A stretch of 55,638 bases of DNA from Acholeplasmataceae bacterium (GTDB taxonomy: Bacteria; Bacillota_I; Bacilli_A; Acholeplasmatales; Acholeplasmataceae): the NCBI GenBank assembly GCA_016934015.1, contig JAFGTQ010000045.1, forward strand, positions 1 to 55,638, given 5' to 3'. Positions 1 to 55,638 of the stretch are shown here, piece by piece. The position numbers and the translations under genes were made by a program. The notes below the pieces were generated by a model. That model was not told the origin of the DNA. It did not search any database and saw only the letters and a program-made list of their open reading frames with translations. Each line of letters begins with the position of its first letter. Within the stretch, counting starts at the first letter, position 1.

Positions 1-281
<281 letters not shown>

Positions 282-299
282 AAGGTTGCATATATCTCA

Positions 300-313
300 T
301 GATAGCGGTTTCA
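300..313. promoter_or_regulatory. LacI/cre-type operator between two divergent glucosidase genes
   Basis: TGATAGCGGTTTCA fits the cre consensus TGWNANCGNTNWCA at every defined position. It lies between the partial alpha-glucosidase gene and the neopullulanase gene. A LacI-family regulator is encoded two genes away, and near-copies of the box occur before the glgP operon and in the malX/pullulanase control region. The binder could be that local regulator, CcpA, or both. Confidence 0.7.
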
Positions 314-338
314 TATTACATAAGAAATACAATAGTGA

Positions 339-347
339 TGATATAAT
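339..347 (+). promoter_or_regulatory. Extended -10 promoter of the neopullulanase gene
   Basis: TGATATAAT is a TG-n-TATAAT extended -10 with its TATAAT at 342-347, 16 bases before the chosen ATG. It implies a short leader starting near 354. The operator at 300-313 lies about 47 bases upstream of that start. Confidence 0.6.
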
Positions 348-363
348 AATTTTGGTGATAAAA

Positions 364-2154
364 ATGAATACATTAGCTATATGGCATCAAGCAAAATCTC
401 AATACGCTTACGCCTTCGATGAAAAAACGCTTCACATCTTAATTCGCACTCAAAGAGATGACTTCGACTCTGTCGAACTCATTTTTGGTGACCCATTCAG
501 CTGGGATAGTGACTCAAAAGGAAAAGTTTTTTGGAAACATGAAGTCAAATCAATGGAAAGACGTTATCAAAACACTGATTTTGATTACTACTTTTTAGCG
601 ATTCAACCTCCCTATTATCGAACTAAATATGCATTCATCCTTAAAGCAAGCGATGAGACTTATTTTTATGGTTCAAAGCGTCTAAAGAAACTTCAAAAAG
701 GTGAAGAGATATATAGTCAATTTGATCTATCAGACTATAATAATTTCCCTTATTTAAATCATGAAGATTTACATCAAACACCATCTTGGGTTAAAGATAC
801 TGTTTGGTATCAAATTTTTCCGGATCGCTTTTATAGTTATCATAAAAATTCTAACCTTACCTGGGGCAAACTTCCAGTTCATAATAACGAGTTTTATGGT
901 GGCGACTTAAAAGGCATCACCGAAAAGCTGGACTACTTAAAAGACTTAGGTATCAATGGCATTTACTTTACCCCGATCTTTAAAGCAGGTACTGCACATA
1001 AATATGATACCGAAGATTACTATCAGATTGATCCACAATTTGGAACCAATGAAGACTTTAAAATGCTCGTCGAAAAAGCACATGAAAAAAACATAAAAGT
1101 GATGCTCGATGGTGTCTTTAATCATTGCGGTTATGAACATCCATTCTTCCAAGATGTCATCAAAAATGGTGAAAATAGTATTTATAAAGATTGTTTTTAT
1201 ATTGATAAATTCCCTGTGGTCAATTTTCCTTTAAATCGCGATCAAAAGCCAATAAACTATCATAAAACAAAATTGAATTTCTTAACATTTGCCTTTACAC
1301 CTCACATGCCAAAATGGAATACATCACATCCAATCGTTGAAGACCATTTGTTAGGTGTCATTAAATATTGGATTGAAAAATATGACATTGATGGATGGCG
1401 TTTAGATGTCTCAAACGAAATTAGTCATGACTTCTTAAGACAAATTAAAAAGGTGAGCAGACAAGCTAAAAAAGATACCTTTATCTTAGGAGAAAACTGG
1501 GATGCTTCTTACCCATGGCTCATGGGTGATCAAATGGATTCAGTCATGAATTATGATTTGAGTTATCCATTATGGAAATATCTCGAAGGGAAAATTGATC
1601 TTATAAAATTTAAAGATATTGTCATTGATTATTTGGCTCAAACACCAAAAAATGTCATGGAAAATATGTTTAATCTTGTCGGAAGTCACGATACCATTCG
1701 GATTAAACGACGCTTAAAAGATGATCCAAGACGTGTCAAACTGGCTTATTTGTTTATGTTCTTATCCGCTGGTGCTCCCAATATTTATTATGGGGATGAA
1801 ATTGGCATGACCGGTGAACATGACCCAGATAATAGACGTTGTATGTTGTGGGATAAAAATGATTGGGACCAAGATTTCTATGCATATACTAAAAAACTTA
1901 TCAATTTAAGAAAAACTTATCCTGTCTTTAAAACAAGTGATTATCATTTCATCGATTCAAATATTTTAATGTTTACCAAAAATAATCAAAACGAAGACAT
2001 TCTTGTCTTGATGAATGTCGGTGAACAAAAAAACATCGATACTTCATTCTTAAAGGGAACATATCTAAACCTCATGACAGATACTCCTTTTGAAATTCAT
2101 GATACAATGGATATAGAAAGTTATGGATTTATGCTCTTAAAAAAGGAGGCTTAA
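364..2154 (+). CDS. Neopullulanase / cyclomaltodextrinase / maltogenic amylase (GH13_20)
   Basis: A cytoplasmic GH13_20 hydrolase of about 597 residues. Residues 1-130 form a CBM34-like beta domain, followed by the (beta/alpha)8 barrel beginning near VWYQIFPDRF. The catalytic triad is visible: nucleophile Asp348 in GWRLDVSNE, acid/base Glu377 in GENWD, and Asp443 in GSHDT. Enzymes of this family cut cyclodextrins, pullulan and maltodextrins to maltose and panose. The ATG at 364 was preferred because it follows GGTGAT and the extended -10 at 339-347; the frame stays open upstream but only through the divergent promoter. The LacI-family gene follows three bases after the stop, so the two are probably cotranscribed. 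Which of the three named activities dominates cannot be read from sequence. Confidence 0.9.
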   Translation: MNTLAIWHQAKSQYAYAFDEKTLHILIRTQRDDFDSVELIFGDPFSWDSDSKGKVFWKHEVKSMERRYQNTDFDYYFLAIQPPYYRTKYAFILKASDETYFYGSKRLKKLQKGEEIYSQFDLSDYNNFPYLNHEDLHQTPSWVKDTVWYQIFPDRFYSYHKNSNLTWGKLPVHNNEFYGGDLKGITEKLDYLKDLGINGIYFTPIFKAGTAHKYDTEDYYQIDPQFGTNEDFKMLVEKAHEKNIKVMLDGVFNHCGYEHPFFQDVIKNGENSIYKDCFYIDKFPVVNFPLNRDQKPINYHKTKLNFLTFAFTPHMPKWNTSHPIVEDHLLGVIKYWIEKYDIDGWRLDVSNEISHDFLRQIKKVSRQAKKDTFILGENWDASYPWLMGDQMDSVMNYDLSYPLWKYLEGKIDLIKFKDIVIDYLAQTPKNVMENMFNLVGSHDTIRIKRRLKDDPRRVKLAYLFMFLSAGAPNIYYGDEIGMTGEHDPDNRRCMLWDKNDWDQDFYAYTKKLINLRKTYPVFKTSDYHFIDSNILMFTKNNQNEDILVLMNVGEQKNIDTSFLKGTYLNLMTDTPFEIHDTMDIESYGFMLLKKEA

Positions 2155-2157
2155 ACC

Positions 2158-3135
2158 TTGAAACCTACTATCCGTGACGTCGCTAAAAAAGCGAATGTCA
2201 GTGTATCAACAGTATCAAGAGTTGTTAATCAAAAAGGTTACGTCCATGAAGACACAAAAGTTATTGTTAACAGAGTGATCGATGAGCTCGGATTCGCACC
2301 GAATCAACTTGCAAGAAGTTTAACTTCAAGAAGCTCTAAAATCATTGGTGTTATTGTCCCACATATTGGTCCATCTTTTTATGGTGAACTTTTAGAAGGT
2401 ATTGAATCACAAGCATCTGCTTATGGTTATAAAATTATGTTTTGCCATACTCAAGATGATCCAGATCGTGAAATCGAATACTTGCGCTTCTTCGAATCTT
2501 ATAATGTGGAAGGCCTCATCATCGCATCAAACTTCTCAAGTATTGATAAATTATCTGAAATTAACATTCCAATCATCACGGTTGATCACATTTTAAACGA
2601 AAATATTCCATCCATAACCTCTGACAATGTCAAGGGTGGTTCACTTGCAGCCCAAAGACTTTTAGAATGTGGAAGAAAAAACTTGATTTTATTACGTGGT
2701 CCTTCATTCTTAATTACCACCATGGAACGTACGATGGGATTTTTAAATGAAACTAAAAAGAAAAATTTATTTGTTGATATCTATGATTTCGATTTAGTCA
2801 ATCCTGATGTCAAACTCATGGAAGAAATTCTTCTAAAAAATCCTCAAGTCGATGGTATCTTTACATTCTCTGATACCTTAGCTTTTGCAGCCATGAACAT
2901 CTTACAGCGTATGGGTAAAAAAATACCCGACGATGTATCACTCATCGGTTTTGATGATATTCCTTATTCCAATTGGGTTATCCCTTCAATATCAACGATT
3001 CATCAATCGGTGAATCTCATGGGAAAACAAGCTTTCATTAACTTGACGAAATTGATTCGTGGGGTTGAACTTGAAAGTTTACACGATATTATGGATGTCA
3101 GTTTTGTTGAAAGAGAAACAACAAATAAGAAATAA
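2158..3135 (+). CDS. LacI/GalR-family transcriptional regulator, probable MalR-type repressor
   Basis: 325 residues with an N-terminal helix-turn-helix (IRDVAKKANVSVSTVSRVVN), a hinge helix containing NQLARSLTSR, and a periplasmic-binding-protein-like effector domain starting at IIGVIVPHIG. It starts with TTG, eight bases after GGAGG, and follows the neopullulanase stop directly. The recognition helix SVSTVSRVVN is close to that of CcpA, so it should prefer cre-like boxes. Such boxes occur at 300-313, 10745-10758, 19787-19800 and 19831-19844, all before glucan genes. The natural inference is that it controls this island in response to maltose or maltodextrin. CcpA itself is not excluded, but linkage and effector-domain divergence favour a local regulator. 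Confidence 0.88.
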   Translation: MKPTIRDVAKKANVSVSTVSRVVNQKGYVHEDTKVIVNRVIDELGFAPNQLARSLTSRSSKIIGVIVPHIGPSFYGELLEGIESQASAYGYKIMFCHTQDDPDREIEYLRFFESYNVEGLIIASNFSSIDKLSEINIPIITVDHILNENIPSITSDNVKGGSLAAQRLLECGRKNLILLRGPSFLITTMERTMGFLNETKKKNLFVDIYDFDLVNPDVKLMEEILLKNPQVDGIFTFSDTLAFAAMNILQRMGKKIPDDVSLIGFDDIPYSNWVIPSISTIHQSVNLMGKQAFINLTKLIRGVELESLHDIMDVSFVERETTNKK

Positions 3136-3161
3136 GAGCAGATTCTACATCTGCTCTTTTT
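3136..3161. terminator. Bidirectional terminator between the lacI-type gene and glgB
   Basis: GAGCAGAT, a five-base loop and ATCTGCTC form an 8-bp stem followed by T5. It begins immediately after the regulator stop codon. The A-rich 5' flank makes it usable on the minus strand for the glgB operon as well. Confidence 0.8.
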
Positions 3162-3163
3162 AA

Positions 3164-5008
3164 TTATTTTTTATGTCTTAAGATAATACCTGATAAAGGT
3201 CCAAGTTTTGGTTTAATATAATATTGAAATTGGTTTGTTTGGCGTTTAACCGTGTGAAGTTGAACCCCATTATATTGGTTACTACCAAAATAAATATCTT
3301 TATCGCTATTTAGAATTTCTTCATAACGACCAAATTTAGGAACGCCAATTTCATAAAACTCATGGACATTGGGTGTCATATTCAAAATAATGACCAGTGT
3401 TTCTGTATCACTTCTTCGAATGAAGGAAAAGACACTTTGTGCTTCATCATTAACAACAGACCATTCAAATCCTTTCGGATGATGATCATACTGATAGAGG
3501 GCATCATGATGGCGATAGACTTGTGCTAAATCTCTAAAGAAACGATTTGCCATTTGATGGGCTGGAAAATCAAATAAATTCCAATCCAACTCTTTTTGGA
3601 ATGCCCATTCAGAGAATGAAGCAAACTCTTGACCCATGAATAATAATTTCTTCCCAGGATGGGTCATCCAAAGTGTTAAAAGAAGCCGCCAATTCGCGAA
3701 TTTTTGAAAATAATCACCTGGCATTTTATTGATTAAACTACCCTTCATATGCACGACTTCATCATGAGAGAAAGGTAAGACAAATTGTTCGTTAAATGCG
3801 TAAACTAAGCCAAATGTAATTTTACCATGATGGTATTTACGATGAATTGGATCTTCTTTAAAATAACGAAGGACATCATTCATAAACCCCATATTCCATT
3901 TATAGTTAAATCCAATGCCACCCATATCGACTGGATGAGTGACATGTGGGAAATCTGTAGAATCTTCTGCCATGAACAAAATACGATCATCTTTACCAAA
4001 TAAATGATAGGAAATTTGTCTTAAGAAATTAATCGCATCCGTATTGGTGCCTTTTTCACGATTGCCTAAATAATAAATCAGATTCGATACGGCATCAATT
4101 CTAAACCCATCGACATGAAAATATTCAACCCAGAAATTAAGAGCAGATAACATGAAACTTCGGGTAATACCTTTTGAAAAATCGAGGTTATCCGTACCCC
4201 AAGTGACATTTTCTCTTCGGTCACGATCATTAAACTCATAAAGTGGTGTGCCATCGAAAAAGGATAAACCATGGGCATCTTTGCAGATATGTCCTAAAAC
4301 CCAATCTTGAATCACACCAATACCTTCTTGGTGCATCCGTTCAATAAAATACATAAAGTCTTTTGGAACACCATAACGGGATGTCGCAGCGAAAAAACCT
4401 GTGCCTTGGTATCCCCATGAATCATCGAGAGGATGTTCGTAAACTGGCATTAATTCAACATGGGTAAATCCTTGTTCTTTAATATAGATAACGAGTTCAT
4501 CAACGACTTCATTATAAGGTTTAAAGCCTCCAAATTTGCGACGCCAAGAACCTAAATGAACTTCATAAATTAAAAGTGGTTGTTCATAACTCTTTTTCTT
4601 TGTATAAAACCAATCTTGATCTTTCCATGGATATCCAACGATATCATAAACTTTTGAAGCGGTTCCTGGTCTTAATTCCGCATAATACCCATAAGGGTCT
4701 GCTTTATACAAAATCCGACCTGAATGGGTATGGATTTCATATTTATAAGTTGACCATTCATAATTTCCAGGAATTTCAATACGATAAATGCCGGCATGAT
4801 GAATTTTGGTCAGTACATGTTTCCAGCCTTCAAATTGATTGAATTCTGCAATCAATCTGACTTCTTTGGCATTGGGAGCGTATACTGTAAATTCTGTTGC
4901 ATAAACTTCACCGTGTTCTCTTAATAAATGCGCACCAAAAAACTCATAACTATTACTTGAACGGCCAAGTAAAAATTCATTGACATCATGGTCACTAATG
5001 GGTCGCAT
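3164..5008 (-). CDS. glgB: 1,4-alpha-glucan branching enzyme (GH13_9)
   Basis: 614 residues with an N-terminal CBM48-like domain, GH13 barrel and C-terminal beta domain. Catalytic residues are visible: Asp305 in GFRIDAVSN, Glu348 in MAEDST and Asp416 in FSHDEVVHMKG. The last motif and the motif VHLGSWRRK are typical of GlgB, which makes alpha-1,6 branches in cytoplasmic glycogen. It is the last gene of the glgP-GH13-pullulanase-glgB operon, 13 bases after the pullulanase gene, with AAGGAG before the ATG. No glycogen synthase (glgA) or ADP-glucose pyrophosphorylase (glgC/D) lies in the window. It may therefore remodel glucans made elsewhere or made by the phosphorylase. Confidence 0.93.
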   Translation of the reverse strand: MRPISDHDVNEFLLGRSSNSYEFFGAHLLREHGEVYATEFTVYAPNAKEVRLIAEFNQFEGWKHVLTKIHHAGIYRIEIPGNYEWSTYKYEIHTHSGRILYKADPYGYYAELRPGTASKVYDIVGYPWKDQDWFYTKKKSYEQPLLIYEVHLGSWRRKFGGFKPYNEVVDELVIYIKEQGFTHVELMPVYEHPLDDSWGYQGTGFFAATSRYGVPKDFMYFIERMHQEGIGVIQDWVLGHICKDAHGLSFFDGTPLYEFNDRDRRENVTWGTDNLDFSKGITRSFMLSALNFWVEYFHVDGFRIDAVSNLIYYLGNREKGTNTDAINFLRQISYHLFGKDDRILFMAEDSTDFPHVTHPVDMGGIGFNYKWNMGFMNDVLRYFKEDPIHRKYHHGKITFGLVYAFNEQFVLPFSHDEVVHMKGSLINKMPGDYFQKFANWRLLLTLWMTHPGKKLLFMGQEFASFSEWAFQKELDWNLFDFPAHQMANRFFRDLAQVYRHHDALYQYDHHPKGFEWSVVNDEAQSVFSFIRRSDTETLVIILNMTPNVHEFYEIGVPKFGRYEEILNSDKDIYFGSNQYNGVQLHTVKRQTNQFQYYIKPKLGPLSGIILRHKK

Positions 5009-5021
5009 AATTTACTCCTTT

Positions 5022-6980
5022 TTATTTTTTGATATAAACGATATATATTCCAGGATGATCAACATAAATATGTTGTTCTTCATTCAATACTTTTTGAGAT
5101 GGAAATAACAACTTTCCTTCATGAAGTGAAAAACGTTCAATAGATGCATAAGGTTTAATATAATGAATTAACTTGTATTTTTTCGTTTCAATCGTGTAAA
5201 TCAAGGTATTATGTTCTTTACGAATAGAAACATTATCTAAATATTCGGTTTGACGATATGCGGCATATCGTTTACGAATAGATAATAATTTTCTTAATTT
5301 TTTCACACCTTCAACATGAATATTCCAATGGATTTGATTAATTTCATCTGGACTATTATAAGAGTTTTCAACGCCTTTTTTTGAACGATAAAACTCTTGT
5401 CCTGCATGATAGAAAGGCACTCCTTGACTGATTGCAATCAAATGGTTCACAAAATCTTGAGCAACCCGAAATTCGGTTTTCTCAAACCCACAGCTCAATA
5501 ACATCTTATCATAGAAAGTTAAGTTATCATGACATTCTACGTAGTTTATCGTTTGATTAGGTGATAAAAACATACTGGGTGATCCAATAAGGCAATCCAT
5601 CGCTTTTTGAGCTAATGTTAAATTGCCCATCGCGTAGCCACAACCAGGACCATGTAGTTCACCTTTAAAAGTATTACGATAAGTATCGTTAAAATGTGCA
5701 TAACCCATAAATGATTGATGATTTTGCATATTTGATCTCTGTCTTGGTGGAACTTCAGTAATCATATTCCATCCTTCACCATAGAGCATGATATAAGGAT
5801 TAATCTTTTTAAGTTCTTTTTCAATTTCAAGCATTGTCTCAACATCTAGTAGTCCCATTAAATCAAATCTAAATCCATCGATTTGATACATTTTTGCAAA
5901 ATGAACTAAGCTATCGACAATAAGTTTTCTGACCATGAAGTTTCTTGTTTCTACGTCATTTCCACAATAAGAAGCATCGGTCATTTTGTTTTTAGCATCA
6001 TGACGATAAAAATACCCCGGAACTAAATCATCATAAGGATAATTTAAATATTCATAGATGTGATTATAAACGACATCCATGTTGACACCTAAGCCCATAT
6101 CATGAGCTTCATTGATGACTTTTTTAAAGCTATTAATCCGTTCATAAGGATCATCAGGATTCATACTATAAAAACCATCAATGGCGAAATATTGTTCTGG
6201 ATTATATCCCCAATTATATTTAAGTTCTTTGTTTCGATCATCGACACCACCAAAATCAAAAACTGGAAGTAATTGTAAATGAGTCATTCCTAACTTTTTA
6301 ATATACTTTAAGACATTAGATTTTAACTTTTTACTATATTCAGTAAGACCTAAAAAAGTTCCTTTTGATTCAACATCTAAATTAATCGTTAAATCTCTGA
6401 CATGACCTTCATAAATGACAGCATCCACATAATTTTTTAATGTAATTGGTGTTGGATTAATTTTTTCTGTATCATTAAAATCGATAACGACACTGTAATC
6501 TGTGGTCGTAGCTTTCGTGTAAGGATCTTTCACTTCTTTGTATGTATCCACTAAACGGACCTTATAAGCATATGTTTTGTTCTTTTGATCTCCTAAAACT
6601 TTAAGTTCCCAAATGGGTTCAAAATAATTCATGACATATTCATCGTCACCTAATACTAAAATAACTTCAGAAGCTACAGGAGAAAATACTCTAAAAATGG
6701 TATAATCTGGATGATAAATTGCTCCAAGTTCACCTTCATAACGATATTTTTGTTCAAATGATTTCTTTAATGTGACTACTCCAATTTCTAATGGGAAAGG
6801 ACAATCATTAATCCAAATCTTATCATTTTTTTGAAAATCAATCGGTTTGTCTAAGGCAAAAAACTGGTTAAAACCTTCGTTTTTTACCCAGTTTATATGG
6901 TTGTCTTGAACTGAAATTTGATAAATATAATCATAACTTTCAACACGAATTAATTGAAAATCATCGATGAATGCTCTCAT
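5022..6980 (-). CDS. Type I pullulanase, intracellular debranching enzyme (GH13_14)
   Basis: 652 residues without a signal peptide. After an N-terminal CBM48-like region comes the type I pullulanase barrel, marked by YNWGYNPEQYF and MDVVYNH. Catalytic residues are Asp373 (GFRFDLMG), Glu402 (YGEGWN) and Asp485 (ECHDNLTF). It hydrolyses alpha-1,6 branch points of imported or stored glucan so that phosphorylase can proceed. The start overlaps the previous stop (ATGA), and its Shine-Dalgarno sequence lies inside the end of the upstream gene, so it is translationally coupled. A second, secreted pullulanase is encoded at 19899-22829; this copy is the cytoplasmic partner. Confidence 0.92.
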   Translation of the reverse strand: MRAFIDDFQLIRVESYDYIYQISVQDNHINWVKNEGFNQFFALDKPIDFQKNDKIWINDCPFPLEIGVVTLKKSFEQKYRYEGELGAIYHPDYTIFRVFSPVASEVILVLGDDEYVMNYFEPIWELKVLGDQKNKTYAYKVRLVDTYKEVKDPYTKATTTDYSVVIDFNDTEKINPTPITLKNYVDAVIYEGHVRDLTINLDVESKGTFLGLTEYSKKLKSNVLKYIKKLGMTHLQLLPVFDFGGVDDRNKELKYNWGYNPEQYFAIDGFYSMNPDDPYERINSFKKVINEAHDMGLGVNMDVVYNHIYEYLNYPYDDLVPGYFYRHDAKNKMTDASYCGNDVETRNFMVRKLIVDSLVHFAKMYQIDGFRFDLMGLLDVETMLEIEKELKKINPYIMLYGEGWNMITEVPPRQRSNMQNHQSFMGYAHFNDTYRNTFKGELHGPGCGYAMGNLTLAQKAMDCLIGSPSMFLSPNQTINYVECHDNLTFYDKMLLSCGFEKTEFRVAQDFVNHLIAISQGVPFYHAGQEFYRSKKGVENSYNSPDEINQIHWNIHVEGVKKLRKLLSIRKRYAAYRQTEYLDNVSIRKEHNTLIYTIETKKYKLIHYIKPYASIERFSLHEGKLLFPSQKVLNEEQHIYVDHPGIYIVYIKK

Positions 6981-8269
6981 TTAATGTGCTCCTTTGAAGT
7001 ATCAATGATGATTGGTTTATCACTTAATTGAATCTTACCATTTTTTACGATAACGGTTGATTCATCCATAAAGTTTGTATAATTCCCGTCAATCAAAGGC
7101 ACCTTGACTTCATCTTGATTTTCTAGATTGAAAATACCCACCATAAATTGATTTTGATACGTATAAGAGAGTACTGCAACATCCACACAATGATGCATAT
7201 GATAATTACCATTCACAAATAGTGGTTGTTTTTTTAGTTTTGCTAATCGTTCAATGGTTTTCTCAACGGATTGTTTAGGATTCCAAGGAACTAAGTCATC
7301 TTCAAATAAATCTGGACGATGACTCACTTGATGCTCCATCCCTGCATAAATCATTGCAGGCCCTTTAATAAAGAAGTTTAGGGTGAGCATCTGCATGAAA
7401 TGCTGATGATCCCTTACAACGCTTCTTAAACGAACTTGATCATGATTTTCAAAGCTACGCAGTTTGATATAATTTTTAGGATATACGACTTCTTGTCTAA
7501 AAATCTCTTCTAACCATCGAGATAACTTATGTGGATCTTTTAAATAGTCGCCCATATAATCAAAAATATCATAATCATAGCACATATCGAATGCTTCATA
7601 CATTTGGGAATCACTTGAACAGTCATATCCCATATCTCGAATGTATTTAATAAATGAGAAATGTACTGATTCAGTTAACCAAATGAGATTTGGATTCACT
7701 TTTTCAACGGCTTTTCTCGCTTCAATCCAAAAATCAATCGGTAATAATGGTGCAACATCACATCTGAAACCATCTACCATCTTCGCCCAATACATTAAAA
7801 CATTTGTTAAGTAGTCCCAAACTTCATGTTTTCTAAAATCAAGGTCAGTAATATCACTCCAATCACCCACACGATTCGCAAATTCACCATTCGAATTTTT
7901 ATAAAACCAATCGGGATGATCTTTTACCAAGACAGAATCTCTTGAGGTATGGTTAAAGACGATGTCAATCATCACTTTCATGTCTCTTTGATGCACTTCA
8001 TCAATTAAGTTTTGAAAATCTTCGAGCATTCCCAAATCTTCATGAATCGCATAGTAATCAACGATTGAATATGGACTTCCTTTCGATCCTTTTCTCGAAA
8101 CTTCTCCGATGGGATGGATTGGTAATAAATATATGACATCGACACCCATTTTTTTAATGCGATCTAAATCTTTGATGACGCCTTGAAAATCTTGAGTTTT
8201 ACTGTGTTGTCTTGGGAATACCTGATAGAACGTATAGGAACGAATGCCTAAGTCAGTTTGTCTTGCCAT
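6977..8269 (-). CDS. GH13 alpha-amylase-family glycosidase, cytoplasmic
   Basis: A short (430-residue) GH13 enzyme without signal peptide or accessory CBM. Barrel motifs are DVIYLLPIHP, MIDIVFNHTS, nucleophile Asp171 in GFRCDVAP, acid/base Glu200 in WLTESVH and Asp277 in ENHDQVR. The triad is complete, so it should be active on maltooligosaccharides. The subfamily is not obvious from motifs alone: maltodextrin glucosidase, alpha-amylase and sucrose-phosphorylase-like activities are possible, with a maltooligosaccharide hydrolase fitting the operon best. It lies 15 bases downstream of glgP and overlaps the pullulanase gene by four bases. Confidence 0.85.
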   Translation of the reverse strand: MARQTDLGIRSYTFYQVFPRQHSKTQDFQGVIKDLDRIKKMGVDVIYLLPIHPIGEVSRKGSKGSPYSIVDYYAIHEDLGMLEDFQNLIDEVHQRDMKVMIDIVFNHTSRDSVLVKDHPDWFYKNSNGEFANRVGDWSDITDLDFRKHEVWDYLTNVLMYWAKMVDGFRCDVAPLLPIDFWIEARKAVEKVNPNLIWLTESVHFSFIKYIRDMGYDCSSDSQMYEAFDMCYDYDIFDYMGDYLKDPHKLSRWLEEIFRQEVVYPKNYIKLRSFENHDQVRLRSVVRDHQHFMQMLTLNFFIKGPAMIYAGMEHQVSHRPDLFEDDLVPWNPKQSVEKTIERLAKLKKQPLFVNGNYHMHHCVDVAVLSYTYQNQFMVGIFNLENQDEVKVPLIDGNYTNFMDESTVIVKNGKIQLSDKPIIIDTSKEHIK

Positions 8270-8284
8270 AGAGACCCCTCACTT

Positions 8285-10663
8285 TTAAAATTCAATTTTT
8301 CTTAATTTCCAAATATCTTCATTATATTGTTGAATGGTACGATCGGATGTAAAATAACCCGAGTTCGCGATATTCGCGATACTCATTTTTAACCAATGTT
8401 GACGATCTTTATAGGCTTCATTTGCTTTTTCATGTGCTTCTAAGTAGCTTGCAAAGTCTTTCATCACTAAAAAATAATCGCTATTTAATAAATTATTGAG
8501 TATATAATCAAAATGTTGAGGATTGGGATGTAGTTCACGAATAAATTGGAACACTCTTTGAAGTCTAACATCACGATCATAAATTTCTCGCGGCATATAG
8601 CCGTTTTTTTGATGAAGTTCAGTCACTTCTTGCGAGGTAAGTCCAAAGATAAATGCATTTTCCTTACCAGCGTATTCGACGATTTCAACATTCGCACCAT
8701 CGAGTGTCCCAATCGTAATCGCTCCGTTCATCATAAATTTCATGTTGCCTGTACCACTCGCTTCTTTCGTTGCAGTTGAGATTTGTTCAGATAAATCAGC
8801 AGCTGGCATTAAATATTCTGCATAACTGACATTATAGTTTTTAACAAACACAACTTTAAGTTTGTTATTCGTGTCCTGATCAGCATTCACAATTTCAGCC
8901 ACACGGTTAATCAATTCAATCACTTGTTTCGCCATAAAGTATGATGGTGCTGCTTTCGCACCAAAAATAAAGCTATGTGCGACATAATTCTTTTTAAATG
9001 ATTCATCTGATTTTAAACGTTGATATACATAAATAATATGCATGATATTCATTAATTGACGTTTATATTCATGAAGTCGCTTAACTTGAATATCAAAGAT
9101 ACTATGAACATCCAGTTCGACACCTTGTTCTCTAAAAATCTTATCAGTGAGTGCTTGTTTTTTAGCTAATTTCATCTGATCAACTTGATCTAAAACCTTT
9201 TGATCATCCATATAATTTTCTAACGCTTTTAAACCATTTAAATCCTTACGCCAATCAGTTCCAATCGTTTCATCAAGTAAGCTTGTAAGTTCATGATTTG
9301 TATGAATGAGCCAACGACGATGTGTAATCCCATTTGTTTTATTGTTGAATTTATGAGGATATAGCTTATAGAAATTTTTCATTTCAATCTTCTTTAAAAT
9401 CTCTGTGTGAAGCGCTGCAACTCCATTCACACTAAATGATCCATAAATACAAATATGTGCCATTCTGACATGGTTTGACCCAATGAGCTGCATCATATAG
9501 ATTTGTTCATCATTGAACTGACCATTTTGTTTAAGTTCAATGATAAATCTGCGATTCATTTCATAAATGATTTCATATATACGTGGTAATAAGTTTCTAA
9601 ATATTTGTTTATTCCACTTTTCTAAAGCTTCTGCTAATATGGTATGATTTGTAAATGCACAAGAACGTGTCGTAATATCCCAAGCTTCATCATATCCTAA
9701 ATGTTCTTCATCCATCAAGATTCGCATCATTTCAGGAATAACTAATGTTGGATGTGTATCATTAATTTGAAAAACATAGTATTCAGGAAGTGTTCTAACA
9801 TGTCTTCCTTGATCTTTATGTTCGCGAATAATCGATTTAATACCAGCAGCACTAAAGACATAAGATTGCATCAGACGCAATATTTTTCCATCTTCGGTAG
9901 AATCATCTGGATATAATACATTGGAAATGTTTTTCGAATAATCAAGGTAAAAATCCGATTTAATTTGTTGGCGTTCTGATGCTTCTGTTTTCCAAAGTCT
10001 AAGTCCAGTCACAACACCATTTTGGTCCCCAACAATTTTCACATCGTAAGGAATCGCTTTAATCCATTGAGGATTGATGAGCCTTGTATGTTCAACATAA
10101 CCAAAAAGCGGAATATTAATCGCTAAATCTTCACGTTTTTCTTCCCATATAAAAGGTTGGTCTAACCAAGGATCTGGGTATTCCACCTGTTTATGATCTT
10201 TGATATCTTGAATGAAAAATCCATGTTGATAACGCAAACTGTTTCCATAGAGTGGTAGATTTGTTGATGCTGCAGAATCTAAGAAACATGCAGCAAGTCT
10301 GCCTAAACCACCATTACCTAAACCTGCATCAACTTCAGTTTCTTCAACTTCGTTTAGGTCGATATCTAAATCTTGAAACGCTGCTTTAACAACGTCATAA
10401 TGACCACTATTTTGTAAGTTATTGGTGATGAGACGACCCATGAGAAATTCCATCGAAAAGTAAATGGCTTTTTTCATGTGATGCTCACGAATAAATTTCT
10501 CTGTTTTTTTGAAATCTGCTTGCAAAGCTTGATCCAAAAGTTTCGCTAAAATCGTATATCGTTGATAAACAGTAGAATCTTTTAATTCCACATGAAATTC
10601 TTCTTTAAGTCCTTGAATAAATGAGTCTTTAAATACTTCTTTATCTTGAAATGATTGTGTCAT
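8285..10663 (-). CDS. glgP: Glycogen / maltodextrin phosphorylase (GT35)
   Basis: About 792 residues of the GT35 family, which releases glucose-1-phosphate from alpha-1,4-glucan ends using phosphate and pyridoxal phosphate. The PLP-binding lysine is Lys642 in GTGNMKFMMNGA; EVDAGLGNGGLGRLAACF and FVKNYNVSYAEYLMPAAD are also diagnostic. The ATG at 10663 was chosen over one nine codons upstream because AAGGAG lies seven bases before it. It heads the four-gene glycogen operon and is preceded by cre/LacI-like boxes. Together with the two debranching enzymes it would give energy-saving phosphorolysis of imported dextrins. GlgP and MalP cannot be separated by motif. Confidence 0.95.
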   Translation of the reverse strand: MTQSFQDKEVFKDSFIQGLKEEFHVELKDSTVYQRYTILAKLLDQALQADFKKTEKFIREHHMKKAIYFSMEFLMGRLITNNLQNSGHYDVVKAAFQDLDIDLNEVEETEVDAGLGNGGLGRLAACFLDSAASTNLPLYGNSLRYQHGFFIQDIKDHKQVEYPDPWLDQPFIWEEKREDLAINIPLFGYVEHTRLINPQWIKAIPYDVKIVGDQNGVVTGLRLWKTEASERQQIKSDFYLDYSKNISNVLYPDDSTEDGKILRLMQSYVFSAAGIKSIIREHKDQGRHVRTLPEYYVFQINDTHPTLVIPEMMRILMDEEHLGYDEAWDITTRSCAFTNHTILAEALEKWNKQIFRNLLPRIYEIIYEMNRRFIIELKQNGQFNDEQIYMMQLIGSNHVRMAHICIYGSFSVNGVAALHTEILKKIEMKNFYKLYPHKFNNKTNGITHRRWLIHTNHELTSLLDETIGTDWRKDLNGLKALENYMDDQKVLDQVDQMKLAKKQALTDKIFREQGVELDVHSIFDIQVKRLHEYKRQLMNIMHIIYVYQRLKSDESFKKNYVAHSFIFGAKAAPSYFMAKQVIELINRVAEIVNADQDTNNKLKVVFVKNYNVSYAEYLMPAADLSEQISTATKEASGTGNMKFMMNGAITIGTLDGANVEIVEYAGKENAFIFGLTSQEVTELHQKNGYMPREIYDRDVRLQRVFQFIRELHPNPQHFDYILNNLLNSDYFLVMKDFASYLEAHEKANEAYKDRQHWLKMSIANIANSGYFTSDRTIQQYNEDIWKLRKIEF

Positions 10664-10694
10664 GTGTTTGCTCCTTATAATAATGTACATTATT

Positions 10695-10703
10695 ATTTTA
10701 TCA
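10695..10703 (-). promoter_or_regulatory. Extended -10 promoter of the glgP operon
   Basis: Minus-strand TGATAAAAT gives a TGn plus TAAAAT extended -10, about 32 bases before the chosen glgP start. No convincing -35 was found. Confidence 0.4.
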
Positions 10704-10744
10704 TAGAACTTCCAATCTAAGTTTCATCGATCATGATAAAAAAA

Positions 10745-10758
10745 TGAAACCGCTTTTA
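10745..10758. promoter_or_regulatory. LacI/cre-type operator before the glgP operon
   Basis: TGAAACCGCTTTTA matches TGWNANCGNTNWCA with one mismatch. Its first ten bases are identical to the reverse complement of the 300-313 box, which supports a shared regulator. It lies 82-95 bases upstream of the glgP ATG. Confidence 0.6.
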
Positions 10759-10851
10759 TAATGACATCAATTGGGATTAAATGTTCATATGAACGTCATA
10801 AAATTCGATAATTTCACATGAAGTTGATTACTTAACATATAAAACAACAAA

Positions 10852-10874
10852 AAAGAACACCATGAGTGTTCTTT
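10852..10874. terminator. Terminator after the O-antigen-ligase-like gene
   Basis: AAAGAACAC, loop CATGA and GTGTTCTTT form a 9-bp stem. On the minus strand it is followed by T6, so it terminates the minus-strand gene ending at 10908. Confidence 0.8.
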
Positions 10875-10898
10875 AATTTCAAATGATAATCTCTTAAA

Positions 10899-10912
10899 TG
10901 TTAACGTTTACA
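10899..10912. promoter_or_regulatory. Cre-consensus box overlapping a stop codon
   Basis: TGTTAACGTTTACA matches the cre consensus fully and is largely palindromic. It covers the stop codon of the O-antigen-ligase-like gene and lies about 236-249 bases before the glgP ATG, about 154 bases from the 10745 box. It could be an auxiliary operator for looping, a roadblock, or chance. Confidence 0.4.
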
Positions 10913-12317
10913 TCTCATGTAGATTTGATTGAAATAATCCTCTAGAAATACCAAAAACAATCATGAAAAATGGGGTTGTATAAAACATGGAATTACCAAA
11001 CATGGATGAAACTAAATAGCCAAAAACAATCATGAATAATCCAATCATAAGTGATGAGTTCTTTTTCTTTTGTTTTAAAAATTCAAAGAAATGAAAAAAC
11101 ATAGAAAATCCATACAAAATTAAAGCTGGAATACCGATGCTAGCTCCAATTTGAATAAGCTCATTATGGGGGCGATCTTGTAGAATACCTTCTTCCAAAT
11201 ATGCTTGTTCAAGATTTTCTATTCCATAACCAACAATTGGCTCATCAATCATAAATTCAATACCGTTCGTCCATAAACTCCACCTTCCAGAACCGGCAGC
11301 TCCAGCTTCGTCATTGTTTTCGATAATGTCCGTCACACCTTCTGATAAATGAGTAGTTTCTTGTGTTAAAAAGTTTGTGTCAAAATTCATGATGAGTGTG
11401 ATTACGATAAACAAAACCGAGATACTCATCGCGTGTATTAACATACTTTTATTCATGTATAATGTCATGATCATCAAAAATAATAACCCAAAAGAAACCG
11501 CGATGTAAGGCCCAAAAGAACCATTAGTGATGAGTGATACAACTAACAAGGTAAATAACATATAATAAATTACTTTACCTAAATTAATCCGAGATTCACT
11601 GATCGCTAGATATGCTGAAGATAGAATGACAATTACTAAATAATAACCCATGTGATTGGGATTATAAAACACAGTACTTTGATAATGGAAAGTTAAAATA
11701 TCATTTATACCTTGATGATTGATAATTAATAACAATCCTAAAAAAGAACCAACGCCGACTAAAATTTTAAGATATTTCACAATCGATTTTTTTCTAATCA
11801 CTAGATATCCTAATCCAAAGAAACCACCATATGCCAGATAACTAAACCAACCATCTTTTCGATAATCACTACCAAAAAAAGATTGGGATAAATCATTCGA
11901 AAAAAACGATGAAAATAAACTCCACAACAAAAATAGAATCAATAAAATCTCAACCAAATGACTTAAAACATAAGATTTCAAAGGTATGTTCTTTAACTTT
12001 CTATTGAACAAACTTTTAATAATTAATAAAATAACAATAACCATTCCAATATAACCAATTTGCTGCATCAACATAAACCAAATGATTGTTAATTTAGAAC
12101 TATTAAACATAAACGAGAATACTGAACTTCGATCATAAAACAAGCTGAAAAACATTAATAAAATTGGGATAATACCCCATAAGATGACAAAAAAGACTGC
12201 AAGTTTACTCAATCTTTCCTCAGTAAAAAAATCGAAAAACTGACGCATTGTCTTAATGGTTTTGAATTCTTGAATTAATTGTTGAAACTGTTGTTTTTGC
12301 TCTTTAAGCCAATTCAT
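10908..12317 (-). CDS. O-antigen ligase/polymerase-like polytopic membrane protein (Wzy_C family)
   Basis: About 469 residues with roughly ten to twelve hydrophobic segments. The C-terminal half has the O-antigen ligase family signature: FYNPNHMGYY, then GRWSLWTNG and DRPHNELIQIGASIG in a large extracytoplasmic loop. Proteins with this fold transfer or polymerise undecaprenyl-linked glycans at the membrane. No other glycan-export gene is nearby, so its substrate is unknown; a surface polysaccharide or glycosylated lipid or protein is possible. The second ATG (12317) is better spaced from GAGGG than the first at 12320. It follows the YCII gene by a few bases and ends at the 10852 hairpin. Confidence 0.75.
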   Translation of the reverse strand: MNWLKEQKQQFQQLIQEFKTIKTMRQFFDFFTEERLSKLAVFFVILWGIIPILLMFFSLFYDRSSVFSFMFNSSKLTIIWFMLMQQIGYIGMVIVILLIIKSLFNRKLKNIPLKSYVLSHLVEILLILFLLWSLFSSFFSNDLSQSFFGSDYRKDGWFSYLAYGGFFGLGYLVIRKKSIVKYLKILVGVGSFLGLLLIINHQGINDILTFHYQSTVFYNPNHMGYYLVIVILSSAYLAISESRINLGKVIYYMLFTLLVVSLITNGSFGPYIAVSFGLLFLMIMTLYMNKSMLIHAMSISVLFIVITLIMNFDTNFLTQETTHLSEGVTDIIENNDEAGAAGSGRWSLWTNGIEFMIDEPIVGYGIENLEQAYLEEGILQDRPHNELIQIGASIGIPALILYGFSMFFHFFEFLKQKKKNSSLMIGLFMIVFGYLVSSMFGNSMFYTTPFFMIVFGISRGLFQSNLHEM

Positions 12318-12328
12318 CATTTACCCTC

Positions 12329-12628
12329 TTATGTTTGAAAAACTACTTTATATTCTAAACATGATCCACTCATGATACCTTCTTTAATAGCCGGATCTTC
12401 ATTCATATATTCAATCGCTTCTTCTTCATTTTCACATCTAAAAATGACAAGTCCAAAGCCTTGATGATTTTCAATTAGCGTTTTCCCAACATGAATAATT
12501 TTACCTAATTCAAAATCCTTTTTTATTCTTAGAAAATGTTTTTCAATGATCATTTCGTCTTCTTTTGTCCACTGATTCATGTCCCATAAACGTTGAATTA
12601 GTTCGAGTTTATATACATAAGTCTTCAT
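12329..12628 (-). CDS. YCII-related domain protein
   Basis: 99 residues with the small alpha/beta dimeric YCII-like fold. Recognisable features are the conserved beta strand GFGLVIFRCENEEEAIEYM and the following motif DPAIKEGIMSG, which matches the family pattern of Asp-Pro followed by a Gly-containing segment. The function of YCII proteins is poorly defined; some are dehalogenase-like or accessory proteins. AAGGAG precedes the ATG. It is probably cotranscribed with the following membrane protein gene, though no functional link is evident. Confidence 0.75.
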   Translation of the reverse strand: MKTYVYKLELIQRLWDMNQWTKEDEMIIEKHFLRIKKDFELGKIIHVGKTLIENHQGFGLVIFRCENEEEAIEYMNEDPAIKEGIMSGSCLEYKVVFQT

Positions 12629-12691
12629 TCAAATATCTCCTTGTAATCCCATTATATCATGAGCACATACCTTATACTTTGACAATAAAAA

Positions 12692-12720
12692 AAAGACCAA
12701 GAAATAAATTCTTAGTCTTT
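12692..12720 (-). terminator. Terminator of the malX-malE-malF-malG operon
   Basis: On the minus strand AAAGACTAAGAA pairs with TTCTTGGTCTTT around a 5-base loop with one G-T pair, followed by T9. It lies ten bases after the malG stop. Confidence 0.82.
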
Positions 12721-12729
12721 GATTTATAA

Positions 12730-14115
12730 TTAACCTTTGGTTGCTCCAGCCATAATACCTTCGATTAAGTAACGTTGGAAAACCATATAGAGTGTTGCAA
12801 TTGGTATACCTACGAAGAGTGCGCCAGCAGCAAATGCGGAATAATGTTGATAATTCAAATCGTTAATAAATTTGAATAACCCCACCGCGAGTGTCCATTG
12901 GTTGGTCACATCATAATCAGCAGGTGCCCCTTCTGGATAGAACTGTAAGAGATAACCTGGTAACATATAATCCATCCATGGTCCCATAAACATCGATACT
13001 GCAACGAATGTTAAAATTGGAATCGCAAGTGGTAAAATAATACGAATGAAAATCTGTAATTTATTCGCACCATCAATCATCGCTGATTCATCTAGATCTT
13101 TCGGAATTTGTGTTAAGAAACCCTTAATAAGCCATAAGTTCCCTGGAATAGATCCACCAATATAGAGGATGGATAATGCTGTTGGCTTACCAAGAAGACC
13201 AAACTTCCAGAATAAGACATACATTGCGATAAGTCCCATAAATGATGGGAAGGCTTGTAATACTAAAATTGTCAATAATCCAGCTTTTTTACCTTTAAAT
13301 TGGAATCTTGCAAATACATAAGCAGCACCTGTAATAAGAATAGTACCAACAAACATATTAATTAAAGCAATCTTTAAAGTGTTCCAATACCACTTAAGGT
13401 AATTTGTTTCATTAAATAAGTATTTAAAAGCTTCAAAAGATGGGTTATCTGGCCATAATTGGTTCGGAATATTACTTCTTAAGTTTGCGAATGCCATACC
13501 AAAAATGTAGATCACTGGTACGATGACAATTACCGCGACTAACGTAATTTCCCCGTAAATTAAAGCTCTACCAATAAAGTTTTTAAAACTAAACACATTT
13601 CTCAGTGCCTGTTTAGATACATTCCGGCGTTTTTCCTTACGCATATAATGAATAAATCCATACACTGGAATTAATCCAATCAGTCCTACAGCAATTCCTT
13701 CATATCCTTTTTTACTTGCGTAATCAACCACAGTTCCTTGATGAATTAACCATAATAAAATGATTGAAAATGAAAAGAGTAATGTTTGAAGTAAATTGTT
13801 GTTAAGTGAAATATAAAATAAAACTGAAATTGGAATAACCACGAGATATCCTAATAAAACAATCAATGCATCAAATAATATGCGCTTACTCACAACTTCA
13901 AAACTAAACAAATTCTTCACTTCTGCATCTGTGACACCTGGTGCATGATCTAACTTATTAAAATGTATTAATCCAAAGATTGGGATGAACGCAATCAGTC
14001 TTGCTTTTGTACCTTCAATCCCTTTTTTCTTAGCTACATCATAAGTAATTCCTTGATTCACTACAAGCGCTAAGACAATTACATATGAAATTAAAATCCA
14101 TTGGAATGTTGTCAT
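12730..14115 (-). CDS. malG: Maltodextrin ABC transporter permease MalG with duplicated N-terminal membrane module
   Basis: 461 residues, against roughly 280 for ordinary MalG. Residues from about 185 to the end are a normal MalG-type permease with the EAA loop ESAMIDGANKLQIFIRIILP that contacts the ATPase. The extra N-terminal region contains two copies of a membrane module at a constant spacing of 105 residues: NQGITYDVAKKKGIEG (20-35) matches HQGTVVDYASKKGYEG (125-140), and FSF recurs at 70-72 and 175-177. The function of the module is unknown. The start is three bases after malF, and the Shine-Dalgarno sequence is inside the last malF codons, so the two are coupled. The partner ATPase is not in the window. 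Confidence 0.9.
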   Translation of the reverse strand: MTTFQWILISYVIVLALVVNQGITYDVAKKKGIEGTKARLIAFIPIFGLIHFNKLDHAPGVTDAEVKNLFSFEVVSKRILFDALIVLLGYLVVIPISVLFYISLNNNLLQTLLFSFSIILLWLIHQGTVVDYASKKGYEGIAVGLIGLIPVYGFIHYMRKEKRRNVSKQALRNVFSFKNFIGRALIYGEITLVAVIVIVPVIYIFGMAFANLRSNIPNQLWPDNPSFEAFKYLFNETNYLKWYWNTLKIALINMFVGTILITGAAYVFARFQFKGKKAGLLTILVLQAFPSFMGLIAMYVLFWKFGLLGKPTALSILYIGGSIPGNLWLIKGFLTQIPKDLDESAMIDGANKLQIFIRIILPLAIPILTFVAVSMFMGPWMDYMLPGYLLQFYPEGAPADYDVTNQWTLAVGLFKFINDLNYQHYSAFAAGALFVGIPIATLYMVFQRYLIEGIMAGATKG

Positions 14116-14118
14116 GGC

Positions 14119-16464
14119 TTAGTCCTCCTGGAATGCTCTAGTTCTTGATAAGTTCCAAGCTGTGAGTGACCCCACAAACAAGAAAATCAGAACTGAGAAG
14201 ACGGATGCCATGTTGAAGATTGAATAATCAACCGTCAACTTATACATCCACGAAATTAAGATATCTGTATCTCCAGCAAACCCCCTGCCGGCATTTCCGG
14301 CATTCGGCCCACCACCTGTAATAAAGTAGATGACCCCGAAGTTATTAAAGTTACCTGAGAAAGTCATAATTAAAATTGGTGCTGTCGAATATAAAACCAA
14401 TGGCATTGTAATTTTTGTTATCTTTTGCATACCGGTTGCGCCATCAATATCCGCAGCTTCATACAATGTTGCATCAATCGCTGTCATAATTCCGGTCATA
14501 AGTGCCATAAAGTATGGGAAACCCAACCAAATATTAACAACAACCAATGTTGCTCGAACAAATGTTGAGTTAAATGAATTGCTAAACCATTGAATGTTTT
14601 CTGCACCTAAATAAAATAATCGATCAATGCCTGAAAGTGATGAGAAATCAACACCAAGCATCCCGAGATTATTCAAGATTTCATAAACACCAATATCTTG
14701 TAAAAATGTATTAATAAAGCCGTTTTCATTGAAAATAACTGAGAATACCATTTGTGATAATAAAGCTGGAATTGCCCAAGGTAAAATGAGAATTGTACGC
14801 CACATTTTTCTAAAAACGACACGTTCACTATTTAAGATAAGTGCTTGGATAAATCCACCAAAGAAAACGGTAAATGTTGATAAAACTGCCCATATAACCG
14901 TCCACAACAAGACTCGCCAGAAAGCTTGCCCAAAGGAAGCTCCTAAGCCGGATGTAAAGTTAAAGAGCGCTAAAAAGTTTTTAAATCCTACCCAATCAAA
15001 GGTATTCATCATGGATTCATTCCCTGAAATACTGGTGAATGCAATGACGAAACCAAACGCAATTGGCATAATGGATATGAATGCTAAAACAAAGATAGCT
15101 GGTGATAAAACAATATATTCAAAACCTGATTCATAAACATCTTTGAAGTATTCTTTATCATTCACAACTTCTTGATTTAAACGTTTCTTTTCACTAATTT
15201 TATAGGCATCACGAATACTCCAAAATCCGAAGATAAAGAAGAATAGTGATAAGATAACACCAATTAAACCTTCTAATAGTAACATTGTAGAAACATGTCC
15301 TTGAATTGGAATTGGTTCTAAAATGGTAACTTTACCGATTAAATTAAAAGGAGAACTTTGCGTACCGATCATCGCATCATTTAATGCTGTATGCCCTGTA
15401 AAGTTGACTTTATTTGCAACCCCAAGTGTTCCAACTGCCCAATATCCACGAACAAATAAACCTGCATTATCATAGAAGAAATTATTATAATCTGATCTGA
15501 ATTGATCTTTTAGTTCTGGATTTAAATCGAGATAAACCTTTAACATTAAACGCGTATAATCATTATTATTGTATTCGTTCCATGCATAAGAATATGTATA
15601 AAACATTGCTTGTCTAAAATTGACAAAAAATGGAGTTTCCTTAAATTGTAAGCGTACTGAATTATACATCAATCCAGCTTCATAATATTCAAATACCTGG
15701 TTATCTTTAACATAAATAGGACCTTGAACTGTTACTTTTGTTGGGGATGTAATCGATTCAATTTCCTCAGTTAAAATGTTAATATTGACGTTAATTCCTG
15801 CATCAGAAGCACGAACATAAAAGTTAGAACCACTTTGATAGATTTCACCATTTTTGTTAAATGATGTTAATCCATCGTTTGAAGTTAAAACATTATTTTC
15901 ATTTAAAACGCCTGAGAGCGGTGTTGTTTCAATATATTCTTTTTTATTACTTCCGTCTTCTAATGTGATATTTCTTTCAACATAATACAAGCCTTGGCTA
16001 TCTTTAAATAAATTTTGTTTACGATTGATATGTATGATATTTGACTCATCAAAATCATCTTGTAATATCACTTGATTTGACAATAGATTTGTGTAAGTAA
16101 TTGGATTATTGCCTTTTAGATCTTGTGCTAAGAATGTTACGAATGAAGTTTCAGTCAGTTGATCTGCTCCACCAATCTCTAGCAAATAATCTTCGAACGG
16201 TTGATAACCACCACTACTTAAAGAATTTTCAAAATATTCAGGTAAGAACCCTTCTTGAATCCAATTATCGCCGAAGTTTTTACCAGGTAATTTATCATAA
16301 GCATCTTTTTCAACAAAATAGCTACCTGTCAGTAATTCAATTAAAATAAACCCAACGAAAAAAATAAAAAAGAATAAGGCTTTTAAATATTGCCTATTGA
16401 AAAGTTGACCTAGTCCCCATACTAAGCCAGACAAAATTGCTTTTAAAACACTCATAAACTTCAT
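14119..16464 (-). CDS. malF: Maltodextrin ABC transporter permease MalF with large extracytoplasmic domain
   Basis: 781 residues; E. coli MalF has 514. Residues 1-46 hold an amphipathic segment (WGLGQLFNRQYLKALFFF) and the first membrane helix. About 345 mostly polar residues (47-392) should lie outside the membrane, followed by a second helix at 393-415. The core permease starts near 447 and contains the EAA loop EAADIDGATGMQKITKITMP and FITGGGPN, typical of MalF. The ectodomain contains no motif I recognise. E. coli MalF has a smaller periplasmic P2 loop that contacts MalE, so a substrate- or MalE-docking role is plausible. GGAGGG precedes the ATG. It is cotranscribed with malE and malG. 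Confidence 0.9.
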   Translation of the reverse strand: MKFMSVLKAILSGLVWGLGQLFNRQYLKALFFFIFFVGFILIELLTGSYFVEKDAYDKLPGKNFGDNWIQEGFLPEYFENSLSSGGYQPFEDYLLEIGGADQLTETSFVTFLAQDLKGNNPITYTNLLSNQVILQDDFDESNIIHINRKQNLFKDSQGLYYVERNITLEDGSNKKEYIETTPLSGVLNENNVLTSNDGLTSFNKNGEIYQSGSNFYVRASDAGINVNINILTEEIESITSPTKVTVQGPIYVKDNQVFEYYEAGLMYNSVRLQFKETPFFVNFRQAMFYTYSYAWNEYNNNDYTRLMLKVYLDLNPELKDQFRSDYNNFFYDNAGLFVRGYWAVGTLGVANKVNFTGHTALNDAMIGTQSSPFNLIGKVTILEPIPIQGHVSTMLLLEGLIGVILSLFFFIFGFWSIRDAYKISEKKRLNQEVVNDKEYFKDVYESGFEYIVLSPAIFVLAFISIMPIAFGFVIAFTSISGNESMMNTFDWVGFKNFLALFNFTSGLGASFGQAFWRVLLWTVIWAVLSTFTVFFGGFIQALILNSERVVFRKMWRTILILPWAIPALLSQMVFSVIFNENGFINTFLQDIGVYEILNNLGMLGVDFSSLSGIDRLFYLGAENIQWFSNSFNSTFVRATLVVVNIWLGFPYFMALMTGIMTAIDATLYEAADIDGATGMQKITKITMPLVLYSTAPILIMTFSGNFNNFGVIYFITGGGPNAGNAGRGFAGDTDILISWMYKLTVDYSIFNMASVFSVLIFLFVGSLTAWNLSRTRAFQED

Positions 16465-16493
16465 GTTGCCCTCCGTTAAAAACTACAAACGAG

Positions 16494-16519
16494 GGCGGCA
16501 TTGTTTTTCACAAGCCGCC
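16494..16519 (-). promoter_or_regulatory. Intercistronic stem-loop between malE and malF
   Basis: On the minus strand GGCGGC and TTGT pair with ACAA and GCCGCC, with one bulged T, giving an unusually GC-rich stem for this AT-rich region. Only a broken T-run follows. It lies in the 89-base malE-malF gap, where partial termination or 3'-end protection would make more binding protein than permease. Confidence 0.65.
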
Positions 16520-16553
16520 TTCATCTTTAGTTTGAATTTAAATCAGAAATCGA

Positions 16554-17888
16554 TTAGCTAGCTAAACCAGCTAGAGTACGATAAGATTTTTCTGCGTCTG
16601 CAACAGCAGTAGCAACAGCCTTACCATTATTCCAAACGTCAATAACCATTGTTTCACCTGGTCCCCAATAATAAGTAACTTGAGGAATAACAGGCATTGG
16701 AACTGAAGTTTCTAATTGTTGAGACATTGCTAATAATTTCGCATTGTCACTAACACCTTCGATGTTTGCAAGTAAATCAGCCTTAAGTGCTGGTAACTTC
16801 TTCTTGAATTGATATTGAAGTTCCATTGCTTTATCAGAATTTAAGAATTCAACGAACTTAATCGCATCTTCTTTATTTTCAGAATACTTGTATACAGCAG
16901 CAATAATCGCACCAGCAAATGTTTGTGTAGGTTGACCATTAATCGTTGGCATTTGAGCAACTGCATAGTTTACACCAGCTGCATCATAAGCTTCCATGTT
17001 CCATGGACCAGCAATGATATAAGGAATTTTGCCTTCTTCAAAGTTAGTTCCACCAGTTACTGAGTTATGGTTACCAGTACCAGTAGTTAATGGTTTAAGT
17101 TCTGTAATCATCCAAGTTAATGCGTCAGATGCATTGACATATCCAACAGCAGATGGATCATTTAATTCTGGTCCAAATGGATAGAATCCAAATGCAGAAT
17201 AAATGTGTTGGTTAAAGTAACTGTCTGCCCAATGGCTTGATGTAGCTAGTCCATATAAACCAGCTTCAGCATTAGTACGTCCAGAACCGTCTGCAGCTAA
17301 TTCAGCATTCCATGCAGCAACTTCAGCTAATAAAGCTTCATAAGTTGCAGGTACTGATTCTACTAAATCAGTGTTGTAGTATAAACCAACAGATTCAACA
17401 CTCATTGGAACACCATAAACTCTTTCAACAGCATTTGGAGATGCTGGATCAAATGATTTTGCAATTTCGTCATAAGTCAACGTTGCAATACTCATACCAA
17501 GTTCATGTGCGCGTTCATTTAATAATGTTTGAGTCGCTGCTGGGAGTGGATATACTAAATCTTCTAAAACCGCTTGAGCCATATGGTCATGTGGGAATTG
17601 GAAGACGTCAGCACCATTACCAGAAGGACCGAAAGTCTTTAATAGTTCACGTGAATCCACGGAACCCATATGTTGATGTTCAACAACGATATTTGGGTAT
17701 AATTTATTGAATTCTGCAATAACTGCTTCCATATATTCGCCATTTTCATCATCGATCCAAACACGGATTCTTGATTTTTGAACGAATGTGTCACCAAAGT
17801 CAATAAGTTCACCTTCGTTAGTAGGTCCACATGCAACAAGTGCAAATGCAGTTAGTAGTACAACTAGAACTGTTAATAATTTTTTCAT
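16554..17888 (-). CDS. malE: Maltodextrin-binding lipoprotein (ABC transporter solute-binding protein)
   Basis: 444 residues with a lipoprotein signal ending in LVAC at Cys20, so it is anchored to the outer face of the membrane. The fold is family-1 solute-binding: IRVWIDDENGEYMEAVIAEF at the start, DVFQFPHDHMAQ in the first lobe, PYIIAGPWNMEAYDAAGVNY in the hinge region. These match MalE-type maltodextrin-binding proteins. It delivers dextrins released by the secreted pullulanase and amylase to MalFG. AAGGAGG lies before the ATG. Codon use is regular and the gene is followed by a stable stem-loop, both consistent with high expression. Confidence 0.92.
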   Translation of the reverse strand: MKKLLTVLVVLLTAFALVACGPTNEGELIDFGDTFVQKSRIRVWIDDENGEYMEAVIAEFNKLYPNIVVEHQHMGSVDSRELLKTFGPSGNGADVFQFPHDHMAQAVLEDLVYPLPAATQTLLNERAHELGMSIATLTYDEIAKSFDPASPNAVERVYGVPMSVESVGLYYNTDLVESVPATYEALLAEVAAWNAELAADGSGRTNAEAGLYGLATSSHWADSYFNQHIYSAFGFYPFGPELNDPSAVGYVNASDALTWMITELKPLTTGTGNHNSVTGGTNFEEGKIPYIIAGPWNMEAYDAAGVNYAVAQMPTINGQPTQTFAGAIIAAVYKYSENKEDAIKFVEFLNSDKAMELQYQFKKKLPALKADLLANIEGVSDNAKLLAMSQQLETSVPMPVIPQVTYYWGPGETMVIDVWNNGKAVATAVADAEKSYRTLAGLAS

Positions 17889-17900
17889 GATTGGACCTCC

Positions 17901-19715
17901 TTATTCCTTAACGACGCGGAAGATGAATGTCTCTTGAGTGACATTACCCCACTTGTCGCTAACTTGTAACATAATTGTATAGTCGCCTTCTTCAGCAGTA
18001 TTTAATACCGAGTTTTCACCTTTTGGTACGAATACGAATGAAGTTAAGTCGCCATCACGATCATCAGTTGCTCTAAATCTTGGGAATGAGTTTTGATCAA
18101 ATGGAACTCCCCATGCAACTTCGATAATTCTTTCAGCAGCAGGTTTACCTACGATACCTGTTGGAGAAATAAATTGAATTTCTGGAGCTTCAGTATCCAT
18201 TGCTAAAACGATAGATGCTTTAACATTTAATATTGCTTTACGTTCTGGAGCTGCATATTGTGCTGCTGGAGCTTCAATATCTTTCCAAGCTTCAACTTCA
18301 TCTTCGAGTACGATTGAATCAACATTATTTGGAATCACTAATGGACGATTTGAAGCAATGAATTCATCATTGTCCCATGAACCTCTAGTCCATTTGTATT
18401 CAAATGATGTCCAAGCGTCTTTCACTTCAACATTAAATGTTACGGTATAAACAAGACTAGTTCCAACTTGAGTTGCAGTAAATGCTTCAAGACCTGGAGT
18501 CCAGCCATTGCCTGTAATATTACCAGCAATACTTAATAAAGCACCATCAGGTGTATTTTCTGGAACAGTAACATTAAGAGTTACGGATACTTCTTTTGCA
18601 ACTTCTAATGCTTCTTCTGGTTGATTTAAGTTAAAGAATAATTCATATTCTTTTGTGTTGTCCATTTCATCTTCTAAGATTACAACAAATTGATTTAATG
18701 TTGTATTAGATGATGCAAAGTCAACTCTTTCAATTGCAAGTGGAGCTGTTGTACCAACTTCAACCACTGTGAACCAACTTTCAATCGTTGCTCTTGCTGC
18801 GTCTTTATCATCTGCAGTTGGATATGGAGAAGCTATTGGAGCGCTTGTCTTCACAATAATTGTTTGTGGATCAACCGCATAAGTACCACTCATTGCTACA
18901 GCATCAAATGCCATTAATTTAAATGAGAATGCTTCTTCAGCAAATGCTGCGTAATCGTTATAGAATACGTTATCACCTGCAGTGTACGCATCACCTTTAC
19001 CAACAACGTATGCAATACCTACATCACCAGCAACTGCTGCGCCTGAATCATCAAGCTTAACGTCGCCTGTTTTCTTAGTAGCATCATCGCCAGCATAAAC
19101 TAATAAACCAGCACCTGGAGCATCAGCAGATAACATCAATGCTTTAACATCGATACCAGCAGCTGTTTTACCAGCATTTGACATTGGATATGGATCGCCC
19201 CAACCTGGTGCGATATCAACCCAACCCCATGCATGGACGCCGAGTTTTTCTTCATATGATCCAGTTGAATCAAAATAAACAACAAGCATGTTTAATTTGT
19301 CTGGTTGTGCAATAAAGTGTGCAGGATTATCATCATTGGTTGCTGCGCCTTCAAAGACATAAACGTGAGTTGTTTGACCTTCGATAATTGCACTTGGATC
19401 AATTTTTACGTCACCAGTAAGTTTTGCATCCCAATTTGGGCCTGCGCCACCTGGCCATAAAACGGCAATAAATCCAACTTCTGTTCCTACTGGAATATCA
19501 TTGTATTCCCAGTATGCACCAAAATCATCGAGTCCATCATAAACTTTACCTGCAGCGGGTCCGCCCCAAGCCCATGAACCGAGTTCTGTATAGTCTTCAT
19601 CCCAAGCTTTGAAATGAATAACTAAGTTACCTGTACCTTCTCCTTCTGCAAACGCACGAACTCCGAAAAGACCGAATGCTGCAACAAGTAGAAGAACTAA
19701 TAATACTTTCTTCAT
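17901..19715 (-). CDS. Secreted non-catalytic multi-CBM starch-binding protein
   Basis: 604 residues with a Sec signal peptide cleaved after AFA (about residue 23) and no lipobox. Domains in order: a pullulanase-associated CBM41-like domain (29-135, LVIHFKAWDEDY and WAWGG); a second, more divergent CBM41-like unit (142-290, HAWGWVDIAPGWGDPYP); a pullulanase N2-like beta domain (270-365); a CBM20-like domain (375-475, IAGNITGNGWTPG and FEYKWTRGSWDNDE); and a C-terminal Ig-like domain (508-604, DDRDGDLTSF and VSDKWGN). No GH motif is present. It is the first gene of the malEFG operon, 12 bases before malE, with GGAGG before the ATG. It probably captures starch outside the cell for the transporter or enzymes. 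It has no visible anchor. Confidence 0.82.
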   Translation of the reverse strand: MKKVLLVLLLVAAFGLFGVRAFAEGEGTGNLVIHFKAWDEDYTELGSWAWGGPAAGKVYDGLDDFGAYWEYNDIPVGTEVGFIAVLWPGGAGPNWDAKLTGDVKIDPSAIIEGQTTHVYVFEGAATNDDNPAHFIAQPDKLNMLVVYFDSTGSYEEKLGVHAWGWVDIAPGWGDPYPMSNAGKTAAGIDVKALMLSADAPGAGLLVYAGDDATKKTGDVKLDDSGAAVAGDVGIAYVVGKGDAYTAGDNVFYNDYAAFAEEAFSFKLMAFDAVAMSGTYAVDPQTIIVKTSAPIASPYPTADDKDAARATIESWFTVVEVGTTAPLAIERVDFASSNTTLNQFVVILEDEMDNTKEYELFFNLNQPEEALEVAKEVSVTLNVTVPENTPDGALLSIAGNITGNGWTPGLEAFTATQVGTSLVYTVTFNVEVKDAWTSFEYKWTRGSWDNDEFIASNRPLVIPNNVDSIVLEDEVEAWKDIEAPAAQYAAPERKAILNVKASIVLAMDTEAPEIQFISPTGIVGKPAAERIIEVAWGVPFDQNSFPRFRATDDRDGDLTSFVFVPKGENSVLNTAEEGDYTIMLQVSDKWGNVTQETFIFRVVKE

Positions 19716-19762
19716 TGTTTTCCTCCTTAATTAGTTAAAGATGTTATCATCTTGACAAGTTC

Positions 19763-19792
19763 ATCTTATCATAGATAAATAAAAAATGTAAA
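19763..19792 (-). promoter_or_regulatory. Promoter of the malX-malEFG operon
   Basis: On the minus strand a -35 TTTACA (19787-19792) is followed after 18 bases by -10 TAAGAT (19763-19768) with an upstream TGA extension. The -35 overlaps the operator-like box at 19787-19800, so bound repressor would exclude polymerase. Confidence 0.6.
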
Positions 19793-19800
19793 CGCTTTAG
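19787..19800. promoter_or_regulatory. Operator-like box 1 over the malX -35 element
   Basis: TGTAAACGCTTTAG keeps the AAACGCTTT core of a LacI/cre box but lacks the closing CA. It is placed exactly over the -35 of the binding-protein operon. Confidence 0.5.
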
Positions 19801-19813
19801 TTTTGTAACAGTA

Positions 19814-19827
19814 TGCAACCGTTTTCT
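19814..19827. promoter_or_regulatory. Operator-like box 2 (degenerate) in the divergent region
   Basis: TGCAACCGTTTTCT resembles the MalR/cre family (GCAACCGTTTTC, near-palindromic around CG) with two departures from consensus. Its centre is 27 bases from box 1 and 17 from box 3. Confidence 0.4.
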
Positions 19828-19830
19828 TTT

Positions 19831-19844
19831 TGAAATCGCTATCA
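19831..19844. promoter_or_regulatory. LacI/cre-type operator 3 before the secreted pullulanase
   Basis: TGAAATCGCTATCA matches TGWNANCGNTNWCA at all defined positions and differs at one base from the reverse complement of the 300-313 box. It lies 55-68 bases before the pullulanase ATG. Confidence 0.65.
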
Positions 19845-19898
19845 TTAAAATGAGAAAATCCGAGTCAACATGGTATATTGAAAATGAGGAGGTACGTT

Positions 19899-22829
19899 AT
19901 GAAAAAAATAATCACATGGGTACTCTTGTTTCTTGTCACACTTGGATTTGGTTTGACAACTTACGCAAGTACACCCCCTACAAATTTAGTGATTCACTAT
20001 TATCGTTATGACGACAATTACGCAAACTTTAACTTTTGGTTATGGCCAAATGCCCCTAAAGATGGGGGTGGTGTTCAATTCGATTTTCCAATTGAAAACA
20101 AAGATGAACACGGTGTATTTTATGAAGTAAATCTTACAGAAAGCTTTGCTAGCTATCCAGAAACCACACGGGTAGGCATCATTATCAAACAAGGTGGTTG
20201 GGATGGTTATCGTGAAGTTGGAGGAGATCGCTTCATTGACTTAACAGATATTGAAGTCATCGATGGGAAAGCTCATGCATATTTTGTTGAAGGTGATTTA
20301 AGAATTGGTACTTCTACTGCTGATTTAGAAAATCACATTCCAGACTATCGAGCAAAAATACTTCGAAGTTACTTCGATGTAAATGGAGAAATTATTACTG
20401 TTGTTTCTGAGATTCCAGAAGCGTTTCAAATTTTTGAAAGTGACGTTGAAATCTACAACGGTATTCCTGAAACGAGAAGTTTCTCCATTGAAGTAGATAA
20501 TCTAGACATTCAAAAAACTTATAAAGTGGTAGCTACTTATCCAGATAATCGCGTCTTAGAAAAAGTAGTTTCATTAGAAAATCTTTATGATACCCCAATG
20601 TTTGAACAAGCATACACTTATGAAGGAACACTTGGAGTATCCTTTGAAAACAATCAAACTGTCTTCAGATTATGGGCACCATTAAGCGAAAAAATCACAC
20701 TAAATCTCTATGAACAAGGACATCCAGATTATAACGCTTTAGGTGAAGCAAATGAAGAAGATACACCTTATGAAACCCATGAATTAACAGCCATTGAAAA
20801 TGGTGCTTGGGAAATCAAAATTGATGGAAATCTACATGGAAAATATTACACATTCAGTGTAACAAATGACGGTACCACTTATGAAGTAACGGATCCTTAC
20901 GCTTATTCTACAGGAGCTAATGGATTACGTGGGATGATTGTTGATTTCAATCTTGTTAACCCGGAAAATTGGACTTATGATGATCGTCCAAATACCATTG
21001 AAAACTTAACAGATTACATCGTATACGAACTCCATGTGAGAGACTTAACAACCCATAGTTCATGGAATGGTAATGAATCTTATCGTGGTCGATTTATGGG
21101 ACTTACTGAAAAAGGCACAACATACTCAAAAAATGGTGTCACAGTTACGACTGGTCTTGATCATATCGTTGAATTAGGTGTTAATGCTGTTCAACTTCTG
21201 CCAATCTTTGACTTTGGTTATGTTGATGAAGTTGAAGCTTATCAAAACCCAAATTATACAAAAATATTCAACTGGGGTTATATGCCTTATCATTTTAATA
21301 CACTTGAAGGATCATATGCGACTAACCCATTTGATGGAACAGTCAGAATCAATGAATTTAAACAAGTGATTCAAGCATTACATAATGAAGATATTCGAGT
21401 GATTATGGACGTTGTCTATAATCATACAGGTGAATCACAAACATCCAATTTCCATAAAATTGTTCCAGGTTATTATCATCGTTTAACGAATGATGGCGGA
21501 TTCTCAAATGGATCTGGTACAGGTAATGAAACCGCATCAGAAAGATCTATGATGCAAAAATTTATGGTAGATTCTGTCTTATTCTTAGCCCAAGAATATA
21601 ATCTTTCCGGTTTTAGATTTGACCTGATGGCACTTCATGATGTTGAAACCATGAATTTAATCAAAGAAAAACTCAATGAAATCGATCCAACCATCGTCGT
21701 TTATGGAGAACCATGGATGGGCGGAACTTCACCCATTAGTTCTTCCATTTCTGCAAACCAACAAAACCTTGATGAGTTAGTTCATGTCGGTGCTTTTAAT
21801 GACCACACAAGAGATGCAGTCAAAGGCTCTGTATGGACAGCAAGTGAAGGCGGATTTGTCCAAGGAAAGGTGAATGCTGGTATTATTCAAAAAGTTAAAT
21901 ATGGGATTGTTGGTGGCATTTCATATCCAGGCATCACTGAAGTTACAACCTTTGCAGAAACTCCAGATCAAACCATCAATTATGTGAGTGCTCATGATAA
22001 CAACACCTTATATGATAAATTAAAATTAACAGGTGTTTCCAACACGTATATTAAAGAAATGCAAGTTCAAGCCAACGCGATTGTTTTAACAGCTCAAGGC
22101 ATACCATTTATTCATGCTGGTGCTGAAATGATGCGTTCTAAACCATTAGCTTCAGGTGGATTTGATCATAATTCCTATGAATCTCCAGATGATGTCAATC
22201 AACTCAGATGGGATCGTAAAGCAGATTATTTAAGTGTTTTTGAATACTATAAAGCTTTAATTCAAATTCGTAAAACTTATGAACACTTTAGAATGACAGA
22301 TGCTAATGAAATCAATTCCAGATTATCATTCTTAGAAACTGATAGTGGTGATCAAGCGATTGCCTTTAAGATAGCTGGTGAAAATGGAAGTCCAGATATG
22401 ATCGTTATTCATAGTGCAAATCCAAAATCAGGATTAACACTTGTTGATCTTGATCCAGGTAAATTCTATCGTATCTTAACAACGGCTGATGGTCCTACAC
22501 TTGAAAATAGTGAAATTGTATCGGGTATCGCTTTCGCATTAAGTCATACGACAACGATTTTAGTTGAACAACAGCTTGCAGTAAGCTTTAATCAAAAAGT
22601 TGTTACAATTCCAGCAAAGAAATCCTATGATGTAAATTCTAATTTTACAACATTAATAGAAGATGCGGTCATCGAATATCAAAGCTTAATGAACACAAAG
22701 GTTCCTGCTCGATACACAATCACTGTGAAAACTACAAAAGATGGAAAAGCCTCGATTGATTTCTTTACTGTTTTAGTTGAAGGACGTCGATACAATGTCA
22801 ACCTTGTTGATAAGACTGGAGGTCGATGA
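19899..22829 (+). CDS. Secreted type I pullulanase with CBM41 (GH13_14)
   Basis: 976 residues. A signal peptide ends near TTYAS; a CBM41-like domain follows (LVIHYYRYDDNYANF), then a pullulanase N2-like beta domain, CBM48 (from about residue 230) and the catalytic barrel (from about 355). Catalytic residues are Asp575 (GFRFDLMAL), Glu604 (YGEPWM) and Asp700 (SAHDNNTL). A roughly 90-residue C-terminal tail after the usual beta domain is not recognised. It debranches starch or pullulan outside the cell. The ATG at 19899 was chosen because GAGGAGGT precedes it; the frame stays open seven codons further. There is no lipobox or sorting signal, so it may be free or held by its CBMs. Confidence 0.92.
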   Translation: MKKIITWVLLFLVTLGFGLTTYASTPPTNLVIHYYRYDDNYANFNFWLWPNAPKDGGGVQFDFPIENKDEHGVFYEVNLTESFASYPETTRVGIIIKQGGWDGYREVGGDRFIDLTDIEVIDGKAHAYFVEGDLRIGTSTADLENHIPDYRAKILRSYFDVNGEIITVVSEIPEAFQIFESDVEIYNGIPETRSFSIEVDNLDIQKTYKVVATYPDNRVLEKVVSLENLYDTPMFEQAYTYEGTLGVSFENNQTVFRLWAPLSEKITLNLYEQGHPDYNALGEANEEDTPYETHELTAIENGAWEIKIDGNLHGKYYTFSVTNDGTTYEVTDPYAYSTGANGLRGMIVDFNLVNPENWTYDDRPNTIENLTDYIVYELHVRDLTTHSSWNGNESYRGRFMGLTEKGTTYSKNGVTVTTGLDHIVELGVNAVQLLPIFDFGYVDEVEAYQNPNYTKIFNWGYMPYHFNTLEGSYATNPFDGTVRINEFKQVIQALHNEDIRVIMDVVYNHTGESQTSNFHKIVPGYYHRLTNDGGFSNGSGTGNETASERSMMQKFMVDSVLFLAQEYNLSGFRFDLMALHDVETMNLIKEKLNEIDPTIVVYGEPWMGGTSPISSSISANQQNLDELVHVGAFNDHTRDAVKGSVWTASEGGFVQGKVNAGIIQKVKYGIVGGISYPGITEVTTFAETPDQTINYVSAHDNNTLYDKLKLTGVSNTYIKEMQVQANAIVLTAQGIPFIHAGAEMMRSKPLASGGFDHNSYESPDDVNQLRWDRKADYLSVFEYYKALIQIRKTYEHFRMTDANEINSRLSFLETDSGDQAIAFKIAGENGSPDMIVIHSANPKSGLTLVDLDPGKFYRILTTADGPTLENSEIVSGIAFALSHTTTILVEQQLAVSFNQKVVTIPAKKSYDVNSNFTTLIEDAVIEYQSLMNTKVPARYTITVKTTKDGKASIDFFTVLVEGRRYNVNLVDKTGGR

Positions 22830-22831
22830 TC

Positions 22832-23230
22832 ATGAGAAAATTATTATTAATCCCACTACTTCTCATCACTTCTTTCATTCTTTTTGGATGTAACAACATC
22901 TATGAAGGAGAACCAACCGATTTAGATATTCTTTTAATGGATGAAATTGTAGCTGAAGGTTCAATTGAAGCGTATATTGTTATTCCAACAACTTTAGAAT
23001 CTGAAGATGAACTTACTGAAATTGCTTATTCCGCAGCAAGTCTCATCTACGAAAGAAATTTCAATGATGTGGGTCAATCTCATGCAGTCTTAACCATTTA
23101 TTTCTATTCAAGTGAAACATCTTTTGATAGTGAACAAAATGACTTTGGTTATTTAATTTACGACATTAACTTGAATGAAGATAGCTTTGGATTGAAGCTT
23201 CAAGAAAATAATCTGATTTTTACAAAATAA
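22832..23230 (+). CDS. Small lipoprotein of unknown function, coupled to the pullulanase gene
   Basis: 132 residues, with a signal peptide ending in FGC at Cys20. I do not recognise a family. The mature part is acidic and apparently beta-rich (AYIVIPTTLESEDEL, then AVLTIYFYSS). The ATG at 22832 lies eight bases after GGAGGT; an ATG six bases earlier overlaps the pullulanase stop but is too close to the Shine-Dalgarno. The tight link to the secreted pullulanase suggests a membrane-anchored accessory to it, but nothing in the sequence proves this. Confidence 0.75.
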   Translation: MRKLLLIPLLLITSFILFGCNNIYEGEPTDLDILLMDEIVAEGSIEAYIVIPTTLESEDELTEIAYSAASLIYERNFNDVGQSHAVLTIYFYSSETSFDSEQNDFGYLIYDINLNEDSFGLKLQENNLIFTK

Positions 23231-23234
23231 AAAA

Positions 23235-23281
23235 GGTGCAAACGCACCCTTGAGGAATTCCAAATTGGGATTCCTTTTTTT
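23235..23281 (+). terminator. Terminator after the pullulanase-lipoprotein operon
   Basis: Two consecutive stems: GGTGC/GCACC at 23235-23248, then AGGAATTCC/GGGATTCCT with one G-T pair at 23253-23275, followed by T7. The second is the probable terminator. It ends where the convergent minus-strand gene stops. Confidence 0.75.
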
Positions 23282-24089
23282 ATGCAAAATACTTCTTTCC
23301 ATAAAACAACATGACAAGCATCGCAATAATCCCCATCGAAAATTGGAATAACACAGCGCCAAATGCTGGTTCAATCATCCCAACAATAAATCCAATGATG
23401 GATGGAACACCCATTAAAAAGACAAGAAATTTGATGGATTGTACGTAATTCATGAATTTGGAATAACCAAATCGAAATAACTGTAAAATTAAACCTAATA
23501 AAACAAGATAAAGGACATAGATACCAAGCGTAGTTACTGTATTGACCAATACAGAATATAGAACAATATAGTTACCAAAACTAGCTTCAATTTGTGCACC
23601 AAACTCTTGATACGCTACTGCTTTTTCTTCACCTTGCATTAAATTTAGTTCTCTGAATAATAAAACATCCGTAAAACCTTGGTAATTACTTCCGGTCATA
23701 AAATTGCCTTCAGCATTTTGATAAACTATTTTATTCTCGTAAAATAGAATTGTTTTTTCATTTTCTATTTCACGTCCCTCTTGAGCATTAAACACAAAGG
23801 TAATGTCTCGATGAGATAAAACCGTTTCGGTGTCTGAATCACAATTAAATGTGCCACCAATTATCGAACAGTTATCGGGAAGTTCCCAAGTTGGAGTCTC
23901 AGCCATAAAACTTTCTTCAATAAAATCTAATCGCCAGCCTTGTTCAGAAATAATTTTATAATTAGAGGGAAATATCGCAATAAAACTTAAAATTAGAAAA
24001 TAGATGATGACTTTCCATGATTTTTCATTGACATAGTTAAATATGTTTTTGAAATCAAGAGAATATTTTAAATACTTCGCTAAAAACAT
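23280..24089 (-). CDS. DUF1189-like membrane protein
   Basis: 269 residues: an N-terminal cytoplasmic amphipathic stretch (YLKYSLDFKNIFNYV), one membrane helix near 27-44, an extracytoplasmic region of about 130 residues, then three to four helices at the C-terminus. This layout and LIEPAFG-like C-terminal packing fit DUF1189 proteins, which often lie beside maltodextrin genes in Firmicutes; their role is unknown. It overlaps the amylase stop by one base (TAATG), so translation is coupled. The amylase linkage suggests a part in glucan uptake or secretion. Family assignment is by layout and context, not by a strong motif. Confidence 0.6.
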   Translation of the reverse strand: MFLAKYLKYSLDFKNIFNYVNEKSWKVIIYFLILSFIAIFPSNYKIISEQGWRLDFIEESFMAETPTWELPDNCSIIGGTFNCDSDTETVLSHRDITFVFNAQEGREIENEKTILFYENKIVYQNAEGNFMTGSNYQGFTDVLLFRELNLMQGEEKAVAYQEFGAQIEASFGNYIVLYSVLVNTVTTLGIYVLYLVLLGLILQLFRFGYSKFMNYVQSIKFLVFLMGVPSIIGFIVGMIEPAFGAVLFQFSMGIIAMLVMLFYGKKYFA

Positions 24090-25603
24090 TAGGCATATAC
24101 CTCAATGTCTTCATAGTCTATTTCAATGATGATTGTCGCGAATGCTTCCATTTCTTTTGATCCAAAAATCACATTGCCAAAATCAATATCAAGTGTATAA
24201 GTATCCGATGATAAATTATGGATGACAATCACAGCTTGTTTAACATTCTCATCTTGATAGCTTCGGATATAGCCTTGAATCTGACCATTATTATCACCAT
24301 ATGGTAAAAAGTCATTGCCAAACATTAATGCTGGATTATCTTTTCTGAGTGCAATTATTTCTTTATAAGCCATGAAGAGCGATGTTTCATCTAATTTCTG
24401 GTCAGCTGAAGTAGGTGTTTCTAGATTCATCAAATCTGGAAACCATGTCGTATTTTTAGAATCATCACCCCATAAAAAAGGTGTTCTTCTAAATTCATCA
24501 TAAGCGATGCCATAACCAGGAATAATCTGACCATCTTGACTATAATCTCGATATCCCTTCATGCCAAGTTCTTCACCGTAATAAATAAATGGAGTCCCTG
24601 GCAATGTTAAAAGTATACGAGCAGCTAAAGCTAATTTTTCTGGTTCATTCATGAATCCAGGAGTGGATGCCAAACGATCTAAATCATGATTGGTTAGAAA
24701 TGGTGAATCAATGAAATCAGGATTTATATCTCGATATGTTTCATACACTTTATGAAGATTTGATACAAACAAGTAACGACTGTTTAACTTCCCAACTTTG
24801 TCCCAAATTTGTTGAGCAGCATAAAAGTTAAATGCGGAATCTGATCCAATAAAATAATCAGCAACCATTGGATAAAAATATTCAAACACTTCAGAAACAA
24901 TAAAACTATCTGGATAATTTTCTTTAATATGTTGATTTAATTCTAAAAGTAAAAATGTGTTATCAAAGGTTGGATTAGTACTCTCAATTAAGTGTTTCGC
25001 AGCATCAATACGAAAGCCATGAACACCTTTTTCCAAATAGAAATCCATGATTGATTCGACCTCATCAATAACATCTTGATTTTCAAAGTTCAAATCTTTC
25101 ATGCCACCTACAAAGGATTCATAAGCGTTCCCATTTTGCCAAACATAATAATCATGATAAGTAGCACTTGTCGAAGATTGTGCATCTATGTACCATGGAT
25201 GTTGATCCGAGGTATGATTAATGACTAAATCCATCACAATTTTGATGCCTTCATCATTAGCAGCATCTAATAATCTTTCAAAATCATCCATCGTTCCATA
25301 TTCCGGATGAATATCAAGATAATCCATGACATCGTATCCATGATAAGAAGGTGATGGATGAATCGGTAATAACCATAATGCAGTCACACCTAAATCGCTT
25401 AAATAATCAAGGTTTTCAGTAATGCCATTTAAGTCACCAATACCATCATCATTGCTATCGGCAAATGATCTCACAAAAATTTGATAATAAATATCGTGTT
25501 GAGGGTTTGTCTTTTTTAATTGTTCATAACTATCTTTTGGACTACAGCTTGATAGAAAAACAATCAATCCAATCGATAATATGATATGTAATAATTTTTT
25601 CAA
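24089..25603 (-). CDS. Surface alpha-amylase lipoprotein (GH13)
   Basis: 504 residues with a lipoprotein signal ending LSSC at Cys20, then a GH13 barrel. Motifs are [28 protein letters not shown], nucleophile Asp200 in GFRIDAAKH, acid/base Glu238 in VSEVFE and Asp307 in LTNHDLDRL. The triad is intact. It is probably an outer-face alpha-amylase or maltogenic-type hydrolase that trims starch to dextrins for MalE. The TTG start follows the RDD-gene stop with no gap, and AAGGG lies in the end of that gene. A second-half loop with GYRDYSQDGQIIPGYGI is typical of oligosaccharide-acting GH13 enzymes. Confidence 0.9.
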   Translation of the reverse strand: MKKLLHIILSIGLIVFLSSCSPKDSYEQLKKTNPQHDIYYQIFVRSFADSNDDGIGDLNGITENLDYLSDLGVTALWLLPIHPSPSYHGYDVMDYLDIHPEYGTMDDFERLLDAANDEGIKIVMDLVINHTSDQHPWYIDAQSSTSATYHDYYVWQNGNAYESFVGGMKDLNFENQDVIDEVESIMDFYLEKGVHGFRIDAAKHLIESTNPTFDNTFLLLELNQHIKENYPDSFIVSEVFEYFYPMVADYFIGSDSAFNFYAAQQIWDKVGKLNSRYLFVSNLHKVYETYRDINPDFIDSPFLTNHDLDRLASTPGFMNEPEKLALAARILLTLPGTPFIYYGEELGMKGYRDYSQDGQIIPGYGIAYDEFRRTPFLWGDDSKNTTWFPDLMNLETPTSADQKLDETSLFMAYKEIIALRKDNPALMFGNDFLPYGDNNGQIQGYIRSYQDENVKQAVIVIHNLSSDTYTLDIDFGNVIFGSKEMEAFATIIIEIDYEDIEVYA

Positions 25604-26056
25604 TTATAAGCCCTTCTTTCGCATGGATTCTGTCTTGTTCATAAAATTCATTTTACCCACAGGTTTTTCTAAATCGATGACTTTTGTTTTAAAAATATAA
25701 TCATGGATGGTTCTCGATGTTTTTTCGTTAATAAAAAAGAATGCAATGATTAAATAAAGACCAAATGTCATGAAGCTGAGTGCTAAACGAAAGACATCTC
25801 TTAAAATAATTCGCCATAATTTTAAATCATTACCATCGAGATCGACTGTTTTAATCTTTTGGATTCTTTTCCCAAAGGTTTGACCTCTTGAAAAAAAGTG
25901 TGGTAACACATAAAAAACAAATGCAGCTGTTACTGAAATAATATAAGGAATCGCACGTATTTCTGTTCCTGTAAATAGTGATAATATAACAAAAATCATG
26001 ACACCTGATGTGTCAATCGCGAACGCTCGAACACGTTTCTCAAATGAAGGAACCAT
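25604..26056 (-). CDS. RDD-family membrane protein
   Basis: 150 residues with three hydrophobic segments and the RDD-family pattern: an N-terminal KRVRAFAIDTSGV, the central FGKRIQKIKTVDLDG and a conserved RDVFRL in the next helix region. RDD proteins are small membrane proteins, some implicated in ion exchange; function here is unknown. The ATG at 26056 is well spaced from GAGGTG; the frame opens three codons earlier at a GTG that lies in the Shine-Dalgarno itself. It heads the RDD-amylase-DUF1189 operon. Confidence 0.8.
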   Translation of the reverse strand: MVPSFEKRVRAFAIDTSGVMIFVILSLFTGTEIRAIPYIISVTAAFVFYVLPHFFSRGQTFGKRIQKIKTVDLDGNDLKLWRIILRDVFRLALSFMTFGLYLIIAFFFINEKTSRTIHDYIFKTKVIDLEKPVGKMNFMNKTESMRKKGL

Positions 26057-26084
26057 AGTCAACACCTCTTCTTCGTCTAAAATT

Positions 26085-26093
26085 ATTATAGCA
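26085..26093 (-). promoter_or_regulatory. Extended -10 promoter of the RDD-amylase operon
   Basis: Minus-strand TGCTATAAT is a perfect extended -10, 29 bases before the ATG. No LacI-type box is visible near it. Confidence 0.55.
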
Positions 26094-26117
26094 TAGGTTC
26101 AATTGATCAAAAAAAGA

Positions 26118-26132
26118 AAGACCCGAGGTCTT
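26118..26132 (-). terminator. Terminator after the Ig-like lipoprotein gene
   Basis: Minus-strand AAGACC, loop TCG and GGTCTT form a short stem followed by TCT7. It lies a few bases after the stop codon at 26136. Confidence 0.65.
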
Positions 26133-26135
26133 ATC

Positions 26136-26453
26136 TTACTCAATTACCATAATCATACAGGAAGATGCACCTGTATTACCAGCTTTATCAGTCACTGTAT
26201 AAATAATCCGATAGATTCCCGGATTTTCTAAGTCTACCTCAGATAAATCAACTTCAATTAAATCTGTGATATCTCCATCATAGTTATCTAAAGCAGTCAA
26301 ACCATTCAAATAATTGGGTTCAGGATCACCCATAAAATAGGTGATATCTTTAGCACCTGAAATATGTGGTGGTACAACATCTGGTTCTTTTTGACATCCC
26401 ATCAGCGAAAGAACCGTTAAAATCAATACGAATATGAATAAAAATCTTTTCAT
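26136..26453 (-). CDS. Small lipoprotein with one Ig-like (DUF5011-type) domain
   Basis: 105 residues, with a lipobox LMGC at Cys20 and then a single Ig-like domain of about 75 residues. The diagnostic pattern is DNYDGDITDLIEV followed by GIYRIIYTVTDKAGNTG, the same pattern as in the C-terminal domain of the secreted CBM protein (DDRDGDLTSF, GDYTIMLQVSDKWGN). DUF5011-type domains normally occur as repeats in large surface proteins, so a one-domain lipoprotein is unusual. It has its own terminator. It might dock other surface proteins; that is speculation. Confidence 0.8.
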   Translation of the reverse strand: MKRFLFIFVLILTVLSLMGCQKEPDVVPPHISGAKDITYFMGDPEPNYLNGLTALDNYDGDITDLIEVDLSEVDLENPGIYRIIYTVTDKAGNTGASSCMIMVIE

Positions 26454-26503
26454 TTCATCACTCTTTTCACATGATATTGTATCATAATTTTAATATTTCC
26501 ATA

Positions 26504-26512
26504 TGTTATAAT
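26504..26512 (+). promoter_or_regulatory. Extended -10 promoter of the glycerophosphodiesterase gene
   Basis: TGTTATAAT is a perfect extended -10, with its last base 26 bases before the ATG. Confidence 0.55.
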
Positions 26513-26538
26513 AGATAACAAGAACATGAGGTGCACAT

Positions 26539-27288
26539 ATGAAAGATTTAACATGGTTAAAAAATGATAATATTGCTCATCGAGGATTACATCAAAAAGA
26601 TTTTTCGGTTGTAGAAAACTCAATGACTGCTTTTAAAGAAGCGATGAATTATCAATATTCGATTGAGTGTGATATCAATGTTTTAAAAGATGGAACTGTC
26701 GTCGTTTTCCATGATAAAGACTTCAAACGCTTATGTCAAAAAGATGTGAAGTTATCTGATGTTACATACGATGAAATCAAAGATTTTAAACTTAAAAATA
26801 CACAAGATCATATTCCAACACTCAAGGAAGTTTTAGATTTTGTTGATGGAAAAGTTAATTTATTGATTGAGTTAAAACCTCATGGTAATAAAGACTTACT
26901 TTGTAAGAAATTTATGGAAACTATTGTTTCTTACAAAGGAAATTACGCCGTCTTTTCATTTCATCCCGGTATTCTTTCATGGTTCAAAAAACATTATCCT
27001 GATGTAATTCGAGGACAAATTACAGAATATTTTAAAAATGATAACAAGATGAAACCTTATATGAAATATTTGATGAAAACTCTCTTTTTTAATCGTTTTA
27101 CGAAACCTGACTTCATTAGCTATGGTATATATGATTTACCAAACAAGTGGGCTGATAAAACTAAGAAAAAAGGCATAACTGTCATTAGTTATGCCGCAAG
27201 ATCTCAAAAAGAATTAGATTTTGTAAGATCACGTTATGATAATGTCGTATTTGAATATTTTATTCCCAAACAAAAAAGCGATTCCTAA
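26539..27288 (+). CDS. Glycerophosphodiester phosphodiesterase
   Basis: 249 residues of the GDPD TIM-barrel family, which splits glycerophosphodiesters from phospholipid turnover into glycerol-3-phosphate and an alcohol. Metal and catalytic motifs are visible: NIAHRG at 11-16, ENSMTAF, ECDINVLKDG and VVFHD, then LIELKPHG. There is no signal peptide, so it acts in the cytoplasm (UgpQ-like). GAGGTG precedes the ATG. It is monocistronic between a promoter at 26504 and the hairpin at 27275. Confidence 0.9.
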   Translation: MKDLTWLKNDNIAHRGLHQKDFSVVENSMTAFKEAMNYQYSIECDINVLKDGTVVVFHDKDFKRLCQKDVKLSDVTYDEIKDFKLKNTQDHIPTLKEVLDFVDGKVNLLIELKPHGNKDLLCKKFMETIVSYKGNYAVFSFHPGILSWFKKHYPDVIRGQITEYFKNDNKMKPYMKYLMKTLFFNRFTKPDFISYGIYDLPNKWADKTKKKGITVISYAARSQKELDFVRSRYDNVVFEYFIPKQKSDS

Positions 27289-27299
27289 GGAGTCGCTTT
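27275..27299. terminator. Terminator whose loop is the stop codon
   Basis: AAAGCGATTCC pairs with GGAGTCGCTTT with one G-T pair; the three-base loop is the TAA stop of the glycerophosphodiesterase gene. It can serve the convergent MFS gene too. Confidence 0.75.
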
Positions 27300-27308
27300 A
27301 TTAATTTA

Positions 27309-28907
27309 TTAATCCATATCTACATCAAAATTTTCTAAGATGTCTTTCTTTTCAATTTTAGCGTCTCCATGTTTCGTGAAGAACATTGTAATGAATGCAA
27401 CTGCAACAAAGAATGTTGCATATGGGAATAATACTTTTTGGTGAATGGTATCCATTAAAATACCCGATAAAATTGGAGTTAATATTTGAGCTGCCATCGA
27501 GAATGTATAATAATATCCGGTGTATTTTCCTACGTTTGAGCCTTTTGCAAGTTCAACCACCATTGGATAAGAGTTGACGTTAATCGTTGCCCAACCAATA
27601 CCAGTCAATCCAAAGACGATATACATCACCCAACCTGTATCTTTAGATAAGAAGAATACAGATCCAAAGCATAGAGTAAGTAATATGATACCAGCTAAAA
27701 TCATTTTTTTACGACCAAATTTAGTCGATAAAATGCCGATGGGGATAAAGGTCGCAATCGCAGTGACGTTTGCGACTAATAATGGCACAGTAAATGATGA
27801 AAGTTGTAAAATCTTTGGTGCGTAATCGGATACTTTCGTCATCACAGCGTTATAGCCCATAAACCATAAGAAGACTGATCCTAAAATTAAGAACAATGAA
27901 ATCTTTTTATCTCTTGGAAGTTCAGCCATATCATGCATTTCACTTTCATCTTCAACAAGATTATATTTAATATCAAGTTCTTCTCTTTCTTTGACAAGTT
28001 TAGGTTCTTTAACTTTCCATAAGAAGAATGCTAAGATTAAGAGCATAATAATACCAACTGTTATAAATGCCATTTGATAGCTGACGTAAGATTTTCCGCC
28101 TAATCCATAGAGAGTCATCATAATCAGTGCGGTAACACCAGCAGCTGAACCCATTAAATTAATGACAGCATTTGCTTTACTACGAAGTGGTTTCGGTGTG
28201 ACATCCGGCATGAGTGATACAGCTGGCGATCTAAAGGTCGACATCGCAACTAATGCAACAAATAAAATGACAATGAATACAATAAAATTTGTCGGATTTT
28301 GAATCGTTTCTTCCCATGCGAGATTACTTAAATATGTATGATAATAACCATCCAAGTAAGAAACATCAATGATAGATAACTCTGTTTCTCCAGAAAGTAA
28401 ATCTTGCATCGGTACTAAGGTGTTTTCTTGCCAAGTATCGAATCTTTCTTGTGTAATGTCTCCGGAAAGAAGTTTAGCTCCACGTTCAATCGTCATTTCA
28501 GTCATCATGAGTTGCCAGAAAAGTGGTGTTTGTTTAACATCATCATCCGTATCAACAATGAGTTCATATTTATCAATGATGTTAGTTTCATTAATTCTAT
28601 TCGTTTGAACATTATCTGAAAATGATAATGCAATAAATGCGAATGCAGCAACAATCGTTCCAACAATCACATAAGGAGTTCGTCTTCCTAACTTATGGTT
28701 TGTTTTGTCGGAAAGCGCTCCAAAGAGCGGTAACATAAATAATGCTAAGACGTTATCCAGTGCCATAACAACACCAGACCATGTCTGATTTAAACCAAAT
28801 TTATCAATTAAAATCTTTGTAATAATCGAATCATAAGTTTGCCAAAAAATCGTGATAATAAAAAATGCGAGACCTACATAAAACACTTTTTTGTAGTCGA
28901 GTTTCAT
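27309..28907 (-). CDS. MFS sugar transporter (SLC45/GPH-like)
   Basis: 532 residues with about twelve membrane helices. The first cytoplasmic loop has GALSDKTNHKLGRRTPY, like the D..R.GRR.P motif of SLC45/sucrose-type and GPH carriers. The second half has STKFGRKKMIL. About 100 residues between the third and fourth helices form a polar loop, longer than usual. A di- or oligosaccharide:cation symporter is likely; the nearby glucan island suggests maltose, but this gene has its own extended -10 promoter and no LacI box, so the substrate is open. AGGTGAC precedes the ATG. Confidence 0.78.
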   Translation of the reverse strand: MKLDYKKVFYVGLAFFIITIFWQTYDSIITKILIDKFGLNQTWSGVVMALDNVLALFMLPLFGALSDKTNHKLGRRTPYVIVGTIVAAFAFIALSFSDNVQTNRINETNIIDKYELIVDTDDDVKQTPLFWQLMMTEMTIERGAKLLSGDITQERFDTWQENTLVPMQDLLSGETELSIIDVSYLDGYYHTYLSNLAWEETIQNPTNFIVFIVILFVALVAMSTFRSPAVSLMPDVTPKPLRSKANAVINLMGSAAGVTALIMMTLYGLGGKSYVSYQMAFITVGIIMLLILAFFLWKVKEPKLVKEREELDIKYNLVEDESEMHDMAELPRDKKISLFLILGSVFLWFMGYNAVMTKVSDYAPKILQLSSFTVPLLVANVTAIATFIPIGILSTKFGRKKMILAGIILLTLCFGSVFFLSKDTGWVMYIVFGLTGIGWATINVNSYPMVVELAKGSNVGKYTGYYYTFSMAAQILTPILSGILMDTIHQKVLFPYATFFVAVAFITMFFTKHGDAKIEKKDILENFDVDMD

Positions 28908-28946
28908 AATGTCACCTGTTCATCTTTCTTTGTTATCTTAATTGTT

Positions 28947-28955
28947 ATTATAGCA
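28947..28955 (-). promoter_or_regulatory. Extended -10 promoter of the MFS gene
   Basis: Minus-strand TGCTATAAT, 40 bases before the ATG of the transporter. Confidence 0.55.
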
Positions 28956-28985
28956 TGAATTTTTTAAATTTATCCATGACAAAAA

Positions 28986-29011
28986 GGCGATGCTTCAATT
29001 GAAACATCGCC
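28986..29011 (-). terminator. Terminator of the 2-oxoacid oxidoreductase operon
   Basis: On the minus strand GGCGATGTTTC, loop AATT and GAAGCATCGCC form an 11-bp stem with one G-T pair, followed by T5, just after the gamma-subunit stop. Confidence 0.8.
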
Positions 29012-29018
29012 TCATTTA

Positions 29019-29552
29019 TTAAATGGATTCAAATCCTCGCGCTAAGGCTTTTTGATTCACAGGTAATAATCCAACCTTCTTTTCTCCAAGAAAATACTTA
29101 AGAGATTCCATAATGACTTCTTCTTTAAAAATATCGACTTTCTTTAAATATGCACCAAGCATGACCATATTGGCTACTTGAGGTACATCCAGTTCAGCTG
29201 CGATATCATTCATTGAAATGCCATAGATATGATAATCTGTTGGTTCAATATCACCTTTGATTAAACTCTTGTTATAAAATAAATTCCCGCCTGGTTTAAC
29301 CTTATCACCAAATTTAGTTAAGGATGGTTCATTAAAGACTAATAAATCATCAGACTTACTAAAAACAGGTGAATAAATTGGTTTATCACTCACAACGATG
29401 GAACAGTTTGCTGTCCCACCACGTGTTTCAGGTCCATAGGTTGGAACCCAAAGACTATAGAGTCCTTGTTTATTTGCTGCATGTGCCATGAGTTGTCCGG
29501 TTAACATGACACCTTGACCACCAAAACCTGCAATACGAATGGTTCTAATCAT
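29019..29552 (-). CDS. 2-oxoacid:ferredoxin oxidoreductase, gamma subunit
   Basis: About 177 residues. The N-terminal IRIAGFGGQGVMLTGQLM and PTYGPETRGGTANC are signatures of the gamma domain of pyruvate/2-oxoacid:ferredoxin oxidoreductases, which binds CoA. It completes the four-subunit enzyme with the two genes upstream and the ferredoxin. The ATG at 29552 gives the family's usual N-terminus and overlaps the beta-subunit end by eight bases; an in-frame GTG eight codons earlier is less likely. Confidence 0.9.
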   Translation of the reverse strand: MIRTIRIAGFGGQGVMLTGQLMAHAANKQGLYSLWVPTYGPETRGGTANCSIVVSDKPIYSPVFSKSDDLLVFNEPSLTKFGDKVKPGGNLFYNKSLIKGDIEPTDYHIYGISMNDIAAELDVPQVANMVMLGAYLKKVDIFKEEVIMESLKYFLGEKKVGLLPVNQKALARGFESI

Positions 29553-30288
29553 TTTGTTCAATATCCTTATAAACACCGAGTGGATAGACAGGAATCATAT
29601 GTTCTTTTGCCCAATCCATGGCTTCTCTTGGTTTCATTCCCCAGTTTACCGGACATGTGGAAACTACTTCAATTAATGTGAAACCTTTTTTCTCGATTTG
29701 ATACATAAATGCTTTTTTAATGGCCTTCTTCGCTTTACGAATATTACCAATGTCGGTTAACGCAACTCTTTCAACATAGGCTGCACGATCGATTGTCGCA
29801 AATAATTCAGAGATATGCATGGGGTTTCCATGTTGAATTGTGTTACGTCCATCTTGTGCAGTGGTAGCTTTTTGACCTAATAATGTTGTAGGAGCCATTT
29901 GACCACCGGTCATACCATAAGTTGCATTATTCGCTAAAATAACAGTAATATTTTCACCACGGTTAGCAGCATGAATTGTCTCAGCAATCCCAATGGATGC
30001 TAAATCGCCATCACCTTGATATGTGAAAACCACATTATCAGGTAACACTCTTTTTACACCTGTTGCGAGCGCACATGCACGACCATGTGGTGCTTGTTGG
30101 AAATCACAATTAAAATATTCATAACTAAACACAGAACATCCAACCGATGCAATACCTACTGTATGGTCTAATACATTGAGTTCTTCAAGAACTTCTGCAA
30201 CAAGTTTATGCAAAATACCATGGGTACAACCTGGACAATAGTGAGTTTTGACATCAGTTAAGCCTTTTGATCTCTCATACTTAATCAT
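29545..30288 (-). CDS. 2-oxoacid:ferredoxin oxidoreductase, beta (TPP-binding) subunit
   Basis: 247 residues. It binds thiamine diphosphate and Mg through GDGDLASIG with the following ANNATYGMTGGQ, and has the cysteines CPGC and GCSVF expected for a 4Fe-4S cluster in this subunit family. It decarboxylates the 2-oxoacid and passes electrons to ferredoxin. The ATG at 30288 overlaps the alpha stop as ATGA, so translation is coupled. Substrate preference is inferred from the linked dehydrogenase, not from this chain. Confidence 0.92.
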   Translation of the reverse strand: MIKYERSKGLTDVKTHYCPGCTHGILHKLVAEVLEELNVLDHTVGIASVGCSVFSYEYFNCDFQQAPHGRACALATGVKRVLPDNVVFTYQGDGDLASIGIAETIHAANRGENITVILANNATYGMTGGQMAPTTLLGQKATTAQDGRNTIQHGNPMHISELFATIDRAAYVERVALTDIGNIRKAKKAIKKAFMYQIEKKGFTLIEVVSTCPVNWGMKPREAMDWAKEHMIPVYPLGVYKDIEQND

Positions 30289-31355
30289 TGTTCCACCACC
30301 CACTTATCATAATTTAATATCGCATCAACCACTTCTTCAGGTTCAGGAACAATACCACCAGGACGGCCATAGAATGCAATTTGATGACGACCTTTATTTG
30401 AAATTAAAACATCATCTAACATTTGACCCATACTCATTTCAGTCACTAAGATTCCTTTACAATCTTTCGGAATCAAATCGAATGCTTTCTTTGGGTATGG
30501 CCAAAGTGTAATCGGACGAATCATACCGACATTAATGCCTTTTTCTTTCAACGATTCAATGGCTGAACGAGAAATTCTCGCCATCGTTCCATAAGCAACA
30601 ATGACATAATCCGCTTTTTCCATGTTGATCAGTTCAACTTGTGTTTCGTGCTTAATAATTTCTCTGTATTTATCACGCAAATGATAATTATGTTGTTCTA
30701 AATATAGAGGATCTAATCCGAGTGAATTGATAATATTTCTTCCTGGGTGATTTTTCGTACCAGTTGTCGCATAAGTTTTAGGTTCTAAATGACGTTTTTT
30801 AACCGGCTTATCCATGTCAACAGATTCCATCATTTGACCAATAAGACCATCCACTAAAACCATGACGGGATTACGATATTGATCAGCAATATCAAAACCT
30901 TGTTTAATTAAATCAACCGTTTCTTGAATCGATTCTGGAGCTAAAACAACCACATGATAGTCACCATTTCCACCACCACGAGTCGCTTGAAAATAATCGG
31001 CTTGTGAAGGAGAAATACCACCTAAACCGGGGCCAGCTCTCATCACAGATACAATGAGTGCTGGTAATTCAGCACCAGCAATATAACTAATACCTTCTTG
31101 TTTTAAAGCGATACCAACAGATGAAGACGATGTCATCACTCTTGCACCTGCACCTGCAGCACCATAAACCATGTTGATTGCTGCAACTTCAGATTCTGCT
31201 TGAACGAAAATCTTTCCTCGTTCTGCTAAATACTTCGATAAATATTCAGGTACTTCATTTTGAGGTGTAATTGGATAACCAAAGAAAGCATCTAAACCTG
31301 CATTAACTGCAGCTAAAGCAATCGCTTGATTTCCTTTCATTAATACTTTTGCCAT
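30285..31355 (-). CDS. 2-oxoacid:ferredoxin oxidoreductase, alpha subunit
   Basis: 356 residues. The family signature is ALAAVNAGLDAFFGYPITPQNEV, and MTSSSSVGIALKQEG and SVMRAGPGLGGISPSQ follow. The length fits VorB/KorA-type alpha subunits. The ATG at 31355 overlaps the ferredoxin stop by one base (TGATG); reading further upstream would run through the ferredoxin gene. With leucine/valine-type dehydrogenase in the same operon, the substrate is most likely a branched-chain 2-oxoacid (VOR type), although 2-oxoglutarate (KOR) cannot be excluded. Confidence 0.9.
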   Translation of the reverse strand: MAKVLMKGNQAIALAAVNAGLDAFFGYPITPQNEVPEYLSKYLAERGKIFVQAESEVAAINMVYGAAGAGARVMTSSSSVGIALKQEGISYIAGAELPALIVSVMRAGPGLGGISPSQADYFQATRGGGNGDYHVVVLAPESIQETVDLIKQGFDIADQYRNPVMVLVDGLIGQMMESVDMDKPVKKRHLEPKTYATTGTKNHPGRNIINSLGLDPLYLEQHNYHLRDKYREIIKHETQVELINMEKADYVIVAYGTMARISRSAIESLKEKGINVGMIRPITLWPYPKKAFDLIPKDCKGILVTEMSMGQMLDDVLISNKGRHQIAFYGRPGGIVPEPEEVVDAILNYDKWVVEQ

Positions 31356-31573
31356 CAGTCTATCGCCTCCACTGTAATCACTGAATCTGGACATACGATT
31401 GCACATTGTGCACATGCAATACATTTATCCATATCGGTGACTGAGATTAAGCGATACCCATTTGAGTTCATTCGATCTTTGTCAAGATACAAAATGTTGA
31501 CTGGGCAGAAAGATGTACAAAGTTCACATCCCTTACATGCTTCATCATCAAATGTTAATTTGCCCTTTTTCAC
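31355..31573 (-). CDS. 2[4Fe-4S] ferredoxin subunit of the 2-oxoacid oxidoreductase
   Basis: 72 residues with two complete cluster motifs: CKGCELCTSFCP and CIACAQCAIVCP. As the delta subunit it relays electrons from the TPP subunit to external ferredoxin. It follows the dehydrogenase by 11 bases and overlaps the alpha start by one base. Confidence 0.93.
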   Translation of the reverse strand: MKKGKLTFDDEACKGCELCTSFCPVNILYLDKDRMNSNGYRLISVTDMDKCIACAQCAIVCPDSVITVEAID

Positions 31574-31584
31574 TAAATCACTCC

Positions 31585-32664
31585 CTATCTTTTAATGTAG
31601 TTATCGTGGATATTTTTCATACATTGAATACGATTTTTAGCAAATACTTTTGCTGCTTGGTTCGTATTAATGTCTTCGCGTTCTGCAATTTTATAAATTT
31701 CTAATAAACGATCATAAATCTTTTCAATATCACGAATTGCACGGCCTTCATTGTATTCTTTTAATTCATGATAAACGTTAATTAAACCACCCGCATTAAT
31801 GACAAAATCAGGTGCATATAAAATGCCTTTATCTTTTAGCATGTTGCCATGAATGTCTTCATCTAAAAGGACATTATTTGCAGTACCTGCAATAATACTT
31901 GCCTTAATTTGTGGGATTGTTTCATCATTGAGCATACCACCAAGTGCACAAGGTGATAGGACATCAACGTCTAATTTCCAATAATCTTTAGGTGCTACAA
32001 ATTCAACTTGTGGATGTTCTTTTTTCATCCGATCAATATATTTTTGGTTAATTTCTGAGAAATAAACTTTCTTAGCGCCATGTTCTAATAATAATTTGGT
32101 TAAATAATAACCTGTTTGGCCAGTACCTTGAATCGCATAAGTATATTTGCTGATAGTATCATCACCATGCTTATGCATTAAGGCAGAACGGATACCATGA
32201 AATGCACCAAGTGCAGTTTTTGGTGATGGGTTTCCAGATTTACCTTCTAAACCTACCACGTAATCCGTTTCCATGCTGACAAAATCCATGTCTTTCGTTC
32301 CAGTATTGACATCTTCTGCAGTGATGTATCTTCCATTTAAGCTTTGAACATAACGTCCAAGGGCACGGAAATAACCTTCACTCTTCACTTTGTCTGGATC
32401 ACCAATTAAGACGGTTTTTCCTCCACCTAAATTTAGTCCAGCAGCTGCAGCTTTGTAACTCATACCTCTTGCAAGTCTTAAACAGTCAATAACTGCTTCC
32501 TCTTCACTCGCATAGTTCCACAGTCTAGTACCACCAAGGGCTGGTCCTAACGTGGTGTTGTGAATACATGTAATTCCTTTCAAACCTGTCGTTCTGTCAT
32601 AAAAATATACGACTTGCTCGTACTGATGTTTCGCCATATAGTCGAAAACTTTGAAATCGCTCAT
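31585..32664 (-). CDS. Leucine/valine/phenylalanine dehydrogenase (Glu/Leu/Phe/Val dehydrogenase family)
   Basis: 359 residues. The N-terminal catalytic domain shows LGPALGGTRLW and GLNLGGGKTVLIGD with the active-site Lys; a Rossmann domain follows with the motif IQGTGQTGYYL. It deaminates a branched-chain or aromatic amino acid to the 2-oxoacid with NAD. Downstream oxidoreductase genes would then make the acyl-CoA. The second ATG (32664) is six bases from GGAG and is preferred over the first (32667). The operon carries a cre-like box on its predicted transcription start, consistent with repression when sugar is present. Confidence 0.9.
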   Translation of the reverse strand: MSDFKVFDYMAKHQYEQVVYFYDRTTGLKGITCIHNTTLGPALGGTRLWNYASEEEAVIDCLRLARGMSYKAAAAGLNLGGGKTVLIGDPDKVKSEGYFRALGRYVQSLNGRYITAEDVNTGTKDMDFVSMETDYVVGLEGKSGNPSPKTALGAFHGIRSALMHKHGDDTISKYTYAIQGTGQTGYYLTKLLLEHGAKKVYFSEINQKYIDRMKKEHPQVEFVAPKDYWKLDVDVLSPCALGGMLNDETIPQIKASIIAGTANNVLLDEDIHGNMLKDKGILYAPDFVINAGGLINVYHELKEYNEGRAIRDIEKIYDRLLEIYKIAEREDINTNQAAKVFAKNRIQCMKNIHDNYIKR

Positions 32665-32685
32665 CATAATCTCCTTTCAATTTTC

Positions 32686-32699
32686 TAAAAGCGCTTACA
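32686..32699. promoter_or_regulatory. Cre-like box at the start of the amino-acid oxidation operon
   Basis: Minus-strand TGTAAGCGCTTTTA matches the cre consensus with one mismatch. It lies right after the -10 at 32705-32710 and so covers the predicted start and first bases of the transcript. Confidence 0.6.
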
Positions 32700-32704
32700 T
32701 AAAC

Positions 32705-32713
32705 ATTATAGCA
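32705..32713 (-). promoter_or_regulatory. Extended -10 promoter of the dehydrogenase-oxidoreductase operon
   Basis: Minus-strand TGCTATAAT, a perfect extended -10, 41 bases before the preferred ATG. Confidence 0.6.
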
Positions 32714-32729
32714 TAAGAGCATATAAGAT

Positions 32730-32745
32730 ATATGATAAATCATAT
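32730..32745. promoter_or_regulatory. AT-rich palindrome upstream of the dehydrogenase promoter
   Basis: ATATGAT, AA, ATCATAT is a perfect 7-bp inverted repeat that covers the -35 region of the promoter at 32705. It may be an operator for a second regulator. In DNA this AT-rich, chance cannot be ruled out. Confidence 0.35.
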
Positions 32746-32776
32746 AATTTTTCACATTTGATTTTTTTGCAAAAAA

Positions 32777-32794
32777 ATAAGGCAATCGCCTTAT
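32777..32794 (-). terminator. Terminator of the HD-GYP/msrB/esterase/CAT operon
   Basis: ATAAGGC, AATC, GCCTTAT form a 7-bp stem that includes the stop codon of the CAT-like gene; on the minus strand it is followed by T7. Confidence 0.75.
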
Positions 32795-33417
32795 ATTTTT
32801 TGTAATCTTTTTTCGATATCTTGAATCAATAATCCAAGATGATAACCATCAACAAAACCATGATGAACCTCAATAGAGAAAGGCATGATCAGTTTTCCTT
32901 CGACATCTCTAAATTTACCCCAAACTAGTCTTGGAATTGCATCTTGTGGGTCATGATTTTCAGCATGAGTGACTTGAGTATAAGTCGCCCAAGGAAATGT
33001 CGTGATGTAAACTAAGTCTTTTCGTTTGTCTTCTTCTAAATCAATAAACTGATGACCTTGTTTTATGCTTTTTTCTTTCGCATGTTTGATAAATGTTTGT
33101 TGATCACTTTCATAGTTTATGGTTACAATCCTAAAACGATCAGTGTTTTCAATTAAATCTGTGAATGAAGGATGTATCGTATCAAAATAAACAACATCAT
33201 CTCCTTCCATACGATAATGAAAGGCATCGTGTTCATTGATAACACTCATAACAAAATGAATAAATGATAAATAAAATGACTGTTTATCTTTTTTAACTTT
33301 TTGATAAAAATGAGTGATATCTAATTCAAAAGTCATGATATATCTTGGATGATCTAGCTTTCTAAAATAATCAAATGTACCAAATCGTTCCCAAGTCTTT
33401 AAATCAATTTTCTTCAT
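32791..33417 (-). CDS. Chloramphenicol acetyltransferase (CatA)-like acyltransferase
   Basis: 208 residues, the normal length of a type A CAT monomer. The start KKIDLKTWERFGTFDYFR and the active-site motif VHHGFVDGYHLG with the catalytic His are typical. CoA-dependent O-acetylation of some small molecule is likely. CAT-like proteins of low-GC bacteria are often not antibiotic resistance enzymes, and this one lies in a conserved-looking chromosomal operon. It overlaps the end of the esterase gene by 14 bases. Confidence 0.85.
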   Translation of the reverse strand: MKKIDLKTWERFGTFDYFRKLDHPRYIMTFELDITHFYQKVKKDKQSFYLSFIHFVMSVINEHDAFHYRMEGDDVVYFDTIHPSFTDLIENTDRFRIVTINYESDQQTFIKHAKEKSIKQGHQFIDLEEDKRKDLVYITTFPWATYTQVTHAENHDPQDAIPRLVWGKFRDVEGKLIMPFSIEVHHGFVDGYHLGLLIQDIEKRLQKI

Positions 33418-34336
33418 CGCGTTTCTCCTTCAAAAAATTGATTCGATGTTCTGTCATTTCTTTGATAAAGTTGCTGAAGAACACTGCATCATAACCATGG
33501 ACAGTTTTAAATGTGTGATGTTCAGTCACTTCCACGCCCTCAGCTTTTAATCTTTTTGCATAAAGAACACCTTCATCTCGAAGTGGATCAAACTCAGCAG
33601 TTTCAATATATGTTTTTGGTAAATCTTTTAAATCAGCAAGTGATGGCGATGCATAAGGTAACATCCCATGGTCGCCATTTTTTAAATAGATTTGCCACAT
33701 CACACGATTTAAAGCACTGTTCCACATGGGTGTATCAAAATAGTTCTTTTGTGATTCTGTTTCTTGTTTCATATCAATTACGGGATAAAACATCATTTGT
33801 TTATAAATCTTTGGCCCTTTTAAATCCCTTGATAACAAGCTAATGGTTGTTGCTAAATTTCCACCAGCACTATCACCAGCGATGGTGATTTTAGATGCAT
33901 CAATATTTAAAAAATCTTCATGTTCTTTAATCCACTGAAGTGCATGATATCCATCCATAAGTGCAGTTGGAAATGGATGTTTCGGTGCTAAGCGATATTT
34001 CACATATATGGCATTATGATTCGCTCCAACCATCATGTTTGTTATCATTTTAATATGTACTGGAGTTCCTTCCACTTGAAAAGCACCGCCGTGGAAGTAT
34101 AAAATCACAGGAAGTTTTTCGGTGTTCTTTTTGAAATCATAAAAAATGATTTTAATTTTTTCATACCGATATCCTCGTATCCAAAATCTCCGCATCCGAA
34201 TTCCACGTTTTGGACGTGTGAAAAACATTGAAAACTCAAACAAAAAATTTTGAATCATTCGTTTGGTATTCGAATATTTTAAAAATCGGATTGGTTTTAA
34301 GACTGAAAGTTCAGGAATTACTTCATATTTAGTCAA
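33404..34336 (-). CDS. Alpha/beta hydrolase, HSL-type esterase
   Basis: 310 residues with the hormone-sensitive-lipase family pattern: oxyanion motif HGGAF at 82-86, nucleophile elbow GDSAG with Ser156, Asp in EFDPLRDEG and His in VHGYDAVF. It probably hydrolyses short-chain esters in the cytoplasm; there is no signal peptide. It overlaps the msrB end by four bases (ATGA) and the CAT-like gene start by 14. Natural substrate unknown. Confidence 0.88.
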   Translation of the reverse strand: MTKYEVIPELSVLKPIRFLKYSNTKRMIQNFLFEFSMFFTRPKRGIRMRRFWIRGYRYEKIKIIFYDFKKNTEKLPVILYFHGGAFQVEGTPVHIKMITNMMVGANHNAIYVKYRLAPKHPFPTALMDGYHALQWIKEHEDFLNIDASKITIAGDSAGGNLATTISLLSRDLKGPKIYKQMMFYPVIDMKQETESQKNYFDTPMWNSALNRVMWQIYLKNGDHGMLPYASPSLADLKDLPKTYIETAEFDPLRDEGVLYAKRLKAEGVEVTEHHTFKTVHGYDAVFFSNFIKEMTEHRINFLKEKRDEEN

Positions 34337-34776
34337 GGCTTCACAATCCCTTCAAAATATTTTTTATAATCGCCAAATCCCTCTTTATCTAAATCCTTAT
34401 ATGGGATAAATCTTAACGCAGCTGAGTTAATACAATATCGGTACCCACCAAGTTCTATCGGACCATCTGTAAATAAATGACCCAAATGGCTATCAGCTTC
34501 CTTACTTCGAACTTCAGTTCGTATCATGCCAAATGTTTTATCCATTTTGGTTTGAAGTGAACTAATGGGTTTAGAAAACGAAGGCCATCCACAAGAACTG
34601 TCGAATTTATCGATACTTAAAAATAATGGCTCATTTGAGACAATATCAACATAAAGACCATGATCGCGATGATTCCAATAAGGATTTTCAAATGGTCTTT
34701 CTGTTCCATTCTCTTGAGTCACATGATATTGAATGGGTGTGAGTTTCTTTTTTAACACTTCTTTATCTTTAATCAT
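34333..34776 (-). CDS. msrB: Peptide-methionine (R)-S-oxide reductase, zinc-less form
   Basis: 147 residues. It repairs methionine-R-sulfoxide in proteins. The catalytic Cys115 lies in GYRYCINSAALRF and SSCGWPSF and SHLGHLF are conserved. The two CxxC zinc-binding pairs of most MsrB proteins are absent: the region before PLF reads VDIVSNE and that before HLGH reads RSKEADS. It starts on the last base of the HD-GYP gene stop (TAATG) with GGAG upstream, so it is coupled. Confidence 0.93.
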   Translation of the reverse strand: MIKDKEVLKKKLTPIQYHVTQENGTERPFENPYWNHRDHGLYVDIVSNEPLFLSIDKFDSSCGWPSFSKPISSLQTKMDKTFGMIRTEVRSKEADSHLGHLFTDGPIELGGYRYCINSAALRFIPYKDLDKEGFGDYKKYFEGIVKP

Positions 34777-35774
34777 TAGAATTCTCCATGTTCTTCACAT
34801 ATTTTTTTAAATGCTTGTTCGTTTTCTAAAAAAACATCTACAATCATTGGATCAAAATGGGTTGCTTTATGGTCAACAATTATTTTTTTAGCTTCTTCAT
34901 GCGAATATTTCCGTTTATAAACTCTTTTTGAAGTTAACGCATCATAGAAATCTGCTAATCCAACAAGTCTAGCTGACAAAGGAATTGCTTCCCCTTTTAA
35001 GCCATCTGGATATCCTGAACCATCAAATTTTTCATGGTGGTGTCTTATAATCTCTAGTGCCATATTTAAAAATCTTGCTTTCGGGTACTTATCTTTAATT
35101 GCTTTAATGATATCGTAACCAATAATGACATGTTCTTTCATCAAAGCAAATTCATCTTTCGTATATTGTCCAGGTTTTTTTAAAATAATGTCATCGATTC
35201 CTATTTTTCCAATATCATGTAACTGGCATGAAATCATGAGATCATCTTTAAATGTTTGATCAATTAATGGTCGATATTTCGGATGTTCCTCAAGGCCTTC
35301 CATCAATATTTTCGATAAACTACTCACTCTTGATAAATGGCCAAACGCACCTTTATCTCTAGCTTCAAAAACACGAGCTAAAGCATAAACCACAAAATTT
35401 TGTTCAACAAGGGAAATTGTTTTTTTAGCACTATACATCCGACGTGAAAATTCTTCTTTTGTAAATGGACGACCCATAAAATCATCAATGCCACATTCTA
35501 AACAAATTTTTGAAGTGAGTTGATCATTTTTTTCAACCATCAGTATATATGTATGATGATCATATTCATGTTTACGAATATGTTTGATAAGTTCTTTATC
35601 TTCGTTTTCTAAATTCATGGTTTCATCGATGATTAAAAAATCAGGCTTATATTTCTGCCAATCCAAAAAACCTTCCAATTTATTCCCAATAAAATAATCA
35701 ATTTGAAGTTCTTGTAAATACTCAATGACTATATCAAGATCTTCTTGATGTTCTAACATTACTTGTGCTATCAA
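34776..35774 (-). CDS. Response-regulator-like receiver plus HD-GYP domain protein
   Basis: About 332 residues: a degenerate CheY-like receiver (residues 1-120, with FLIIDETMNL around the phosphoacceptor position), then an HD-GYP phosphodiesterase domain with HDIGKIGI, HHHEKFDGSGYPDGLKG and VGLADFYDALTS. HD-GYP proteins hydrolyse cyclic di-GMP. The start is most likely TTG at 35774, six bases after GAGGTG; the ATG at 35780 abuts the Shine-Dalgarno and the longer TTG at 35813 lies upstream of the -10 at 35793-35798. It heads the operon with msrB, the esterase and the CAT-like gene. No partner histidine kinase is adjacent. Confidence 0.85.
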   Translation of the reverse strand: MIAQVMLEHQEDLDIVIEYLQELQIDYFIGNKLEGFLDWQKYKPDFLIIDETMNLENEDKELIKHIRKHEYDHHTYILMVEKNDQLTSKICLECGIDDFMGRPFTKEEFSRRMYSAKKTISLVEQNFVVYALARVFEARDKGAFGHLSRVSSLSKILMEGLEEHPKYRPLIDQTFKDDLMISCQLHDIGKIGIDDIILKKPGQYTKDEFALMKEHVIIGYDIIKAIKDKYPKARFLNMALEIIRHHHEKFDGSGYPDGLKGEAIPLSARLVGLADFYDALTSKRVYKRKYSHEEAKKIIVDHKATHFDPMIVDVFLENEQAFKKICEEHGEF

Positions 35775-35792
35775 TATCATCACCTCATCTTC

Positions 35793-35798
35793 ATTATA
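35793..35798 (-). promoter_or_regulatory. -10 element of the HD-GYP operon
   Basis: Minus-strand TATAAT, 19 bases before the chosen TTG. It implies a very short leader and argues against the longer start. Confidence 0.4.
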
Positions 35799-35831
35799 GC
35801 CTAAACCAATCAATCAGTCACAGAATAAAAA

Positions 35832-35847
35832 AAGGGATTTATCCCTT
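35832..35847 (-). terminator. Terminator after pgpA
   Basis: AAGGGA, loop of four and TCCCTT form a stem that reaches the pgpA stop codon; on the minus strand it is followed by T5. Confidence 0.65.
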
Positions 35848-36364
35848 ATTCTGCAAAACGATGGGCAATTGAACTTGCTGCTGCGGCAGCAATCGCGCCA
35901 ATAATATCATCTAAAAATGTATGGCATTTACCTTCATCTTTTCCTTTTTTATCAATAATACCAATAATTCCAGGTTTCAATTTATCAATATAACCAAAAT
36001 TGGTAAATCCAATTGATCCATAAACATTGACAATTGCTAAGGCTAAAACCTCATCGACACCATAAAGTCCATAATCATTTAATAACATGCTAGCAAGAGG
36101 TTCCGAAAGTAATCCTTTTTCAGCCAAAACGTCAAGTTCAATGCCCGTTAATGCTGCATTTTGAACTTCTCTTTTCATAATGACTTTTTTAACATGTTCC
36201 AATGCATCTTCATATGCTAAATTGGGTAAATATTGTCGCTGTAACCCTAATGTAAGTTCAGCAATATCTTTTAGCTCAACGCCTCTTTCTTGCAAACGTT
36301 TAACAACGATATCATATTTTTTGGTGTCATTTAAGCGGTTTTCTTCAATTCTTTGTTCATTCAT
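35846..36364 (-). CDS. pgpA: Phosphatidylglycerophosphatase A (YutG-like)
   Basis: About 172 residues. The PgpA pattern is visible in GLYGVDEVLALAIVNVYGSI, DKLKPGIIGIIDKKGKDEG and CHTFLDDIIGAIAAAAAS, as in Bacillus YutG. It removes phosphate from phosphatidylglycerophosphate to give phosphatidylglycerol, a main membrane lipid. The ATG at 36364 is eight bases from AAGGAAG; an upstream in-frame GTG is inside that Shine-Dalgarno. Confidence 0.85.
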   Translation of the reverse strand: MNEQRIEENRLNDTKKYDIVVKRLQERGVELKDIAELTLGLQRQYLPNLAYEDALEHVKKVIMKREVQNAALTGIELDVLAEKGLLSEPLASMLLNDYGLYGVDEVLALAIVNVYGSIGFTNFGYIDKLKPGIIGIIDKKGKDEGKCHTFLDDIIGAIAAAAASSIAHRFAE

Positions 36365-36407
36365 TTTATACACTTCCTTATGTTTAAATCCCTAATGGGT
36401 AACTCAT

Positions 36408-36416
36408 ATTATAGCA
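36408..36416 (-). promoter_or_regulatory. Extended -10 promoter of pgpA
   Basis: Minus-strand TGCTATAAT, 44 bases before the ATG. Confidence 0.5.
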
Positions 36417-36461
36417 CATCTGCTAATAATTAATTACATAATCAATCAATTTAAAAAGAAC

Positions 36462-36483
36462 AAGGACTAGCTCACTAATCCTT
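36462..36483 (-). terminator. Terminator after the SDR-U32 operon
   Basis: Minus-strand AAGGATTAG, loop TGAG and CTAGTCCTT form a 9-bp stem with one G-T pair, followed by GTTCTTTTT. Confidence 0.7.
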
Positions 36484-38797
36484 ATTTGATAAATCTTCCA
36501 TACGTATAATCCTTAACGGGATTAATTTTGTCTTTCGCATAAGATTGATAAAACTTAATAATATCTCTGGTTTGTTTAGCATCTTCAATTGTAAAATCAA
36601 GACGCAATCCTTCAATTTTAGACCGTCTTAATTCTTCAATATATTGAAACAAATGAATTGGTTTTGAATGCAAAATCCGCAAATGACAACTTCCATCATG
36701 TAACAATGGATATTTTTGATTGAGTCGATCTTCTAATGCATATTGATTTTTTTCACATAAGTGACAATGTGGATTGGTTTTAAATGTTTTAGCAATCGGA
36801 CAATATTTCGTTAACATTAAATCAGCACGACCGTATACGATTAAATCCACTGGAGGTGTTACATCAAACGTATGTTCGAATAATTCTATAAATTTGAAAA
36901 CTCTATCTTTTGAAACTTCATAAGCGAGTGTTATACCTTTGAAACCTAATCGGAATAACGTATAGGCACTATATATATTGGTGACATTTAAAAACTGGTC
37001 ACCATAAAGATCAAAGTTATTTGAATTCAACAAAATTGAGCCTATATCGTGGACATAAGATGAACCTTCAATCGTCTTTTTTTGATCCGATTGAATCCGT
37101 CGTTGACTTATTTTATCATGCGTTCCCATGTCTGCAATTTTCAGTGTGTCTTCAATAAGTATCTCATCAACACCACATGCTAAAGCGGCTTCATACTGTT
37201 CTTTTGTCTTAACTTTAACTTTAAATGTTTGTAGAGATACTTCAAGTTTTAATGGTTCAAATCCAACATCGACAATCCGTTTTTCTTGATCCTTGAGTGT
37301 TCTTAATTCAATCAAAGCATCGATGACATCTCGCTTGAGTTGATTAATCATTTTAACCGGAATAAACAGATTGTCATCCGCATCAATATTTAACGCTTTA
37401 AATTCAAAAGGCGTATTCCCTAGTTTTTGGAATCGAAGATTAATTTCTTCAATATATGTTGGATTTTGAAGAGCTTTCTCAATGATATCTTCAGATGATT
37501 TTAAAACGTGATAAATGCCATCCGTGATCTCGATGAATAATGGATAACCAACTTTTGCGACTACTTTACCTTCGATAAAAACACATTTAAAATTTTCGGA
37601 TAAATATGATAAATCATCATTTTCAATCGTAACATCAGTTGTTTTTACTACTAAAGAACCTACTGGAATGATCTCTTTCACATCAAGTTCAATGACTTCA
37701 TTGGGGTGTGCTTCTTTGACTAACTCATTATTTTTTAGAATTCGAGAGACAATATCACCATAGGGTTCATTCGACAAAATCCGGTAGCCATCACCAATAC
37801 GGATGGGTTCTTCAAGTAAGATTTTAACTCTATTTCTTTGATATCCAATCACTTTTCCTAAAGGGACACCCATATGGCTTTGAAATTCACTATTATTAAT
37901 CAATCGAGGAACTTCATCTAGCACAAAACCCTTCGTAAATGATCGATTAAAAACACGCGTTAATCGATCGATATCTTTGGTTGCATCATATGATTTTCGA
38001 TCTAAATAATGATCAATGGCATGTCTGTAAGCTTTGACCGTTTCAATGACATATTCTCTTTTACGCATTCTTCCTTCAATTTTAAAAGAATCAATTCCAA
38101 TTTCAATGAGTTCATCAATATGCTCAATCGTCATTAAGTCTTTTGTAGATAATAAATAAGATGCATCTTGTATTTTTTGTTGATCTTTGTAAAGTTGATA
38201 AGGTAATCGACATGGTTGAGCACATTCCCCACGATTTCCAGATCTTCCACCAATCATACTGCTCATTAAACAATTACCTGAATAAGAGACACACAAAGCA
38301 CCATGAATAAATACTTCCAGTTCAATATCGACTTCTTTTTTAATGGCTTTAATAGTTTGTATCGATGTTTCTCTTGCCAGAACAATACGTTTTACACCTA
38401 AAGATTTCAACATTTTTACTTGATGTAAATTATGCGTATTAAATTGTGTTGATACATGGATTTCCGTATCCGGATAACGCTTCACAAACAAATCAATCAT
38501 TCCTAAATCTTGAATAATCAGTGCATCAACTTTATGTTTCACCAAAAAATCAGCATATTCAATCAAATCATTCACTTCATCATCAAACACTAATGTGTTA
38601 ATAGCAACAAAAACACGAACCCCTCGAATATGTGCATAATCAATGGTTTCGATTAATTCTTCATCACTAAAATTATTCGCATACGCTCTTGCTCCAAAAC
38701 GTTTTCCTGCAAGATAAATCGCGTCAGCTCCTGCATTAATTGCACCAATCAGTGCATCTTTATGACCAGCTGGCGCGAGTAATTCAACTCTTTTCAA
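36482..38797 (-). CDS. Peptidase U32 family protein, long two-domain form
   Basis: About 771 residues. The N-terminal U32 domain starts KRVELLAPAGHKDALIGAIN and has the family signature EVFIHGALCVSYSGNCLMSS with GGRSGNRGECAQPCR, whose cysteines are linked to Fe-S or metal binding. A middle beta domain and a second U32-like half follow, matching the DUF3656-containing long form of Firmicutes. Related proteins (RlhA, TrhP) hydroxylate rRNA or tRNA rather than digest peptides, so RNA modification is the better guess. The TTG at 38797 was chosen because it gives the family N-terminus and follows GAGG; it overlaps the SDR end by 14 bases. Confidence 0.85.
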   Translation of the reverse strand: MKRVELLAPAGHKDALIGAINAGADAIYLAGKRFGARAYANNFSDEELIETIDYAHIRGVRVFVAINTLVFDDEVNDLIEYADFLVKHKVDALIIQDLGMIDLFVKRYPDTEIHVSTQFNTHNLHQVKMLKSLGVKRIVLARETSIQTIKAIKKEVDIELEVFIHGALCVSYSGNCLMSSMIGGRSGNRGECAQPCRLPYQLYKDQQKIQDASYLLSTKDLMTIEHIDELIEIGIDSFKIEGRMRKREYVIETVKAYRHAIDHYLDRKSYDATKDIDRLTRVFNRSFTKGFVLDEVPRLINNSEFQSHMGVPLGKVIGYQRNRVKILLEEPIRIGDGYRILSNEPYGDIVSRILKNNELVKEAHPNEVIELDVKEIIPVGSLVVKTTDVTIENDDLSYLSENFKCVFIEGKVVAKVGYPLFIEITDGIYHVLKSSEDIIEKALQNPTYIEEINLRFQKLGNTPFEFKALNIDADDNLFIPVKMINQLKRDVIDALIELRTLKDQEKRIVDVGFEPLKLEVSLQTFKVKVKTKEQYEAALACGVDEILIEDTLKIADMGTHDKISQRRIQSDQKKTIEGSSYVHDIGSILLNSNNFDLYGDQFLNVTNIYSAYTLFRLGFKGITLAYEVSKDRVFKFIELFEHTFDVTPPVDLIVYGRADLMLTKYCPIAKTFKTNPHCHLCEKNQYALEDRLNQKYPLLHDGSCHLRILHSKPIHLFQYIEELRRSKIEGLRLDFTIEDAKQTRDIIKFYQSYAKDKINPVKDYTYGRFIK

Positions 38798-39662
38798 TTG
38801 ACACCTCGTCAAATGGATAAACGAAATTCGTTAGTTTTTCGCTTTCTTTCCATAAATAATCTTGTTTCTTTATTTGATATGTGATCCTTGAGGATTTAAC
38901 AGATTCCCCATTTTTCATATACCCACCATTATCTTTGATGTATTTCTCATCGAGTGCAATTTGTACCATTTGTTGTGCGGGTAATTTAGCATCAACACCA
39001 CTTTTCTTGCGTATTTTCCAAACAAATAATGCAAGCCCTTTAGTATTCTTGTCTCCAATTTCTGTCTTCACGACACCTGGATCAATGGCATAAATTTTAA
39101 TATCCTTATCCATTCGGTGAAACCGATAAGAAAATAATACATTATATAGTTTAGAACGTTGGTAACCTCTTAAAACATTATAACAACGTTTGGATTGCAG
39201 ATTAGTTTTATCAAACCATGCACGATAATGTGAAAGTGAACTGACAATCAATATTCTTGGATCAATTGATTTTTTTAAAAATCCATATAATTTCCCTGTT
39301 AAAAGATAAACAGACAAATGATTTGTAGCAAATGTAAGTTCTTGATGGTCACGATTTTCACTATATCCAGATTTAACAATTCCAGCCACATGAATCAATA
39401 AATCAAGTGTTCCACCAAACTGGTTAATCACTTCAATAATTTTATTCGAAACATCCATACAACCTTGATGATATGATAAATCACCTTGAATCAAGGTAAG
39501 CTTTTGAGTGTTTATTTCTTCTTTAAATTGTTCTTTGATTCGATTGAGTTTATCAATATTTCTTCCAACAGCAATCACGGAGACTCCCTGATCTAGGAGT
39601 TGAACCATCACTTCATAACCTATTCCAGCTGTTGCTCCTGTAACAACACTTAAGCGCTTCAT
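38784..39662 (-). CDS. Short-chain dehydrogenase/reductase (SDR)
   Basis: 292 residues of the classical SDR fold. The cofactor motif is VVTGATAGIGYEV, the structural HVAGIV replaces NNAG, catalytic Ser is in VSSLSHY and the catalytic pair is YQRSK. RN after VIAVG suggests NADP preference. The sequence resembles retinol-dehydrogenase/protochlorophyllide-reductase-like SDRs, whose substrate cannot be read here. AAGGTGA precedes the ATG. The gene overlaps the U32 gene downstream. Confidence 0.88.
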   Translation of the reverse strand: MKRLSVVTGATAGIGYEVMVQLLDQGVSVIAVGRNIDKLNRIKEQFKEEINTQKLTLIQGDLSYHQGCMDVSNKIIEVINQFGGTLDLLIHVAGIVKSGYSENRDHQELTFATNHLSVYLLTGKLYGFLKKSIDPRILIVSSLSHYRAWFDKTNLQSKRCYNVLRGYQRSKLYNVLFSYRFHRMDKDIKIYAIDPGVVKTEIGDKNTKGLALFVWKIRKKSGVDAKLPAQQMVQIALDEKYIKDNGGYMKNGESVKSSRITYQIKKQDYLWKESEKLTNFVYPFDEVSIEKS

Positions 39663-39683
39663 GACTTCACCTTCCTATTAATC

Positions 39684-39692
39684 ATCATACCA
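39684..39692 (-). promoter_or_regulatory. Extended -10 promoter of the SDR-U32 operon
   Basis: Minus-strand TGGTATGAT, 22 bases before the SDR ATG. It lies only 17 bases from the divergent arcA -10, so the two promoters must compete for polymerase. Confidence 0.45.
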
Positions 39693-39708
39693 CGATTTAT
39701 AAACCTTG

Positions 39709-39717
39709 TGATATAAT
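39709..39717 (+). promoter_or_regulatory. Extended -10 promoter of arcA
   Basis: TGATATAAT, 26 bases before the ATG. It is back to back with the SDR promoter. No arginine-regulator box was recognised. Confidence 0.55.
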
Positions 39718-39743
39718 TAATTTAGACAGTTAGGAGGAATTTC

Positions 39744-40958
39744 ATGCAGCCAATCCATGTATATTCTGAAGTAGGGAAATTAAAAAAAGTCCTTGTCCAC
39801 AGACCCGGAAAAGAACTTGAGAATTTAACGCCAAAATGGCTGAAGGAATTACTCTTTGATGATATTCCATGGCTTGAAAAAGCTCAAGAGGAACATGATC
39901 ATTTTTGTGATATTTTAAGATCCCATGATGTTGAAGTTGTCATGCTCGAAGACTTAGTCGCTGAGAGTATCTTAAACAAGGATGTCAAACGTAAATTTCT
40001 TGACCAATTCATTCATGAAGCCAACGTCTCACATCCAGGTACAAAAAAGAAAATCTATGATTACTTAATGACACTTTCACCAAAAGAAATGATTTTAAAA
40101 ACCATGGCAGGTATTACAAAAGATGATTTACCAAACTACCAAAAAAGAAGTTTGAGAGATCATATTCGAGACTATCCTTTTATCACTGATCCAATGCCTA
40201 ATTTATATTTCACACGAGATCCTTTCTCACACATTTTTAATGGTGTTACATTAAATCGGATGTATAAACGTACACGTCGTAGAGAAACCATATATGGTGA
40301 ATATATTTACACTTATCACCCTTTATATAAAAATCAAGAACGCTTTTATGAAAGAACAGACTCGCATTCCATCGAAGGAGGCGACATCTTAGTTTTAAAT
40401 GAACGTGTTATTGCGATTGGTATCAGTGAAAGAACTGATCCAGATGCAATTGAAAGTATCGCTAAAACACTGTTTAGAGATACTGATTTAGAAGTGATTT
40501 TAGCTATTGATTTACCAAAAAGACGTAGTTTCATGCATTTAGATACTGTTTTAACACAAGTTGATCATGATAAGTTCTTAATTCATGGTGATTTCTTAGG
40601 CAAAATGAATTGCTATGAAATATATGCTGGTTCAAAAAAAGGAACTTTAAGAATGTATGAAAAACAATACTCCATTAAACGCTTATTTTCTTATCACCTT
40701 AGACGTAAAATCACTTTAATTCCTTGTGGTGGTGATTCAGAAATCGCATCCGATCGTGAACAATGGAATGATGGTGCCAATGCACTTGCAATTTCACCAG
40801 GTGTTGTCATCGTTTATGAAAGAAATATTATAACGAATCAATTACTTAAAGAACAAGGCATTCAAACGATTGCCATTCCTTCTTCCGAATTATCGAGAGG
40901 TCGAGGAGGCCCACGTTGTATGACCATGCCTTTAGTTAGAGAAGATATAGACATTTAA
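39744..40958 (+). CDS. arcA: Arginine deiminase
   Basis: 404 residues, the normal length. It converts arginine to citrulline and ammonia. Motifs of the guanidino-group-modifying family are visible: LVHRPGKELENL, NLYFTRDPF, IEGGDILVLN, the His in MHLDTV and catalytic Cys392 in RGRGGPRCMTMP. GGAGG precedes the ATG. In most bacteria arcA is followed by arcB, arcC and an antiporter; here a terminator and a convergent methyltransferase gene follow, so the rest of the pathway must be elsewhere or missing. Confidence 0.95.
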   Translation: MQPIHVYSEVGKLKKVLVHRPGKELENLTPKWLKELLFDDIPWLEKAQEEHDHFCDILRSHDVEVVMLEDLVAESILNKDVKRKFLDQFIHEANVSHPGTKKKIYDYLMTLSPKEMILKTMAGITKDDLPNYQKRSLRDHIRDYPFITDPMPNLYFTRDPFSHIFNGVTLNRMYKRTRRRETIYGEYIYTYHPLYKNQERFYERTDSHSIEGGDILVLNERVIAIGISERTDPDAIESIAKTLFRDTDLEVILAIDLPKRRSFMHLDTVLTQVDHDKFLIHGDFLGKMNCYEIYAGSKKGTLRMYEKQYSIKRLFSYHLRRKITLIPCGGDSEIASDREQWNDGANALAISPGVVIVYERNIITNQLLKEQGIQTIAIPSSELSRGRGGPRCMTMPLVREDIDI

Positions 40959-40987
40959 AAAGAGATCAATCGATCTCTTTTTTTCTT
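40959..40987. terminator. Bidirectional terminator between arcA and the methyltransferase gene
   Basis: AAAGAGATC, loop AATC and GATCTCTTT form a 9-bp stem followed by T-rich sequence. It begins at the arcA stop and lies partly inside the convergent coding sequence. Confidence 0.8.
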
Positions 40988-41619
40988 AGGACTGCATAAC
41001 GATAATCATTCGTATCAATAAATTCCATATCGAGAATATCTGCAATTTTTTTAATGGTTTTTGATGTATAAAATGAAACATGTGTGACATCGCGTATATA
41101 AAACCAATCTTTAAACCGTGTCATTTCATTTGAATGAAATAAGGTCATGATGGATAAATATCCACCTGGTTTTAATAATGATTTAAACTGATTAAAAATA
41201 GGTAATGGATCTTGTAAGTGCTCAACAACTTCAATCGTTGAGATTAAATCATACGTCTGATTTAAGTATTGAAGATCGGGTGCATAAAAATAATCATAAA
41301 TCATAACTTCATATCCTTCTTTTTGAAGGATGGATTGAAATACAGGATTCGGCCCACTCCCAAAATCAAGGATTGTTCCCTTTAATACATAGGGTTTAAT
41401 GGCAGTTTCAAAAAAGTTATAGAGATAATTTACATATCCGATGTTACCCTCTTCATTTTGATGTTCATCATACTTCTCTTTCTCAACATCAAGTGATACA
41501 TATAATGCCTTATCTTTACTGATGAAGTCACAAGATTGACATACATGAAATAATGCCTTTGTTTTGGGATGAATCCATGGTTTTGTTTCATGTCCACATA
41601 TTTTACATAGATGATTCAT
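40966..41619 (-). CDS. Class I SAM methyltransferase with N-terminal zinc ribbon
   Basis: 217 residues. A short N-terminal ribbon with CKIC and CQSC is followed by a SAM-binding Rossmann domain: LDFGSGPNPVF, then TIEVVEHLQDPL and LLKPGGYLSIMT. The layout resembles small-molecule or sugar methyltransferases with an amino-terminal zinc-binding motif. The substrate is unknown. The start overlaps the DUF554 stop by one base (TAATG). Confidence 0.82.
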   Translation of the reverse strand: MNHLCKICGHETKPWIHPKTKALFHVCQSCDFISKDKALYVSLDVEKEKYDEHQNEEGNIGYVNYLYNFFETAIKPYVLKGTILDFGSGPNPVFQSILQKEGYEVMIYDYFYAPDLQYLNQTYDLISTIEVVEHLQDPLPIFNQFKSLLKPGGYLSIMTLFHSNEMTRFKDWFYIRDVTHVSFYTSKTIKKIADILDMEFIDTNDYRYAVLRKKEID

Positions 41620-42329
41620 TATGTAAACATCGCCATGACAAGATAATAGATGACCGGAATTAAAAGTGCTGGAAGCATATTCGCGACTTTTACTTTTTTT
41701 AACTCCATAAAGTTAATACCAATCGCAATCAATAATATATTACCAACCATGGATATCGAAGCTAACATTTCAGGTGTTAAAAATGATTGGACAGTTCCTG
41801 CAAGAACGGTAATCGCTCCTTGATAAAGCAAGACACTAAACGCGGAAAACATCACACCAAAACCTAGGGTTGCTGCTAAAATAAGTGCTGTAATAAAATC
41901 GAGCGTACTTTTTATAACAAGTGTTGTAATATCCCCATTTAACCCATCTTGAATTGAACCAATAATCGCCATGGCTCCAACACAAAATATCAGAGTTGCT
42001 GAGATAAAACCTTTTGCAAGAGGTGGTAATTTATATTTTGTTTCAATGGCTAATGCACCTCTTGTCAATCTTTCATCAATATCAATCCATTCACCGATGG
42101 ATACACCAATGACCAAACTAATGATGACAAGTAAATCACCTTGTGTTGCAATTTGATTTTCGTGAATTTGAAAAAAGTCTTTAAAAAACCATCCTAAAGA
42201 TAAGGCAGCTAATCCAAGCCCCATCGCGAACATGATACTTTTTTGAATTTTTTCAGATAACCCTTTTTTAAGTAAAATTCCTAAAAAGGTTGCGACAATA
42301 ATGGCTGCTGCATTAATTAAAGTTCCCAT
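41619..42329 (-). CDS. DUF554 family membrane protein
   Basis: 236 residues with about seven membrane segments. The start GTLINAAAIIVATFLGILLKK and the internal FCVGAMAIIGSIQDGLNGD match the DUF554 (YdfK/YqgA) family, whose transport role is not established. AAGGAG precedes the ATG. It is coupled to the methyltransferase downstream; no functional link is evident. Confidence 0.88.
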   Translation of the reverse strand: MGTLINAAAIIVATFLGILLKKGLSEKIQKSIMFAMGLGLAALSLGWFFKDFFQIHENQIATQGDLLVIISLVIGVSIGEWIDIDERLTRGALAIETKYKLPPLAKGFISATLIFCVGAMAIIGSIQDGLNGDITTLVIKSTLDFITALILAATLGFGVMFSAFSVLLYQGAITVLAGTVQSFLTPEMLASISMVGNILLIAIGINFMELKKVKVANMLPALLIPVIYYLVMAMFT

Positions 42330-42350
42330 GATAACTCCTTATTTATTGAA

Positions 42351-42371
42351 AAAGGCATCTAAGATGCCTTT
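42351..42371 (-). terminator. Terminator after the aldo/keto reductase gene
   Basis: AAAGGCATC, a 3-base loop and GATGCCTTT form a 9-bp stem followed on the minus strand by TT and a T-rich tail. It lies 19 bases after the stop. Confidence 0.75.
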
Positions 42372-42389
42372 ATTATTTCTAAATTCTAA

Positions 42390-43322
42390 TTACCAAGGGA
42401 GTGGATCATCCTTGATATAGGACTCATAGATATCGATAAAGACTTGTTTCAATTCGTCTGATAGTTCATAATCTTGATAGTTAAGATGATCTGTCAATTG
42501 TTCAATAGTTCGAATACCTGGAATCACCACAGAAATTTCATCGAAGCTTTTAATAAAGCTCATCGCATATTTGGTTAAATCGCTTTTTGTAATCACAGAT
42601 TTTAAGCGTGAAACTAAAAATGCACGACGTTCAATGGTTTCATCGTCCCAACGCATCCGAATGCCTGAAAACTCTGAAAATTCATCATATTTTCCTGTTA
42701 GCCAACCAGAATCCAATGGAACTTTAGCAATAATATCAATATTTTTTTCATTAATTTTTTTAAAATGTGCAATAGGTTCTTGAAAAAAGATATTGAAAAT
42801 AATTTCTATGATGTCAAGATCAAGATGTTCAAGTACCAATTCCATTTCTTCTCCTGTATCGATACTTACACCAAAATAACGAATCAGTCCTTCTTCTTTC
42901 AATTTTTTAAGTTCTTGAATATGATTCGTGTGACCTTCCAAAATATCCCATGGTGGATTATGTAAGATGAGGGCATCTAAATAATCGGTTTGAAGTCTTT
43001 CTAAACTGCTATAAATTTGTTCTCTCAATGAAAAAACACTGAAATCTGTTTCACCATCAGCTGTATGTCCATATTTAGTTGCAATAAAAATATCTTCACG
43101 ATGATTTTCAATCGCCATACCGATGATTGATTCGCTCATCCCCGAAGCATAACCTGGAGCAGTGTCAAAAAAATTGACACCTTCTGCAATTGCTTTTTTA
43201 ACGAGTTCCACACCTTCATCTTGTGACATATGTCCCCAAAATTCTGTGTTTCCAAGTTGCCAACTACCAAATCCTAAACGATTAACGGGTTTTTTCGACT
43301 TCGTTTCAATACGCTTTGCCAT
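42390..43322 (-). CDS. Aldo/keto reductase
   Basis: 310 residues of the AKR TIM-barrel family. Catalytic residues are visible: Asp in FFDTAPGY, Tyr in the same motif, Lys in IATKYG and His in LILHNPPWD. The NADPH-binding C-terminal part has SVVIPGIRTIEQL. Substrates of this group (YajO/IolS-like) are broad aldehydes or ketones. GGAGG precedes the ATG. It is monocistronic and divergent from the esterase. Confidence 0.9.
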   Translation of the reverse strand: MAKRIETKSKKPVNRLGFGSWQLGNTEFWGHMSQDEGVELVKKAIAEGVNFFDTAPGYASGMSESIIGMAIENHREDIFIATKYGHTADGETDFSVFSLREQIYSSLERLQTDYLDALILHNPPWDILEGHTNHIQELKKLKEEGLIRYFGVSIDTGEEMELVLEHLDLDIIEIIFNIFFQEPIAHFKKINEKNIDIIAKVPLDSGWLTGKYDEFSEFSGIRMRWDDETIERRAFLVSRLKSVITKSDLTKYAMSFIKSFDEISVVIPGIRTIEQLTDHLNYQDYELSDELKQVFIDIYESYIKDDPLPW

Positions 43323-43417
43323 AGATACCTCCTATGTTCTCTTATATTCTATCATATTTATTGATGCAAAATCACAAATTTAGCGTATGATAGATTATAA
43401 GTTGAGGTGAATGAATT

Positions 43418-44209
43418 ATGCATGAATTAATTATCATAAAAAAATATTCAAATCTATTAGATAAAGAGATGACGATTCGTATTTTAGTTCCTAAAAATGT
43501 TCAACAATTAAAAAAAACATTTCCAGTGTTATACATGCACGATGGACAAAACTTATTTGAAGATCAAACTGCAACATATGGCTTTAGTTGGCAAATTCAA
43601 ACCACCATGGATAACATGGTATCCAAACGAACGATCAAAGACATGATCATCGTGGGTATTGATAGTGATGAAGATCGCTTGAACATGTATTCGCCTTGGA
43701 AAAATAATCCTAAGTATACCAGCAAATTAAATCAAACCTATGGAGGTAAAGGTGACCTTTACATCGATTGGTTGGTTTCAGAACTTAAACCTTGGATTGA
43801 TCAAACTTATCCGACAAAAAAAGAGAAAATCCATACTTATATTGCCGGATCCTCGATGGGAAGTTACATCTCACTTTATGCAATGTGCAAATACCCCGAT
43901 GTGTTTAGTAGTGCTGGTCTCTTTTCTACATCACTTTGGTTTCACGAAAATCCAATGATTGATTATTTAAGATCCTCATTTTTATCTGCAAGCCATCGCG
44001 TATTTATCAGTGTTGGAACCATGGAAGCCAACCCTGACCCCAATGATTCATCTAATGCTTCTTATATCCAAGGATCTAAAAAAATAGCATCGATTTTATC
44101 AGATTTAGGTGTAAAACATATCAAATTGGTGATTGTCAATGAAAAACACCACGAACAAGCGTGGAGTCATCAGTTTATTGATTTCTTAAATTATTTAAAT
44201 CAGCGTTGA
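43418..44209 (+). CDS. Putative esterase (esterase D / enterochelin-esterase-like fold)
   Basis: 263 residues. LYMHDGQNLFED gives the strand and oxyanion region, and the nucleophile elbow is AGSSMGSY. The acid is probably in GTMEANPDPND and His in HEQAWSHQF. It resembles esterase-family hydrolases acting on carbohydrate or siderophore esters. There is no signal peptide. The ATG at 43418 follows GAGGTG at eight bases; an ATG at 43411 is out of frame. It overlaps the convergent esterase gene by 15 bases. Confidence 0.85.
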   Translation: MHELIIIKKYSNLLDKEMTIRILVPKNVQQLKKTFPVLYMHDGQNLFEDQTATYGFSWQIQTTMDNMVSKRTIKDMIIVGIDSDEDRLNMYSPWKNNPKYTSKLNQTYGGKGDLYIDWLVSELKPWIDQTYPTKKEKIHTYIAGSSMGSYISLYAMCKYPDVFSSAGLFSTSLWFHENPMIDYLRSSFLSASHRVFISVGTMEANPDPNDSSNASYIQGSKKIASILSDLGVKHIKLVIVNEKHHEQAWSHQFIDFLNYLNQR

Positions 44210-44959
44210 ATCGAAAAGCCACGAGATGGCTTTTTCTATATAATCATCCCAAAATGCCCATGTATGAGCACCTGATGAAGTTTCATAATAGACATCAAAA
44301 CCTTGTTCAGCTAAAAAATTATAGAAGTCCTCATTATCTTGGTATAAAAAGTCTTCTGTTCCACATGCCATATAAAATTGTGGATGATTTTTTAGTTTAA
44401 CTAGTTTGCTAAATAAATGATATAGATCATGTTTTTTATAAGAAGTTTCATCATGGCCAAACACTGCACTGAAATAATCTTTATGATCTTCTTTTCTTGA
44501 AATATCTCGAATGGTGATGATGTTCACCGAACCAGATAATGATATCGCTTTTGAAAATTTCTGTGGTCTTTTAGCTGCAATCTTAAATGCGCCATACCCA
44601 CCCATCGATAATCCAGCGATATATCGATCTTCTCTTTTCTTTGATAGTGGAAACATCGATTCCATGATGTGTGGTAATTCATCTGCAACATAAGTAAAAT
44701 AGTCTAATCCATTTTCCATATTTGCATAATATCCGTTGTTCACTTCTGGCATAATGACAGCCATTCTTCGATCTTCGACATAGCGTTCAATGGAGGAATA
44801 ACGTATCCAATCTTTATGATTCCCATGATAACCATGGAGGAGATAAAGTGTCTTAATTTTTTCATTTCGTTTGACATCTTGTGGCATAATGACTGATACT
44901 GACGTTTGCATCATTAAAGCTTTTGAATAAATCTCACATTGTATAAGTGCTGTTCCCAT
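44195..44959 (-). CDS. Esterase family protein (tributyrin-esterase EstA-like)
   Basis: 254 residues. LYLLHGYHGNHKDW, nucleophile elbow AGLSMGGYGAF and the terminal His in GAHTWAFWDDYI match the EstA/FrmB esterase family. It should hydrolyse short-chain acyl or S-formyl esters in the cytoplasm. It is the last gene of the NYN-DUF3137-GGDEF-esterase operon, three bases after the GGDEF gene. It is only distantly similar to the convergent esterase at 43418. Confidence 0.87.
   Translation of the reverse strand: MGTALIQCEIYSKALMMQTSVSVIMPQDVKRNEKIKTLYLLHGYHGNHKDWIRYSSIERYVEDRRMAVIMPEVNNGYYANMENGLDYFTYVADELPHIMESMFPLSKKREDRYIAGLSMGGYGAFKIAAKRPQKFSKAISLSGSVNIITIRDISRKEDHKDYFSAVFGHDETSYKKHDLYHLFSKLVKLKNHPQFYMACGTEDFLYQDNEDFYNFLAEQGFDVYYETSSGAHTWAFWDDYIEKAISWLFDSTLI
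44213..44236 (+). terminator. Terminator of the plus-strand esterase, inside the opposing gene
   Basis: GAAAAGCCA, loop CGAGA and TGGCTTTTTC form the stem four bases after the plus-strand TGA. The hairpin lies within the last codons of the convergent minus-strand esterase gene. Confidence 0.7.
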
Positions 44960-44962
44960 GAT

Positions 44963-45937
44963 TTATACCTCCACCACTTGATTTTTCCCTTCTCTTTTGG
45001 CTTGATATAAAGCCTCATCTGCGCGCTTAATCCATTCATTGATCGATTCTTCTTGTTTCATAGCACAACCAATACTAATCGTGATATTTAAATCTTTCTT
45101 TTTAAAATGTTGACATATTGATTTTCTAATATTTTCTAAAATTACTTTTGATTCATCAATCGTTTTTCCAATGAAAACCATTAAGAATTCTTCACCACCA
45201 TATCGACCAACAAAATCATGATGCTTCGTGTATTCCATTAATATATCTGCCGTTTCTCTTAACACATCATCACCAACTAAATGTCCATAAGTATCGTTGA
45301 TTTTCTTGAAATCATCTAAATCCATCATCGCCAATGTCATGACTTTTTGATCATGATTTTCATGGATTTCATGAAGCTTATCATAGATAGCACGGTGATT
45401 TAAAAGCTTTGTTAAAGCGTCAGTAGAAGAAAGTTTTTCTAACGTTTTATTCATGCGTTCAAGTTCTTGTAAAGCTAAACGTCGTTCGGTAATATCAAAT
45501 ACAATACCTGCAAGAAATAATGGTTTACCTTGAGAATCTCGCTTCGTTACTTTGCCGATATCATGATAATATTTATAATCGCCATTTTTAGCTTGAATGC
45601 GGTATTCAACATCATAAGCATTAATCTTACCATATAAGTGATCACGCATATTTTGCATGACATAATCATAATCATCTTTATGAATACGTTCTGTGAAAAA
45701 CTGAAATCCGACAGGTAAAGGTACTTCGTTGATATCATAACCGAGTGCTTGTACTTTTAAATCGTTAAATGTCACAACATTTGTTACATAATCCCAATAC
45801 CAATTCCCTAAATGACCAGCCCAAGCGTAATCTAATTTGATTTCTTGGTCTTTTTCATCCATTAGTGTCTCATTAAGTCTTTTGAGTCGCTCAATTTCTT
45901 GAATTAAGTCCTCTTTTTTCCATGATTGATAAGACAT
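44963..45937 (-). CDS. PAS-domain diguanylate cyclase (GGDEF)
   Basis: 324 residues: a coiled-coil-prone N-terminus (1-40), a PAS/PAC sensor domain (about 40-150, ending GIVFDITERR), a linker helix and a GGDEF domain from STDALTKLLNHRA. The active-site motif is intact as GRYGGEEF. It should make cyclic di-GMP from GTP. No membrane segment is present. It belongs to an operon with a DUF3137 protein and the NYN protein. The ligand of the PAS domain is unknown. Confidence 0.93.
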   Translation of the reverse strand: MSYQSWKKEDLIQEIERLKRLNETLMDEKDQEIKLDYAWAGHLGNWYWDYVTNVVTFNDLKVQALGYDINEVPLPVGFQFFTERIHKDDYDYVMQNMRDHLYGKINAYDVEYRIQAKNGDYKYYHDIGKVTKRDSQGKPLFLAGIVFDITERRLALQELERMNKTLEKLSSTDALTKLLNHRAIYDKLHEIHENHDQKVMTLAMMDLDDFKKINDTYGHLVGDDVLRETADILMEYTKHHDFVGRYGGEEFLMVFIGKTIDESKVILENIRKSICQHFKKKDLNITISIGCAMKQEESINEWIKRADEALYQAKREGKNQVVEV

Positions 45938-45946
45938 AAATTCCTC

Positions 45947-46771
45947 CTAATTTGTGATAAGATCAATTAAATCTTCAATGAGTTTTATCTCTTGTTTAAT
46001 TTCTTTAAAGAAATGATCATCAATGGCTTTAAACATTTTTAAATCAAACGCATCTTTTCTTGTGTCAATCGCAATATAAACTTTATTATCTTTGAACCCA
46101 TAAAATACTCTTTTATGAATTTCATGGAATTCTAAAAGCTTTTCAATAAATCTTGGCTTAAGTAGGTAAAAACCTGAGTGTTGGTCTTTCGAAAAAACAT
46201 CAAACTTTTTGTTAAAAACAATCGATTCGACATCAATTAACTCAAGTCCTCGACCTAAACTCATGCGATATAGAAAATTAGGAAATATATAAACATCGTT
46301 TTCAAATTTCTTTTCAAACTCGATTTCAAAAAATCTTCCTTGAAAAACAGTAACTACCGTTGTCGTTTTACCGTTACTTCGAACATCTTGAAGATGAACA
46401 TCTGCGGATATGAATCGTTTATTTTTTATTCTGCCTTCTAAATAATCTTCACTACCAAAACGATCTTCTTTTTTTAGAATGCCTGAACCATAAACAAACT
46501 CTTTGCTTAATCCTTCTTTTGGTAAAAAAACAGCCTGATCAACGAGTTTCTCAATTTCGGGTTGAATGAAGTTCTCTTTAAATTCAACACTGAGTTTTTT
46601 AAACTTCAATTGGCTAATAATGAACATCGGAACAGGAATAATCAATAAAATCATAGCAATCGGATTTTGGAAGATAAAAACAAAAATAAATGATGAAAGA
46701 AAAAGTACACCAGCAATTACAGTGATTGTTTCATACAGTTTCATTTTCTTTTCGATCATTTGACGTTCCAT
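45947..46771 (-). CDS. DUF3137 membrane protein
   Basis: 274 residues: two close membrane helices near 15-50 and a cytoplasmic domain. The beta-rich segment TTVVTVFQGRFFEIEF is a hallmark of DUF3137. Function unknown. AGAGGG precedes the ATG. It lies between the NYN and GGDEF genes with nine-base gaps on both sides. Confidence 0.78.
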   Translation of the reverse strand: MERQMIEKKMKLYETITVIAGVLFLSSFIFVFIFQNPIAMILLIIPVPMFIISQLKFKKLSVEFKENFIQPEIEKLVDQAVFLPKEGLSKEFVYGSGILKKEDRFGSEDYLEGRIKNKRFISADVHLQDVRSNGKTTTVVTVFQGRFFEIEFEKKFENDVYIFPNFLYRMSLGRGLELIDVESIVFNKKFDVFSKDQHSGFYLLKPRFIEKLLEFHEIHKRVFYGFKDNKVYIAIDTRKDAFDLKMFKAIDDHFFKEIKQEIKLIEDLIDLITN

Positions 46772-46780
46772 AGATGCCCT

Positions 46781-47683
46781 CTATATTATTTTTGCAGCAT
46801 TATTCTTTACAACTACACCATCGATACTTCCAACTAAAAGGCTAAATCGTGTAAATCCTAGTTCTTGATAATCGAAACTTTTATATTTCTTCTCTAGTTC
46901 TTGTTTAATACGGGTTAAAATCATTTCTTTACTTTTGTTTTTAGAAATAATTGCAATAATTGCCGCATGAATATCTTTAATCGATGTCGTCGTGACAAGT
47001 GTGACGTAACTGGTTGTTTTTTCTAAAGATAAACTCAAACCATCAATCGTATTCACGAGACTTGATAAACTTTTAGCTCCATATTTTCTAGGATCAAAAT
47101 CAGAGAAACGGTTAACCAAGATGTCACCTAAACGTGACAATTGGATCTTATTATCAACACCATTTTCAATGACAATATTTTTAATCATCCCACCAATTTC
47201 TTGTTTCGATGATTTGATGGGTTTGATTTCTTCCTCTTCGTCTTCTTCGTCTAAGTATTCAAAGTACTTAAACTCATTGCATGACGAACGAAACGCTGGT
47301 GTGACTTTTTTTTCGTTTCCAACACCTATGACGTGCATGCCGCCTTCTCTTAATTTAACTGCAAGCGGAGTGAAGTCACTATCGCTTGTTACTAAGAAAA
47401 AAGCATTTACTTTTTCTTGATACATCATTTCTTGAGCATCAAGAGCCATAGCCATATCGGCAGCATTCTTCCCAATAGCTACGTTATACTGATGAACTGG
47501 CTTTATTGCATGATCAGTCGCTGTTTTATGCCATTCCTTCGATAAATTATTAATATCTCCATAAAATCTTGCGATAACAATTTTGCCATATTTAGCAATT
47601 TCATTCATAACAGGTTTAATATATTTAGGTGAAACATTCTCAGAATCAATCATTAGTGCAATTTTATATCCGTTATTATCCAT
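46781..47683 (-). CDS. NYN-domain ribonuclease-like protein with two OST-HTH domains
   Basis: 300 residues. The N-terminal PIN-like NYN domain has the acidic residues Asp13 (MIDSENV), Asp76 (NAADMAMALD) and Asp101/Asp103 (TSDSDF), the expected metal-binding set. An acidic linker follows (DEEDEEEEI), then two OST-HTH/LOTUS-type units at about 162-232 and 236-300, which bind RNA in other systems. The combination predicts an RNA-targeting nuclease. It heads the four-gene operon with AAGGAAG before the ATG. Targets are unknown. Confidence 0.85.
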   Translation of the reverse strand: MDNNGYKIALMIDSENVSPKYIKPVMNEIAKYGKIVIARFYGDINNLSKEWHKTATDHAIKPVHQYNVAIGKNAADMAMALDAQEMMYQEKVNAFFLVTSDSDFTPLAVKLREGGMHVIGVGNEKKVTPAFRSSCNEFKYFEYLDEEDEEEEIKPIKSSKQEIGGMIKNIVIENGVDNKIQLSRLGDILVNRFSDFDPRKYGAKSLSSLVNTIDGLSLSLEKTTSYVTLVTTTSIKDIHAAIIAIISKNKSKEMILTRIKQELEKKYKSFDYQELGFTRFSLLVGSIDGVVVKNNAAKII

Positions 47684-47807
47684 AATACTTCCTTTCTATT
47701 CATCCTTTTATACATCGTGTATTCTATGCTTATTATACCTCATAAATGACATATTATACGAAAAACTGGGTGAAACATCAAAACAAAAGATGAAAATAAA
47801 TAAAAAA

Positions 47808-47830
47808 AGATGCTTTCACTAAAAAGCATC
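47808..47830 (-). terminator. Terminator of tRNA-Cys
   Basis: On the minus strand AGATGCTTT, loop and AAAGCATCT form a 9-bp stem followed by T6, 14 bases after the encoded CCA. Confidence 0.82.
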
Positions 47831-47843
47831 TCTGCACATTTAA

Positions 47844-47918
47844 TTGGAGGCCTCAAACGGATTTGAACCGATGATCAGGCAGTTGCAGTGCCTTGCCTTA
47901 CCACTTGGCTATGAGGCC
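47844..47918 (-). tRNA. tRNA-Cys (GCA anticodon)
   Basis: The minus strand folds as a 75-nt tRNA including an encoded CCA. The acceptor stem is GGCCTCA with TGAGGCC, the discriminator is U73 as in Cys tRNAs, the anticodon loop is CTGCAAC with GCA, and the T loop is GTTCAAATC. It has its own promoter and terminator. Confidence 0.96.
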
Positions 47919-47934
47919 ACAAACGTGCTCTATA

Positions 47935-47964
47935 ATTATAACTTTTTAAAGGGGTAAATGTCAA
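47935..47964 (-). promoter_or_regulatory. Sigma-A promoter of tRNA-Cys
   Basis: Minus-strand TTGACA (47959-47964), 18-base spacer, TATAAT (47935-47940). Transcription would start about ten bases before the mature 5' end. Confidence 0.75.
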
Positions 47965-48068
47965 TCAAAATTCGATGTTTAAATCTCAAACCATTTTTGG
48001 AGTTTCAAAAAATTATGGTTTAAGACTTCTGCATTTATGAGATGATTTAATGATGTTATTTTTAAGTT

Positions 48069-48095
48069 TTAGCACTTAATTGTTGACAGTGCTAA
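48069..48095. promoter_or_regulatory. CIRCE element (HrcA operator) before clpB
   Basis: TTAGCACTT, nine bases and CAGTGCTAA match the CIRCE consensus TTAGCACTC-N9-GAGTGCTAA with one change per arm. The element overlaps the -35 of the clpB promoter, so HrcA would repress clpB until heat stress. Confidence 0.88.
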
Positions 48096-48111
48096 ATTGA
48101 TGGTTTATAAT
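48083..48111 (+). promoter_or_regulatory. Sigma-A promoter of clpB
   Basis: TTGACA at 48083-48088, a 17-base spacer, and TATAAT at 48106-48111. Both hexamers are perfect and the -35 lies inside the CIRCE element. Confidence 0.85.
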
Positions 48112-48156
48112 GATATTGGCAGTTGATAGAATAGACTGCTAAGTCAGGAGGATATG

Positions 48157-50298
48157 ATGAACTTTACACAAATGGATGACTATACTAAAGACCCAAACGT
48201 TTTAGATAAATTTGGTCGAAATATTGTAGAAGCTGTAAAACAAGGCAAAATTGATCCAGTCATAGGTCGTGAAGATGAAATTAGACGCGTCATCAAAATA
48301 TTATCTCGTAAAACCAAGAACAATCCTGTATTGATCGGTGAACCAGGTGTCGGTAAAACTGCGATTGTTGAGGGTTTAGCACGTAGAATTGTTGATAAAG
48401 ATGTTCCGTTAGGATTACAAAATAAAATTATTTATGAACTTGATCTAGCAGCTTTAGTTGCTGGCGCTAAGTTTCGCGGTGAATTTGAAGAACGCTTAAA
48501 AGCTGTATTAAACAAAATTAAAGAATCAAATGGGGAAATCATTCTTTTTATTGATGAATTGCACAATATTGTAGGTGCAGGTCGTGCAGATGGATCCATG
48601 GACACATCAAACATGCTTAAACCGATGTTAGCTCGTGGTGAATTACATTGCGTTGGTGCAACAACACTGAATGAATATCGTAAATACATCGAAAAAGATA
48701 GTGCCCTAGAAAGAAGATTCCAAAAAGTATTGATTGAGGAACCAACCGTTGAAGATACGATTAGTATTTTACGCGGACTAAAATCTCGATTTGAAGCTCA
48801 TCATGGTGTGCACATCTCTGATCCAGCCATCATCCAAGCTGCTACATTATCAAATCGTTATATTTCAGATCGATTCTTGCCAGATAAAGCAATCGACTTA
48901 ATCGATGAAGCTTGTGCTTCTATTCGAATGGAAATCGATTCAATGCCAGTTGAATTAGATGATGTGCATCGAAAGATGATGCAATTAGAAATTGAAAAAA
49001 CTGCATTAGAAAAAGAGACGGATCCAGTATCAAAAGAACGTCTAGTAAAGATTAGGAAAGATATCGAATCCTATAAAAAAGTTGAAAAAGATTTGAGAAC
49101 ACAATGGGAACATGAAAAATCACTCATCAATGAAATAAAACAAAAAAAGAGCACCTTAGAAGATTTACGAACTGAACTTCAAAATGCATTTAATGCGAGT
49201 AATTATCAAAAAGCTGCCGAATTACAGTACAGTAAAATCCCAGCATTAGAAAAACAAATCCAGGAGATGACTTTAGAAAGTCAAAAAGATGGACGTTTAT
49301 TAACAGAAATTGTGACAGAAGAAAGTATAGCAGACATCGTCTCGAAATGGACTATGATTCCAGTTACGAAACTGATGAGTGGCGATAAAGAAAAACTACT
49401 TCATCTCGAAGAAACATTAAAGCGTCGTGTCATTGGTCAAGATCATGCCTTAAGGTTAATCAGTGATGCCATTATTAGACAACGAGCCGGTATAAAAGAT
49501 GAAAATAGACCAATTGGTTCCTTCCTCTTCTTAGGGCCGACTGGTGTTGGTAAAACTGAAGTTGCTAGATCTTTAGCCGAAGCATTATTTGATAGTGAAC
49601 ATCAAATTGTTCGAATTGATATGAGTGAATATATGGAAGCACATAGTGTCTCTCGTTTAATTGGTTCACCTCCGGGATATGTAGGATATGATGAAGGCGG
49701 TCAATTAACAGAGGCTGTTCGCCGTAAACCTTATTCGATTGTTTTATTTGATGAAATTGAAAAAGCACATCCAGAAGTATTTAATGTTTTACTCCAAATA
49801 CTAGACGATGGACGATTAACAGATAATCAAGGGAGAACGGTTGATTTTAAAAATACCATTATCATCTTGACATCAAATATAGGCAGTGAATATTTATTAA
49901 GCTATGAAAAATCAGCTCAAGATGATGTAATGAAACTCGTTAAATCAACATTTAAACCAGAATTCATCAACCGCATTGATGAAATCATCATTTTTAATGC
50001 TTTAAATCTCAAAGTTCAAATTGAAATTGCTCATAAGATGTTAATGGATTTTCAAGAACGATTACTCGAAAAGAATATTCACATAACGTTTGGTGAACAA
50101 ATCGAAAAATTTGTTATCCAAAAAGGTTTCAATGATGAATATGGTGCAAGACCTTTAAAACGTTTTATTCAACGGCAAATTGAAACGTTTGTTGCAACCA
50201 AAATGATTGATGGTTCAATCATACCTGGTATATCTTACGAACTAATGGTTGAAGACGAACAACTAAAACTTACGTCTAATGAAAAAGGCTCAAACTAG
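48157..50298 (+). CDS. clpB: ATP-dependent disaggregase ClpB, N-domain-less form
   Basis: About 713 residues, against roughly 860 for a full ClpB. It starts directly at the first AAA domain ([12 protein letters not shown], Walker A GEPGVGKT, Walker [10 protein letters not shown]). A full ClpB-type coiled-coil M domain follows (about 270-400), then the second AAA domain (Walker [10 protein letters not shown], Walker [15 protein letters not shown]). There is no ClpP-binding loop, so it should refold aggregates with DnaK rather than feed a protease. The missing N domain is usual in Mollicute ClpB. The ATG at 48157 is five bases from GGAGG; 48154 is also possible. Confidence 0.95.
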
Positions 50299-50308
50299 AG
50301 CCTTTTTT
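50284..50308. terminator. Bidirectional terminator covering both converging stop codons
   Basis: AAAGGCTC, a 6-base loop and GAGCCTTT form the stem followed by T3 more. The clpB stop and the stop of the convergent methyltransferase both lie inside it. Confidence 0.8.
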
Positions 50309-50990
50309 GTACTTTAACATATAAATAATAATCATGTTCCAAATCATAAGGCTTTTCACTTAAGGATCCAAAACAATTAACTTTTAACTTATGAGTCTCC
50401 TCAAGTTTTAAAAAGTCATTCATTTGATATGGATAGAGAAATGTCATTCCTTCTTTTATACATTCTTGAGTTTCAAGTCGTGTATGAAATTCTATTTTTT
50501 GATCTAAAAACACATAATATCTGAAAAATTTAAAGTCTTCTTTTATAATCGGTTTCAGTTCACTCTTTTTTTGTTTTAGGATAGCATCATAATTTAAGAG
50601 CTGAATCCAAAATACACCATCATTCGAGAGCTTCGTTTCAATTGATCTAAAGAATTGATTAAATTCTTTCGGTTTAAGATGTGGTAGCGTATTTCCAAAA
50701 CATGTAATCAAATCGAAAGTTTTTAAATCCTCTAGATCCAACATATTTTTGACTTTAAAATCGATAGTTGGAAACTTTGATTGAGCAATTTCAATCATAT
50801 CAGAATCTAAATCTATCCCTAAAACATCAATATGATAGTCTTTAATGACTTTTGTTAATCGTCCAGTTCCACATCCAATATCGAGTGCATGACGATACAA
50901 TCGATTGAAAATTGGGTTAAATAACTCTGGATTAAAATCGAAGATGCGATCATAATATACTGCAAATAATTGATACATTGATAAATTCAT
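50295..50990 (-). CDS. Class I SAM-dependent methyltransferase
   Basis: About 231 residues. [17 protein letters not shown] begins a typical methyltransferase; SAM-binding motifs are [23 protein letters not shown] and [12 protein letters not shown]. The substrate is unknown; small metabolites are usual for this group. The ATG at 50990 comes one base after the S9 peptidase stop without a clear Shine-Dalgarno, so it depends on translational coupling. A TTG at 51008 would also be in frame. Confidence 0.85.
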
Positions 50991-50991
50991 T

Positions 50992-52968
50992 TTAACGATA
51001 TGTTTCAAACCAATTAGTGATTTCTTCTAAACGTTTCATACGACCCTGAGGTTTACCACTTCTTGAAAGTTCATGTGTCTCTTCTTTAAACCAAACAAAT
51101 CTTGATGGAACTCCACGTTCTTTAACGATGGCATAAAGTTGCATCGCTTGTTCAATCGGGCAACGATAATCTTGATCAGAATGAATAAAGAGTAATGGTG
51201 TCTTAACGTTTAATGCATGTTTAAGTGGTGATTGTTCCCAAAGCTTATCCGTATCGACATTCGGATGACCATCAGTTTGATCTTTGGCAAAATAGAATCC
51301 AATATCTGAAGTTCCATAAAAGGAAATCCAATTTGAAATGCTCCGTTGTGTAGCCGCAGCTTTAAATCGGTCTGTGTGACCAACAATCCAATTTGTCATA
51401 AAACCACCATAAGATCCACCTGTCACATAGACTTTTTTTGGATCAATTTGTGGGTATTTCTTCATGACTTTATCAGTAATGGCCATCAAATCGTCATAGT
51501 CGATGGTTCCATATTTTCCTCGAATATCAGCAAACGCGTTTCCTTTACCATCACTTCCTCTTGGATTACAAAAGAACACAAAATATCCTTTATTCGCCCA
51601 AACTTGCATTTCATGGTAAAATACTTTTCCATATACTGTTTTAGGTCCACCATGAATATCTAAGATTGCAGGATAAGATTTATTTGAATCGTAATCTTTT
51701 GGAAGTAATACCCAACCTTTGACTTCATGAGATGGATATTTCACTAAAACTTCTTTAGGTTTCGCAACGTATAAATCTCTTAAAGCTTTTTGATTGTATC
51801 TTGAAATTTGAATAATCTTTTGAAGATTAAGATCAATACGATATAACTCTTGAAGTTTTTGTCGATATAAACCAAAAGCATAAATATCATGCTTACATAA
51901 AACGACACCATCAATGCTACCGTCAAAAGAATATTCAGTCTTAATTTCTCCTTTTAAATTGAGTGACATCAAATCGGTATGATCATCCACAGTTGCTACG
52001 AAAAACAATTTGTGGTCCTTAACGAAATGGCTTGATGATGGCCCTAAACGGCAATCAGATCCTACGGAATTACCAAAACCGGTATCAAATGATGCAAGTC
52101 GTTTTAAATTATTATTTTCGACTGTGAAAAAATCTTCATTTTGATTATTCCCATAATCTTTCATGTCACTTGCACGAAGGACAAGTTGATTGTCAATAAA
52201 TAAGACTTGGCTCATTGAATAATCATCTTTTGTGTAAAGATTGTGATGGAGATATTTTTGATATTCATAGAGGTAAAGCTGATTGGTCAATGGTTTTGTA
52301 TCTTGAACAGTTGAACCAATATATGCAATTCTTTTATTGACTTTGTCAACTTTATATGAATCTGGGCTTACAGATTCTTTATGAATAGGCATCATTACTT
52401 TTGTGTGAATATCATAAACCATTAAATAACTCTTTTTATTAGCAATAAAACCTGGACCATTAAAATAAAAAGGCAATTCATTAATTTCTTCGTAGTTTTT
52501 ATCTTTTTTTAAATCATCTAAAACCTGTTTTCTTTCCTCTTCTTTACCATCTTTTAATTGAAACTGTTTGTCATTAAGTTTGGCACTTAATAATAGAGTA
52601 TGGTCATCTAAAACTTCAACAATTTCAACTGGAATTGGAAATTCATAGGCAATTTCAATTTTCTTAGATTCAATATGAAAACGATAATAAATAGCTTTTT
52701 GCTCTTTCTTTGCTTTTTTATCCGCTTTTGTTTTTTCAAGTGGAATTAAAAGTGTATGATCTGTTTCATAGATAAAACTACTGGTCTTGTCTAAATTAAG
52801 TAATCTTTTATGCCGAGTTCCATCACTTTCATAAAGTTCATACATATAATCATTTTTTTCTAAACGCGCTTTGGCCAATAAAAAAGCCATTTTAGTTTGA
52901 CTCGGATTTGCTGTTAATCTTGATACATATCGATAATTTAAAAAATCATTGAGCTCTAGTTGTTTCAT
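50992..52968 (-). CDS. S9 family serine peptidase (acylaminoacyl-peptidase / prolyl oligopeptidase type)
   Basis: About 658 residues: an N-terminal beta-propeller (about 1-400) that gates access, and a C-terminal alpha/beta-hydrolase domain. Catalytic Ser lies in TGGSYGGFMTNW, Asp in HSDQDYRCP and His in EETHELSRSG. It removes residues from short oligopeptides in the cytoplasm, so it fits amino-acid use by the dehydrogenase-oxidoreductase pathway. The second ATG (52968) is better spaced from AGGATGG than the first (52971). Confidence 0.92.
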   Translation of the reverse strand: MKQLELNDFLNYRYVSRLTANPSQTKMAFLLAKARLEKNDYMYELYESDGTRHKRLLNLDKTSSFIYETDHTLLIPLEKTKADKKAKKEQKAIYYRFHIESKKIEIAYEFPIPVEIVEVLDDHTLLLSAKLNDKQFQLKDGKEEERKQVLDDLKKDKNYEEINELPFYFNGPGFIANKKSYLMVYDIHTKVMMPIHKESVSPDSYKVDKVNKRIAYIGSTVQDTKPLTNQLYLYEYQKYLHHNLYTKDDYSMSQVLFIDNQLVLRASDMKDYGNNQNEDFFTVENNNLKRLASFDTGFGNSVGSDCRLGPSSSHFVKDHKLFFVATVDDHTDLMSLNLKGEIKTEYSFDGSIDGVVLCKHDIYAFGLYRQKLQELYRIDLNLQKIIQISRYNQKALRDLYVAKPKEVLVKYPSHEVKGWVLLPKDYDSNKSYPAILDIHGGPKTVYGKVFYHEMQVWANKGYFVFFCNPRGSDGKGNAFADIRGKYGTIDYDDLMAITDKVMKKYPQIDPKKVYVTGGSYGGFMTNWIVGHTDRFKAAATQRSISNWISFYGTSDIGFYFAKDQTDGHPNVDTDKLWEQSPLKHALNVKTPLLFIHSDQDYRCPIEQAMQLYAIVKERGVPSRFVWFKEETHELSRSGKPQGRMKRLEEITNWFETYR

Positions 52969-53031
52969 CATCTACCATCCTTTGTTTTTATTTCTATTAT
53001 AAAGCCTATGTTAATATTTGTCTAATTAAAA

Positions 53032-53051
53032 AATACCCCAATTGGGGTATT
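53032..53051 (-). terminator. Terminator after the M29 aminopeptidase gene
   Basis: AATACCCC, loop AATT and GGGGTATT form an 8-bp stem; on the minus strand T6 follows. It lies right after the stop at 53054. Confidence 0.82.
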
Positions 53052-53053
53052 CA

Positions 53054-54289
53054 TTAAATGACAAAGTTTCCTTTAGAAAAGACTTTAATCTCTTTTCCAT
53101 CTTGCGTCAAACCGATAATTTCCATATCTTCACTACCAAACATGAAATCGGAATGCACCATCGAATTATTATAGCCTTGTTTAATCAATTCATCTAAAGA
53201 TAAGTTCATACCATTTTTAACGTTCATTGGATACGCTCTGCCTAATGCCATATGACATGATGCATTTTCATCAAATAATGTGTTTAAAAACAAAATATTC
53301 GTATTTGAAATCGGCGAATCGTGACTAATTAACGCGATTTCACCAATATAGCGACTTCCTTCGTCGTTATTAAGTAAGTTTTCTAATGTATCTTTTTCTT
53401 TTTTAGCATCAAAATCTACCACTTTGCCATCTTTAAATTCCAACCAAAAATCTTCAATCAATTTCCCTTGGTAATTTAATGGTTTTGTTGCGTAAACTTT
53501 ACCACGTGTCCCAAATTTATAGGGCATTGTAAATGTTTCTTCAGTCGGTATGTTTGGATTAAAATATGAGCCATTTGCAGCATGCTCTCCACCACCAGCC
53601 CATACATGGTCTTTAATAAGTTCAACAATTAAATCAGTGCCTTTATTGTTTTTAAAATGTAGGTGTTTAAAATTATAACGATTTAATAATTGATTATGCT
53701 TTAATAATGTTTCGTTGTGTATTTCCCATTCTTTAATTGGATCAGAAGTTAAACGAACACGTGATGCATCAAAAATAGCATCCCATAATTTTTCTACTGC
53801 TTCTTCTTCACCTAAATTTGGAAATACTTTTTTAGCCCATATAGGGTTTGATGCTCCAATAATCGTCCATTGTGTCTTATTACCCATTGAATGTTCTCTA
53901 ACGAAACTTAATGCTTTTTGAGCAGCAAATTCAGCGGCTTGAGCTTTCTTAGAATCAACATCAGCATTTAGACCAGGCATTGGTGAAACAATTGAAATAA
54001 GACAAGCGCCTTGATTTACAAGATCTTTATATTGATCAATCAACCAACTCGGAATATTTTGAAGTTCTTCTTTATCCATGTGAATATATCCACTATGGGT
54101 CACATAATCATCATTCCAGCCAACGATGACTCGTTTCGCGCCAGCAAGATAAGCTTCCTCGACGACTTCTCTGACGATTTCTTTAGCTTCCGTTGTTGCA
54201 CGAATAAAAACGACTTGATTTTTTTGAACATTTGCACCCACTCTTACAGCAAGTTTTGCAAGTTTGTTCATTAACTCTTTATTTGGCAT
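53054..54289 (-). CDS. Aminopeptidase of the M29 family (AmpS/aminopeptidase T-like)
   Basis: 411 residues. The metal ligands of M29 enzymes are visible: Glu in PTEETFTMP, Glu in RYIGEIALI, His in ASCHMALGRAY, and His and Asp in MVHSDFMFGS. It releases N-terminal amino acids from peptides in the cytoplasm. AAGGAG precedes the ATG. It is monocistronic, with an extended -10 promoter upstream and a terminator on each side. Confidence 0.94.
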   Translation of the reverse strand: MPNKELMNKLAKLAVRVGANVQKNQVVFIRATTEAKEIVREVVEEAYLAGAKRVIVGWNDDYVTHSGYIHMDKEELQNIPSWLIDQYKDLVNQGACLISIVSPMPGLNADVDSKKAQAAEFAAQKALSFVREHSMGNKTQWTIIGASNPIWAKKVFPNLGEEEAVEKLWDAIFDASRVRLTSDPIKEWEIHNETLLKHNQLLNRYNFKHLHFKNNKGTDLIVELIKDHVWAGGGEHAANGSYFNPNIPTEETFTMPYKFGTRGKVYATKPLNYQGKLIEDFWLEFKDGKVVDFDAKKEKDTLENLLNNDEGSRYIGEIALISHDSPISNTNILFLNTLFDENASCHMALGRAYPMNVKNGMNLSLDELIKQGYNNSMVHSDFMFGSEDMEIIGLTQDGKEIKVFSKGNFVI

Positions 54290-54313
54290 GATATCTATCT
54301 CCTTATATGCTAA

Positions 54314-54322
54314 ATTATAACA
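54314..54322 (-). promoter_or_regulatory. Extended -10 promoter of the M29 aminopeptidase gene
   Basis: Minus-strand TGTTATAAT, 25 bases before the ATG. Confidence 0.55.
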
Positions 54323-54340
54323 TACGATTTCATATTAAAA

Positions 54341-54366
54341 AAGTGTAAACCGCTTGGTTCACACTT
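54341..54366 (-). terminator. Terminator of the GGDEF-EAL gene
   Basis: Minus-strand AAGTGTGAACC, loop AAGC and GGTTTACACTT form an 11-bp stem with one G-T pair, followed by T4, seven bases after the stop at 54374. Confidence 0.8.
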
Positions 54367-54373
54367 TAACACA

Positions 54374-55638
54374 TTATTTAAATTGTTCAAATTTCTCTAG
54401 TATTTCATTTTGACTAACAGGTTTACTATAATAATATCCTTGAAAGTAATCCATATTCAATTTATTCATCAAGTCATGTTGTGCTTTGGTTTCAATACCT
54501 TCAGCAACGACTTTCATTCCAAGATGGTGTGCTAAGTCAACCATCGCTTTTAAAATAAAGATGTCAGACTGATTATCAAAGATTGATGTAATAAATGATC
54601 GATCAATTTTTACAATGTCAATTGGTAATTTTTGAAGATATGTTAAAGATGAATAACCTGTTCCAAAATCATCAAGTGCTATCGTAAATCCTAAGTTTCT
54701 CAGTTGTTTTAAAACCTCCAAACTACGGTTGATATCATCAATAATAGCTGTCTCTGTGATTTCTAAAATGATGTTCTTTGGATCAAATTTAAATCGATTC
54801 TTCCATTCGGAAATTCTATCAATAAATAAACTATCTGATAAAACTACGGTTGATAAATTTATAGAAACAAAGAAATTCTCATTTATTTTCCAAGCTGAAA
54901 AGTCTTTAGATGCTTGTTGAAATACCCATTCTGTTATTTCCTGAATAAAACCATTTTTCTCAGAAAAAGGAATAAAATCTAAAGGTGGTATATTTTTACC
55001 CTCAGAATTTCTCCAACGTAACAAAGCTTCTACTGATGATACTTCCATGGATTTAATATCCATTACTGGTTGATAAGCAACCGAAAATTCTTTGTTAGTT
55101 ATGGCACTTCTTAATTGATTTGATAATGAAGCTTGATTTTCAATCGATTGAATCATTTGATAATCGAAAATAACAATTTGATCTTTACGATTAGATTTTG
55201 CGTGTGATAATGCAACATCTGCATGTCGCAATAATGATATATAATCTTTTCCATGATCTGGATAAAATGCAACGCCTACACTAAGGGTCACAAAATGATC
55301 AACCAAGTTTAAAGCATAATTCCCTCTCAAAGAATCAAATATTTTATCAATTTTCTTCTGGATGTCATTCCACTCTTCTGTTTCAACAATTAAAACAAAT
55401 TCATCTCCACCCATTCGAGCGATGAAACTATCTTTTGCAAGATTTTTTGACAATCTCTCGGATATTAGTTTAATTAATTGATCACCAATATAATGTCCCA
55501 TGCTTTCATTCACATGTCTAAACTCATCAATATCAAAATAAATGAATGCAAATTTCATATTACCAGTATTTTTTTTAATGATTCGTTCGACTTGTTGATG
55601 AAGTAATATTTTATTAGGTAGCCCTGTTAATTCATCAT
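54374..55638 (-). CDS. GGDEF-EAL cyclic-di-GMP protein, 5' end outside the window
   Basis: The frame is open to the right edge, so this is a C-terminal part of at least 421 residues. The first visible residues DELTGLPNKILLHQQ are the usual start of a GGDEF domain, so sensor domains may lie beyond base 55638. The cyclase motif is intact as RMGGDEF. The EAL domain shows EALLRW at the signature, LDDFGTGYSSL, DRSFI and VAEGIET, so phosphodiesterase residues also look intact. It may make or degrade cyclic di-GMP. An internal ATG at 55558 would cut the GGDEF domain and is not the real start. Confidence 0.92.
   Translation of the reverse strand, partial: DELTGLPNKILLHQQVERIIKKNTGNMKFAFIYFDIDEFRHVNESMGHYIGDQLIKLISERLSKNLAKDSFIARMGGDEFVLIVETEEWNDIQKKIDKIFDSLRGNYALNLVDHFVTLSVGVAFYPDHGKDYISLLRHADVALSHAKSNRKDQIVIFDYQMIQSIENQASLSNQLRSAITNKEFSVAYQPVMDIKSMEVSSVEALLRWRNSEGKNIPPLDFIPFSEKNGFIQEITEWVFQQASKDFSAWKINENFFVSINLSTVVLSDSLFIDRISEWKNRFKFDPKNIILEITETAIIDDINRSLEVLKQLRNLGFTIALDDFGTGYSSLTYLQKLPIDIVKIDRSFITSIFDNQSDIFILKAMVDLAHHLGMKVVAEGIETKAQHDLMNKLNMDYFQGYYYSKPVSQNEILEKFEQFK

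Follow-up and report, generated by a model that had tools for sequence, protein, structure and literature searches.

A conserved family of predicted enzyme-free alpha-glucan-binding proteins encoded with the maltodextrin importer of wall-less Acholeplasmataceae

How are secreted glucan-binding proteins retained on the surface of a cell that has no wall, no sortase and no outer membrane? The question is raised by one gene of the 55,638-nucleotide stretch of Acholeplasmataceae DNA analysed here (hereafter the window). The gene, called SCAF, is located at 17901..19715 on the minus strand and encodes a predicted secreted, enzyme-free alpha-glucan-binding protein of 604 amino acids. It is the first gene of an operon and is separated by 12 bp from a gene for a MalE-type maltodextrin-binding lipoprotein with lipobox LVAC (16554..17888, minus strand), followed by the genes of a long-form MalF-type permease of 781 amino acids (14119..16464, minus strand) and of a MalG-type permease of 461 amino acids with an N-terminal extension (12730..14115, minus strand). 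A preliminary description had reported this order of SCAF, malE, malF and malG, which is correct, and had listed in SCAF a signal peptide, two CBM41 units, a CBM20-like unit and an Ig-like unit without any glycoside hydrolase motif. Pfam searches, the alignment of relatives and the AlphaFold2 model compared with Foldseek agree with that list.

The modules of SCAF were delineated as follows, all coordinates being on the minus strand. The signal peptide (residues 1-23, 19647..19715) shows, in the sequence and in the family alignment, a small-x-small cleavage motif and no lipobox cysteine. The Pfam PUD/CBM41 profile (PF03714) matched SCAF with an E-value of 2.5e-11 and 44.7 bits, for a curated cut-off of 25, and at a looser cut-off it covered two stretches, the best one being 31-125. 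CBM41 module 1 (residues 28-128, 19332..19634) is supported by this profile, by conservation and by the fold, and CBM41 module 2 (about residues 140-255, 18951..19298) by the alignment of relatives, by conservation and by the AlphaFold2 model. A beta module without Pfam family, module X (residues 262-370, 18606..18932), was delineated from the Pfam scan and the model, and may act as a spacer. It is followed by the CBM20-like module (residues 375-490, 18246..18593), tentatively assigned from the alignment of relatives and the fold search, and by the C-terminal Ig-like domain (residues 501-604, 17904..18215), assigned by alignment and proposed below as a docking domain; a Pfam bacterial Ig-like match to residues 545-596 had an E-value of 0.0018, under the curated cut-off. 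The AlphaFold2 model, built from 35 sequences, reached a mean pLDDT of 89 and shows, for the most part, beta domains arranged one after another; module X and the Ig domain are confidently modelled as small beta domains, each with roughly 100 residues. Its best Foldseek matches in the PDB were SpuA and isolated and tandem CBM41s (2j43, 2j71, 2ya1); the CBM20-bearing glucoamylases 2vn4 and 6fhv and the CGTase 1cgt came lower in the ranking, as matches to the whole model given without query positions. A sequence search of the whole protein against the PDB returned only noise. No glycoside hydrolase or other catalytic domain was detected in SCAF by Pfam, an NCBIfam scan gave no match at all, and Pfam scans found no dockerin in SCAF or in its family members.

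A CBM41 profile match at E<=0.01 was obtained for 33 of the 35 SCAF family members. In the family alignment, W50, W95 and K98 of module 1 are near-invariant and position 102 is D in 31 of 36 sequences; in module 2 the near-invariant residues are H161, W163, K214 and D218. We take these conserved W, K and D positions to be the ligand-contact positions of family 41. Judged by profile, fold and ligand-type residues, SCAF is a genuine CBM41 carrier. Its N-terminus is 38% identical to that of the neighbouring pullulanase, and the earlier statement that SCAF consists of pullulanase parts is correct as regards its two CBM41s; it does not apply to the CBM20-like and Ig modules. The CBM20-like module is optional, being present in the long form and missing from the short form (about 485 amino acids), and it occupies three different positions across the family: it sits within module X in A. 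granularum and at the N-terminus in another genome (G155). These differing positions suggest that it was inserted more than once. The CBM_20 profile (PF00686) did not match the protein of the window, and the modules of two relatives reached 18.9 and 21.5 bits for a cut-off of 23.3, with a best E-value of 2e-4.

A match to SCAF was found in 42 of 101 genomes; in a few of these the match is limited to the CBM41 of the pullulanase, to a CBM20-like module or to an Ig domain. Nearly every named match in GTDB genomes belongs to Acholeplasmataceae/Acholeplasmatales or to Tenericutes/Bacillota MAGs; the matches include Acholeplasma laidlawii, oculi, granularum and equifetale, Haploplasma modicum, Peloplasma aerotolerans and many MAGs. 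Surveying the gene neighbourhoods, we found malE directly after the SCAF gene in 36 of 37 core loci, the exception (L063, genome G006) having no malE within the 1.1 kb left on the contig. The core loci usually also contain malF and malG, together with an extracellular pullulanase gene in divergent orientation. When the class was searched with a profile, remoter relatives turned up in other families, some of them carrying four CBM41s, and malE was again the next gene in 20 out of 20 distant operons, across several families. For a few short homologues of one family (f12), malE does not adjoin in the available sequence. The SCAF gene was missing from the short-MalF operons examined. Four long-MalF genomes apparently lacking SCAF (G055, G072, G074 and G086) were rejected as exceptions, the locus being cut by a contig break in two of them, and a divergent copy occupying the position where SCAF is expected in the other two. 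At this level of sequence and gene-order conservation, SCAF is a conserved family.

Three peculiarities of individual loci were also recorded. MalG reaches 948-949 amino acids in L062 and L065. In L048 (G032), malE is found as two ORF pieces, perhaps owing to a frameshift or an assembly error. L107 (G074) and L108 (G072) carry at the same position a divergent, TM-anchored version of the genes in a genus otherwise having the tail-less operon, which is probably a case of wholesale operon replacement.

On the other side of SCAF, a divergent gene encodes an extracellular type I pullulanase (PulA) with a CBM41-CBM48-GH13 organisation, an Ig-like domain at its C-terminus and no TM tail (19899..22829, plus strand; the mechanical ORF starts at TTG 19878, the ATG at 19899 being the likely start). 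Two LacI-type operator-like sites lie in the intergenic region, TGTAAACGCTTT (19787..19798, plus strand), which overlaps a promoter-like site of the SCAF gene, and TGCAACCGTTTT (19814..19825, plus strand), at 27 bp from the first. In the corresponding intergenic regions of relatives, AANCGNTT cores were counted at 10.3 per kb, compared with about 0.2-1.3 per kb when whole loci are considered, and were mostly paired, about 28 bp apart. Since these pairs are placed between the pullulanase and the importer operon, both are probably co-regulated, perhaps by the LacI-family candidate encoded at 2158..3135 (plus strand), whose N-terminus looks LacI-type.

What does such a protein do at the head of an importer operon? 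We consider it likely that, within a pullulanase-MalEFG system, SCAF is the subunit that captures alpha-glucans at the surface, that is, the secreted, enzyme-free front end of maltodextrin uptake. Its modules would retain starch, glycogen or glucans of the pullulan type at the wall-less cell's membrane, the neighbouring pullulanase and a lipoprotein amylase would cut the held glucan, and MalE would gather the products locally. The earlier proposal of a dedicated enzyme-free capture protein is well supported as a prediction by the operon conservation, the CBM41 residues, the operators shared with the pullulanase and the lack of a catalytic domain. The accompanying label of scaffold finds no support, as SCAF showed neither a cohesin nor a dockerin, nor any other module with a proven role in assembly. 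Module X (262-370), the lack of any anchor and the divergent extracellular pullulanase with its own CBM41 had been missed.

The means of retention were analyzed at both ends of the protein. No lipobox cysteine occurs in the signal region of the SCAF proteins in the family alignment, and most of their signal peptides end with the small-x-small motif. As 29 of 31 genomes have a member of the signal peptidase I family, mature SCAF should carry no N-terminal anchor. At the C-terminus, all 20 distant operon relatives exhibit a hydrophobic helix followed by a basic tail (TM tail), which would keep them at the cell; none of the 37 core SCAF proteins does, their sequence stopping right after the Ig-like domain. 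A sortase was found in 0 of 15 genomes tested, and the penicillin-binding transpeptidase was missing in 13 of the same number tested. The cleavage site, the signal peptidase and the absence of lipobox, TM tail and sortase would suit a protein that is freely released, coating glucan or bridging soluble glucan to secreted pullulanase in the manner of Actinoplanes Cgt. We nevertheless regard free release as unlikely, considering that the distant relatives encoded at the equivalent position are all TM-tailed, that the product would be lost to a wall-less cell, that SCAF is strictly linked to the importer, and that the constraint on the Ig domain is raised after tail loss. The main texts of the Acholeplasma vesicle proteome papers name no SCAF-like protein.

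Alternatively, the signal peptide could stay uncleaved and form an N-terminal membrane anchor, leaving the Ig domain membrane-distal and without a dock. Complete SCAF copies do have a hydrophobic N-terminal segment, and no other anchor was found; yet the small-x-small motif is conserved ahead of the mature start, signal peptidase I is nearly ubiquitous in the genomes inspected, and the anchored relatives place the membrane at the C-terminus, which makes this arrangement quite improbable.

The Ig-like domain is the most conserved large module of SCAF, with a mean identity of 63% versus 49-50% for the CBM41s in the tail-less group. Relative to the CBM41s, the Ig domain changes more slowly in the tail-less group (log ratio of about 0.59-0.71 for the three larger bins) than in the anchored proteins (0.82-0.97), in a comparison where pairs are non-independent and where one small tail-less bin (12 pairs, close relatives) gave 0.83. 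This constraint would fit, rather than prove, a docking role gained upon anchor loss. In the Acholeplasma lineage, the TM tail would have been lost, and SCAF would now probably be held through docking of the constrained Ig-like domain to a protein in the membrane, for which the MalE/MalFG complex or a surface lipoprotein is the likeliest candidate. Mirror-tree partial correlations with the SCAF Ig domain were 0.33 for the MalF ectodomain, which is fast-evolving (41% mean identity), and 0.17 for MalE; these weak and indecisive values name no partner.

A comparable arrangement was detected for the pullulanase. The extracellular pullulanases at these loci end either with a TM tail or with an Ig-like domain, and the latter is related to the SCAF Ig domain with an hhalign probability of 91.5. 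In the window, a small lipoprotein gene is located directly 3' of the pullulanase (22832..23230, plus strand). Such genes (111-191 amino acids) lie within a few bases after 29 of 29 Ig-tailed pullulanases and after 0 of 22 TM-tailed ones, and the lipoprotein profile gave strong matches solely at the pullulanase locus, the many weak ones corresponding to the signal region. The lipoprotein of the window belongs to no Pfam family and has a confident fold model without significant PDB match. Three changes of tail type are needed on the pullulanase tree, including two apparent reversions in the core clade (G010 and G011), and in both of these genomes the pullulanase is TM-tailed, the lipoprotein is missing from the locus and SCAF is tail-less. 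The simplest reading is that the enzyme Ig domain and the lipoprotein would form a two-part pullulanase anchor, the lipoprotein being a candidate membrane receptor and the two together a concrete case of a possible new docking pair. The same lipoprotein was also considered as the anchor of SCAF, which is unsupported: because SCAF is tail-less in G010 and G011 where the lipoprotein is missing from the locus, SCAF appears independent of it.

Further lipoproteins were observed nearby. A neighbour cassette kept in most relatives (23280-26065, minus strand) encodes the lipoprotein amylase, a DUF1189 protein and a small RDD-like membrane protein. Close to the amylase, a 105-amino-acid lipoprotein with a single bacterial surface Ig-like domain (26136-26453, minus strand) is a possible further docking partner. 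Elsewhere, genome G028 encodes a 1600-amino-acid lipoprotein (L111:9854-14656) with repeated atrophied Ig domains, at least 3 CBM20 modules, an esterase domain and FIVAR.

Extending docking to both proteins, we tentatively propose, as a possibility that we hold at somewhat less than even chances, that wall-less bacteria swapped TM tails for docking. The C-terminal Ig domains of SCAF and of the pullulanase would plug onto membrane partners, the lipoprotein at 22832-23230 for the pullulanase and MalE/MalF or another lipoprotein for SCAF, and would form a surface complex resembling Sus or the amylosome in which cohesin, dockerin, sortase and outer membrane play no part.

SCAF might instead be mainly an adhesin, or a binder of the cell's own alpha-glucosyl lipids or of host glycogen, with a secondary role in uptake. 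Alpha-glucan binding is general among CBM41s, and several core members are Acholeplasma species that we take to be animal-associated; the near-invariable linkage to the importer, and usually to the pullulanase too, is however also observed in many environmental genomes, so that this role is very improbable. A cryptic enzyme in module X, which has no Pfam family, or in the Ig domain is scarcely credible and was rejected, both being small beta domains in a confident model and neither Pfam, NCBIfam nor the AlphaFold2 model revealing a catalytic family.

The literature searched contains no description of SCAF proteins, in Acholeplasma or elsewhere; a Tenericutes phylogenomics paper mentions only the pullulanase gene and glg genes (PMC7301438). 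Several known systems can nonetheless be compared with SCAF as a surface capture protein. The CBM41s of streptococcal SpuA and of Thermotoga maritima PulA share with those of SCAF the fold and the ligand-type residues, the tandem being as in SpuA; they are attached to a GH13 pullulanase, whereas the SCAF CBM41s stand alone beside one. Cgt of Actinoplanes is a secreted single CBM20 domain that binds starch (PMC7275007); like the predicted SCAF product it is secreted and enzyme-free, with an unrelated architecture. Sas20 and Sas6 of the Ruminococcus bromii amylosome are non-enzymatic surface starch-binding proteins (PMC9112005, PMC10826348) of a host of Gram-positive lineage, as SCAF is predicted to be an enzyme-free starch binder. 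Sas20 is held on a scaffoldin by a dockerin-cohesin pair, whereas no dockerin or scaffoldin was found for SCAF, whose host cells mostly lack wall-synthesis transpeptidases. Finally, the preliminary description had likened SCAF to SusE/SusF, the outer-membrane starch-binding lipoproteins of Bacteroides. The likeness stands as a functional analogy, both being non-enzymatic multi-module alpha-glucan binders (predicted for SCAF) encoded with a starch uptake system. It does not extend to a lipobox, an outer membrane, SusCD or a sequence relationship (a profile of module 3 matched SusF at chance level, E=0.32), SCAF having CBM41 and CBM20-like modules and malEFG instead of susCD as partner operon. 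The best reading is that SCAF would be analogous, not homologous, to SusE/F or Sas20. The idea of dedicated enzyme-free starch-binding proteins, which comes from Bacteroidota and R. bromii, would thereby also apply to wall-less bacteria, where they are genetically tied to an ABC importer.
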